35,243 nucleotides of DNA from an uncultured bacterium (GTDB taxonomy: Bacteria > Cyanobacteriota > Vampirovibrionia > Gastranaerophilales > Gastranaerophilaceae), in NCBI GenBank assembly GCA_902766105.1, contig CACXCI010000069.1, forward strand, positions 1-35,243, written 5' to 3'. The notes beneath the pieces are model-generated. The model worked only from the letters and a program-made list of their open reading frames with translations. It did no database searches and was not told the DNA's origin. Below, piece by piece: positions 1 through 35,243 of this stretch; positions within the stretch are counted from its first letter, which is position 1; each line of letters begins with the position of its first letter. The position numbers were made by a program, and so were the translations under genes.

Positions 1-51
1 ATAAAACCTATATTTTTCTTCATAATATTTAACCATTCCCTTCGTCATTTG

Positions 52-80
52 TTGACTAATAATTTTGTTTACTATAACAT
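52..80 (+). promoter_or_regulatory. Promoter of rpmH
   Basis: A TTGACT -35 box (52-57) and a TAACAT -10 box (75-80) are separated by 17 nt. This predicts a start near 87 and a leader of about 35 nt with an AGGA ribosome site at 107-112 before the rpmH ATG. Seen by eye only. Confidence 0.6.
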
Positions 81-121
81 TTGAATTATACGACAAATAA
101 ATAGTAAAAGGAAATAAAATT

Positions 122-274
122 ATGAGACGTACACTAGAAGGAACAAAAAGAAAAAGACAAAACGTTAGCGGTTTCAGAGCAAGAATGTCAACCCCCGGCG
201 GTCGTGAAGTATTAAACAGACGCAGAGCTCGTGGCAGACACAAAATCTCTATTACAGCTAAAAAACGTGCTTAA
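122..274 (+). CDS. rpmH: 50S ribosomal protein L34
   Basis: This 50-residue, very basic protein reads [12 protein letters not shown] at the start and ITAKKRA at the end. The core [20 protein letters not shown] is the L34 signature. L34 is a small protein of the large ribosomal subunit and packs against 23S rRNA. The length is normal for the family (44-50 residues). An AGGA ribosome site lies about 10 nt before the ATG. rnpA follows at 357, the usual bacterial pairing, with an octamer-repeat element in between. The identification is essentially certain. Confidence 0.97.
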
Positions 275-276
275 TA

Positions 277-352
277 AGGAAGGCAAGAGGGCAAGAAGCC
301 AAGAAGCCAAGTGAGTAAAAATACCTGACCTCCTGACATCCTGACCTCCTTA
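277..352. repeat. Octamer-periodic inverted repeat element between rpmH and rnpA
   Basis: The left arm (280-311) is four octamers: AAGGCAAG, AGGGCAAG, AAGCCAAG, AAGCCAAG. The right arm (324-347) is three octamers, CCTGACCT, CCTGACAT, CCTGACCT, then CCTTA. Read on the other strand the right arm becomes TAAGG followed by AGGTCAGG-type units, matching TAAGG at 276-279 and about 5 of 8 positions of each left unit. The element is therefore an imperfect inverted repeat with 8-bp periodicity. It resembles the one at 3892-4020. It lies in the rpmH-rnpA leader and could fold in the mRNA. Confidence 0.55.
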
Positions 353-356
353 ATCG

Positions 357-707
357 ATGTTACCAAAGCAATACAGATTAAAAAAAAGAGCCGCTTTTAA
401 GGCTACATATAAAGTTAAAAACTCCACCCACTCGGGCGGAGTAACTTTGTTTGCAGGGATTTTAAAAAAAGAAGAATGTAATACAAAAGTTGGTTTTGTA
501 GTAAGCAAAAAAGTTCACAAAAGAGCCGTTAAGCGTAATCGTTTAAAACGTCTTATGAGAGAAAGTTACAGACTGTTATTAAAAGAAAACAAACTTGGGA
601 ATTCTCAAAAATATTTATCTTTAATTTTTGTAGGTTCAACATCAGCACTTGACAAAGATTTCAAAAGCATTAAGCTTAGTATAGAAAAGATGCTGGAGAG
701 AATTTAA
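357..707 (+). CDS. rnpA: Ribonuclease P protein component
   Basis: RnpA is the protein subunit of ribonuclease P. It helps the RNA subunit bind and cleave the 5' leader of pre-tRNAs in the cytoplasm. The 116-residue length is typical. The protein starts LPKQYRLKKRAAFK and carries VGFVVSKKVHKRAVKRNRLKRL at about residues 45-66, containing the basic RNR motif that defines the family. The ATG has no clear ribosome site, because octamer repeats occupy the space upstream, so the start is supported mainly by family length. The stop codon shares one base with the next ATG (TAATG), so the two genes are probably translationally coupled. Confidence 0.95.
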   Translation: MLPKQYRLKKRAAFKATYKVKNSTHSGGVTLFAGILKKEECNTKVGFVVSKKVHKRAVKRNRLKRLMRESYRLLLKENKLGNSQKYLSLIFVGSTSALDKDFKSIKLSIEKMLERI

Positions 708-1231
708 TGATAGAAGGAATGTTTGTAGATAATATAATGATGCACTCCGAAACAAGAGTGTATCCTGTTGAGCCTCAAGAAACAGCTGGCTTAGAACTCG
801 GTTCGCAAGCTATATACAGATATTCTCTCAGAGAATCCTCTTATCCGACACTTTCTATTGTTGAAGATATACAAGACTCTCAGGGAAATAAAATAGAACC
901 TGGGCATTATGAACTTGCGCTGTCTGATGAAAGAGATTTTTTAATACTTATTCAAGCCAAAAAAGCAATCGCAATTATTCCGGTTTTTAAAGTTGAGGTT
1001 GATATGTCAAGATATGAACAAGTGAGAGATAAAAAAGCCTTAAAACGAGAACTGAAAGAAAAAAAAGAAATAGCAAAGACAAACAGAAAACGTGAAAAAC
1101 AAGGAATGCCGCCAGTTAACGAGGAACAGGACATTTATCAGGAAGCATCTATAGAATACCAACCGGCAGGACAGTATTACCTGATTAAATATGAGCGTGG
1201 AGATACAAGAGCTTGGGGCGCAATAAAGTAA
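707..1231 (+). CDS. Conserved-type protein of unknown function, coupled to rnpA
   Basis: I do not recognise this 174-residue protein. It has no signal peptide or membrane segment. The first two thirds are mixed and look foldable; one stretch, AIAIIPVFKVEVDMS, looks like a beta strand. Residues of about 105-140 are a lysine/glutamate-rich run (KKALKRELKEKKEIAKTNRKREK), probably an exposed helix, and the protein ends in AWGAIK. In many bacteria rnpA is followed by yidD and yidC, but this protein resembles neither. The 1-nt overlap with rnpA suggests co-expression and hints at a link to RNA processing or the membrane insertion locus; that link is inference only. Confidence 0.75.
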   Translation: MIEGMFVDNIMMHSETRVYPVEPQETAGLELGSQAIYRYSLRESSYPTLSIVEDIQDSQGNKIEPGHYELALSDERDFLILIQAKKAIAIIPVFKVEVDMSRYEQVRDKKALKRELKEKKEIAKTNRKREKQGMPPVNEEQDIYQEASIEYQPAGQYYLIKYERGDTRAWGAIK

Positions 1232-1235
1232 AATT

Positions 1236-1260
1236 GTGGTAACTGTATATGAGTTACCAC
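1236..1260 (+). terminator. Hairpin just after the rnpA operon
   Basis: GTGGTAACT (1236-1244) pairs perfectly with AGTTACCAC (1252-1260) around a 7-nt loop. It starts 5 nt after the stop codon. No U-tract follows, so it may act as a weak terminator or 3' stabiliser. The same stem, GTGGTAAC/GTTACCAC, recurs at 20483-20500, so it may belong to a repeat family. Confidence 0.4.
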
Positions 1261-1398
1261 AGAAAATAGTAAGACCTAACAACCCTGAACTTTTTTCATT
1301 ATTGTCAATAATAATTTTTGAAGCATAGAGCAAGACGCAGTAAATAATTGCTGTTTGTCCTGAAATATAGTTGTCCGGGCATAAATTAGGAGGGAGTC

Positions 1399-1563
1399 TT
1401 GCAAAAATATAATACCATAATCGGAAAACTTTTGTCAGAGGTTAATCGTAAGAAATTCAACAAAATTGTGGATAAATACAAAGGCAATTCTGTTATTAAA
1501 AATTATCCTATTGGAAATATTTTGTATTCTGCTGTCAGTATAGTAATGCCGACCTACTTTTAA
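1399..1563 (+). pseudogene. Relic of an IS4-type transposase N-terminus (DUF4372-like)
   Basis: Starting at a TTG behind AGGAGGG, the frame reads LQKYNTIIGKLLSEVNRKKF and continues NKIVDKYKGNSVIKNY for 54 codons, then stops. This resembles the N-terminal domain (DUF4372) of IS4-type transposases, which typically has FxQLLxxIPRxxFxxLVxKYxGD followed by a catalytic domain of about 300 residues. Here everything after about residue 45 is missing. The frame runs out beside TGCCGACCTAC (1548-1558), which is half of the GTAG-tagged REP hairpin found elsewhere in the window. It is most likely a decayed, truncated insertion sequence. It could still be read as a short ORF with a good ribosome site. Confidence 0.55.
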
Positions 1564-1588
1564 ACATAAAATAGTATATAATTACTTT

Positions 1589-2155
1589 TTATTTCATATC
1601 CTTAACAAATTGTGGAATTTGATTTTTTGCCATTTGCATCTGCATGTATTGTTCTTGCAATTTTGCCTTTTCTTCAGATGTTGCACTTTTTGCTTTATCG
1701 TTCATTTGAGTATAAAGCTCTCTTTCGGCTTCGTTACTTTTAATGTAGACATCCATATCCTTTGAGTGTTTATGTGCGTTAATGTTGCCTTCATAGTTGA
1801 TTTTTGGTGACTTAAAGAGTGTATATAGAATTGCAACTCCGCCAATGAACATCATTACTAAACCGCCAAAAATACCAACACCATATAATGCTCGTCTTCC
1901 ACCTTTTACATTTTTGTGGTTTCTTTCTAATATTTTATCTGTGCCTTTGCTCAATTCATCAACTACAAAATCACCGTCTAAAATTTCAAACAAAAGTTTA
2001 GCGCCCAAACCCAAACCTGCAATAAAAGTAGCTGTAACGAGTTTTGATTTTTCTCCAGCTTTTGATACCGGATTTGTATTTTTATTGTCAGCTTTCTGCA
2101 AGTTTGATTGAGATGTAAATGGGGTTATATAATTTTGTACGGCAGAAATTTGCAT
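1589..2155 (-). CDS. Small membrane protein, unknown function (FTS-type N-terminus)
   Basis: This 188-residue protein of unknown function starts MQISAVQNYITPFTSQSNLQ. That N-terminus resembles its upstream neighbour and the protein at 30495-30851. Two hydrophobic segments are visible: TATFIAGLGLGAKLLFEI (about residues 42-59) and GVGIFGGLVMMFIGGVAILYTLF (about 91-113). The C-terminal 75 residues are polar and probably helical, with KDMDVYIKSNEAERELY matching the [15 protein letters not shown] region of the neighbour. The two genes abut exactly (TAA then ATG), so they are probably an old tandem duplication and are translationally coupled. No enzymatic motif is visible. Confidence 0.8.
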   Translation of the reverse strand: MQISAVQNYITPFTSQSNLQKADNKNTNPVSKAGEKSKLVTATFIAGLGLGAKLLFEILDGDFVVDELSKGTDKILERNHKNVKGGRRALYGVGIFGGLVMMFIGGVAILYTLFKSPKINYEGNINAHKHSKDMDVYIKSNEAERELYTQMNDKAKSATSEEKAKLQEQYMQMQMAKNQIPQFVKDMK

Positions 2156-2629
2156 TTAGTTTGCACCTTTTATCAACATTCCGTTTCCGTTATTTGCCAT
2201 TTGAACTGTTGTATAATGGTTAATTTTTGTATCTAAATCAACATCTTCATCTTTAACTTCGTTATTTACTTCTTCCATAATATTGGATTTTAATTCTCTG
2301 TCACGAGTAAATACATCCATTTCTTTTTCTCTTGTAAAAGCTTTTACACTTGTATCGTATAATTTAGCAGGTAATGTTAATGCTAAAACACCTAAGCCTA
2401 CCAATGTTCCGATACCGCCCAATTTCAAAGCTCTATGTGCAGAACCAGATTTGATAAACAAAGTGCTGATTCCTGCTGCGGTTGCACCGGCTAAAGCACT
2501 CCCTCCAATTGAACCCCAGATAGCTAATCCTTTTTCTGTTTTTCTGCTTATCGGGTTTTCGTATTCACCTTTTTTTGATGTAAAATTCGGACGTGTTGTA
2601 TTGTAACCGTTAATTGCTGAAATTTTCAT
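2156..2629 (-). CDS. Small membrane protein, unknown function, paralogue of the gene at 1589-2155
   Basis: This 157-residue protein starts [20 protein letters not shown]. It then has hydrophobic segments at about residues 34-60 ([20 protein letters not shown]) and 68-90 ([20 protein letters not shown]). The tail is charged and contains [19 protein letters not shown]. Layout and tail resemble the downstream neighbour. An AAGGAG ribosome site precedes the ATG, and a TATAAT box lies at 2660-2665 on the minus strand. The gene is divergent from efp. The N-terminal signature suggests a family trait of this lineage; the molecular function is unknown. Confidence 0.82.
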
Positions 2630-2659
2630 ATATTTACTCCTTTATCATGTGTGTTGTTC

Positions 2660-2665
2660 ATTATA
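2660..2665 (-). promoter_or_regulatory. -10 box of the membrane-protein pair
   Basis: On the minus strand TATAAT occurs about 30 nt before the ATG at 2629, giving a leader of roughly 24 nt with an AAGGAG ribosome site. No convincing -35 box is visible. Confidence 0.45.
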
Positions 2666-2716
2666 AATCAAAAAATAAAAATTTTTGCCACATCATGTTA
2701 CAAATTTTTTGGTTTT

Positions 2717-2745
2717 TTGAAAAAATAAAATATTTATGTTATTAT
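2717..2745 (+). promoter_or_regulatory. Promoter of efp (accB accC)
   Basis: TTGAAA (2717-2722) and TATTAT (2740-2745) are exactly 17 nt apart. Transcription should begin near 2752, giving a leader of about 36 nt that contains AAGGGG before the efp ATG at 2788. This is a conventional leader, unlike the leaderless genes in this window. Confidence 0.65.
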
Positions 2746-2787
2746 GAATACCACAGAAGAAGATTACTTATTAATAAGGGGAAAAAT

Positions 2788-3345
2788 ATGATATCAGTAA
2801 ATGATTTTAAAACAGGTTTGACACTTGAGCTGGACAATGGATTGTGGTCAGTTGTTGAATTTCTGCACGTAAAACCGGGTAAGGGTGCAGCATTTGTGCG
2901 CTCAAAATTGAAAAACGTTGTAACCGGTCAAGTTGTAGAAAAAACTTTCAGAGCCGGCGAAAAAGTTGCAAAAGCAACATTAGACAGACGTGAAATGCAA
3001 TATTTATACAAAGAAGGTTCATCATACGTTATGATGGACAATGAAACTTATGATCAAACACACGTTGACGAAGCTCAAATCGGAAGCGGTGTTAAATATT
3101 TAAAAGAGAATATGAATGTTATGATATTAACTCACGAAGGCAGAATTATTGGTGTAGATATCCCTGCTCACGTTGAATTAGAGGTTGTTGATACTCCACC
3201 TGCAGAAAAAGGAAATACTGCTCAAGGCGGTACAAAACCTGCTACATTAGAAACAGGTGCTGTTGTTAATGTACCGTTCTTCGTTTCAAATGGTGATGTA
3301 ATCAGAGTTGATACCAGAACTAATGAATACTTAGACAGAGTTTAA
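2788..3345 (+). CDS. efp: Translation elongation factor P
   Basis: EF-P binds stalled ribosomes between the P and E sites and relieves stalling at polyproline stretches. The protein is 185 residues, the normal length, when started at the ATG at 2788, which follows AAGGGG. A longer in-frame reading back to 2614 runs through the promoter and is rejected. The N-terminal domain carries the loop [10 protein letters not shown] at about residues 29-38; its lysine is the residue normally modified in EpmA-type systems. The C-terminal domain ends with the usual [20 protein letters not shown]. accB and accC follow, an order common in cyanobacteria and many other bacteria. Confidence 0.97.
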
Positions 3346-3356
3346 TGATAATATAG

Positions 3357-3376
3357 GTCGGCATTGCTATGCCGAC
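3357..3376. repeat. REP-like hairpin downstream of efp
   Basis: GTCGGCAT (3357-3364) pairs with ATGCCGAC (3369-3376) around a TGCT loop. It is flanked by TAG on the left and A on the right. The same TAGGTCGG...CCGACA frame recurs at 5539-5558 and 10971-10988. It lies between efp and accB and has no U-tract, so it is more likely a repeat element than a terminator. Confidence 0.6.
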
Positions 3377-3434
3377 ACTATAATTATGGAGTGGGATGGT
3401 TGCTCCATTATTTAATATAAAAAAGGAAAAAACA

Positions 3435-3890
3435 ATGAAATTTGATACAGATTATATAGAAAAATTAGCAAATATTATAGCAAATACGGGCTTAACCGAA
3501 ATATCTTTAGAAGATGGCGAGCAGGCTATTACAATGAGAAAAGATATGATTGTAACATCAGCTCCTCAGGTTGTAGCGCAAGCTGCAACTCCTGTGGTAC
3601 AGGCGGCACCTTCAGGTCAGGCTCCTGCTGCCAAATCGGATGTTCCGGCTAAAAAAGGAACACCTATAACATCCCCAATGGTTGGAACTTTCTACAAAGC
3701 TCCTTCTCCTGATGCTGAACCGTTCGTCGGTGTAGGTTCATCAATTAAAGCCGGAGATGTTGTTTGTATCGTTGAAGCTATGAAAATGATGAACGAAATC
3801 GAATCTGAGGTTTCAGGTAAGGTCGTTGAAATATGTGTAGAAGACGGTCAACCTGTTGAATTCGGTCAAGTTCTGATGTATGTAGAGTAA
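3435..3890 (+). CDS. accB: Biotin carboxyl carrier protein of acetyl-CoA carboxylase
   Basis: AccB carries the biotin that shuttles CO2 from biotin carboxylase (AccC) to the carboxyltransferase, the first committed step of fatty acid synthesis. Starting at the ATG at 3435, which has AAGGA 8 nt upstream, gives 151 residues, normal for the family. An earlier ATG at 3396 has no ribosome site. The protein has a helical N-terminus, an Ala/Pro linker (about residues 42-75) and a C-terminal biotinyl domain. EAMKMMNE holds the biotinylated lysine, Lys117 by my count. accC follows after 177 bp filled by a repeat element. Confidence 0.96.
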
Positions 3891-3891
3891 A

Positions 3892-4020
3892 AAGTCGGCA
3901 AGACATTAAGACGCTAAGTCTGTAAGTTCTTATCAGATAATTAATGTTAATAATAATCGTGTTGAATTGAAAATAACTAAATACTGAAATGAACTTAACG
4001 TCCTAACGTCTTATAGACTT
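3892..4020. repeat. Octamer-periodic inverted repeat between accB and accC
   Basis: The left arm (3892-3931) is five octamers in a row: AAGTCGGC, AAGACATT, AAGACGCT, AAGTCTGT, AAGTTCTT. The right arm (3989-4020), read on the minus strand, is four: AAGTCTAT, AAGACGTT, AGGACGTT, AAGTTCAT. Units 1, 2, 3 and 5 of the left arm line up in order with units 1 to 4 of the right arm, as if one unit was gained or lost. The arms can pair across a 57-nt loop. The shared unit core is A-R-G-N-C, as in the element at 277-352. It lies inside the accBC transcript. Confidence 0.65.
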
Positions 4021-4067
4021 TAAATATATAGTGGTTAGGCATAATCGCTTAACAAAGAGGAACTAAA

Positions 4068-5426
4068 ATGTTTAGAAAAGTTTTGATAGCAAATAGAGGC
4101 GAAATCGCCGTAAGAATTATAAGGGCATGTAGAGAACTTGGAATACCAACGGTTGCAATATATTCTCAGGCGGATGCAAATTCTTTGCATGTCAGACTTG
4201 CCACTGAGGCATATTGTATAGGACCGGCAAAAAGTGCAGACAGTTACTTGAGTATTCCGGCAATAATGTCAGCGGCAATGGTATCAGGTGCTGATGCAAT
4301 TCACCCGGGATATGGGTTTATGTCAGAAAGAGCTGATTTTGTCGAAATTTGCGAAAAACAAGGTATAAAATTTATCGGACCAAGTTCTGATGCTATGCGC
4401 AAAATGGGCGATAAAGCTACAGCACGTAAGACAATGATTGAAAATGATGTCCCTGTTACTCCGGGTACAGGTATTGTTAATACGCCTGAAGAAGTTCAAG
4501 AGTTTGCTAACAGAGTAGGGTATCCGATAATTTTGAAAGCAACAGCTGGCGGCGGCGGAAAAGGTATGAGAATTTGCCGCAATGATGATGAGGTTAAAAC
4601 TAATATGGAACTTTGCCAAGCAGAAGCTAAAAATTTCTTTGGTAATCCTGATGTTTATGCTGAAAAATATCTTGAAAATCCTCGTCATATTGAAGTTCAG
4701 ATTTTAGGCGACAGTTTTGGTAATGTTGTTCATTTGGGCGAAAGAGATTGTTCTATCCAAAGACGTCACCAAAAATTATTGGAAGAAGCACCATCTCCTG
4801 CGATTGATGAAGAAACAAGAGCTCAGATGGGTGCTGCTGCTGTTCGTGCCGCTAAAGCTATCAACTATGAAGGTGCGGGAACTTGCGAATTCTTGCTTGA
4901 TCACGATGGCAGTTGGTATTTTATGGAAATGAATACCCGTGTTCAGGTTGAACATTGCGTAACTGAAATGATTTCAGGCGTTGATATCGTAAGAGAACAA
5001 ATTATGATAGCATCAGGCGAGCCTTTAAGTTATAAACAAGAAGATATTCACCTAAAAGGACATGCAATCGAATGTCGTATCAACGCTGAAAATCCTGCAA
5101 AAGGTTTCATGCCAAACCCGGGTGTAATCTCAGGTTATTTAGCACCGGGAGGTTATGGTGTCAGAGTGGATTCTCATGTTTACCAAGATTACGAAATCCC
5201 GCCATATTACGATTCAATGATAGGTAAATTGATATGCTGGGGACGAGACAGAAACGAAGCTCGCCGCAGAATGTATCGTGCATTGAAAGAATATGTTATC
5301 ACAGGTGTTGAAACAACTTTGCCGTTCCACCAAGATATTATTGAAGATGAAGTATTTATGAGCGGTAATTTTAATACCGGATTTATAGAAGAATACTACA
5401 AACGCAAAGGTATCAAAGAGGGGTAA
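4068..5426 (+). CDS. accC: Biotin carboxylase subunit of acetyl-CoA carboxylase
   Basis: AccC is the ATP-grasp enzyme that carboxylates the biotin of AccB with bicarbonate and ATP. It is 452 residues, typical for the family. It starts MFRKVLIANRGEIAVRIIRA. The glycine-rich ATP loop KATAGGGGKGM lies at about residues 158-167. The metal and bicarbonate site EMNTRVQVEH lies at about 287-296, and the C-terminal domain includes IECRINAE and YYDSMIGKL. A ribosome site AGAGGA lies upstream. It is the third gene of the efp-accB-accC set. The carboxyltransferase genes accA and accD are not in this window. Confidence 0.97.
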   Translation: MFRKVLIANRGEIAVRIIRACRELGIPTVAIYSQADANSLHVRLATEAYCIGPAKSADSYLSIPAIMSAAMVSGADAIHPGYGFMSERADFVEICEKQGIKFIGPSSDAMRKMGDKATARKTMIENDVPVTPGTGIVNTPEEVQEFANRVGYPIILKATAGGGGKGMRICRNDDEVKTNMELCQAEAKNFFGNPDVYAEKYLENPRHIEVQILGDSFGNVVHLGERDCSIQRRHQKLLEEAPSPAIDEETRAQMGAAAVRAAKAINYEGAGTCEFLLDHDGSWYFMEMNTRVQVEHCVTEMISGVDIVREQIMIASGEPLSYKQEDIHLKGHAIECRINAENPAKGFMPNPGVISGYLAPGGYGVRVDSHVYQDYEIPPYYDSMIGKLICWGRDRNEARRRMYRALKEYVITGVETTLPFHQDIIEDEVFMSGNFNTGFIEEYYKRKGIKEG

Positions 5427-5435
5427 ATGGTAATA

Positions 5436-5458
5436 TTGGGCAGGTATGCCCAACCTAC
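5436..5458. repeat. REP hairpin with GTAG tag, downstream of accC
   Basis: TTGGGCA (5436-5442) pairs with TGCCCAA (5447-5453) around a 4-nt loop. On the minus strand the hairpin is preceded by GTAGG (5454-5458), the GTAG tag typical of REPs handled by RAYT transposases. It is the first of three hairpins between accC and the RAYT gene. Confidence 0.55.
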
Positions 5459-5538
5459 AGGGATTTATGACTATTTCATAGATTTAGACTGTTCCTCACC
5501 TACCCTACCCCACAAGGGATGAATCTGTTAATAATTAG

Positions 5539-5558
5539 GTCGGTGTTACCACGCCGAC
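5539..5558. repeat. REP-like hairpin (GTCGG type)
   Basis: GTCGGTGT pairs with ACGCCGAC with one G-U pair and a TACC loop. It is flanked by TTAG and A, as in the hairpins at 3357 and 10971. The stem differs from its relatives at paired positions, which suggests selection for pairing. Confidence 0.55.
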
Positions 5559-5609
5559 AAATGTGTAAGTTAAGTTTTCAGCCTAACAAAATTTTAATAT
5601 TATAGCCAT

Positions 5610-5640
5610 GTAGGGTGGGCAAAGCGAAGCGTGCCCACCT
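5610..5640. repeat. REP with GTAG tag immediately upstream of the RAYT gene
   Basis: GTAG (5610-5613) is followed by GGTGGGCA (5614-5621), which pairs with TGCCCACC (5632-5639). Apart from its loop (GA instead of ATCA) it is identical to the reverse complement of the copy inside the RAYT gene at 5936-5966. It ends 14 nt before the gene's -10 region. Confidence 0.75.
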
Positions 5641-5653
5641 TCATATAATCTTG

Positions 5654-5662
5654 TGGTATAAT
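5654..5662 (+). promoter_or_regulatory. Extended -10 promoter of the RAYT gene, leaderless
   Basis: TGG-TATAAT (5654-5662) ends 6 nt before the ATG at 5669, so the predicted transcription start is the A of the ATG. The -35 position falls in the REP and does not match consensus. Confidence 0.65.
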
Positions 5663-5668
5663 TAAAAT

Positions 5669-6217
5669 ATGTCAAATTATAAAAGGTTTTTCAGCAAAGA
5701 TTATAATATAATTTTTTTCACAATAGTAACGAACAATCGTATTCCTGTTCTTATCAATAATATAGAAATTTTGCGAAAATCTTTTTTATATGCAAAAAGA
5801 AAGCACTTGTTTGAAATTGTTTCATGTGTTGTGTTAAATGACCACATACATTTAATTTTAAAATTACAAAACACAAACGATTATCCTGAAATAATTCGCT
5901 TAATAAAATATTATTTTTCAATACATATTAAAAATGGTGGGCACGCTGATGCTTTGCCCACCCTACAAAATTTCTGCAGTAAAAGAAAAAAACGAGAAAA
6001 AGGGGTTTGGCAAAGACGTTATTGGGAACATACAATTCGTGATGAAGCCGACTTTAACAAACATATCGACTATATTCATTACAACCCCGTAAAACATGGT
6101 TATGTTAAAAAGGCAAAAGACTGGCAATACTCAACATTTAAAAAGTTTGTTTTGGATGGGTTTTATGATGAAAATTGGTGTGATTTTTCAAACGTAAAAG
6201 ATTTAGATTTTGAATAG
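5669..6217 (+). CDS. REP-associated tyrosine transposase (RAYT, IS200-like Y1 family)
   Basis: RAYTs are domesticated relatives of IS200/IS605 transposases that nick single-stranded REP hairpins. The protein is 182 residues. The metal-binding HUH motif is LNDHIHLIL (His59, His61). The C-terminal signature WQRRYWEHTIRDEADFNKHI continues DYIHYNPVKHGYV; Tyr135 is the likely nucleophile. Residues 90-100 (GGHADALPTLQ) are encoded by a REP copy inserted in frame. REPs with GTAG tags sit just upstream, as expected for a RAYT with its substrates. No insertion-sequence ends are visible. The stop lies 4 nt from the convergent transglycosylase gene. Confidence 0.9.
   Translation: MSNYKRFFSKDYNIIFFTIVTNNRIPVLINNIEILRKSFLYAKRKHLFEIVSCVVLNDHIHLILKLQNTNDYPEIIRLIKYYFSIHIKNGGHADALPTLQNFCSKRKKREKGVWQRRYWEHTIRDEADFNKHIDYIHYNPVKHGYVKKAKDWQYSTFKKFVLDGFYDENWCDFSNVKDLDFE
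5936..5966. repeat. REP copy inside the RAYT coding sequence
   Basis: GGTGGGCA (5936-5943) pairs with TTGCCCACC (5954-5962) and is followed by CTAC, the GTAG tag on the minus strand. It is in inverted orientation relative to the REP at 5610-5640 and adds residues GGHADALPTLQ without breaking the frame. Confidence 0.8.
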
Positions 6218-6221
6218 TAAC

Positions 6222-6683
6222 TTAAAGACCTGTTTGTTTATATCTTCTGTAATCGGACATTATTCTTGAAACAAAGTGTTTGGAATGCCTTGGGATAGTA
6301 TTGTTGCATCTTGTAATAGCATCGGGGCCTGAATTGTATGCTGCAACAGCAAGCTCCATTGAGCCGAATTTGTTATACATGTTTTTGTAATATGTAATTC
6401 CGCCTTTTACGTTATCTTCAAGATTATATGGGTTCAAACCCATATTTTTTGCTGTTGTCGGTGATAATTGAAACACTCCGATGTGTCCGCATGAACTTTT
6501 TATATCCTGCCTGAAGCCTGATTCTGTTTTTGCAATACTCAGCATAATTTCAGGTTCTACTCCCATTGTTTTTGATTGATTGATGATATTTTGCTTAATT
6601 TCTTCTTGCGTTGCGGCAAAACAAATTCCTGTAGTTGATAGTGCAAGAACAAATGTTAATAAACCTTTGATTAAATTTTTCAA
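6222..6683 (-). CDS. Secreted lytic transglycosylase, SLT family
   Basis: It cleaves the glycan strands of peptidoglycan in the periplasm. The protein is 153 residues with a signal peptide (MKNLIKGLLTFVLALSTTGI, likely cut after CFAA). The SLT domain has the catalytic Glu54 in AKTESGF, GVFQLSP (about 69-75, in place of the common GLMQL) and AYNSGP (about 115-120). The start is a TTG at 6683, chosen because it follows AGGGG and opens the signal peptide. A compact single-domain enzyme of this kind may be housekeeping or serve envelope-spanning machines; the context does not decide. It has its own promoter and converges on the RAYT gene. Confidence 0.9.
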   Translation of the reverse strand: MKNLIKGLLTFVLALSTTGICFAATQEEIKQNIINQSKTMGVEPEIMLSIAKTESGFRQDIKSSCGHIGVFQLSPTTAKNMGLNPYNLEDNVKGGITYYKNMYNKFGSMELAVAAYNSGPDAITRCNNTIPRHSKHFVSRIMSDYRRYKQTGL

Positions 6684-6726
6684 TATATAAACCCCTATAA
6701 AATAAATTGCTCAATCTTATTTTATT

Positions 6727-6735
6727 ATTATAACA
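6727..6735 (-). promoter_or_regulatory. Extended -10 box of the transglycosylase gene
   Basis: On the minus strand TGT-TATAAT reads from 6735 to 6727, about 43 nt before the TTG start, leaving a leader of about 37 nt with AGGGG. Confidence 0.5.
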
Positions 6736-6746
6736 TAAATATTCTA

Positions 6747-6777
6747 TTGCCAATCTGTCGGTATTTTGTAGTAGAAT
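6747..6777 (+). promoter_or_regulatory. Promoter of folC, leaderless
   Basis: TTGCCA (6747-6752) and TAGAAT (6772-6777) are 19 nt apart. The -10 box ends 6 nt before the folC ATG at 6784, and the intervening bases are TATTTT with no ribosome site. The transcript should start at the ATG. Confidence 0.55.
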
Positions 6778-6783
6778 TATTTT

Positions 6784-7962
6784 ATGGATATTGAATATAA
6801 TTATGATAATGCTGTTAATTTATTGACTTCAAGCGGGAAATTCAGAGTTGATTTGGGGCTGAGAAGAATTGCGGAAATTCTTGAACTTCTGGGTAATCCT
6901 CAAGATAAATTACATTGTATTCATGTTGCCGGAACAAACGGTAAAGGCTCTGTTTGTTCTATTGTTGCATCAATTTTAAATGAAGCAGGTAAAAAAGTTG
7001 GTCTTTATACCTCGCCACATCTTTTTAAATATACCGAAAGAATTAAAATTGCAGGAAAAGATATCTCGGATGTTGATTTTGCAGAATATGTTTTTGAAAT
7101 AACAAATCTGGCGGACAAAAATAATATCGACCTAACTGAATTTGAAATTTTGACTGCTGTAATGTTTAAGTATTTTGCAGATAACAAAGTAGAGGTGGCA
7201 GTTATTGAAACAGGTTTAGGCGGCAGGTTTGATGCTACAAATGTTATAAAAAAACATTTATGCTCTATTATTACTCATATTGATTTTGATCATACCGAGC
7301 AATTGGGTGATACGTTAGATAAAATTGCTTATGAAAAAGCAGGAATAATGAAGAAAGATTGTCCCTGCATAGTTTTTGAAGGTAAAGAGGTTTATTATGA
7401 TGTTGCATCTCAGGTGGGTGCTTTGTTAGAGGTCATAATGCCTGTTGTGAATACGGACAAATTAGCATTGAAAGGTATTCATCAACAAGAAAATCTTGCA
7501 CTTGCTCTGGCTTGTGTAGAAAAAGTTTTTCCGGAAATTTCGCAAGCAATTATTGACAAAGGGTTGCAAAATGTAGTTCATCCATGTAGATTTCAGTATA
7601 TAGAAGAAAAGAACCTTATAATAGATGGGGCACACAACCCAAACGGGATAAATTCGTTAGTTCAAAATCTGGATTATTATTATCCGAATATAAAAAGACG
7701 GTTTATATATGGCTGTCTGAGAAATAAAGATTACAAAACTATGTTAAACTCCTTATTAAAAAATGATGATGAAGTTTATTTTTATCACTTTTCTCATCAA
7801 AATTCTGCAACTTTTGATGAATTGCAAAAAGCTTGTCCGATTAAAGCAAAAGAGTTAACTAAAAATGCCGAAATTGACTTTAATGACGGACACTTGAATA
7901 TTATCTGCGGGTCGCTTTATATGATATCTGAGCTTGTTGAAAGATTTAAAATAAAAATATAA
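6784..7962 (+). CDS. folC: Dihydrofolate synthase / folylpolyglutamate synthase
   Basis: FolC adds L-glutamate to dihydropteroate and to folates, using ATP. It is a Mur-ligase-like enzyme of 392 residues, near the usual 400-430. The N-terminus has DLGLRRIAEILELLGNPQ, then the P-loop HVAGTNGKGSV (about residues 47-57) and GLYTSPHL. The central ETGLGGRFDATNV and ITHIDFDHTEQLG are family signatures, and IDGAHNPNG (about 281-289) begins the C-terminal ligase domain. The gene stands alone on its strand with a leaderless-type promoter. Confidence 0.95.
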   Translation: MDIEYNYDNAVNLLTSSGKFRVDLGLRRIAEILELLGNPQDKLHCIHVAGTNGKGSVCSIVASILNEAGKKVGLYTSPHLFKYTERIKIAGKDISDVDFAEYVFEITNLADKNNIDLTEFEILTAVMFKYFADNKVEVAVIETGLGGRFDATNVIKKHLCSIITHIDFDHTEQLGDTLDKIAYEKAGIMKKDCPCIVFEGKEVYYDVASQVGALLEVIMPVVNTDKLALKGIHQQENLALALACVEKVFPEISQAIIDKGLQNVVHPCRFQYIEEKNLIIDGAHNPNGINSLVQNLDYYYPNIKRRFIYGCLRNKDYKTMLNSLLKNDDEVYFYHFSHQNSATFDELQKACPIKAKELTKNAEIDFNDGHLNIICGSLYMISELVERFKIKI

Positions 7963-8051
7963 ACTATTGCCTTGAATGTTTATGGATTACATAAATTAGT
8001 AGCGAGATAAGTGAAATTTTGTATTTTCTTAATATATATTTACCCTCCCTC

Positions 8052-8080
8052 TTGAAATTAAAAAATGTTCATAATAATAT
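8052..8080 (+). promoter_or_regulatory. Promoter of rpmI-rplT
   Basis: TTGAAA (8052-8057) and TAATAT (8075-8080) are 17 nt apart. The start is predicted near 8087, so the transcript begins at the stem-loop at 8086-8120 and has an unusually long leader of about 87 nt. Confidence 0.55.
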
Positions 8081-8085
8081 AGAGC

Positions 8086-8120
8086 TAGCCGAAATAGGCT
8101 TTGGTATGCCTATGAAGCTA
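8086..8120 (+). promoter_or_regulatory. Stem-loop in the rpmI-rplT leader, possible L20 autoregulation site
   Basis: TAGC (8086-8089) pairs with GCTA (8117-8120), and ATAGGC (8094-8099) pairs with GCCTAT (8108-8113), with a small internal loop between. It sits at the very 5' end of the predicted transcript. L20 represses its own operon through leader RNA structures in E. coli and Bacillus, so a similar role is possible. I cannot show that this structure mimics the 23S rRNA site. Confidence 0.35.
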
Positions 8121-8127
8121 AAAAGCG

Positions 8128-8150
8128 GTAGGTTGGGCATATTTGCCCGA
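8128..8150. repeat. REP with GTAG tag in the rpmI leader
   Basis: GTAG (8128-8131) precedes TTGGGCA (8133-8139), which pairs with TGCCCGA (8144-8150) with one G-U pair. It resembles the copy at 5436-5458 and lies between the leader stem-loop and the ribosome site (AAGGAG, 8161-8166). Confidence 0.55.
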
Positions 8151-8173
8151 CATAATCAAAAAGGAGAAACGAA

Positions 8174-8383
8174 ATGCCAAAATTAAAAACTCACAGATCT
8201 GCTGCAAAACGTTATAAAGTTTCTGCAACAGGCAAAATCATGAAAAGACAAGCAGGCATAGGCCACTTGCTCCAACACAAATCAGCATCAAGAAAACGCA
8301 GAATTTTCAAGATGGTTGAGGTTTCAGAATCACATGTAGCACTGGTATCCAAAGAGTTACCATACAAGAAGTATTCAAGATAG
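8174..8383 (+). CDS. rpmI: 50S ribosomal protein L35
   Basis: This basic protein of 69 residues starts PKLKTHRSAAKRYKVSATGK and contains RRQ-type and HLLQHKSASRKRR segments characteristic of L35. Length is normal. AAGGAG lies 7 nt before the ATG. rplT follows 11 nt later, the standard pair; infC, often the first gene of this operon, is not present here. Confidence 0.97.
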   Translation: MPKLKTHRSAAKRYKVSATGKIMKRQAGIGHLLQHKSASRKRRIFKMVEVSESHVALVSKELPYKKYSR

Positions 8384-8394
8384 GAGCATAGAAA

Positions 8395-8739
8395 ATGAGA
8401 ATTAGACGTGGTAATGCCGGTGTAAAAAGACACAAAAAAATATTGAAATTAGCAAAAGGCTTTATTGGTGCAAGATCAAGAATTTTTAAAGTTGCTAATA
8501 TTGCAGTAATGAAAGCTTTGAAATACGCTTACAGAGACAGACGTACTACAAAACGTAATATGAGAAGATTATGGATTGTAAGAATTAACGCTGCCGTAAG
8601 AGAACGTGGTATGAGCTATTCAAGATTTGTAAATGCTTGCAAAAAAGCTAATATTGTTGTTAACAGAAAAATGTTAGCCGATTTAGCTGTTAGAGATAAA
8701 GAAGCATTTGATGTAATCTTTGAAGCAATTTCAAAATAA
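8395..8739 (+). CDS. rplT: 50S ribosomal protein L20
   Basis: This 114-residue protein has the L20 signatures [13 protein letters not shown] (about 12-24), YAYRDRR and [13 protein letters not shown]-like sequence (here [18 protein letters not shown]), and [14 protein letters not shown]20 is an early assembly protein of the large subunit and usually a translational repressor of its own operon. GGAG lies before the ATG. A strong terminator follows. Confidence 0.97.
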
Positions 8740-8755
8740 GTCTTAAATTAAAAGC

Positions 8756-8790
8756 AAAAGCGGTCGAAAAGTATTTTTCGACCGCTTTTT
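8756..8790 (+). terminator. Intrinsic terminator of rpmI-rplT
   Basis: AAAAGCGGTCGAAAA (8756-8770) pairs perfectly with TTTTCGACCGCTTTT (8775-8789) around a GTAT loop, ending in a T-run. The A-run and T-run symmetry means it could serve both strands, including the convergent pilin-like gene. Confidence 0.9.
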
Positions 8791-8807
8791 GTTATGTAAA
8801 AATAATA

Positions 8808-9488
8808 TTAATGTCCATTAAATAAGGTTTTGAAATAATCGGGATTTGATGTTGCGTATAATGAACAGGTATAACCGGTTCCTCTTCCGGAAGGGGTTGA
8901 AGCTTCAATGTTACAACTGCTTTTGGGGTTTGTTGCCCAATCTGATTTTTTTGTGCCAACACCTCCGATAGGTATAAATTCGCCGCCTTTTACCAATTCA
9001 AATCCAAATAAATCATAACCCAAGGTATTTGGAAGCTTGTCGTTTCCGTTTATATCAACGAAAACAAGCAAACCATTTGGATTTGTTTCAGGATTTTCAA
9101 TGAATATATCCATTCCGTTAGTTATTACAAAATGCCCGTCATCCATATATCTCATGGAAGCTTCATCAAGAGCATTATTGTTAAGATATTTATACGGTTT
9201 ACCTGCAGTTGAATATTGTTTGTCTATAACTAATTTAAAATATTTTTTAAATTCAGGATAAAAAGACCGTGCAGCAGTGTAGTTTGCAGGTTCTACAGGA
9301 ACATTATTAACTTCCATTTCGTTAATTGCTTTTGAAATTGCAGAATATGCTGTTGTAAACTGAGCATGAGCCTCTGATGCTTTTTTCCCATTGATAATTT
9401 GTGGTAACGTTAAGGAGGCAACAACTCCTATAACTCCTAAAGCTATTAGAATTTCACCTAAAGTGAATCCGAATTTCCATTTTTTCAT
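8808..9488 (-). CDS. Type IV pilin-like / pseudopilin protein
   Basis: This 226-residue protein has a class III signal: MKKWKFG followed by FTLGEILIALGVIGVVASLT. A prepilin peptidase would cut after Gly7, leaving Phe at position 1 and Glu at position 5. The hydrophobic helix is the assembly stalk. The globular part contains VFVDINGNDKLPNTLGYDLF, resembling the calcium-loop region of GspG-like pseudopilins, and two cysteines near the C-terminus (SCNIEAS and YTCSLY) that could form the disulfide loop of pilins. It is unlinked to the secretion operon at 13341-19433 but is a plausible substrate for it. Many paralogues are typical of the presumed lineage (from memory). Confidence 0.82.
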   Translation of the reverse strand: MKKWKFGFTLGEILIALGVIGVVASLTLPQIINGKKASEAHAQFTTAYSAISKAINEMEVNNVPVEPANYTAARSFYPEFKKYFKLVIDKQYSTAGKPYKYLNNNALDEASMRYMDDGHFVITNGMDIFIENPETNPNGLLVFVDINGNDKLPNTLGYDLFGFELVKGGEFIPIGGVGTKKSDWATNPKSSCNIEASTPSGRGTGYTCSLYATSNPDYFKTLFNGH

Positions 9489-9610
9489 ACTATAACTTAT
9501 CCTCTTTTTTAAACATTATATCATATATTTATTATATCCTCAAGAGGGGAAAGCTCTGTAATACTTATAGATAATAATTTCCCTGTCTGATGGAATATAT
9601 TAATTGCTTA

Positions 9611-9619
9611 TGTTATCAT
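9611..9619 (+). promoter_or_regulatory. Extended -10 promoter of the MATE gene, leaderless
   Basis: TGT-TATCAT (9611-9619) ends 6 nt before the ATG at 9626, with TATTTT between. This decides the start at 9626 over an in-frame ATG at 9590, which lies upstream of the promoter. Confidence 0.6.
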
Positions 9620-9625
9620 TATTTT

Positions 9626-10945
9626 ATGCCGAAATCTGTAAAAAATTATATAAAAGATTTAATAACGATTGCAGCCCCGATAATAATGGGAAATTTGGGT
9701 TTTATTTTGATTGGAGTTGGGGATGTGCTTGTTGCAGGCAGACATTCAACCGATACGTTTGCGGCAATTAGTATTGCCGCTGCGATTGTCAATTGCATTA
9801 TGACAATTGCGATTGGTCTGACCTCAAGTATATCACCCTTGTTATCCAATTACAGAGGGCAAAATAAGCCTATAAAAAGATATTTTTATCCTTCTATAAG
9901 ATTTGCAGGATTTTTGGCAATAGTATCGGGTATTGCTATCTTGGCTTTTGTTCCCTTGATATCAAAAATGGGGTTTGAACAAAAACTTGTTACTCCAATA
10001 CAGCAATATATGATAATTAGTGCGTTTTCAACATTTGGTGGAAGCTTGCATCATTCTATGAAGGAATTTTTGCAAGCTTTTGAAATTGTTATGTTTCCAA
10101 ATTTATTAACAATATTTTGTGTCTTTTTAAATTTAGGGTTAAATATACTATTTGTGTTCGGCTGGGGACCTATACCTTCTATGGGAGCTGTCGGTTTGGC
10201 ATTGGCAAGCCTTTTTGTAAGATATTTTATGGGATTTTCATTATTAATTTATTGCAAAATAACCATGCGCGTAAATAATTACCATGAAAAAGGTTATTAT
10301 ATGGCATTGTTTAAGTTAGGTTTGCCGATATCTTTGGCAATATTGGTGGAATTTGTTGCATTCAATAGTATTGCAATATTTATGGGCAGAGTTTCAGGAG
10401 TATATGCTGCTGCGCAAAATTTAGTTTGCACATTGACAACGGTTTCATTTATGGTACCGTTTGCAATATCAAATGCAATTGCCGTAAAGGTCGGATATTC
10501 CAATGGTGCTGAAAATTATTATGATATGAAGAAATATTCGCTGATCGGAACTTTGATGTCCCTGATATTTATGGTATGCAGCTCAATAGTATTTTTAGCA
10601 TTTCCAAGGCAAATTGTAGGAATTTTTACAAAAGATGCGGAATTATTAAAAATTGCAATTCCTGTAATGTTTATATTGGCTTTGTTCCAAATTTTTGACG
10701 GATTACAAATTTCGTTTTCCGGTATTTGCAAAGGGGTAAAGAAAACTAATATAGTTCTTTTTGCTAATTTTATTGCGTATTGGATAGTGTCGATTCCTGT
10801 GGGTTATACTCTTGCATTTAAGTTTGGCTTGATGCTTACAGGCTTTTGGATAGGTCTTGTATTTGCATCAATGGTGCTTTGTACAACCATGCTGATTCTT
10901 TTGAGAAAACATTTTAATAAAAAATTATTGGTAAATAATACTTAA
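9626..10945 (+). CDS. MATE family multidrug/metabolite exporter
   Basis: This is a 439-residue polytopic membrane protein with about twelve hydrophobic segments in two similar halves. MATE transporters export organic cations or drugs in exchange for H+ or Na+. The start PKSVKNYIKDLITIAAPIIM and the following GNLGFILIGVGDVLVAG match the first helix of the family. A second-half repeat includes ALFKLGLPISLAILVEFVAF and QNLVCTLTTVSFMVPFAIS, typical of helices 7 and 8. The substrate cannot be told. A GTCGG-type hairpin follows 23 nt after the stop. Confidence 0.92.
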   Translation: MPKSVKNYIKDLITIAAPIIMGNLGFILIGVGDVLVAGRHSTDTFAAISIAAAIVNCIMTIAIGLTSSISPLLSNYRGQNKPIKRYFYPSIRFAGFLAIVSGIAILAFVPLISKMGFEQKLVTPIQQYMIISAFSTFGGSLHHSMKEFLQAFEIVMFPNLLTIFCVFLNLGLNILFVFGWGPIPSMGAVGLALASLFVRYFMGFSLLIYCKITMRVNNYHEKGYYMALFKLGLPISLAILVEFVAFNSIAIFMGRVSGVYAAAQNLVCTLTTVSFMVPFAISNAIAVKVGYSNGAENYYDMKKYSLIGTLMSLIFMVCSSIVFLAFPRQIVGIFTKDAELLKIAIPVMFILALFQIFDGLQISFSGICKGVKKTNIVLFANFIAYWIVSIPVGYTLAFKFGLMLTGFWIGLVFASMVLCTTMLILLRKHFNKKLLVNNT

Positions 10946-10970
10946 CTTTATCTCTATCCTAAGTTTATAG

Positions 10971-10988
10971 GTCGGGTTTTAACCCGAC
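10971..10988. repeat. REP-like hairpin (GTCGG type) after the MATE gene
   Basis: GTCGGGTT pairs perfectly with AACCCGAC around TT. It is flanked by ATAG and AAAAA, like the hairpins at 3357 and 5539. It may double as a transcription terminator, though the following run is A, not T. Confidence 0.55.
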
Positions 10989-11069
10989 AAAAACTAAAGC
11001 CTGACACATATTTAATATAGCAATCTGTGGGGTGTGTTTATGCGCTCCAAATATATTTACCACTACCTC

Positions 11070-11204
11070 TTATCCAAGGAAGAATAACAAAGTAACCATG
11101 CAGCCTAAAGATATTGCACTGAATAAGAACCATGTGTGCATAACAGGATGTTGATTAGACCATATTTCTTTAATTGTGGATGTCGCATTGTTCAGGGTTT
11201 GCAT
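11070..11204 (-). CDS. 44-residue single-pass membrane protein
   Basis: The minus strand encodes MQTLNNATSTIKEIWSNQHP, then VMHTWFLFSAISLGCMVTLL and FFLG, then TAA. The first 22 residues are polar, and the rest is one strong hydrophobic helix reaching the C-terminus. A GGAGAG ribosome site lies 9 nt before the ATG. The product resembles in layout the small single-helix subunits of membrane complexes, but I do not recognise the family. It fills most of the otherwise empty 10946-11328 gap. Confidence 0.6.
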   Translation of the reverse strand: MQTLNNATSTIKEIWSNQHPVMHTWFLFSAISLGCMVTLLFFLG

Positions 11205-11293
11205 GTTAATATTCTCTCCAAAAATAACTTAACTCTCTATCTTTTACACATCCTATTATCCATATTTATCAAATATAAAAATCACCTGTTTGG

Positions 11294-11322
11294 TTGATTA
11301 TTAATTTAGTTTATCTTATCAT
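11294..11322 (+). promoter_or_regulatory. Promoter of the U32 gene, leaderless
   Basis: TTGATT (11294-11299) and TATCAT (11317-11322) are 17 nt apart. The -10 box ends 6 nt before the ATG at 11329, with TGTTTT between and no ribosome site. It is the clearest leaderless promoter in the window because both boxes are present. Confidence 0.7.
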
Positions 11323-11328
11323 TGTTTT

Positions 11329-12603
11329 ATGCAAAAAGTTGAATTATTAATGCCCGCCGGAAATATAGAAAAGCTTAAATACGCCGTAAGATACGGTGCA
11401 GATGCCGTATACTTGGGTGTGGTTGATTTTAGTTTGCGTGCTATGAGAAAAGGCGAAATAATAACACTTGATAATTTAAAAGATGCCATAGATCTTGCAC
11501 ATAAATTAGGTGCGAAAGCTTATATGACACTTAATATTTTTGCGTTTAATTCCGATATAAAACACTTGGAAGAGTGTATGGATATTATAAAGGATGCTAA
11601 TCCGGATGGAATTTTGGTTAGTGATTTTGGAATTTTGCGTTTACTTAGAAAATATATGCCTGATGTCGATATTCACGTTAGCACTCAAACTAATATATTA
11701 AATTATGAATGTGTAAAGTTTTGGAAAGATATGGGCGCAACACGAGTTGTGTTAGCAAGAGAATTATCCATTCCCGAAATTGCCGAAATAAAAAAACAAG
11801 TTCCTGATATTGAGGTTGAATGTTTTATACATGGTTCTCAATGTGTGTCGTTTTCCGGCAGATGTTTGCTAAGTGATTATATGACAAACGGGGAAAGAAA
11901 AGCTAATTCCGGCAATTGTTCTCAGCCTTGCAGATGGAGTTACAAGCTTGTTGAAGAAACACGTCCGGGACAATATTATGAAATAAATCAAGATGACAGA
12001 GGATCTCATATTTTAAGTCCTAAAGATCTTTGTCTTGTTAAGTATTTAAAAGATATGATAAATGCAGGAGTGGATTCATTTAAGGTAGAAGGAAGAACTA
12101 AAAGTTTGTATTACGTTTCTGCTGTTGCAAAAACATATCGTGAAGCGATTGATGAGATTTTAAAAAATCCTGATGCTGATATGGAAAAATATTTTATCGA
12201 ATTGAAAAAAGTTGGAAACAGAGGTTATACAACAGGTTTTGCATTAGGTGAAAATAAACCTGACAGCTATAGTTATGATATTTCAAAAGGTTTAGCAGGC
12301 GCAGATTTTCTTTTTGAATTTCACGATATAAAAAGATATTCGGACGTTGTTTGGGGTTCAAATGTGGATGCTAACTTGTATTTAGTAAAAGTAAAAAATA
12401 AAGTTTATTTGAATGATGAGGTTGAAATAATTACCCCTTCAGAAAGATTTATTACTAATATTGAAGAAATTATTGATGAAAAAGGTGAAAATATAGAGCT
12501 TGCAAATACAAATGCTGATGTGTATTTGAGGTTGTCAAAAGAGCCAAAAGAATACGACGTAGCGCTTGCAAGAACTGTCGGGGTTAAAGAGCATGTTTAT
12601 TAA
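11329..12603 (+). CDS. U32 family protein, TrhP/YegQ-like tRNA hydroxylation enzyme
   Basis: U32 proteins were once called peptidases; TrhP (YegQ) is needed for prephenate-dependent 5-hydroxyuridine formation at tRNA position 34. The protein is 424 residues. It has LLMPAGNIEKLKYAVRYGAD and AVYLGVVDFSLRA at the N-terminus. The cysteine-rich core CFIHGSQCVSFSGRC (165-179) and CSQPCRWSYKL (197-207) fits the iron-sulfur cluster region. GVDSFKVEGRTKS and YYVSAVAKTYREAID follow. RlhA is a related alternative, but length and core favour TrhP. The HAD gene overlaps its 3' end by 11 nt. Confidence 0.85.
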   Translation: MQKVELLMPAGNIEKLKYAVRYGADAVYLGVVDFSLRAMRKGEIITLDNLKDAIDLAHKLGAKAYMTLNIFAFNSDIKHLEECMDIIKDANPDGILVSDFGILRLLRKYMPDVDIHVSTQTNILNYECVKFWKDMGATRVVLARELSIPEIAEIKKQVPDIEVECFIHGSQCVSFSGRCLLSDYMTNGERKANSGNCSQPCRWSYKLVEETRPGQYYEINQDDRGSHILSPKDLCLVKYLKDMINAGVDSFKVEGRTKSLYYVSAVAKTYREAIDEILKNPDADMEKYFIELKKVGNRGYTTGFALGENKPDSYSYDISKGLAGADFLFEFHDIKRYSDVVWGSNVDANLYLVKVKNKVYLNDEVEIITPSERFITNIEEIIDEKGENIELANTNADVYLRLSKEPKEYDVALARTVGVKEHVY

Positions 12604-13072
12604 GCCTGATTATAATTTGAAGAGTATTTTTGATATAGATTTAGAAAAGCTGAAACAAGACGGTATAAAGGGGATGCTTTTTGATTTAGATAGTACCTTG
12701 ATGGCTTCAAAAACTGCTGTGTATTCCCAAAAAGTATTGGATTGGCTTGAAATTGTTAAGAAGGACTTTTTTGTCGGAGTTATATCAAATAATAAAAATA
12801 AAGATTATATTGAAAAAGTTACAAAAATTTCAGATTTTCCTGTTTTATTTGATGCGGGGAAGCCACGTGTAAAAAAAGCGCTGGCATTCATTTCGCAGAA
12901 CGGATTGAATGCAAAAGACTGTGTGTTTGTCGGTGATAGACCTTTGACTGATGTTCTTTGCGGAAAGTTTATGGGCAGCAAGACTATAATGGTTGACTCA
13001 ATCACCGCCGATTCTGAAGCAAAGCTCGTTAGATTTGTAAGATTTTTGGAAAAATTAACGGTTTCTCATTAG
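12593..13072 (+). CDS. YqeG family HAD phosphatase
   Basis: This is a HAD superfamily IIIA hydrolase of 159 residues. The catalytic motif is GMLFDLDSTLM, with Asp31 as nucleophile and Asp33 as acid/base. Motif II is VGVISNNKN, the conserved lysine lies in FDAGKPRVKKAL, and motif IV is VFVGDRPLTDVL. The start is the ATG at 12593, inside the end of the U32 gene; earlier in-frame codons have no support. YqeG family members in other bacteria are small phosphatases often found near other RNA or cofactor genes; the substrate here is unknown. Confidence 0.88.
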   Translation: MFIKPDYNLKSIFDIDLEKLKQDGIKGMLFDLDSTLMASKTAVYSQKVLDWLEIVKKDFFVGVISNNKNKDYIEKVTKISDFPVLFDAGKPRVKKALAFISQNGLNAKDCVFVGDRPLTDVLCGKFMGSKTIMVDSITADSEAKLVRFVRFLEKLTVSH

Positions 13073-13205
13073 TTTAGTGTAAATCAATGGATTGAAATTT
13101 CGGCAATATTTACTTGCTTGTAACAAAATATTAATATATTAAAACCGCCGGTATATCTATGTTTTAGGCATATTTTTTATTGAAAATATGGTAGGTTTAC
13201 AAATT

Positions 13206-13234
13206 TTGACTTAACTCAAATATTAATATATCAT
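13206..13234 (+). promoter_or_regulatory. Promoter of the pilus/secretion operon
   Basis: TTGACT (13206-13211) and TATCAT (13229-13234) are 17 nt apart. The start would lie near 13241, leaving about 100 nt of leader before the first gene. The rest of the 13073-13205 gap shows no gene, only AT-rich sequence. Confidence 0.6.
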
Positions 13235-13340
13235 TGTATATGATAGTATAGTTATTTTTTAAATACATTAAATAGCTGATACTAAAAGAGAGAGTTTTAC
13301 TATAATGTTGTTATTATAAAACTAGATGGGTGGAGATAAC

Positions 13341-14132
13341 GTGAACATAAATTACTATAGGAATGAGAATTGGGTAGATAACACATTTAGCAAACGTGGT
13401 AAATGGGTTATGTCTCTATTGGCGACGGTTCTTTTTGTAGGGTTAGTTGCCGGAGGATGTGGTGTTTTGCAAAACATCAACTTAGGCGGAGGTAATAATG
13501 CGCAAGAAGCTGCTCCTGAGCCTGTGGCAAATGTGGCGCCAAGAGAAGAAGTTAATGTCCCTTCTGATAATACTGTGGATGTTGATGTTTCATCTCCGCA
13601 AGCAAGTAGTATGATTTCTTATGATGTGTCCTCAATCGGTAGGGCTGATCCGTTTATGCCTTATGATGAAATAGCGGCTTTTGAGCAAGCAAGAAACTCC
13701 GCTATTGCTGAAGCTAATGCTCATAATGCAAAAATCGCTGAAATAAACAGACTAAAAGGTGTGGTAATTCGTCAACCTGATGATATTAGTCCATATAGCT
13801 TTAATCTTCCTGTTCCTCCGACATCATTGGCTCCGGAGCAGGCTGCTGCGGCAAAGATTACAAGAACAAAAGTTGTCGGTATTATGTATAACAATACCAG
13901 CCCGTCAGCTATTATTAGTGTTGATGAAAAAGATTACTTAGTTCGTCCGGGGGATAAAATTATCGGGCAAGAATATAAAGTTTTGAAAATTAATCCGTCA
14001 TGGATTACTGTCGGGCTTGGTTCTAATATTTATTCGGCAAGTATTGGCGAATTATTTGCCAAAGATGATATTGATTCTTCAAGAAATGATATATACAACT
14101 TGAGAAACAGATTTGGTGGTAGAAAAGGTTAA
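13341..14132 (+). CDS. PilP/GspC-like inner-membrane protein of the pilus/secretion operon
   Basis: From the GTG at 13341, which has GGTGGAG 5 nt upstream, the protein is 263 residues; an in-frame ATG at 13326 is the alternative. One membrane segment, WVMSLLATVLFVGLVAGGCG, follows a short polar N-terminus. Next come an acidic, Pro-rich linker, the motif GRADPFMPYDE typical of PilP (it recalls RDPFLP), and a C-terminal beta domain containing VVGIMYNNTSPSAIISV and DYLVRPGDKIIGQEYKVLKI. PilP and GspC proteins link the inner membrane platform to the secretin. The next gene is the secretin, 27 nt away. The precise family is inferred. Confidence 0.72.
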   Translation: MNINYYRNENWVDNTFSKRGKWVMSLLATVLFVGLVAGGCGVLQNINLGGGNNAQEAAPEPVANVAPREEVNVPSDNTVDVDVSSPQASSMISYDVSSIGRADPFMPYDEIAAFEQARNSAIAEANAHNAKIAEINRLKGVVIRQPDDISPYSFNLPVPPTSLAPEQAAAAKITRTKVVGIMYNNTSPSAIISVDEKDYLVRPGDKIIGQEYKVLKINPSWITVGLGSNIYSASIGELFAKDDIDSSRNDIYNLRNRFGGRKG

Positions 14133-14159
14133 TTATAAAAGTAATAAGCAGGAGCAAAT

Positions 14160-16097
14160 ATGAAAAATAAGATTAGAGAAAAAATTATTGCAAGTGTTTT
14201 GTTATCAGCATTCATGGTAACAAATTCGGTAACGGCAACATTCGCTATGGAAGATTACGGTTATGGAGCAGGCAGACCGGCAATCAGATCCGGGGCATCT
14301 CAGGTTGGTATATCATCTGATGTAACCATTCCAAATGCCGGATCGGTTGTTAATTTGAGTTTGCGTGATGCAGATATAACTCAGGTATTAAGAATGTTCG
14401 CCGATCAAGCCGGAATGAATATTATCTTTACGGAAGGTGTAGAAGGTAATGTTACGATGGACTTAGTTAATATTCCTTTAAAGGATGCGCTAGATTTGGT
14501 TGTGAAAACTCAAAAATTGTATTATGACATAAAGGCAAATACTTTAGTTATTTCTACTGCCGAATCTGCAATGAATATGGCTGACAGGAGTAAAACGATG
14601 ACCGTTATTCCTGTTAAATATGTAAACGCTCTTGCTCTATCTCACTTTTTAAATAAAAGTGTATTTAGTCCGAAAGGTAAAGGAGCGACAAGACCGGGCA
14701 TGTCAGGTGGTTTTATTGCAGCAACAAACCCTGCAACTAATGATTTGATTATTACCGGAACAGCACAAGATGTTGCTATTGCAAGAAGTATAGTTGAACA
14801 ATTTGATAGAAAGCCATCAATAACTACATTTAAGGTAAATCATACAACTCCTGCAGAAATGGCTACTGCTTTGTGTACATCCTTGTTCCCTTCAATGTCA
14901 ATTGTGACAGATGAGGAAGGTAGTTCATCGGGCGGTGCGGCAGGTATTGTTACGGGATTTGCTTCTGATGAAGGCGGGGGAGATTCATCTTCAAGTGATA
15001 GCAGTAGTGGTGGTTCTTCAGGCTCAGGTTCTTCAATTTCTGTAGGCGGAGCTAAATTGGCTTGTGCGCTATCTTCAATACAAAAGACTGAAGAAAGTGA
15101 CAGTGAAGAAGGTGATACATATTCTCTTGAAAGTTTACCTTTGTTAAATATGTCAGTTTCATATTTCCCAACTCAAGGCACTATTCAGGTTGTCGGAGGT
15201 TCAGAATCTCAACTTGATATGATTAGAGAATATATTGCAATGAATGATAAAAAGACTCCTCAAGCGTATTTAGAGGTTCAAATTGTTGAATTAAATGAAT
15301 CAGGTAGTAAAACATTCGATAACCAATGGCAATTCTTGAGTAAGAATTTCTCATTTAATGCCGGTGGTACTAATGGTTTCCAAACTAACAAAATGTATCC
15401 TATATTTTGGGCAGGTCATGGTTATACATTAGTTGATCCGTCTAGTTTTGATGAAGAAACGGGTAGATATACTCCGATTGGATATGTTAGAAAATGGGGT
15501 TCTTCACCTCAGTTGATGTATGCTGTTAAATATTTGGTTGAAAATAAAAAAGGTCGTGTACTTGCTAATCCGAGAGTGTTGTTAACCAGCGGACAAAAAT
15601 CTGTTATTGATTTGACATCAGATTATGTATCTAAAGTAACAACCCAATACTTGGATGCGGGTTCATCTTCCGGTTCTGCCCAAGTTCAAAAAGATTATGA
15701 AATTAGTGATGATAATGGTATAAAAGTTGAAATCACCCCATTTATCAGCCCTGATGGTTATGTAACTTTGGATGTAAAACCAAAATATGCAACTATTGCA
15801 TCTACGGTTACGGACAGTACAACCGGTGATATTGCTGCAACTTTACTGCAAAGACGAGATCTTGACTTAAAAGGTGTAAGAATAAAAGATGGTGAAACTT
15901 TGGTTATTGGCGGCATGATTAGAGAAGCTGAAACAAAGAACGTAAGTAAAATACCATTCTTAGGTGATATCCCTGTTGTAGGCATGTTCTTCAGAAGTAC
16001 AACAACAAATAAAACAAAAGAGGAAATGGTTATAATGTTGACACCTCAAATTGTTGTAGATACAGAAGATGCAGTTGCTGAAGATGTAGCGTTATAA
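14160..16097 (+). CDS. Secretin, PilQ/GspD family
   Basis: Secretins form the outer-membrane ring of type IV pili and type II secretion. The protein is 645 residues with a signal peptide (about 1-29). An STN/N0-like domain spans about 62-132 (LSLRDADITQVLRMFADQAG). An N1 domain spans about 147-216. Next come residues of about 220-297 with a Ser/Gly/Asp-rich insert (251-297), and another N-type domain at about 322-365. The C-terminal secretin domain ends with IPFLGDIPVVGMFFR and a closing MLTPQIV, the family signature. AGGAG precedes the ATG. No pilotin gene is visible. Confidence 0.94.
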   Translation: MKNKIREKIIASVLLSAFMVTNSVTATFAMEDYGYGAGRPAIRSGASQVGISSDVTIPNAGSVVNLSLRDADITQVLRMFADQAGMNIIFTEGVEGNVTMDLVNIPLKDALDLVVKTQKLYYDIKANTLVISTAESAMNMADRSKTMTVIPVKYVNALALSHFLNKSVFSPKGKGATRPGMSGGFIAATNPATNDLIITGTAQDVAIARSIVEQFDRKPSITTFKVNHTTPAEMATALCTSLFPSMSIVTDEEGSSSGGAAGIVTGFASDEGGGDSSSSDSSSGGSSGSGSSISVGGAKLACALSSIQKTEESDSEEGDTYSLESLPLLNMSVSYFPTQGTIQVVGGSESQLDMIREYIAMNDKKTPQAYLEVQIVELNESGSKTFDNQWQFLSKNFSFNAGGTNGFQTNKMYPIFWAGHGYTLVDPSSFDEETGRYTPIGYVRKWGSSPQLMYAVKYLVENKKGRVLANPRVLLTSGQKSVIDLTSDYVSKVTTQYLDAGSSSGSAQVQKDYEISDDNGIKVEITPFISPDGYVTLDVKPKYATIASTVTDSTTGDIAATLLQRRDLDLKGVRIKDGETLVIGGMIREAETKNVSKIPFLGDIPVVGMFFRSTTTNKTKEEMVIMLTPQIVVDTEDAVAEDVAL

Positions 16098-16150
16098 ATT
16101 TAACTAAAAATAGAAAAACACACAACGAAAAGAAAAGTATTTGTAAGTCA

Positions 16151-18211
16151 ATGAATTCAATGATTTTAAAACTGAAGAATAGTATAGATCGAAAGCTGCT
16201 GGATAGTGTTGATAAAGCGCTAATGGGTAAGCACCGTTTTGTACCAATCAGTATTAAAGATAACTTTCTTTTCGTTGTTGTTTCTCAAGGTTCAAATAAA
16301 GAAAATATAACTGCTATATTAAAACAAACATTCCAAAATCCGATTAAGTTGATGCTTGTTGCCGATGATGATTTGAATGACTTATTATCAGAGTTTGTTC
16401 CTGCTTCGGAGTTGTCTGCTAATGTTTCTGAGCAGGCTGCGAGTGTGTCTCAAAAAGAAGCTGCCAAGCCTTCTGTTGAGGCCAATGTATCAGGGAAAAA
16501 ATTAGGTGAAATTTTAATTGCGCAAGGGCTTGTAAGCGAAGTTGATTTGATGAAAGCTTTGGCAAATTCTAAACGTAAGAATGTACCTATAGGTTCTACT
16601 TTGTATGAAATGGGTATTATTTCTTTAGAGCAATTAAAATCTGTTTTGCATGGACAATCTGGTATGGATATGGTTTCTGCGGATTTGCTCGCAAATCAAA
16701 AGAAATTTGTCAATATATTACCTGAAGATTTTATTAAGGAAAATGAAGCAATACCTGTTTCTTCTGATGGTAAAATTTTAACTGTCGGTGTTATAAAACC
16801 GTTAAAACCTGATGTTTTAAAGCAAATTATTTATTTAACAGGTCAAAATCCAAAACAGTTATTAATGACTCATCATGAATATCAGGAAGCTGTTAACACC
16901 TTTTTCTCTGAGCAAAAAAGAGCTACGGAAAAAATTATTGATGAAATTAAGTCCGAAACCTCTGAAGAAGATGAGGGAATGAACCTTCAAGATCAGGTAA
17001 AAATGGAGCTTGAAGATTCGACAGGATCTGTTGCAAAATTTGTTAACCAAATTATTACAAACGGTATTGACAACAAGGTTTCCGATATTCACATTGAACC
17101 GAGATTGTCTGGTTATATAGTAAGATACAGAAAAGACGGCATGCTTCAAAAAGTATTAGATGTACCCAGTAAAGTTGAAACAGCAGTTATTGCTCGTTTC
17201 AAGGTTATGGCAAGAATGAATATTGCGGAAAACAGGCGTCCTCAGGATGGTACGTTTTCAATATCATATAAAAATTGTTCTTACGACTTTCGTATAAATA
17301 CCCTTCCTGTTTCCGGAAAGGAAAAGGTCTGTATTCGTATTTTGGCGCCGGCTGTTTCATTATCTTCTGCGGATAAAGAAATTAAATTAGTTGGTGCTGA
17401 GCCTGAGGATATTCGTAAAATTAAAGATATGGTATCTTGTCCAAACGGTATTATTTTAACCTCAGGTCCTACCGGTTCCGGTAAAACAACAACTCTATAT
17501 TCTGTATTGAAGAGTTTAAATGATGAGTCGGTAAACATTACGACAATTGAGGATCCTATAGAAATTAAATTGGAGGGTATTAACCAATCTCAAATCAATG
17601 CTAAAGCGGGTATTACATTTGCATCATGTATGCGTGCAATTTTGCGTCAGGACCCCGATATTATACTTGTCGGTGAAATTCGTGACTATGAAACCTTAGA
17701 AATTGCGATATCAGCTGCATTGACAGGACACCTTGTATTAAGTACAGTCCACACAAACTCGGCTGCAGCAACGGTAACCCGTTTGATAGAAATGGGTGCA
17801 AAAGATTACTTGGTATCTTCTACATTATCAGGTGTAATTGCTCAACGTTTGGTCAGAAAGCTCTGTGATGATTGTAAGGAAGAATATTATCCAACCAGAG
17901 AAGAAGCTTTAAAAATTACGAAAAATCCTCAAGAGGTCGAAGAATTGATGAGGACGCCAATTTATAGGGCTGTTGGCTGTGCAAAATGTGGTTTCCAAGG
18001 ATTCAAAGGTCGTCTTGGGGTTTATGAAATAATGATGATAACAAAAGAAATCAAGAAATTAATTGCGCAAGGTGCTCATGATTTGGAAATTGAGGATTGC
18101 GCAATTGCAAATGGCATGACAACATTACATAAATCATGCTATAACCATGTTGTAAAGGGATTGACAACAATTGATGAATTTGTCAGAGTCTTAGGTTTAG
18201 CGGGTGAATAG
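16151..18211 (+). CDS. Assembly ATPase, PilB/GspE family
   Basis: This hexameric ATPase drives pilus or pseudopilus assembly. It is 686 residues. The N-terminus (1-85) is a small domain, and residues of about 116-170 resemble an MshEN domain (KLGEILIAQGLVSEVDLMKA, then IGSTLYEMGIISLEQL). The N2 domain includes SDIHIEPRLSGYIVRYRKDG. Walker A is GPTGSGKTT (439-447), the Asp box region is EDPIE, Walker B is IILVGEIRD, and the His box is LSTVHTNSAAATVTRLIEMG. Two CxxC pairs (CDDC and CAKC) form the zinc-binding knuckle. The ribosome site is weak. pilC-like follows 7 nt later. Confidence 0.95.
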   Translation: MNSMILKLKNSIDRKLLDSVDKALMGKHRFVPISIKDNFLFVVVSQGSNKENITAILKQTFQNPIKLMLVADDDLNDLLSEFVPASELSANVSEQAASVSQKEAAKPSVEANVSGKKLGEILIAQGLVSEVDLMKALANSKRKNVPIGSTLYEMGIISLEQLKSVLHGQSGMDMVSADLLANQKKFVNILPEDFIKENEAIPVSSDGKILTVGVIKPLKPDVLKQIIYLTGQNPKQLLMTHHEYQEAVNTFFSEQKRATEKIIDEIKSETSEEDEGMNLQDQVKMELEDSTGSVAKFVNQIITNGIDNKVSDIHIEPRLSGYIVRYRKDGMLQKVLDVPSKVETAVIARFKVMARMNIAENRRPQDGTFSISYKNCSYDFRINTLPVSGKEKVCIRILAPAVSLSSADKEIKLVGAEPEDIRKIKDMVSCPNGIILTSGPTGSGKTTTLYSVLKSLNDESVNITTIEDPIEIKLEGINQSQINAKAGITFASCMRAILRQDPDIILVGEIRDYETLEIAISAALTGHLVLSTVHTNSAAATVTRLIEMGAKDYLVSSTLSGVIAQRLVRKLCDDCKEEYYPTREEALKITKNPQEVEELMRTPIYRAVGCAKCGFQGFKGRLGVYEIMMITKEIKKLIAQGAHDLEIEDCAIANGMTTLHKSCYNHVVKGLTTIDEFVRVLGLAGE

Positions 18212-18218
18212 GTGATAT

Positions 18219-19433
18219 ATGACAATATATAATTATACAGCGATAAAAGATGGTAGTAATGAAATTGTAAAAGGTAAAGTCGAAGCAGAGGACTTGCGTG
18301 AAGCAAGAGCTCAGGTACGTGCTTTAGGGTTTACTCCTACAAATTTGACAGAAGAACAGTCAGCAAAGAAGGAAAAAGCTAAAAAACCGGGTAAGATGCC
18401 CAAATTAGGCTTAGCTGAGCAGATTGATTTTACGTCAACGCTTCAAATATTGGCCGCAGCAGGTATTCCGATTATCGAATCATTACTGTTTATTGAAAAT
18501 GATGCGGCTAAATTGAAGATTAGGCAGGCAGCAACCGAATTAAGACGTCAAATTATGAATGGTGGTACTTTTGCAGGTACAGTTGCAAAGTATCCGGAGC
18601 AATTTGGTCAGGTTTATATCGGTCTTTGTAAAGCCGGTGAAGATTCAGGTGAATTGGAAAAAACCTTAGACCGTTTGTTAGAATTGTTGACAAAGCAGGC
18701 CGCAATCAGAAGCAAGGTTATGGGTACTTTGATGTATCCTATATTCGTTGTTGTGTTGGCTGCATTTATCGTTGTTGTCATGTTGGTATTTGTATTTCCG
18801 GTATTTAAGGAAATGTTTGACTCAATGGGTATGCAGCTACCTTGGATTACCAGAGTACTTATGGAAATGGGTATTTGGCTAAAGAAAAATTGGTATACAA
18901 TTCCTATAGGTGTTGTTGCGATAATTGCATTAGTTGATTTCTTATTCAGATGGAAGCCGAGCCGTTGGAGAATTGACGATTTTGTATTAAAAGTGCCGGT
19001 TTTAACCGACTTAATTCAGTATTCAAATTTTGCGAATTTCATATCAGTTATGCAGGTTGCTTATGATGCGGGTGTGCCGATTTTGGAATGTTTGTTCTTA
19101 TCTAACTTGACATTAACAAATCACACATTGGGAACTCGTGTAGAAGAAGCAACAGAGAAAGTTCAACAAGGTCAGCATTTGTCTGCGGCTTTGCGTTCGA
19201 CAAGAACAATGCCTAAAATGATTTTATTTATGATTGCAACAGGTGAACAGTCAGGTCGTTTGGGGGATATGTTAGGTCAGGCCGTTAGTTATATTGATAA
19301 ACAATTAGATACTATTATTGATATTATGACAAAGATGATTGAACCGATAATGTTGATTGTAATTGGTGCGATTGTACTTGTTTTGGCTGCAGCGTTGTAC
19401 TTACCTCTATTTGCTTCTTATATGGGTATGTAA
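18219..19433 (+). CDS. Platform membrane protein, PilC/GspF family
   Basis: This is the inner-membrane protein on which the pilus rotates or is assembled. It is 404 residues with the two repeated T2SSF domains: GLAEQIDFTSTLQILAAAGI (about residues 65-84) and YSNFANFISVMQVAYDAGVP (about 267-286). Each is followed by a membrane hairpin. Membrane segments include YPIFVVVLAAFIVVVMLVFV and MLIVIGAIVLVLAAALYLPL near the C-terminus. It ends the operon, 18 nt before a terminator. PilM, PilN, PilO and PilT/retraction ATPase are absent here. Confidence 0.95.
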   Translation: MTIYNYTAIKDGSNEIVKGKVEAEDLREARAQVRALGFTPTNLTEEQSAKKEKAKKPGKMPKLGLAEQIDFTSTLQILAAAGIPIIESLLFIENDAAKLKIRQAATELRRQIMNGGTFAGTVAKYPEQFGQVYIGLCKAGEDSGELEKTLDRLLELLTKQAAIRSKVMGTLMYPIFVVVLAAFIVVVMLVFVFPVFKEMFDSMGMQLPWITRVLMEMGIWLKKNWYTIPIGVVAIIALVDFLFRWKPSRWRIDDFVLKVPVLTDLIQYSNFANFISVMQVAYDAGVPILECLFLSNLTLTNHTLGTRVEEATEKVQQGQHLSAALRSTRTMPKMILFMIATGEQSGRLGDMLGQAVSYIDKQLDTIIDIMTKMIEPIMLIVIGAIVLVLAAALYLPLFASYMGM

Positions 19434-19450
19434 CAAAATATAAAAGTTTA

Positions 19451-19480
19451 AAAACTGTCCTTATCCAAAGGGCAGTTTTT
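19451..19480 (+). terminator. Intrinsic terminator of the pilus/secretion operon
   Basis: AAAACTGTCCTT (19451-19462) pairs with AAGGGCAGTTTT (19468-19479), with one G-U pair, around a 5-nt loop and followed by T's. It directly precedes the SDR gene's ribosome site AAGGAG. Confidence 0.85.
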
Positions 19481-19496
19481 AATTTAAGGAGATGTT

Positions 19497-20309
19497 ATGA
19501 AAAAGTGTATTGTCATCACAGGTGCCACCTCAGGTATTGGAGAAGAGCTTGTAAATCAGTTTAAATATGAAGATTACACTGTTTTTTGCGGTTATAGAAA
19601 TTTTAATAAATTAAATAAAGATTTGCCCAACAATGTTATTCCTTATTTTATTGATATGAAATCCAGAGAATCAATTGTAAAAGCATCAGAATTTATCAAA
19701 TCAAAAACTGATAAGGTTGATATTTTAATAAATGTTGCAGGAATTGTTGCTGCCGGTCCTGTTGAGATTATTGACACAGACAGATTAAGAGAACAATTTG
19801 ATGTTAATGTTTTTTCGCATATTGAGTTGGCTCAAAACCTTATTCCTGTATTAGAAGGCGGTAGGATAGTTAATATCAGTTCAATGTCAAGTTTTGGCAA
19901 TTTTCCTTTTATAAGTCCATATTGTGCATCAAAAAGAGCCTTAGATATATTTTTTAACGCATTTGCTGTAGAAAATCATAAAAACATTCAGGTTGTTTCA
20001 ATAAAGCCGGGCGTTATATCAACTCCGATATGGAAAAAATCGGTAGAAACCAATGAAGAGCAAATTACTAATTGCGGGGATTATGAGAAAGAAATGGAAT
20101 TTTTAAAAAATAATGCCTTGCAAAATACCGGAAAAGGTCTTAGTGTAATAAGAGCTGCGGAATTTATTAAAAAAATCGCTTTGAAAAAAAGGGTAAAAAC
20201 TTCCTATACCTTAGGTGCAGATGCAAAATTTGCTCAACTTATGTCATATTTGCCGCAGGATATAATTAATTTTTGGGTAAAAGTCATATTAAGGCATCGT
20301 ATTTCATAA
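19497..20309 (+). CDS. Short-chain dehydrogenase/reductase
   Basis: An NAD(P)-dependent oxidoreductase of the SDR superfamily, 270 residues. The cofactor motif is TGATSGIGEEL (about residues 8-18). NVAG follows the fourth strand, the catalytic Ser lies in INISSMSSFG, and the YxxxK pair is YCASK. Following the motif VSIKPGVISTP, the C-terminal part is longer than in fatty acid synthesis reductases, resembling classical SDRs that act on retinol, steroid or sugar-like substrates. Substrate unknown. It has AAGGAG before the ATG and probably shares no promoter with the pilus operon because of the terminator. Confidence 0.92.
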   Translation: MKKCIVITGATSGIGEELVNQFKYEDYTVFCGYRNFNKLNKDLPNNVIPYFIDMKSRESIVKASEFIKSKTDKVDILINVAGIVAAGPVEIIDTDRLREQFDVNVFSHIELAQNLIPVLEGGRIVNISSMSSFGNFPFISPYCASKRALDIFFNAFAVENHKNIQVVSIKPGVISTPIWKKSVETNEEQITNCGDYEKEMEFLKNNALQNTGKGLSVIRAAEFIKKIALKKRVKTSYTLGADAKFAQLMSYLPQDIINFWVKVILRHRIS

Positions 20310-20376
20310 TATTTATTATCTGCATATTAGTATCTTTGATATTGTAATTATGCATAATTATTTTTTAAATTATTAT

Positions 20377-20412
20377 TGACCGCTTTCTTTGGTCGGTCAA
20401 AGAAAGCGGTCA
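20377..20412. repeat. 15-bp hairpin, copy A of a covarying pair
   Basis: TGACCGCTTTCTTTG (20377-20391) pairs perfectly with CAAAGAAAGCGGTCA (20398-20412), loop GTCGGT. GCAGG follows after 21 bases. The second copy is at 20753-20784. Confidence 0.75.
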
Positions 20413-20752
20413 GAAAGAAACCCGCAGGCTGATGCTTCATTCGTTAATCATTTGTAATGCTCCACACGAAGCGAAACAACTCGTGGTAACAAGTTACCAC
20501 TCAGACAAGTTTCGCTTTTGACACTGTGTCGCAAACAATGATTACTCACTACGCAAAGCCTGAAAAATTCCGACCTCCACGAAGTGAGTAATAAATGTTT
20601 TGTTTTGCAGCAACAAAAGTGGGCATTGATTGAACGTCATATTAAACAATAGATTCTGAAATAAATTCAGAATGACAAAGTGAGTTTGCCCACTTATTGC
20701 AAAACAATTACAATTTATTAACGAACGGAGTGACGGTCGGGAGCTTCTTTTC

Positions 20753-20784
20753 GGCCATTTTCTTGTCGGCACAAGAAAATGGCC
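20753..20784. repeat. 14-bp hairpin, copy B of a covarying pair
   Basis: GGCCATTTTCTTGT (20753-20766) pairs perfectly with ACAAGAAAATGGCC (20771-20784), loop CGGC. It has the same layout and orientation as copy A, with changed stem bases compensated on the other arm. GCAGG follows at 20786-20790. Confidence 0.75.
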
Positions 20785-20861
20785 TGCAGGGGGCGGGGCT
20801 GCATAAGCCCCGTATGGAAATAATAAATATTATGTTTCATGTGTATATATATTTACCCCTG

Positions 20862-20870
20862 TGGTATAAT
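20862..20870 (+). promoter_or_regulatory. Extended -10 promoter of the TPR gene, leaderless
   Basis: TGG-TATAAT (20862-20870) ends 6 nt before the ATG at 20877, with GGTTTT between and no ribosome site. This decides the start and rules out the longer frame from 20697, which would run through the repeat cluster and the promoter. Confidence 0.65.
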
Positions 20871-20876
20871 GGTTTT

Positions 20877-22646
20877 ATGGAAGAAAAAGATGTAGAAAAA
20901 ATATACAATATGATAGAGTCTGAAGATTATGAAAAGGCTCTTGTACTTATAGAAGAGGTATTAGACAAAAACCCGAAAGATATTGATGCAAAAAAATTAT
21001 TGGCATTATGTCAGGTCAATCTTGAAGATTTTTCTAATGCAAGATATATTTTAGAAGATATTATAAAATACAAGCAAGAAGATGCTTTATGCTGGTATTA
21101 TTTGGGTTGTTGTTATGATAATTTGGGAGATTTTATTTCTGCAAAACATGCGTATTTAAAGGTTCTTGAATTGCGGCCTGAATATGTTGATGCTTATAAA
21201 AGTCTTGCAATTTGTTATATAAAATCAGAAAAATTTGAAGATGCTATAGAAACCGGAAAAAAAGCTTTAGAATATGCAAAAGATGATTATGCAATTTATT
21301 ATATTATCGGTACAGCCTGTATGGCAGGGCAAAAGTTTGAGCAAAGTGTTGAATATATTGAAAAAGCAATTGAATTAAATCCTAATAATATACAACTGTA
21401 TAATAATTTAGGTACATCTTATCTGACAATAGGAAATTTGGATAAGGCTTTTGAAACCTATCAAAAGGCATTGACTTATGATGATAAAGATGCTTTGACA
21501 TATTTTAATATAGCTTCAATTTTGCAGTTAAAAAATGATCATAAAGGTGCGTGTGAATATTTTGCCAAGGCTCACGAGTATGAACCAAATGAAGATAGTT
21601 ACGTTGTTGCATGGGCATTATCAGAGGTTAAGGCGGGAATGTTCAAAGAAGCTATTGAACATTATAAATATTTAGCATCAACTTATCCTCAAAAAACAAC
21701 TTATAAATATAATTTGGCTTGTTGTTATCAGGTTATGGGCGAATTTGAAATTGCTATTAATCTGTTAAAACAGCTTGTTATATTGAACCCGAAAGCCATA
21801 AATATATTAAAAAAACTTGCATCTATATATATGGTAACAGGGCAATTTGCAAATGCTAAAGAAATATATGAACGTATAATAAAACAGGGAACAGTAAATT
21901 ATGAAACATATTATGAACTGGCGCTGTTGTGCGTAAAAAGTTCTGATACAGATAGAGCTGAGCAAATTTTGAAAAAAGTTTGCGGACTAAATCCTAATTT
22001 TGCGCCTGCTCATAAGGATTTAGGGGTTATATATCTGAATAAACGTTTGTTTGATTATGCAAAAGATGAGTTTGAAAAGGCTTATGAATTAGATCCAAAT
22101 AATTATTCAATTGTGGTTGAATATGCAAATTATCTGCACTCTACATCTGATTTTGAGAAAGCAGATAAATTGTATCAAAAAGCGATAGAAATTCAGCCCG
22201 AAAATCCTAACGCTTTAGCTTTTTCTGCCCTGAATAAAACTCATTTGAAGCAAATTGATGTTGCAAAAGAACAAATAAATAAAGTTCTTGAAAAGGCATC
22301 TGATTCAGCATTTTTACTGTTTATTGCGGGTAGAATTTATTACCTTGCTCAGGATTATGAAACGGCGAAAATGTACTTGATTAAGGCTTTTGAGTTGGAA
22401 AAAATTCCGGATGTTCAGAATTTGCTAGGTCTTTGTTATTATGAATTGGGTAATTATGAACAGGCAAAATCTATTTTTGAAAATATGCTGGAAAAAGTCC
22501 CGCTGAATATAAACCTTATGCTGAATGTAGCAAAATGCTATCAGAATTTGAACAATCCTGATGAAGCACTAAAATATGCGGAAAAAATTGTAAGCGAATT
22601 TCCTGAATGTGAGGAGGCTCAGGAATTAATCAGAGAGTTATCCTAA
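20877..22646 (+). CDS. Large tetratricopeptide-repeat protein
   Basis: This 589-residue protein is made almost wholly of TPR units of 34 residues, about sixteen to seventeen. Clear examples are AIELNPNNIQLYNNLGTSYL, YQKALTYDDKDALTYFNIAS and AYELDPNNYSIVVEYANYLH. No signal peptide or membrane segment is visible, so it is probably cytoplasmic. TPR solenoids act as protein-binding scaffolds. The partner is unknown; the Mla-type transporter genes lie just downstream with their own promoter. It starts MEEKDVEKIYNMIESEDYEK. Confidence 0.93.
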   Translation: MEEKDVEKIYNMIESEDYEKALVLIEEVLDKNPKDIDAKKLLALCQVNLEDFSNARYILEDIIKYKQEDALCWYYLGCCYDNLGDFISAKHAYLKVLELRPEYVDAYKSLAICYIKSEKFEDAIETGKKALEYAKDDYAIYYIIGTACMAGQKFEQSVEYIEKAIELNPNNIQLYNNLGTSYLTIGNLDKAFETYQKALTYDDKDALTYFNIASILQLKNDHKGACEYFAKAHEYEPNEDSYVVAWALSEVKAGMFKEAIEHYKYLASTYPQKTTYKYNLACCYQVMGEFEIAINLLKQLVILNPKAINILKKLASIYMVTGQFANAKEIYERIIKQGTVNYETYYELALLCVKSSDTDRAEQILKKVCGLNPNFAPAHKDLGVIYLNKRLFDYAKDEFEKAYELDPNNYSIVVEYANYLHSTSDFEKADKLYQKAIEIQPENPNALAFSALNKTHLKQIDVAKEQINKVLEKASDSAFLLFIAGRIYYLAQDYETAKMYLIKAFELEKIPDVQNLLGLCYYELGNYEQAKSIFENMLEKVPLNINLMLNVAKCYQNLNNPDEALKYAEKIVSEFPECEEAQELIRELS

Positions 22647-22691
22647 TTACAATTTAAAATAACTGAGGTAGCATATTTTTAAATTTTTTAG

Positions 22692-22697
22692 TATAAT
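22692..22697 (+). promoter_or_regulatory. -10 box of the Mla-type permease gene, leaderless
   Basis: TATAAT (22692-22697) ends 6 nt before the ATG at 22704. No -35 box or ribosome site is evident; the intervening bases are CTTGTT. Confidence 0.6.
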
Positions 22698-22703
22698 CTT
22701 GTT

Positions 22704-23513
22704 ATGATTACATTTCGCAAATACTTGAAACAATCAGCCACGTACAAGGTATTTTCTCATTTTATGATATCTTTTGCTGATTTTTTGGATACTTTAGGTA
22801 AAATAGCACAAATAGGTTTTCGTGTTTTTATAAGTATTTGCAAGGGTGAAATAAGCTGGAAGGAATTAATCTTCCAATGTGACAGATTTGGTATAAGTTC
22901 ATTACCTATTACCTTATCAATTGTTGGGATGACATCAATGATTGTAGCATCGCAGGTTGCGCATGAGATGGTTAAACAAGGCGGAAGTAACTTTGTTGGT
23001 CTGTTAATGACAATGCTTATTGTCAGAGAAGTCGGCTCAATAATGTCAGGATTTGCCTTGACATCTATGATAGGATCTTCGTTGGCTTCTGAATTGGCAA
23101 CCATGAGGGTAACTGAACAGGTAGATGCGATAGATGTATTAGGTGTTGATTCTGTCAGCTATTTGTTTGTTCCGAGAGTCTTGTCAGGTGCGATTATGAT
23201 GCCGTTTGTTGTAATTATTGCATCTGTAGTGGGTGTTTTAGTCGGTGCTGTTACTGCTGATGTCTTTGGTGGTTTGCCGTACAGAGCTTATTTTGAATCC
23301 GCATGGTTAGGTTTATATATGAAAGATTTGGGTGTTTGTTTGCTTAAAGCTGCTACTTTTGGTGCTACAATAGCCTTAATCAGTTGTACATGCGGTTATT
23401 ATGCTTCCGGTGGCGCAAAAGGTGTCGGACTTGCGACAAATAAGGCCGTTGTTTGGTCGTTTATTTCAATCGTTGTATTAGACATGGTGTTTGCTGTGTT
23501 GTTCTTCTTTTAA
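22704..23513 (+). CDS. MlaE-type lipid ABC transporter permease
   Basis: MlaE/YrbE permeases form the membrane channel of ABC systems that move phospholipids between the inner and outer membranes. The protein is 269 residues. The family core is visible: SSLPITLSIVGMTSMIVASQ, VREVGSIMSGFALTSMIGSS, and ELATMRVTEQVDAIDVLGVD, followed by FVPRVLSGAIMMPFV. About five membrane segments are present. The ATPase gene follows 9 nt later. Cyanobacterial and chloroplast homologues (TGD1 type) are known. The substrate-binding MCE protein (MlaD) is not encoded next to them. Confidence 0.93.
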   Translation: MITFRKYLKQSATYKVFSHFMISFADFLDTLGKIAQIGFRVFISICKGEISWKELIFQCDRFGISSLPITLSIVGMTSMIVASQVAHEMVKQGGSNFVGLLMTMLIVREVGSIMSGFALTSMIGSSLASELATMRVTEQVDAIDVLGVDSVSYLFVPRVLSGAIMMPFVVIIASVVGVLVGAVTADVFGGLPYRAYFESAWLGLYMKDLGVCLLKAATFGATIALISCTCGYYASGGAKGVGLATNKAVVWSFISIVVLDMVFAVLFFF

Positions 23514-23522
23514 GAGGTAGTT

Positions 23523-24245
23523 ATGAGTATAGAAGTTAAAAATTTAACAAAAACTTTTGATGACAGAAAAGTTATAGATGATATATCCTTCAAGGTAAAT
23601 GATGGAGAAATTCTTGCAATAGTTGGGTTTTCAGGCTCCGGCAAAAGTACTGTTTTAAAGTTAATCTGCGGGTTAATACCTTATGATAACGGTGAAATTA
23701 TTACATCTGAAGGTGATATTGCAATGGTATTTCAATATTCTGCGCTTTTTGATTCTTTAGATGTTGCAGATAATATATCTTTTGCGCTGCATGAAAGAAA
23801 AGATTTGAGAAAAAAATTTACAGAAGATGAAATCAGAAAAATTGTTTCAGAAAAACTGGAAATGGTCGGTTTGAAAGGTATAGAGTCTAAATTTCCGTCC
23901 GAGTTATCAGGAGGTATGCAAAAACGTGTAAGTTTTGCTCGTGCGATTGTTACAAATCCGAATACAATTTTGTATGATGAACCTACAGCAGGTCTTGATC
24001 CTATGTCATCAACTTTGATTGAAGATTATATCGTGAGTTTGAAGCATGAAATTAATGCGGCATCAATTGTTGTAACACACCAAATGTCAACTATAACAAG
24101 AACCGCAGACAGAGTTATTATGTTATATGACGGAAAGATTGTTTTTGAAGGAACTCCCGAAGAACTTTTAAGACAGGAAACCCCATATACAAAGCAGTTT
24201 GTAACAGCATCACTGGAAGGTCCTATGCAAATGCACGGCGGCTAG
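23523..24245 (+). CDS. MlaF-type ABC transporter ATPase
   Basis: This is the ATP-hydrolysing subunit partner of the permease just upstream, 240 residues. Walker A is GFSGSGKST (35-43), the Q-loop is VFQYSALFDSL (Gln71), the signature is LSGGMQKR (128-135), Walker B is ILYDEPTAGLDP (149-160), and the switch histidine is in VVTHQM. The QYSALFDSL and SGGMQKRV stretches are typical of the MlaF group rather than general importers. It is translated from an ATG behind AGAGGT. The start of the next gene is 105 nt away. Confidence 0.94.
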   Translation: MSIEVKNLTKTFDDRKVIDDISFKVNDGEILAIVGFSGSGKSTVLKLICGLIPYDNGEIITSEGDIAMVFQYSALFDSLDVADNISFALHERKDLRKKFTEDEIRKIVSEKLEMVGLKGIESKFPSELSGGMQKRVSFARAIVTNPNTILYDEPTAGLDPMSSTLIEDYIVSLKHEINAASIVVTHQMSTITRTADRVIMLYDGKIVFEGTPEELLRQETPYTKQFVTASLEGPMQMHGG

Positions 24246-24349
24246 CGTTTGAGGATTACTTAAAATGTCAAAGGGTGGACTTTATTTTGTCATTATGGTA
24301 AATATTGTAAGTAGCAAAGATTTAAGAGCCGAAATATAGGGAAGAAAGC

Positions 24350-25591
24350 ATGGAACATTTATTTAACGAATACGCAATGTCAATTGATACATATATTATG
24401 GTCAAGCTGAAAGAAAAAACTGCAAAATTAAAAGATAGCTTGACTAAAAAAAACAGAGCGCCGATAGCCTTATCTATGGGAGCGCCGACAGCCAACCCGC
24501 CGGAAGCTCTTATTGAAAAATTAAAAGAATTTTTAACAGAAGATAATATTCATACGTATTCTGTTACAAGAGGTGAACCGTATTTTAGACAGGCTGTTGC
24601 GCAAAGAATGAAAGACAGATTTGGTGTTGTTGTTGATGCGGATAAAGAGGTTTTTTCACTTTTAGGCTCAAAAGACGGTCTTGCTAATTTAATAAGATTT
24701 TTAATACAACCGCAATCTGATGATGCTGACAAAGATATAATTATGGTGCCAGATCCCGGGTATGCTTCTTACGGGCAGATGATTCAGATAGCAGGCGGGA
24801 AATCTTATCCAATGCCGTTAACTAAAGAAAATAATTACATGCCAAATATGGAGGAAACTTTTGAAATTATGGCAAAAGAAGGCTATAATCAATCAAAAGT
24901 TAAAGCCGTAATTATAAATTATCCTAACAATCCGTTAGGTGTCAGTGCTACAAAAGAATATATACAATCTGTTGTAGATTTTTGCAAAAAACACAAATTT
25001 TTGTTAATTGCAGATGCTGCGTATTGCGATTTATATTTTGATGAAAGTGAAAAACCGTTCAGTGTTTTAGAGCTTGAAGGTGCGAAAGATGTTACGGTTG
25101 AAATGTTTTCATTATCAAAACCCTATGCAATCACAGGCTGGAGATTAGGTTGGGTTTGCGGTAATTCTGATGTAATCTCAAGATTTGCAAAAGCTAAATC
25201 TACAATTGATAACGGCATATTTAAAGCCTTACAAAAAGCATGTGCGTATATTATGACATCTCCTGAGGGTGATGAATACATTGTTCAGGCAAATGCAGGA
25301 TATCGCAGAAAACAGGCTATAATGGTTAAGGGCTTGAGAGAATTGGGCTGGGAAATTGATGATAATAAAATTCCTCATACAACCTTCTATTTGTGGCTTC
25401 CAATACCAAGAAAATATGATTCGGCTTTTAAATTTTGTGAGGATATGCTGGAAAAATCAGGTATTGTTGTAGTTCCGGGCGATGCTTTCGGTAAATACGG
25501 ACAAGGATATTTTAGAATTTCTTATGTATGTTCTGATGAAAAATTACAAGAAGTAATTGAGCGTATGAAATCAGACGGTTTCAGATATTAG
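24350..25591 (+). CDS. PLP-dependent aminotransferase, class I/II
   Basis: This fold-type I aminotransferase is 413 residues. The internal aldimine lysine is Lys257 in FSLSKPYAITGWRLGW, and the arginine that binds the substrate carboxylate lies near the C-terminus (GYFRISY). Other cofactor residues are N194 in INYPNNPLG, D222 and Y225 in IADAAYCDL. The family includes aspartate, alanine and LL-diaminopimelate aminotransferases; the N-terminus GAPTANPPEAL and the sequence PDPGYASYGQMIQIAGG fit that broad group but do not settle the substrate. GGAAG lies before the ATG. A hairpin follows the stop. Confidence 0.9.
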   Translation: MEHLFNEYAMSIDTYIMVKLKEKTAKLKDSLTKKNRAPIALSMGAPTANPPEALIEKLKEFLTEDNIHTYSVTRGEPYFRQAVAQRMKDRFGVVVDADKEVFSLLGSKDGLANLIRFLIQPQSDDADKDIIMVPDPGYASYGQMIQIAGGKSYPMPLTKENNYMPNMEETFEIMAKEGYNQSKVKAVIINYPNNPLGVSATKEYIQSVVDFCKKHKFLLIADAAYCDLYFDESEKPFSVLELEGAKDVTVEMFSLSKPYAITGWRLGWVCGNSDVISRFAKAKSTIDNGIFKALQKACAYIMTSPEGDEYIVQANAGYRRKQAIMVKGLRELGWEIDDNKIPHTTFYLWLPIPRKYDSAFKFCEDMLEKSGIVVVPGDAFGKYGQGYFRISYVCSDEKLQEVIERMKSDGFRY

Positions 25592-25603
25592 TACATACAA
25601 AGA

Positions 25604-25623
25604 GTCAGGCAATTTTGCCTGAC
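25604..25623. terminator. Hairpin between convergent genes
   Basis: GTCAGGCAA (25604-25612) pairs with TTGCCTGAC (25615-25623) around TT. It lies between the aminotransferase stop and the stop of the small minus-strand gene. A short T-rich stretch (CTTTTATT) lies 8 nt farther on, so termination is possible. Confidence 0.55.
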
Positions 25624-25635
25624 CTGTAACTTTTA

Positions 25636-25875
25636 TTAAATTTCTATAAATAACCTTCTGCCGACTATGTTTTGTTTCCCGTTATAATAGCCTGCAAAAT
25701 ATCCCCCTTTAACAGGTTTATTCTGTGCGTAATACTGATTGTATCTGTTGCCGTTATAGTTTACAAACGGGTTGTTGCCATACGGATTGTTGTTAACCGA
25801 TCTTTGTACCACCGGAGATGTTCCGTTTACGTTTGGTGCAAATACATTTGATAATAAATTTACTAAACCTGCCAT
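25636..25875 (-). CDS. Small Asn/Tyr-rich protein, unknown function
   Basis: This 79-residue protein is unknown to me. It starts MAGLVNLLSNVFAPNVNGTS and then has a low-complexity middle rich in Asn, Tyr, Gly and Pro (NNNPYGNNPFVNYNGNRYNQ). It ends GRRLFIEI. There is no signal peptide or membrane segment. A GAAGG ribosome site lies upstream on the minus strand. The composition suggests a disordered or adhesive peptide. The stop is near the hairpin at 25604-25623. Coding status rests on the ribosome site and the absence of other genes in the gap. Confidence 0.55.
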   Translation of the reverse strand: MAGLVNLLSNVFAPNVNGTSPVVQRSVNNNPYGNNPFVNYNGNRYNQYYAQNKPVKGGYFAGYYNGKQNIVGRRLFIEI

Positions 25876-25996
25876 TTTGCCTTCATACCTTTCTACTTGG
25901 TATATATTTAATTATTTTTTCTCTTTTGTCATAATTATAACATAATAATTTCTATATTCTTTAAATAACTTAACAAAAATCCTTCATTTTATGTAG

Positions 25997-26002
25997 TATA
26001 AT
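25997..26002 (+). promoter_or_regulatory. -10 box of the PurD-like gene, leaderless
   Basis: TATAAT (25997-26002) ends 6 nt before the ATG at 26009. The intervening TGAGGT contains GAGG, but only 1 nt from the ATG, too close to act as a ribosome site. Confidence 0.6.
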
Positions 26003-26008
26003 TGAGGT

Positions 26009-27253
26009 ATGGTTCAAGATAAGAAGAAAATATTAATAATTGGTCAGGGTGCCGCCGCTTCAGCATTAGCAAAAAAGCTTTCTAGCTATGATGGGGTAGA
26101 AAAAATATACATTACCCCAGGTTGCGTTATTCAAAATAATAAAACAGAAAATGTGGATATAAGAGAAGATGATTTAACTGAGCTTTTAAAATTTGTGCTT
26201 GAAAATGAAATTTCGCTGTCAGTACCGATTTCAGAATTAGCATTAAAATCAGATATAGTTTCATTTTTCTTATCTAACGGACAAAATATATTCGGACCGG
26301 TGAAAGAGGCTTGTAATATCGCAATAAATAATGTTTTAGGGAAAAAGTTTTTGTATAAAATTCATGCACAGACCTCAAAATTTGGTTTTTTTGACAAAGT
26401 TCAGCTTGCCGAAGATTGGTTAAAGAATGCAAATTTCCCGGTAACAATTAAGTGTAGTGAATATAATGGGAAAGATGACAGACTTGTATGCCCGACAATG
26501 ACATTAGCAAGAGAATTTTTGGATACTTTGTATTCAAGAGGTGAAACCAATGTATTGCTTGAAGAATATACATACGGACATAATTTTATGGTGTATTACA
26601 TAACAGATGGGTATAGTGCCATACCTGTAAATGTTGTTGCAAATTATAAGTTTGCACAAGATGGCGATGGCGGATTTTTGACAAACGGTGCAGGCTGTTA
26701 TGTTAATGATTACAAAGTTTCCGAAATAGTACTTTCAAGAGTTGGTAATGTTGTGAAAAATACTATAAATGCTCTTGAAAAAAAAGGTACACCCTATGTA
26801 GGAATATTAGGAATAGATTGTACAATGACTGCTGAGGATAAATTCTATGTAAATGAATTTAAGTCTTTTTTGCAGGATTATGATTCTGCTGCTGTTTTAA
26901 ATTTGATTGAGGATAATCTGATTGATATTTTTACGGCTTGCATAAATGGTTTATTTGCAGATGAATATGAACAGATAAGGACGAATAATTTATCTTCGGT
27001 TTCTGCTCTTGTTACTTCTCGTCAATCTGCTCAGGAAATTAAAGGAATAGAATTTGTAGAAGATGTTTCAAATATTGATTTTTCATCAAATGTTAAACAT
27101 ACAGGTGATGACAAGTATATAACAGAGCAAGGGAACAGTTTTGTTCTTACTCGAAGTGCCTCAACTCTTAGCAGAGCAAAGAATTACTTGTATGAAGATT
27201 TGTCTGTTATAAATTTTGCAGGCATGAAATATCGTAAAGATATTTGTGAATAA
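26009..27253 (+). CDS. Divergent PurD-like ATP-grasp protein (phosphoribosylamine-glycine ligase family)
   Basis: The 414 residues follow the PurD plan: an N-terminal Rossmann-like domain (KILIIGQGAAASALAKKL), FGPVKEA at 95-101, and an ATP-grasp middle with LLEEYTYGHNFMVYYITDG and ANYKFAQDGDGGFLTNGAG, followed by TPYVGILGIDCTMT. Hallmarks have decayed: the GGREHAL loop is GQGAAASALA, and the EFNxRFGDPE metal-binding strip is NEFKSFLQDYDS (283-293), replacing the metal-ligand Asn by Lys. True PurD makes glycinamide ribonucleotide in purine synthesis. This could be a degenerate or repurposed paralogue. It starts at the -10-linked ATG. Confidence 0.75.
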   Translation: MVQDKKKILIIGQGAAASALAKKLSSYDGVEKIYITPGCVIQNNKTENVDIREDDLTELLKFVLENEISLSVPISELALKSDIVSFFLSNGQNIFGPVKEACNIAINNVLGKKFLYKIHAQTSKFGFFDKVQLAEDWLKNANFPVTIKCSEYNGKDDRLVCPTMTLAREFLDTLYSRGETNVLLEEYTYGHNFMVYYITDGYSAIPVNVVANYKFAQDGDGGFLTNGAGCYVNDYKVSEIVLSRVGNVVKNTINALEKKGTPYVGILGIDCTMTAEDKFYVNEFKSFLQDYDSAAVLNLIEDNLIDIFTACINGLFADEYEQIRTNNLSSVSALVTSRQSAQEIKGIEFVEDVSNIDFSSNVKHTGDDKYITEQGNSFVLTRSASTLSRAKNYLYEDLSVINFAGMKYRKDICE

Positions 27254-27296
27254 TTTAAGAGATTTATATAGAAATTACCCCCAAATATAATTTTCT

Positions 27297-27361
27297 GTCA
27301 TTCAGAGGGGCAAAATATTTAGATTCCACGCTTTGCTCTGAATGACGAAAGATTTTGCCCC
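27297..27361. repeat. Intergenic inverted repeat with interleaved arms
   Basis: GTCATTCAGAG (27297-27307) pairs perfectly with CTCTGAATGAC (27336-27346). A second pair, GGGGCAAAAT (27307-27316) with ATTTTGCCCC (27352-27361), overlaps it, so the two helices are interleaved like a pseudoknot or are alternatives. It occupies the gap between the convergent PurD-like and aroH genes. The rest of 27254-27488 shows nothing else. Confidence 0.55.
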
Positions 27362-27488
27362 GAAGAATCTCATAATTGAACAATTTTACATATTTATTCT
27401 TTGATATCTTTTGGCATAAGACACATGATGAATTTATATTTAAAACATTTAGTGGAATTTGCTATATAGCAACCTAATTTATTTGTTA

Positions 27489-27839
27489 TTATTTTCTTAA
27501 TTTTTGTGCGCCTTTTAAATATACAAATTTAGGTTCAAAAGTTTCTTCGCAGTTTAGGACAATTAAAATTCTTAAACACATTTTAATGGAATCAGGGACA
27601 TCAAGCTCGTGAAAACACATCATTGCAACCTTATCCCACCCGAAATTTATTCTTGCAAATTTTGCCGGAAATGCGGCATTTATATCTTTTGTTGTGGTAA
27701 AAATTGCATGCGAAATTTGGTTTTTATCTATTTCGTTTAATAAGACCATTTGTTCCAGTAATTCTGTAGTTGCAGATTTAATAGCTTCTTCGGTGTTATT
27801 ATCAACTGTAATTGCGCCTCTGATTCCTTTAGTAATCAA
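27489..27839 (-). CDS. aroH: Chorismate mutase, AroH type
   Basis: It converts chorismate to prephenate, the branch to phenylalanine and tyrosine. The protein is 116 residues, the size of the trimeric Bacillus AroH rather than the helical AroQ type. Active-site residues of the Bacillus enzyme line up: Arg7 (GIRGA), Phe57 (AAFPAK), Arg63, Cys75, Glu78 (CFHELDV), Arg90 (CLRIL) and a tyrosine at 107. The gene starts 3 nt after fmt. Prephenate would also feed the TrhP-type tRNA modification suggested for the U32 protein, though that link is only suggestive. Confidence 0.93.
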   Translation of the reverse strand: MITKGIRGAITVDNNTEEAIKSATTELLEQMVLLNEIDKNQISHAIFTTTKDINAAFPAKFARINFGWDKVAMMCFHELDVPDSIKMCLRILIVLNCEETFEPKFVYLKGAQKLRK

Positions 27840-27842
27840 TAT

Positions 27843-28754
27843 TTACCCCCTAATTCCATTATACCAGTCTTTTGCGGACATTTCTCCTTTACCTTCCGGT
27901 TTTACCTTTATAAGTCTTACAAGACCTTTCCCGCAACCCATATCAACACCTTCTTTTGAGGCGTTTGCAATTTGACCTTCTTTGGCTGTGCCTTCAATCG
28001 GAGTTGTTTCAATAACTTTTATTATTTTATCGTTGTGTTTAAAATAAGCACCGGGGCTTCTGCAAATCCCTCGAACAAGGTTGTGTATTTCTTTGTTTGA
28101 TTTTGACCAATCAATCAAACACTCATCTTTTGTCAGTTTCTTTGCCATGCAAACTCCATTTTCACATTGTTTTTCCGGTTTTAATGTTCCGTTGGCGATA
28201 CCTTCTAAAGTTTGCTCAATCATTTTGGGAGATTTTTCGCCGATTTCTTCCCACAATTGTTCGCAATTCATTGTATCAGATATCGGAATGACAAGTTTTT
28301 GGCAAATGTCGCCGCAATCAAGTCCGAGTTCTGTTATCATAGTGCAAATTCCGGTTTCTTTATCTCCGTTTATAATTGCGCGCTGGATAGGGTTTGCACC
28401 TCTATATTTTGGAAGCAGTGATGCGTGCAGGTTTATTGTTTCATATTTTGGTATATCTAAAACTTCTTGCGATAGTATTTGCCCAAATGCAAAAGTTACA
28501 AAAAAATCAGGCTCATATTTTTTTAATTCGGCTTGAATTTCCTGTTCTTTACGAATGGATTTTGGCTGATAAACAGGGAGATTATTTTCTAATGCGTATT
28601 TTTTTATAGGGGACATTTGAAGCTTATGTCCTCTTCCTGCGGGTTTATCAGGCTGGGTTACAACAGCACAAACGTTAATTTTATCTGATTTATTCAGATA
28701 ATCAAGGGACTTCAAGCCAATATCAGGTGTTCCGAAAAAAACAATCTTAATCAT
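27843..28754 (-). CDS. fmt: Methionyl-tRNA formyltransferase
   Basis: It formylates initiator Met-tRNA with 10-formyltetrahydrofolate. The protein is 303 residues, normal length. The N-terminus has VFFGTPDIGLKSLDYL. The loop VVTQPDKPAGRG and the catalytic region INLHASLLPKYRGANPIQRA (catalytic Asn and His) are followed by GICTMITELGLDCGDI. The C-terminal domain contains IHNLVRGICRSPGAYF and WYNGIRG. It overlaps the end of def by 8 nt. Its cofactor is made downstream of FolC, encoded at 6784 in this window. Confidence 0.96.
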   Translation of the reverse strand: MIKIVFFGTPDIGLKSLDYLNKSDKINVCAVVTQPDKPAGRGHKLQMSPIKKYALENNLPVYQPKSIRKEQEIQAELKKYEPDFFVTFAFGQILSQEVLDIPKYETINLHASLLPKYRGANPIQRAIINGDKETGICTMITELGLDCGDICQKLVIPISDTMNCEQLWEEIGEKSPKMIEQTLEGIANGTLKPEKQCENGVCMAKKLTKDECLIDWSKSNKEIHNLVRGICRSPGAYFKHNDKIIKVIETTPIEGTAKEGQIANASKEGVDMGCGKGLVRLIKVKPEGKGEMSAKDWYNGIRG

Positions 28755-29313
28755 TTTTAGCCAATTCTTCCTCTAATTCTTTTTCGTCAATCAGTAAATC
28801 AGGATCAATATGCGGAAGATTGTATTTTTCAAGAACGGCATCTGCTTCAAATCTGTTCATACAATGGTCTATAAATAAAATACCGTCTAAGTGGTCATAT
28901 TCGTGTTGAATTGCTCTGGCAAGAAGCGTTCCGTCTTTTGCTTCAATAACAAAAGGTTTGCCGTGTTCATTAGTTGCTTTTACCATAACATTTTTATAGC
29001 GTTTTACATCAGTATATGCTTCAGGAAAACTCAAACAGCCTTCGTTACTTTTTATTGCTCCGCTTTTTTTAATAATTTTAGGATTGATAAAAACTATAGG
29101 ATTTAGCGGCTCGTTTCCTGTTGAAACATCAATTACAAAAACTCTGACATTTTCGCCGATTTGCGGAGCCGCAAGCCCGACTCCGTTTTGAGAATACATA
29201 GTATCAAGTAAATCTCTGACTAAATCGGTTATTTTTTTTGAAACTTTATGAACATCTTTAGACACCTCTCTCAGTGAAGGTTCGCCATATCTTAAAACTT
29301 TTCTTACTGCCAT
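28747..29313 (-). CDS. def: Peptide deformylase
   Basis: Removes the formyl group from new proteins. The 188-residue protein carries the three family motifs: GVGLAAPQIG (44-53), EGCLS (91-95) with the metal-binding Cys, and QHEYDHLDG (136-144) with the HExxH zinc site. EGCLSFPE differs from the common EGCLSVP only by one residue. It begins the def-fmt-aroH operon and has a candidate promoter at 29340-29368. A GGAAGGG ribosome site lies before the ATG. Confidence 0.97.
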   Translation of the reverse strand: MAVRKVLRYGEPSLREVSKDVHKVSKKITDLVRDLLDTMYSQNGVGLAAPQIGENVRVFVIDVSTGNEPLNPIVFINPKIIKKSGAIKSNEGCLSFPEAYTDVKRYKNVMVKATNEHGKPFVIEAKDGTLLARAIQHEYDHLDGILFIDHCMNRFEADAVLEKYNLPHIDPDLLIDEKELEEELAKND

Positions 29314-29339
29314 AATATTAACCCTTCCTTATCACTTAT

Positions 29340-29368
29340 ATCGTACTATAAATTTGACTAAATGTAAA
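29340..29368 (-). promoter_or_regulatory. Candidate promoter of def-fmt-aroH
   Basis: On the minus strand TTTACA (29368-29363) and TACGAT (29345-29340) are 17 nt apart, giving a leader of about 20 nt. The match to consensus is moderate. Confidence 0.4.
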
Positions 29369-29411
29369 TTTTAAAAATTGTTCATCAATACTGGTATTCT
29401 TACTAAAAACA

Positions 29412-29420
29412 TGGTATAAT
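29412..29420 (+). promoter_or_regulatory. Extended -10 box of the secreted TPR pair
   Basis: TGG-TATAAT (29412-29420) predicts a start near 29427 and a leader of about 31 nt that contains AAGGAG (29443-29448) before the TTG start. This is a leadered counterpart of the leaderless promoters. Confidence 0.55.
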
Positions 29421-29457
29421 TTCATGTGTTTATCAGGTGTTTAAGGAGTTATTCATT

Positions 29458-29967
29458 TTGAAAAAGTTTTTATCGGTATTAGGAATTGTCTTTGGTTTGT
29501 TATTAGTTAGTCCTGTTTGCGTAATGGCAGATGGACAAGATGGCATTGATAAAATAAAAACGATTACTGAAATTGGTAAGTTATCTAATTCGGGTAAATA
29601 CGATTCTGCTCTTGAAAAATGCGAAATCGCAATAAAAAAATATCCTAAGGATTATGAATTATATTACTGGCGAGCTTCTATAAAAAGCAATATGGGTAAT
29701 AATAAAGAAGCAATTAAGGATTACACCGAAGCTATAAAAATTAATCCAAAAGACGGTGTCGCTTATGTTATGAGAGGAATTTCAAAAGCGGAATTGAAAG
29801 ATTATGACGGTGCTATATCTGATTATAACCATGCAATTATGATAGATCCAAAGGATGGTTCTGCATATTCCATGAGAGCCTGCGCAAAATTAGATATAGG
29901 TGATATGGATGGTGCTGCGAAAGATTTACAAATTGCTAATAAATTGTTCGGCGAGGAGAAAAAATAG
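29458..29967 (+). CDS. Secreted TPR protein 1
   Basis: Starting at the TTG at 29458, 9 nt after AAGGAG, the protein is 169 residues; an earlier GTG at 29437 lacks a ribosome site. The signal peptide is KKFLSVLGIVFGLLLVSPVC, likely cut after VMA. Three to four TPR units follow, for example AIKINPKDGVAYVMRGISKA and AIMIDPKDGSAYSMRACAKL. It is probably a periplasmic adaptor that binds a partner. A similar gene follows 1 nt later, so it looks like a tandem duplication. Confidence 0.85.
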   Translation: MKKFLSVLGIVFGLLLVSPVCVMADGQDGIDKIKTITEIGKLSNSGKYDSALEKCEIAIKKYPKDYELYYWRASIKSNMGNNKEAIKDYTEAIKINPKDGVAYVMRGISKAELKDYDGAISDYNHAIMIDPKDGSAYSMRACAKLDIGDMDGAAKDLQIANKLFGEEKK

Positions 29968-29968
29968 T

Positions 29969-30493
29969 ATGAAAAAGATTTTTAGTACATTGTTGTTGGC
30001 AACTCTGTTTATTGCAGGTAGTAATGTCGTTTTGGCAAATGAGTATGATGATGTGTCATTAGAAATTTCTGAACTGTATTATAAAAAGCAATATAAAGCT
30101 GCATTGACAAAAGCCGATGCTGCGATAATAAAATATCCTAAAGACTCGGAATTATATATGCTTCGAGGTATGGTAAAACAGGAAATGAACAGTCCAAAAT
30201 CTGCAATAGCTGATTTTCAAAAAGCTATACAATTAAATCCGAAAAATGATGATGCGTATTTTTGGTTAGGTTCTGTTGAAGATGATATTGGAAGTACACA
30301 AGCTGCTTATGTTGATTTATGCAAATGTATTCAAATAAATTCAAATAACGGAGATTGCTATTTTATGAGAGGCTTGGTTCGATTAAAAATGGGAGATTAC
30401 TCAGGCGGGCAGGCTGACATGGATAAAGGAAATAATTTGCAGGAAAAAGCTTTTCAAAAATTAAAATCGGAAACTGAGCGAATTTTAGAATAG
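29969..30493 (+). CDS. Secreted TPR protein 2
   Basis: The protein is 174 residues from the ATG at 29969, which has GAGGAG 10 nt upstream; an earlier in-frame ATG at 29900 lies inside the first TPR gene. The signal peptide is KKIFSTLLLATLFIAGSNVV, likely cut after LANE or just before it. TPR units include AIQLNPKNDDAYFWLGSVED and YSGGQADMDKG. It resembles the gene just upstream in length, signal peptide and repeats (compare KYPKDYELYYWRASIK with KYPKDSELYMLRGMVK). It converges on the next gene with a 1-nt gap and no terminator. Confidence 0.85.
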   Translation: MKKIFSTLLLATLFIAGSNVVLANEYDDVSLEISELYYKKQYKAALTKADAAIIKYPKDSELYMLRGMVKQEMNSPKSAIADFQKAIQLNPKNDDAYFWLGSVEDDIGSTQAAYVDLCKCIQINSNNGDCYFMRGLVRLKMGDYSGGQADMDKGNNLQEKAFQKLKSETERILE

Positions 30494-30494
30494 A

Positions 30495-30851
30495 TTATGA
30501 TTTTATAGAGAGTTTTTTGTTGAATTCATGTTTTTTTAGATTTAGAAATATTTCAATAATTTGTTTATATGTATTACGTTTTGCAAGCACAATTTTTTCC
30601 TTGCTGTTGGTAGCTCGTGTTGCAACTAATGAATATTCAACATCCCACCCCATAGTTTTTTGTAAAAGTTCTATGGTGTAGTCATCGTGCCCGAAATTAC
30701 CGTAATTTTCCAGTTGTTTGTTTAATAAATAATTCTTTTTAAGCCTGTTAGAACCGCTATTTACGTACCCTCTAACAGAATTTATTAATCTGTCTGAAAC
30801 TTTTACTCCAAAAGATGGTCTGGTGTTGTTTATATTTGTTTCTACACGCAT
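30495..30851 (-). CDS. Small soluble protein, unknown function (FG-type N-terminus)
   Basis: Start chosen at the ATG at 30851, because GGAG lies 6 nt upstream and overlaps an earlier in-frame ATG at 30863. The 118-residue protein starts MRVETNINNTRPSFGVKVSD. The NTRPSF part matches NTTRPNF of the membrane protein at 2156-2629. There is no membrane segment. Predicted helices and the stretch NYGNFGHDDYTIELLQKTMG follow, and the C-terminus is basic. Function unknown. The shared N-terminus is the only clue and may mark a family-wide feature. Confidence 0.7.
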   Translation of the reverse strand: MRVETNINNTRPSFGVKVSDRLINSVRGYVNSGSNRLKKNYLLNKQLENYGNFGHDDYTIELLQKTMGWDVEYSLVATRATNSKEKIVLAKRNTYKQIIEIFLNLKKHEFNKKLSIKS

Positions 30852-30907
30852 ATCTTTCTCCATTCAATATGAATATAAATATATAATACATAACAATACA
30901 AATTTTG

Positions 30908-31576
30908 CTACCTTATGTTAAGAAATTTATGAACTTGTGGAATAAGTCTTACATCTTTATATTTTTGTATAAATTTATCTAAAATTTCATTGTAAAATTC
31001 TGAATCTGCTGACATTTTATCTCCAATCATTTTTGGTTGAAGAATTAGAGATATGTTGTATGTTTTTGCTATATTGCAACAATTATTTATTTCTTCGTCT
31101 GTAATATTTTGGTCAAACACGATTTTTGCAAAAGTTTCAGTACCTTTGCAGCTTTCTAAAAATCTTTTATGCAGTGCCATTGTATCTTTGCCTGTTGAAG
31201 ATTTTAGTTTTATGTCTGCTGAAATTATGTCAATACAATCTTTTATTTGTTCTAAATTTTTATGTAAAGTTGCATTAGTTTCCAAATATATTTTTACAAA
31301 AGGTTTTATCAGGGGTAAAAATTCTTTCAGAAAATCACTATTTAACAATGGCTCTCCGCCTGTTAAAGAAATTGAATGAAATGTTGACAGATTATATTCA
31401 TCGGTAATTTTTTTATATAGTTGTTGAGGAGTATATTCAATACCTGTTTGAAATTCAGTATCGCAATATGAACAATTCAAATTGCAACCGCAAAATCTTA
31501 TAAACAATTGTTTATAACCTACAACAGGTCCTTCCCCCTGAATTGATGAAAATATTTCGTTAATTTTGGTTTTCAT
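30908..31576 (-). CDS. queE: 7-carboxy-7-deazaguanine synthase (radical SAM)
   Basis: It makes 7-carboxy-7-deazaguanine in the queuosine pathway. The 222-residue protein starts MKTKINEIFSSIQGEGPVVG, the QueE signature. The radical SAM motif is CNLNCSYC (Cys31, Cys35, Cys38), and LTGGEPLL binds SAM. The C-terminus RLIPQVHKFL is typical of the family. It overlaps the 3' end of the dnaJ-like gene by 17 nt. Other queuosine genes (queC, queD, queF, tgt) are not in this window. Confidence 0.94.
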   Translation of the reverse strand: MKTKINEIFSSIQGEGPVVGYKQLFIRFCGCNLNCSYCDTEFQTGIEYTPQQLYKKITDEYNLSTFHSISLTGGEPLLNSDFLKEFLPLIKPFVKIYLETNATLHKNLEQIKDCIDIISADIKLKSSTGKDTMALHKRFLESCKGTETFAKIVFDQNITDEEINNCCNIAKTYNISLILQPKMIGDKMSADSEFYNEILDKFIQKYKDVRLIPQVHKFLNIR

Positions 31577-32633
31577 TGATAAAATTCTTTCTCATATCAT
31601 CCTTTGACAAGTTTTTAAGCTTTTCATAAAGCTCAATTTCATCATCTGATAAATCTTGAGAAATTTCAATACATACCGTAATAATTAAATCGCCTATTTT
31701 GCCATGTTTTTTTATGCCTTGTCCTGCCAGTCTGAATTTTTGACCTGAACGAGTGTTTTTGGGGAGCTTTAATTTTATTATGCCGTCAAAAGTCGGGACT
31801 TTAATTTCTTCGCCTAGCGCAGCTTCAAATGGGGTTATTGGTATGTCATAATAAATATCAAGTTTGTCGGTCCTGATTTTTGTTTGGGTTTCTATTTTTA
31901 TATTTATGAATAGGTCGCCATTCGAGCCGCCGTTTTTACCAATTCCGCCTTCACCTTTTAGGCGTAGTTTTGCACCATCTTTTATTCCTTTCGGGATTAT
32001 TACGGTTATTCTTTTTCGCTTGGAAATTTCGCCTGTCCCGTTGCATTCCTCACATTTACCACCGTTAATAAAACGGTGTCCCATACAAGTCGGGCAGGTT
32101 TGGGTAGTCAGTATATTAATTATTCTTTTGCTCCCCGTAATAACTTCTTCAGGTGTTATTGTTACCTCTGTTGTTATATTTTGTCCTTTTTGGGGTTTTT
32201 TATTATCTTTTGCTCGCTTATTTTTTTTGAATTTTGTAAAAAAATATTTAATTGTTTTAAAAATTGAAAAATCTCTTTTTTGAACTTTTGTTTGATTTTT
32301 TTTAGGTTCATAATTCTTTTTTGTGTTTTTGTTATCAGAAGCAGAAGATGTTTTATATTCTTCTTCTGTTTTTTTGAATGAAGTGTTTTCTGTTGTGTCA
32401 GAAGTTTTAAATATACCCTTTAAAATATTATATTTTTCTCTTTCCTGCGGATTTGACAAGGTTTCATAGGCTATAGTTATCATTTTGAATTTTTCTATGG
32501 AATCTTTTTCTTTATTTATATCAGGGTGGTATTTTCGTGCAAGTCGGCGGTATGCAGATTTTATTTCTTCTGCTGTCGAATCTGCATTAACCTCTAAAAC
32601 TTCGTAATAATTAAGATTATTAAACACCATCAT
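31560..32633 (-). CDS. DnaJ-like co-chaperone with a single zinc site
   Basis: It stimulates a DnaK-type chaperone. The 357-residue protein has an N-terminal J domain with HPD at 36-38 and YEVLEVNADSTAEEIKSAYR. Instead of the usual Gly/Phe-rich linker, residues 75-150 are lysine-rich (KKNQTKVQKRDF, FKKNKRAKDNKK). The zinc region has only CPTCMG (Cys179, Cys182) and CEECNGTG (Cys193, Cys196), half of the four-repeat zinc finger, so one zinc atom. The C-terminal substrate-binding domains follow (VTITPEEVITGSKR, then IPKGIKDGAKLRLKGEG and FRLAGQGIKK). The ribosome site is weak and the start could be the second ATG. Confidence 0.9.
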   Translation of the reverse strand: MMVFNNLNYYEVLEVNADSTAEEIKSAYRRLARKYHPDINKEKDSIEKFKMITIAYETLSNPQEREKYNILKGIFKTSDTTENTSFKKTEEEYKTSSASDNKNTKKNYEPKKNQTKVQKRDFSIFKTIKYFFTKFKKNKRAKDNKKPQKGQNITTEVTITPEEVITGSKRIINILTTQTCPTCMGHRFINGGKCEECNGTGEISKRKRITVIIPKGIKDGAKLRLKGEGGIGKNGGSNGDLFINIKIETQTKIRTDKLDIYYDIPITPFEAALGEEIKVPTFDGIIKLKLPKNTRSGQKFRLAGQGIKKHGKIGDLIITVCIEISQDLSDDEIELYEKLKNLSKDDMRKNFINENQN

Positions 32634-32685
32634 ATCTACTATTTAATGACGGTATTAAAAAAATCAAGTAGTCAGACAACTATTT

Positions 32686-34611
32686 CTAATCTAATTTTGT
32701 TAAATCAGAGATACTTGGGTCAAGTAATCTTCTGCCAACATTTTCAAAAGTAATTGAGCATAATGTTTTGTTGCCGTATTTAATAATTTTTTCAATAACT
32801 CCTCTGCCATATCTTTGGTGTGTTACGGTATCGCCTTGATTATACAGAGCGGACTTGTCGTTATCAGAATTATCATCCGGTGAATATATAGGAACAACCG
32901 GAGGTTGTTCTTCTTCGTAATTGTCGTCAGTCAAAATTTCACCTTCAACAATTTCTTCGCCTTCTGATATTGGTTGAGTTTCATCAATGAAATCTAAATC
33001 AGCTTCTGTCAATTCTTCGCTTTGCAAATCCGGCTCTGCTATTTCCGGTTCGTCAATTTCAATATTATCTTCAGAAATATCCTGCTCGTCATCTAAAATG
33101 TTTGCAACAGGTTTTATAATATTATCTGAGAATTCCTCTGTTGTTTCTTCCTCGATTTTTTCAATTTCGGGTTCTTCTTGCTCCTGAATATCCTCTATCT
33201 CAACTATTTCTTCTGTATCTTGAATTTTAGGTTCAGCAGTTGATGGTTCAACAGTAGTTATCGGTTCAAGAGGCGGTGTTTGTTCAAGCTCTTCAACTGA
33301 AAAATCTACAGGAATTTGGTTGCCGTAATCATCAATTTTTACCATTTGTGTGTTATCTGCTGCCGGAATAAATTGATATTTATCTCCCAATACATCATCA
33401 AGTGTTAAATCTGTTTCTATATCGCTCATTAAAACTATAAACGGAACATCTTGTGTCAATTTCCCACAAACAATACATTCATTGGTATTAAGTTTATTGA
33501 TAAATGTCCCAAATTCTACAAATTCATTATTAGTATTTTCGGGGTTAAAAACTATTATATTTTGTGCGTGTTTTTTTAATTCTTGTGCGTATTTGTATGA
33601 ACTGTTTACAAATATAGTTGTGAAGATATGGTTGTGGTTGATAATTTGTTTTAATAATTTTTTATCAGAATTGTTATCATTAAGCGGAACAAAGTAATAA
33701 ATATACTTATCAATTGAATTCAAAGTGTTATGGACAATTGATATAATTTCTTTTTGCAAAGAGTCTTCAACATCTTTAAGGTCAAGGATGACACAATTTT
33801 TAGCTTCTAATTTTTCTTTAAGAGCAAGAACTTCATCTTTAGTATTTGCAAATATATTTGCATCTCTGTATTTTAAAAGTTTATTTTTCAAAAGAGCCAA
33901 TTCCGGCATTTGAAGTTCTTTATATTGATTTGTAACCACGTTAACAAAATTATCTATAGGCAGAAATTTAAAATCTAATGAATTAATATATTGCTGAACA
34001 GCGTAAAAAATATCCTGAATAACAGCTTTTGTTGATGCTTCCACGCCCTCTAATTCGTATTCAAATAAATAATCAATCATTTCGGAATTTAGAGGTAATT
34101 TATAATCAACACCCAATTTAATTTTTTCATAATCATCATAGATGTTGTCGGTATCAATAATAACACTTTTTTCTTTCATTTGAAAAAGTTGTTTTATACA
34201 ATTTGAGATAAAAGTTTTTTGATGAATATCTTTTTGAGTAAATACAGTAAGATTTCGTTCAAAAATAGAAACATCCAAAGAAAGCATATTATCAGATTGT
34301 GCAAGATTTCCTATTTTTATAGGAGTTTCAATCGGTAAAAGATGTAAAAGTTCATCAAGAGGTAATGATGATATTTCTGCATTCATATTCGGTATAGAAC
34401 CGTCATAATTATCAACAACTCCATCTGATGTGAAAGTAAAAATCAATTTACCTATTGCAAAGTGATTTGCAGTATCTGATTTAAGATTAACAAATTGTGC
34501 AACATAAGATTTGTTACTCCCTGCCAGAACGATAAATCTGCCCAATATCGGGTTTTCGCTTTCTTCATATGACAATTTAACCAAATTATTCTTAATTTCA
34601 AGTAAATTCAT
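32686..34611 (-). CDS. HerA-like protein with degenerate P-loop and PcrA-type Tudor-like C-terminus
   Basis: The protein is 641 residues. Residues 20-60 (GRFIVLAGSNKSYVAQFVNL) and 95-115 fit a HerA HAS-barrel. The ATPase part has QKDIHQKT (126-133) where a HerA P-loop GxxGxGKT is expected: Lys and Thr are kept, the glycines are lost. VIIDTDNIY (150-158) sits at Walker B. Residues of about 351-398 (NIIVFNPENTNN, then NECIVCGKLTQDVPFIVLM) resemble the HerA C-terminus. An acidic disordered linker (about 438-588) leads to QGDTVTHQRYGRGVIEKIIK (592-611), which resembles the PcrA/UvrD C-terminal Tudor-like domain. GAGAGGG precedes the ATG. Confidence 0.68.
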   Translation of the reverse strand: MNLLEIKNNLVKLSYEESENPILGRFIVLAGSNKSYVAQFVNLKSDTANHFAIGKLIFTFTSDGVVDNYDGSIPNMNAEISSLPLDELLHLLPIETPIKIGNLAQSDNMLSLDVSIFERNLTVFTQKDIHQKTFISNCIKQLFQMKEKSVIIDTDNIYDDYEKIKLGVDYKLPLNSEMIDYLFEYELEGVEASTKAVIQDIFYAVQQYINSLDFKFLPIDNFVNVVTNQYKELQMPELALLKNKLLKYRDANIFANTKDEVLALKEKLEAKNCVILDLKDVEDSLQKEIISIVHNTLNSIDKYIYYFVPLNDNNSDKKLLKQIINHNHIFTTIFVNSSYKYAQELKKHAQNIIVFNPENTNNEFVEFGTFINKLNTNECIVCGKLTQDVPFIVLMSDIETDLTLDDVLGDKYQFIPAADNTQMVKIDDYGNQIPVDFSVEELEQTPPLEPITTVEPSTAEPKIQDTEEIVEIEDIQEQEEPEIEKIEEETTEEFSDNIIKPVANILDDEQDISEDNIEIDEPEIAEPDLQSEELTEADLDFIDETQPISEGEEIVEGEILTDDNYEEEQPPVVPIYSPDDNSDNDKSALYNQGDTVTHQRYGRGVIEKIIKYGNKTLCSITFENVGRRLLDPSISDLTKLD

Positions 34612-34635
34612 CTTTTACCCTCTCTACTCGATTAG

Positions 34636-34644
34636 ATTGTACCA
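34636..34644 (-). promoter_or_regulatory. Extended -10 box of the HerA-like gene
   Basis: On the minus strand TGG-TACAAT reads from 34644 to 34636, 24 nt before the ATG, leaving a leader of about 17 nt with GAGAGGG. Confidence 0.5.
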
Positions 34645-34706
34645 TGAAAACTTAGAATAATTTATACATGTCTTTAGATTACTTAATAAAAACAAAATCA
34701 CTAAGC

Positions 34707-34730
34707 AATGGTAGACTAAAGTCTACCATT
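34707..34730. repeat. Palindromic hairpin between yqeK and the HerA-like gene
   Basis: AATGGTAGACT (34707-34717) pairs perfectly with AGTCTACCATT (34720-34730) around AA. It lies just after the yqeK stop on the minus strand and could be its terminator or another REP-like element; GTAG occurs on both arms. Confidence 0.5.
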
Positions 34731-34733
34731 TAA

Positions 34734-35243
34734 CTATGAATTTAATTCTTTTTGGTATTGATTATAAATATCAATAGTCAGCGGACAAATCATTAAATCT
34801 CTTTCAACAAGACTTTTGATAGTTTGTTTGTAGCATTGTAAGATAGCCTTATTCAATCCGTTTTTTTCTGTTAAATAACTTCTGATAGGTTGAGCATACC
34901 AATTTTCTCTTGTTCGTTCTTCAATTTTATCTGCAAGAAAAATTATTTTTTCAAAATCAGTCATATTAAGTTTGCCCAAGGTATGCCAGCGAATTGCGGA
35001 TAAAATTTCTTCATCATTCACACCGAAGGTTTGTTTTGCAACATAAGCACTAACCGGTGCATGCAGAGTTTTTTTGTTGCTTTTTTCGATTTCATCAACC
35101 TCGGGGATATTTTCTTCTATTAGCGATATTAATTTTTCAGTGGAAAAGCACTTGGCACAATCGTGTAGCAAGCCTGCCAAATATGCTTTTTCAGGTTCAA
35201 GGCTATATTTTACAGCCAAATTTCTTGCACATTCTGCTGTTCC
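34734..35243 (-). CDS. yqeK: YqeK-type HD-domain diadenosine tetraphosphatase, 5' part missing
   Basis: Hydrolyses Ap4A to ADP, a family assignment. The gene runs off the right edge, so its start is outside. The visible frame begins GTAECARNLAVKYSLEPEKA. The HD motif is LLHDCAK, followed by histidine in LHAPVSAYVA and WHT in AIRWHTLGK. The aspartate is in FLADKIEERTR. The first metal histidine of the family, usually upstream in RYEHT, lies outside the window. A translation that begins at 35219 would only start at an internal TTG, so it is not a real start. Confidence 0.88.
   Translation of the reverse strand, partial: GTAECARNLAVKYSLEPEKAYLAGLLHDCAKCFSTEKLISLIEENIPEVDEIEKSNKKTLHAPVSAYVAKQTFGVNDEEILSAIRWHTLGKLNMTDFEKIIFLADKIEERTRENWYAQPIRSYLTEKNGLNKAILQCYKQTIKSLVERDLMICPLTIDIYNQYQKELNS

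Follow-up and report, generated by a model that had tools for sequence, protein, structure and literature searches.

The 35,243-nucleotide stretch of DNA analysed here (the window; contig CACXCI010000069.1 of assembly GCA_902766105.1) comes from an uncultured bacterium of the order Gastranaerophilales, a gut-dwelling, non-photosynthetic lineage of close relatives of Cyanobacteria. On its reverse strand, an open reading frame at 32686..34611 (ATG at 34611 and stop codon at 32686-32688) encodes a protein of 641 amino acids, which comprises a HerA-type domain devoid of its ATP site (pseudo-HerA), an acidic linker and a Tudor domain, all described below with their positions on that strand. The protein starts with a HAS-barrel-like beta domain (residues 1-92; 34336..34611), which is strand-rich in the AlphaFold model and is aligned to HerA from model residue 1 by VIA-align, and continues with a RecA-like core of the HerA type (residues 93-405; 33397..34335), which harbours inserted helices at residues 176-250. 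The core is followed by the acidic linker, probably disordered as judged from its composition and pLDDT (residues 406-587; 32851..33396), and by a Tudor domain of the PcrA/UvrD type (residues 588-641; 32689..32850). This arrangement of a HerA-like N-terminus, an acidic linker and a PcrA-type Tudor in a single ORF, which the original prediction had read from the DNA, was confirmed by sequence profiles and by the AlphaFold model, and the architecture is well supported. The firmer statements on family membership rest on alignments of relatives, the single sequence giving weak matches.

Directly upstream, and cut by the window end, lies the gene for a YqeK-like HD-domain protein (34734..35243, reverse strand; Pfam HD, 8.7e-13), and a YqeK-like gene is found directly upstream of pseudo-HerA in 54 of the 69 unique members analysed. 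The downstream gene (31560-32633, reverse strand) encodes a DnaJ-like protein, whose central zinc domain covers the Pfam model (65 positions) only from position 39 to 65; DnaJ occupies this place in only one of the 69 unique members. Elsewhere in the window (14160-19433, forward strand), Secretin, T2SSE and T2SSF genes stand in a row, as in a type II secretion or type IV pilus-like cluster.

Using a combination of methods (profile-to-PDB searches, AlphaFold, Foldseek and VIA-align), we found that the predicted degenerate HerA fold, HAS-barrel included, is borne out. First, the profile of the N-terminal parts of the proteins of the order matched HerA of Sulfolobus (4d2i), the only significant match in the PDB (E=3.5e-7), and a second, collinear stretch of the same alignment covers the C-terminal part of the HerA domain. 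Second, the Pfam model DUF87 (HerA central domain) matched 8 of 29 members (best 6.5e-9); no HerA model, DUF87 included, was matched by the window protein searched alone against Pfam. Third, the AlphaFold model built from the window protein together with 28 relatives, with a pLDDT of mostly 80-94 over residues 1-415 and mostly confident values over residues 590-635 too, contains both a HAS-barrel and a RecA-like fold. Fourth, VIA-align ranked 4d2i first for this model (Z 24.1, rmsd 4.2, 379 residues, model residues 1-405), and Foldseek returned HerA-family chains nearly throughout the matches listed (best E 2.4e-16), the sequence identity to HerA chains being about 10-15% in the structural alignment rows. 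VirB4 was rejected as a better structural match (Z 21.5), because its alignment begins at residue 94 (94-405), whereas HerA chains align from residue 1. A chance resemblance is ruled out by the profile E-values, the structure and the conservation.

The ATP site of HerA has been lost. In the profile alignment, the P-loop AATGSGKS of 4d2i faces TQKDIHQK (residues 125-132; 34216..34239), where neither of the glycines nor the lysine is retained, and the Walker A pattern GxxxxGK[ST] is absent at the P-loop position from all 69 unique members; the sole such pattern in their first 460 residues occurs in one ORF, at residue 47, off the P-loop. Nor are the Walker B acidic pair and the SQRP/QRP motif of 4d2i kept in the aligned stretches of 29 members. 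In HerA of Deinococcus radiodurans, mutation of K175 or of D487/E488 impairs the ATPase activity (PMC9960219). From its sequence, the pseudo-HerA domain would not be expected to act as an ATPase in vitro; the loss of the P-loop does not in itself prove that nucleotide binding is lost. Asp153 (34153..34155), which faces the D of FDYHGEY in SsoHerA, is invariant in three alignments: the N-terminal one of the order, that of the families outside the order, where it is D155 of L088, and one that joins 23 sequences.

A partner with an intact P-loop was searched for in the window's genome with PF01935, and the only match was below the cut-off, in an ORF of 256 amino acids; no intact HerA was thus found there, and a few relatives do have other DUF87 proteins. 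NurA (PF09376) was found in one of 40 relatives and not in the window's genome, the count in the control rings being 7 of 14.

The linker contains 34% D+E and 3% K+R, and the pLDDT is below 50 across most of residues 438-585. Just before the Tudor stands a P-x-aromatic motif, present in each of the 68 members whose sequence extends to the Tudor; its Pro574 is invariant. Searched alone, the window protein scored 18.2 bits with the Pfam model PcrA_UvrD_tudor, below the 23.9 cut-off. Over the members, the same Pfam Tudor was matched at E<=1 by 29 of 29 (best 6.8e-7), and the Tudor profile retrieved UvrD/PcrA Tudor chains from the PDB (E=7.2e-8 to 7e-3), so that the assignment of the C-terminus to the PcrA type holds. 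In two relatives, the last 60-70 residues also match the PcrA model TIGR01073 (2e-6 to 4e-6). It is known that H681, W684, K712 and L714 of PcrA are needed for RNA polymerase binding (PMC5397179). At these places the window protein has H598, Y601 (aromatic), R628 (basic) and L630, i.e. the contact residues are kept or conservatively replaced, in a mapping read from printed alignments to UvrD and not from a direct alignment to 5dma.

The gene is conserved across the order. With the window protein as query (E<=0.001), orthologues were found in 40 of 40 relatives; the profiles found one match each in 129 of 130 genomes of the window's family and, in a separate draw from its genus and family, in 51 of 52, the same genome (G132) being the exception in both draws. 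In the genomes listed outside the order in these two draws, the N-terminal profile had no match. In three families of the class outside the order (f9, f14 and f15), the Tudor profile, in turn, retrieved another Tudor protein besides UvrD, about 600-2150 residues long; these proteins are divergent members, and their linkers are longer. In their N-terminal parts, 357 columns align with the profile of the order (hhalign 98.4%, E=1e-14); their own profile did not match HerA in the PDB, and their link to HerA rests on this hhalign result. Between the window gene and 11 relatives, dN/dS is 0.14-0.24 in the HerA part, 0.30-0.59 in the linker and 0.08-0.20 in the Tudor, these ratios being rough, as synonymous sites are near saturation. 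Both the HerA part and the Tudor are clearly under purifying selection as read from these sequences, which, together with the open frames in relatives, rules out a pseudogene.

The PcrA Tudor grips the helicase interaction motif, [VIL]-D-x-x-T-G-E-[VIL]-[VILT], in both the RNA polymerase beta subunit and UvrB (PMC8318588), and we searched for this motif in both proteins. It is absent from RpoB (1107-1109 residues) in all five relatives inspected, where TGE triads lie in other contexts and one reads SGE in the window's genus. In the window's genome, which is rated 99.75% complete, rpoB was not found (TIGR02013), probably owing to an assembly gap; the five relatives have it. UvrB of the window's genome does carry the motif, as IDNVTGEII, and so does UvrB, in T or S versions, in five further genomes of the order (six in all); a crude text search saw no UvrB motif in two genomes outside the order. 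UvrB scored over the TIGR00631 cut-off in eight other genomes searched and in neither G029 nor G036, two genomes that have the pseudo-HerA gene and a completeness of about 99%, which means that UvrB cannot be the only or universal ligand. The window's genome also encodes a UvrD with its own Tudor, and a competition for one ligand is therefore possible. From these motifs, UvrB appears to be a better candidate ligand than RNA polymerase in most genomes.

The pseudo-HerA protein probably serves DNA repair or transcription as a docking protein without enzymatic activity. In its more specific form, which we put forward tentatively as a possible explanation, it is a dead HerA scaffold, which has lost its ATP site and been kept for docking, and the Tudor of which docks on motif-bearing partners, UvrB being the best candidate. 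In this proposal, a HerA-family ATPase would have lost its ATP site in an ancestor of the lineage, and the HerA fold (HAS-barrel and RecA-like core) would serve as a binding or assembly platform, the HerA part perhaps oligomerising or binding DNA. The long, flexible acidic tether would carry the Tudor, which would grip hairpins bearing the helicase interaction motif. The Tudor may thus bind UvrB, and would then bring the scaffold to nucleotide-excision-repair complexes or compete with UvrD there; where UvrB is missing, other ligands would have to exist. We count in favour of docking the HerA fold, the loss of the ATP site, the Tudor, the conservation and the motif in UvrB, all of which, like the purifying selection and the lack of the motif in the RpoB inspected, were shown computationally, along with the genome's own UvrD and the absence of NurA. 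Against UvrB as the partner, the motif is short, UvrB may keep its hairpin for UvrD alone, and the neighbours (YqeK mostly, ComM-like elsewhere) do not point to excision repair. Taken further, to a lineage-wide platform that the Tudor recruits to UvrB or to another motif-bearing protein, and that acts as a UvrD antagonist or substitute, i.e. an undescribed repair accessory factor of Gastranaerophilales and related families, the proposal becomes rather doubtful.

It is unlikely that RNA polymerase is instead the ligand of the Tudor, by which a dead HerA ring would be held on transcribed DNA and transcription linked to repair or to conflict resolution. The Tudor is closest to the RNA polymerase-binding Tudor of PcrA/UvrD, with the contact positions kept, and the polymerase, unlike UvrB, is always present and could offer other sites; the RpoB proteins of the five relatives lack the motif, however, and that of the window's genome was not found. 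The binding of the tail to RNA polymerase, as had been claimed, is thus not supported by the RpoB inspected; of the original interpretation, the dead HerA, the linker, the Tudor, the lack of an intact HerA and the unreported fusion stand.

The gene neighbourhood invites another explanation, in which the dead HerA would be a recombination accessory, a platform for DNA or partners that works alongside a branch-migration or fork factor of the AAA+ type, while the Tudor does no more than recruit the ligands of UvrD-type partners. Several families of the order other than the window's have a ComM/YifB-family ATPase gene next to pseudo-HerA, families outside the order have a RarA-like ATPase gene there, and activity on DNA ends is known for HerA relatives (PMC9960219), which also speaks for this role. 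These ComM and RarA neighbours are, however, divergently transcribed and lineage-variable, and they are absent beside the gene in the window's own family, where the YqeK-like gene is upstream, and we hold such a role to be unlikely. In families f2-f5 (L036, L037, L038, L042, L044 and L049), a conserved protein of about 155 residues, of unassigned family, is encoded directly upstream; its AlphaFold model (pLDDT 87) had no PDB match at E<=0.001, and it was rejected as a general partner, since the window's genome has no match to it at E<=0.01. A motor subunit that still assembles and has a non-canonical mode of nucleotide binding, or that joins another ATPase in mixed rings, would account for the whole HerA fold and for an Asp153 kept even in the most divergent members, but is very improbable given the lost P-loop, Walker B and QRP positions and the lack, in the window's genome, of an intact HerA for such rings.

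Returning to the docking protein, its retention throughout an order of bacteria near Cyanobacteria suggests that it has a genuine function in DNA metabolism, one missing from model bacteria. The pseudo-HerA lineage would also serve as a natural experiment on the ligands of the UvrD/PcrA Tudor where RNA polymerase lacks the docking motif. Consistent with the original statement that such a fusion is not known from the HerA or PcrA families, we found no description of it in the literature searched, nor any report in which a HerA without ATP site is joined to a further module or in which a protein other than a helicase carries a PcrA-type Tudor.

Three groups of known systems can be compared with the window protein. 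First, it has the HerA fold in common with SIR2-HerA, DUF4297-HerA and similar anti-phage systems, which supplied the top Foldseek rows. In those systems, the ATPase is active and has an effector as its partner, whereas the window protein had no PADLOC match at E<=1 and its distribution is order-wide, and an anti-phage system was rejected. Second, the hexameric HerA translocases (4d2i of Sulfolobus and 7wrw of Deinococcus) have the same HAS-barrel, RecA-like core and inserted helices, in the same order; the window protein differs from them by the absence of the P-loop, Walker B and QRP motifs and of a NurA partner among the proteins found, and by its additional acidic linker and Tudor domain. 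Third, the Tudor domains of PcrA and UvrD (5dma, 6yi2, 7egs and 9dqs; PF21196) belong to the same sequence family and have the same contact positions as that of the window protein, and in PcrA, as here, a long disordered linker leads to the Tudor. In PcrA/UvrD, however, this Tudor is joined to an SF1 helicase, whereas in the window protein it is joined to a pseudo-HerA domain.
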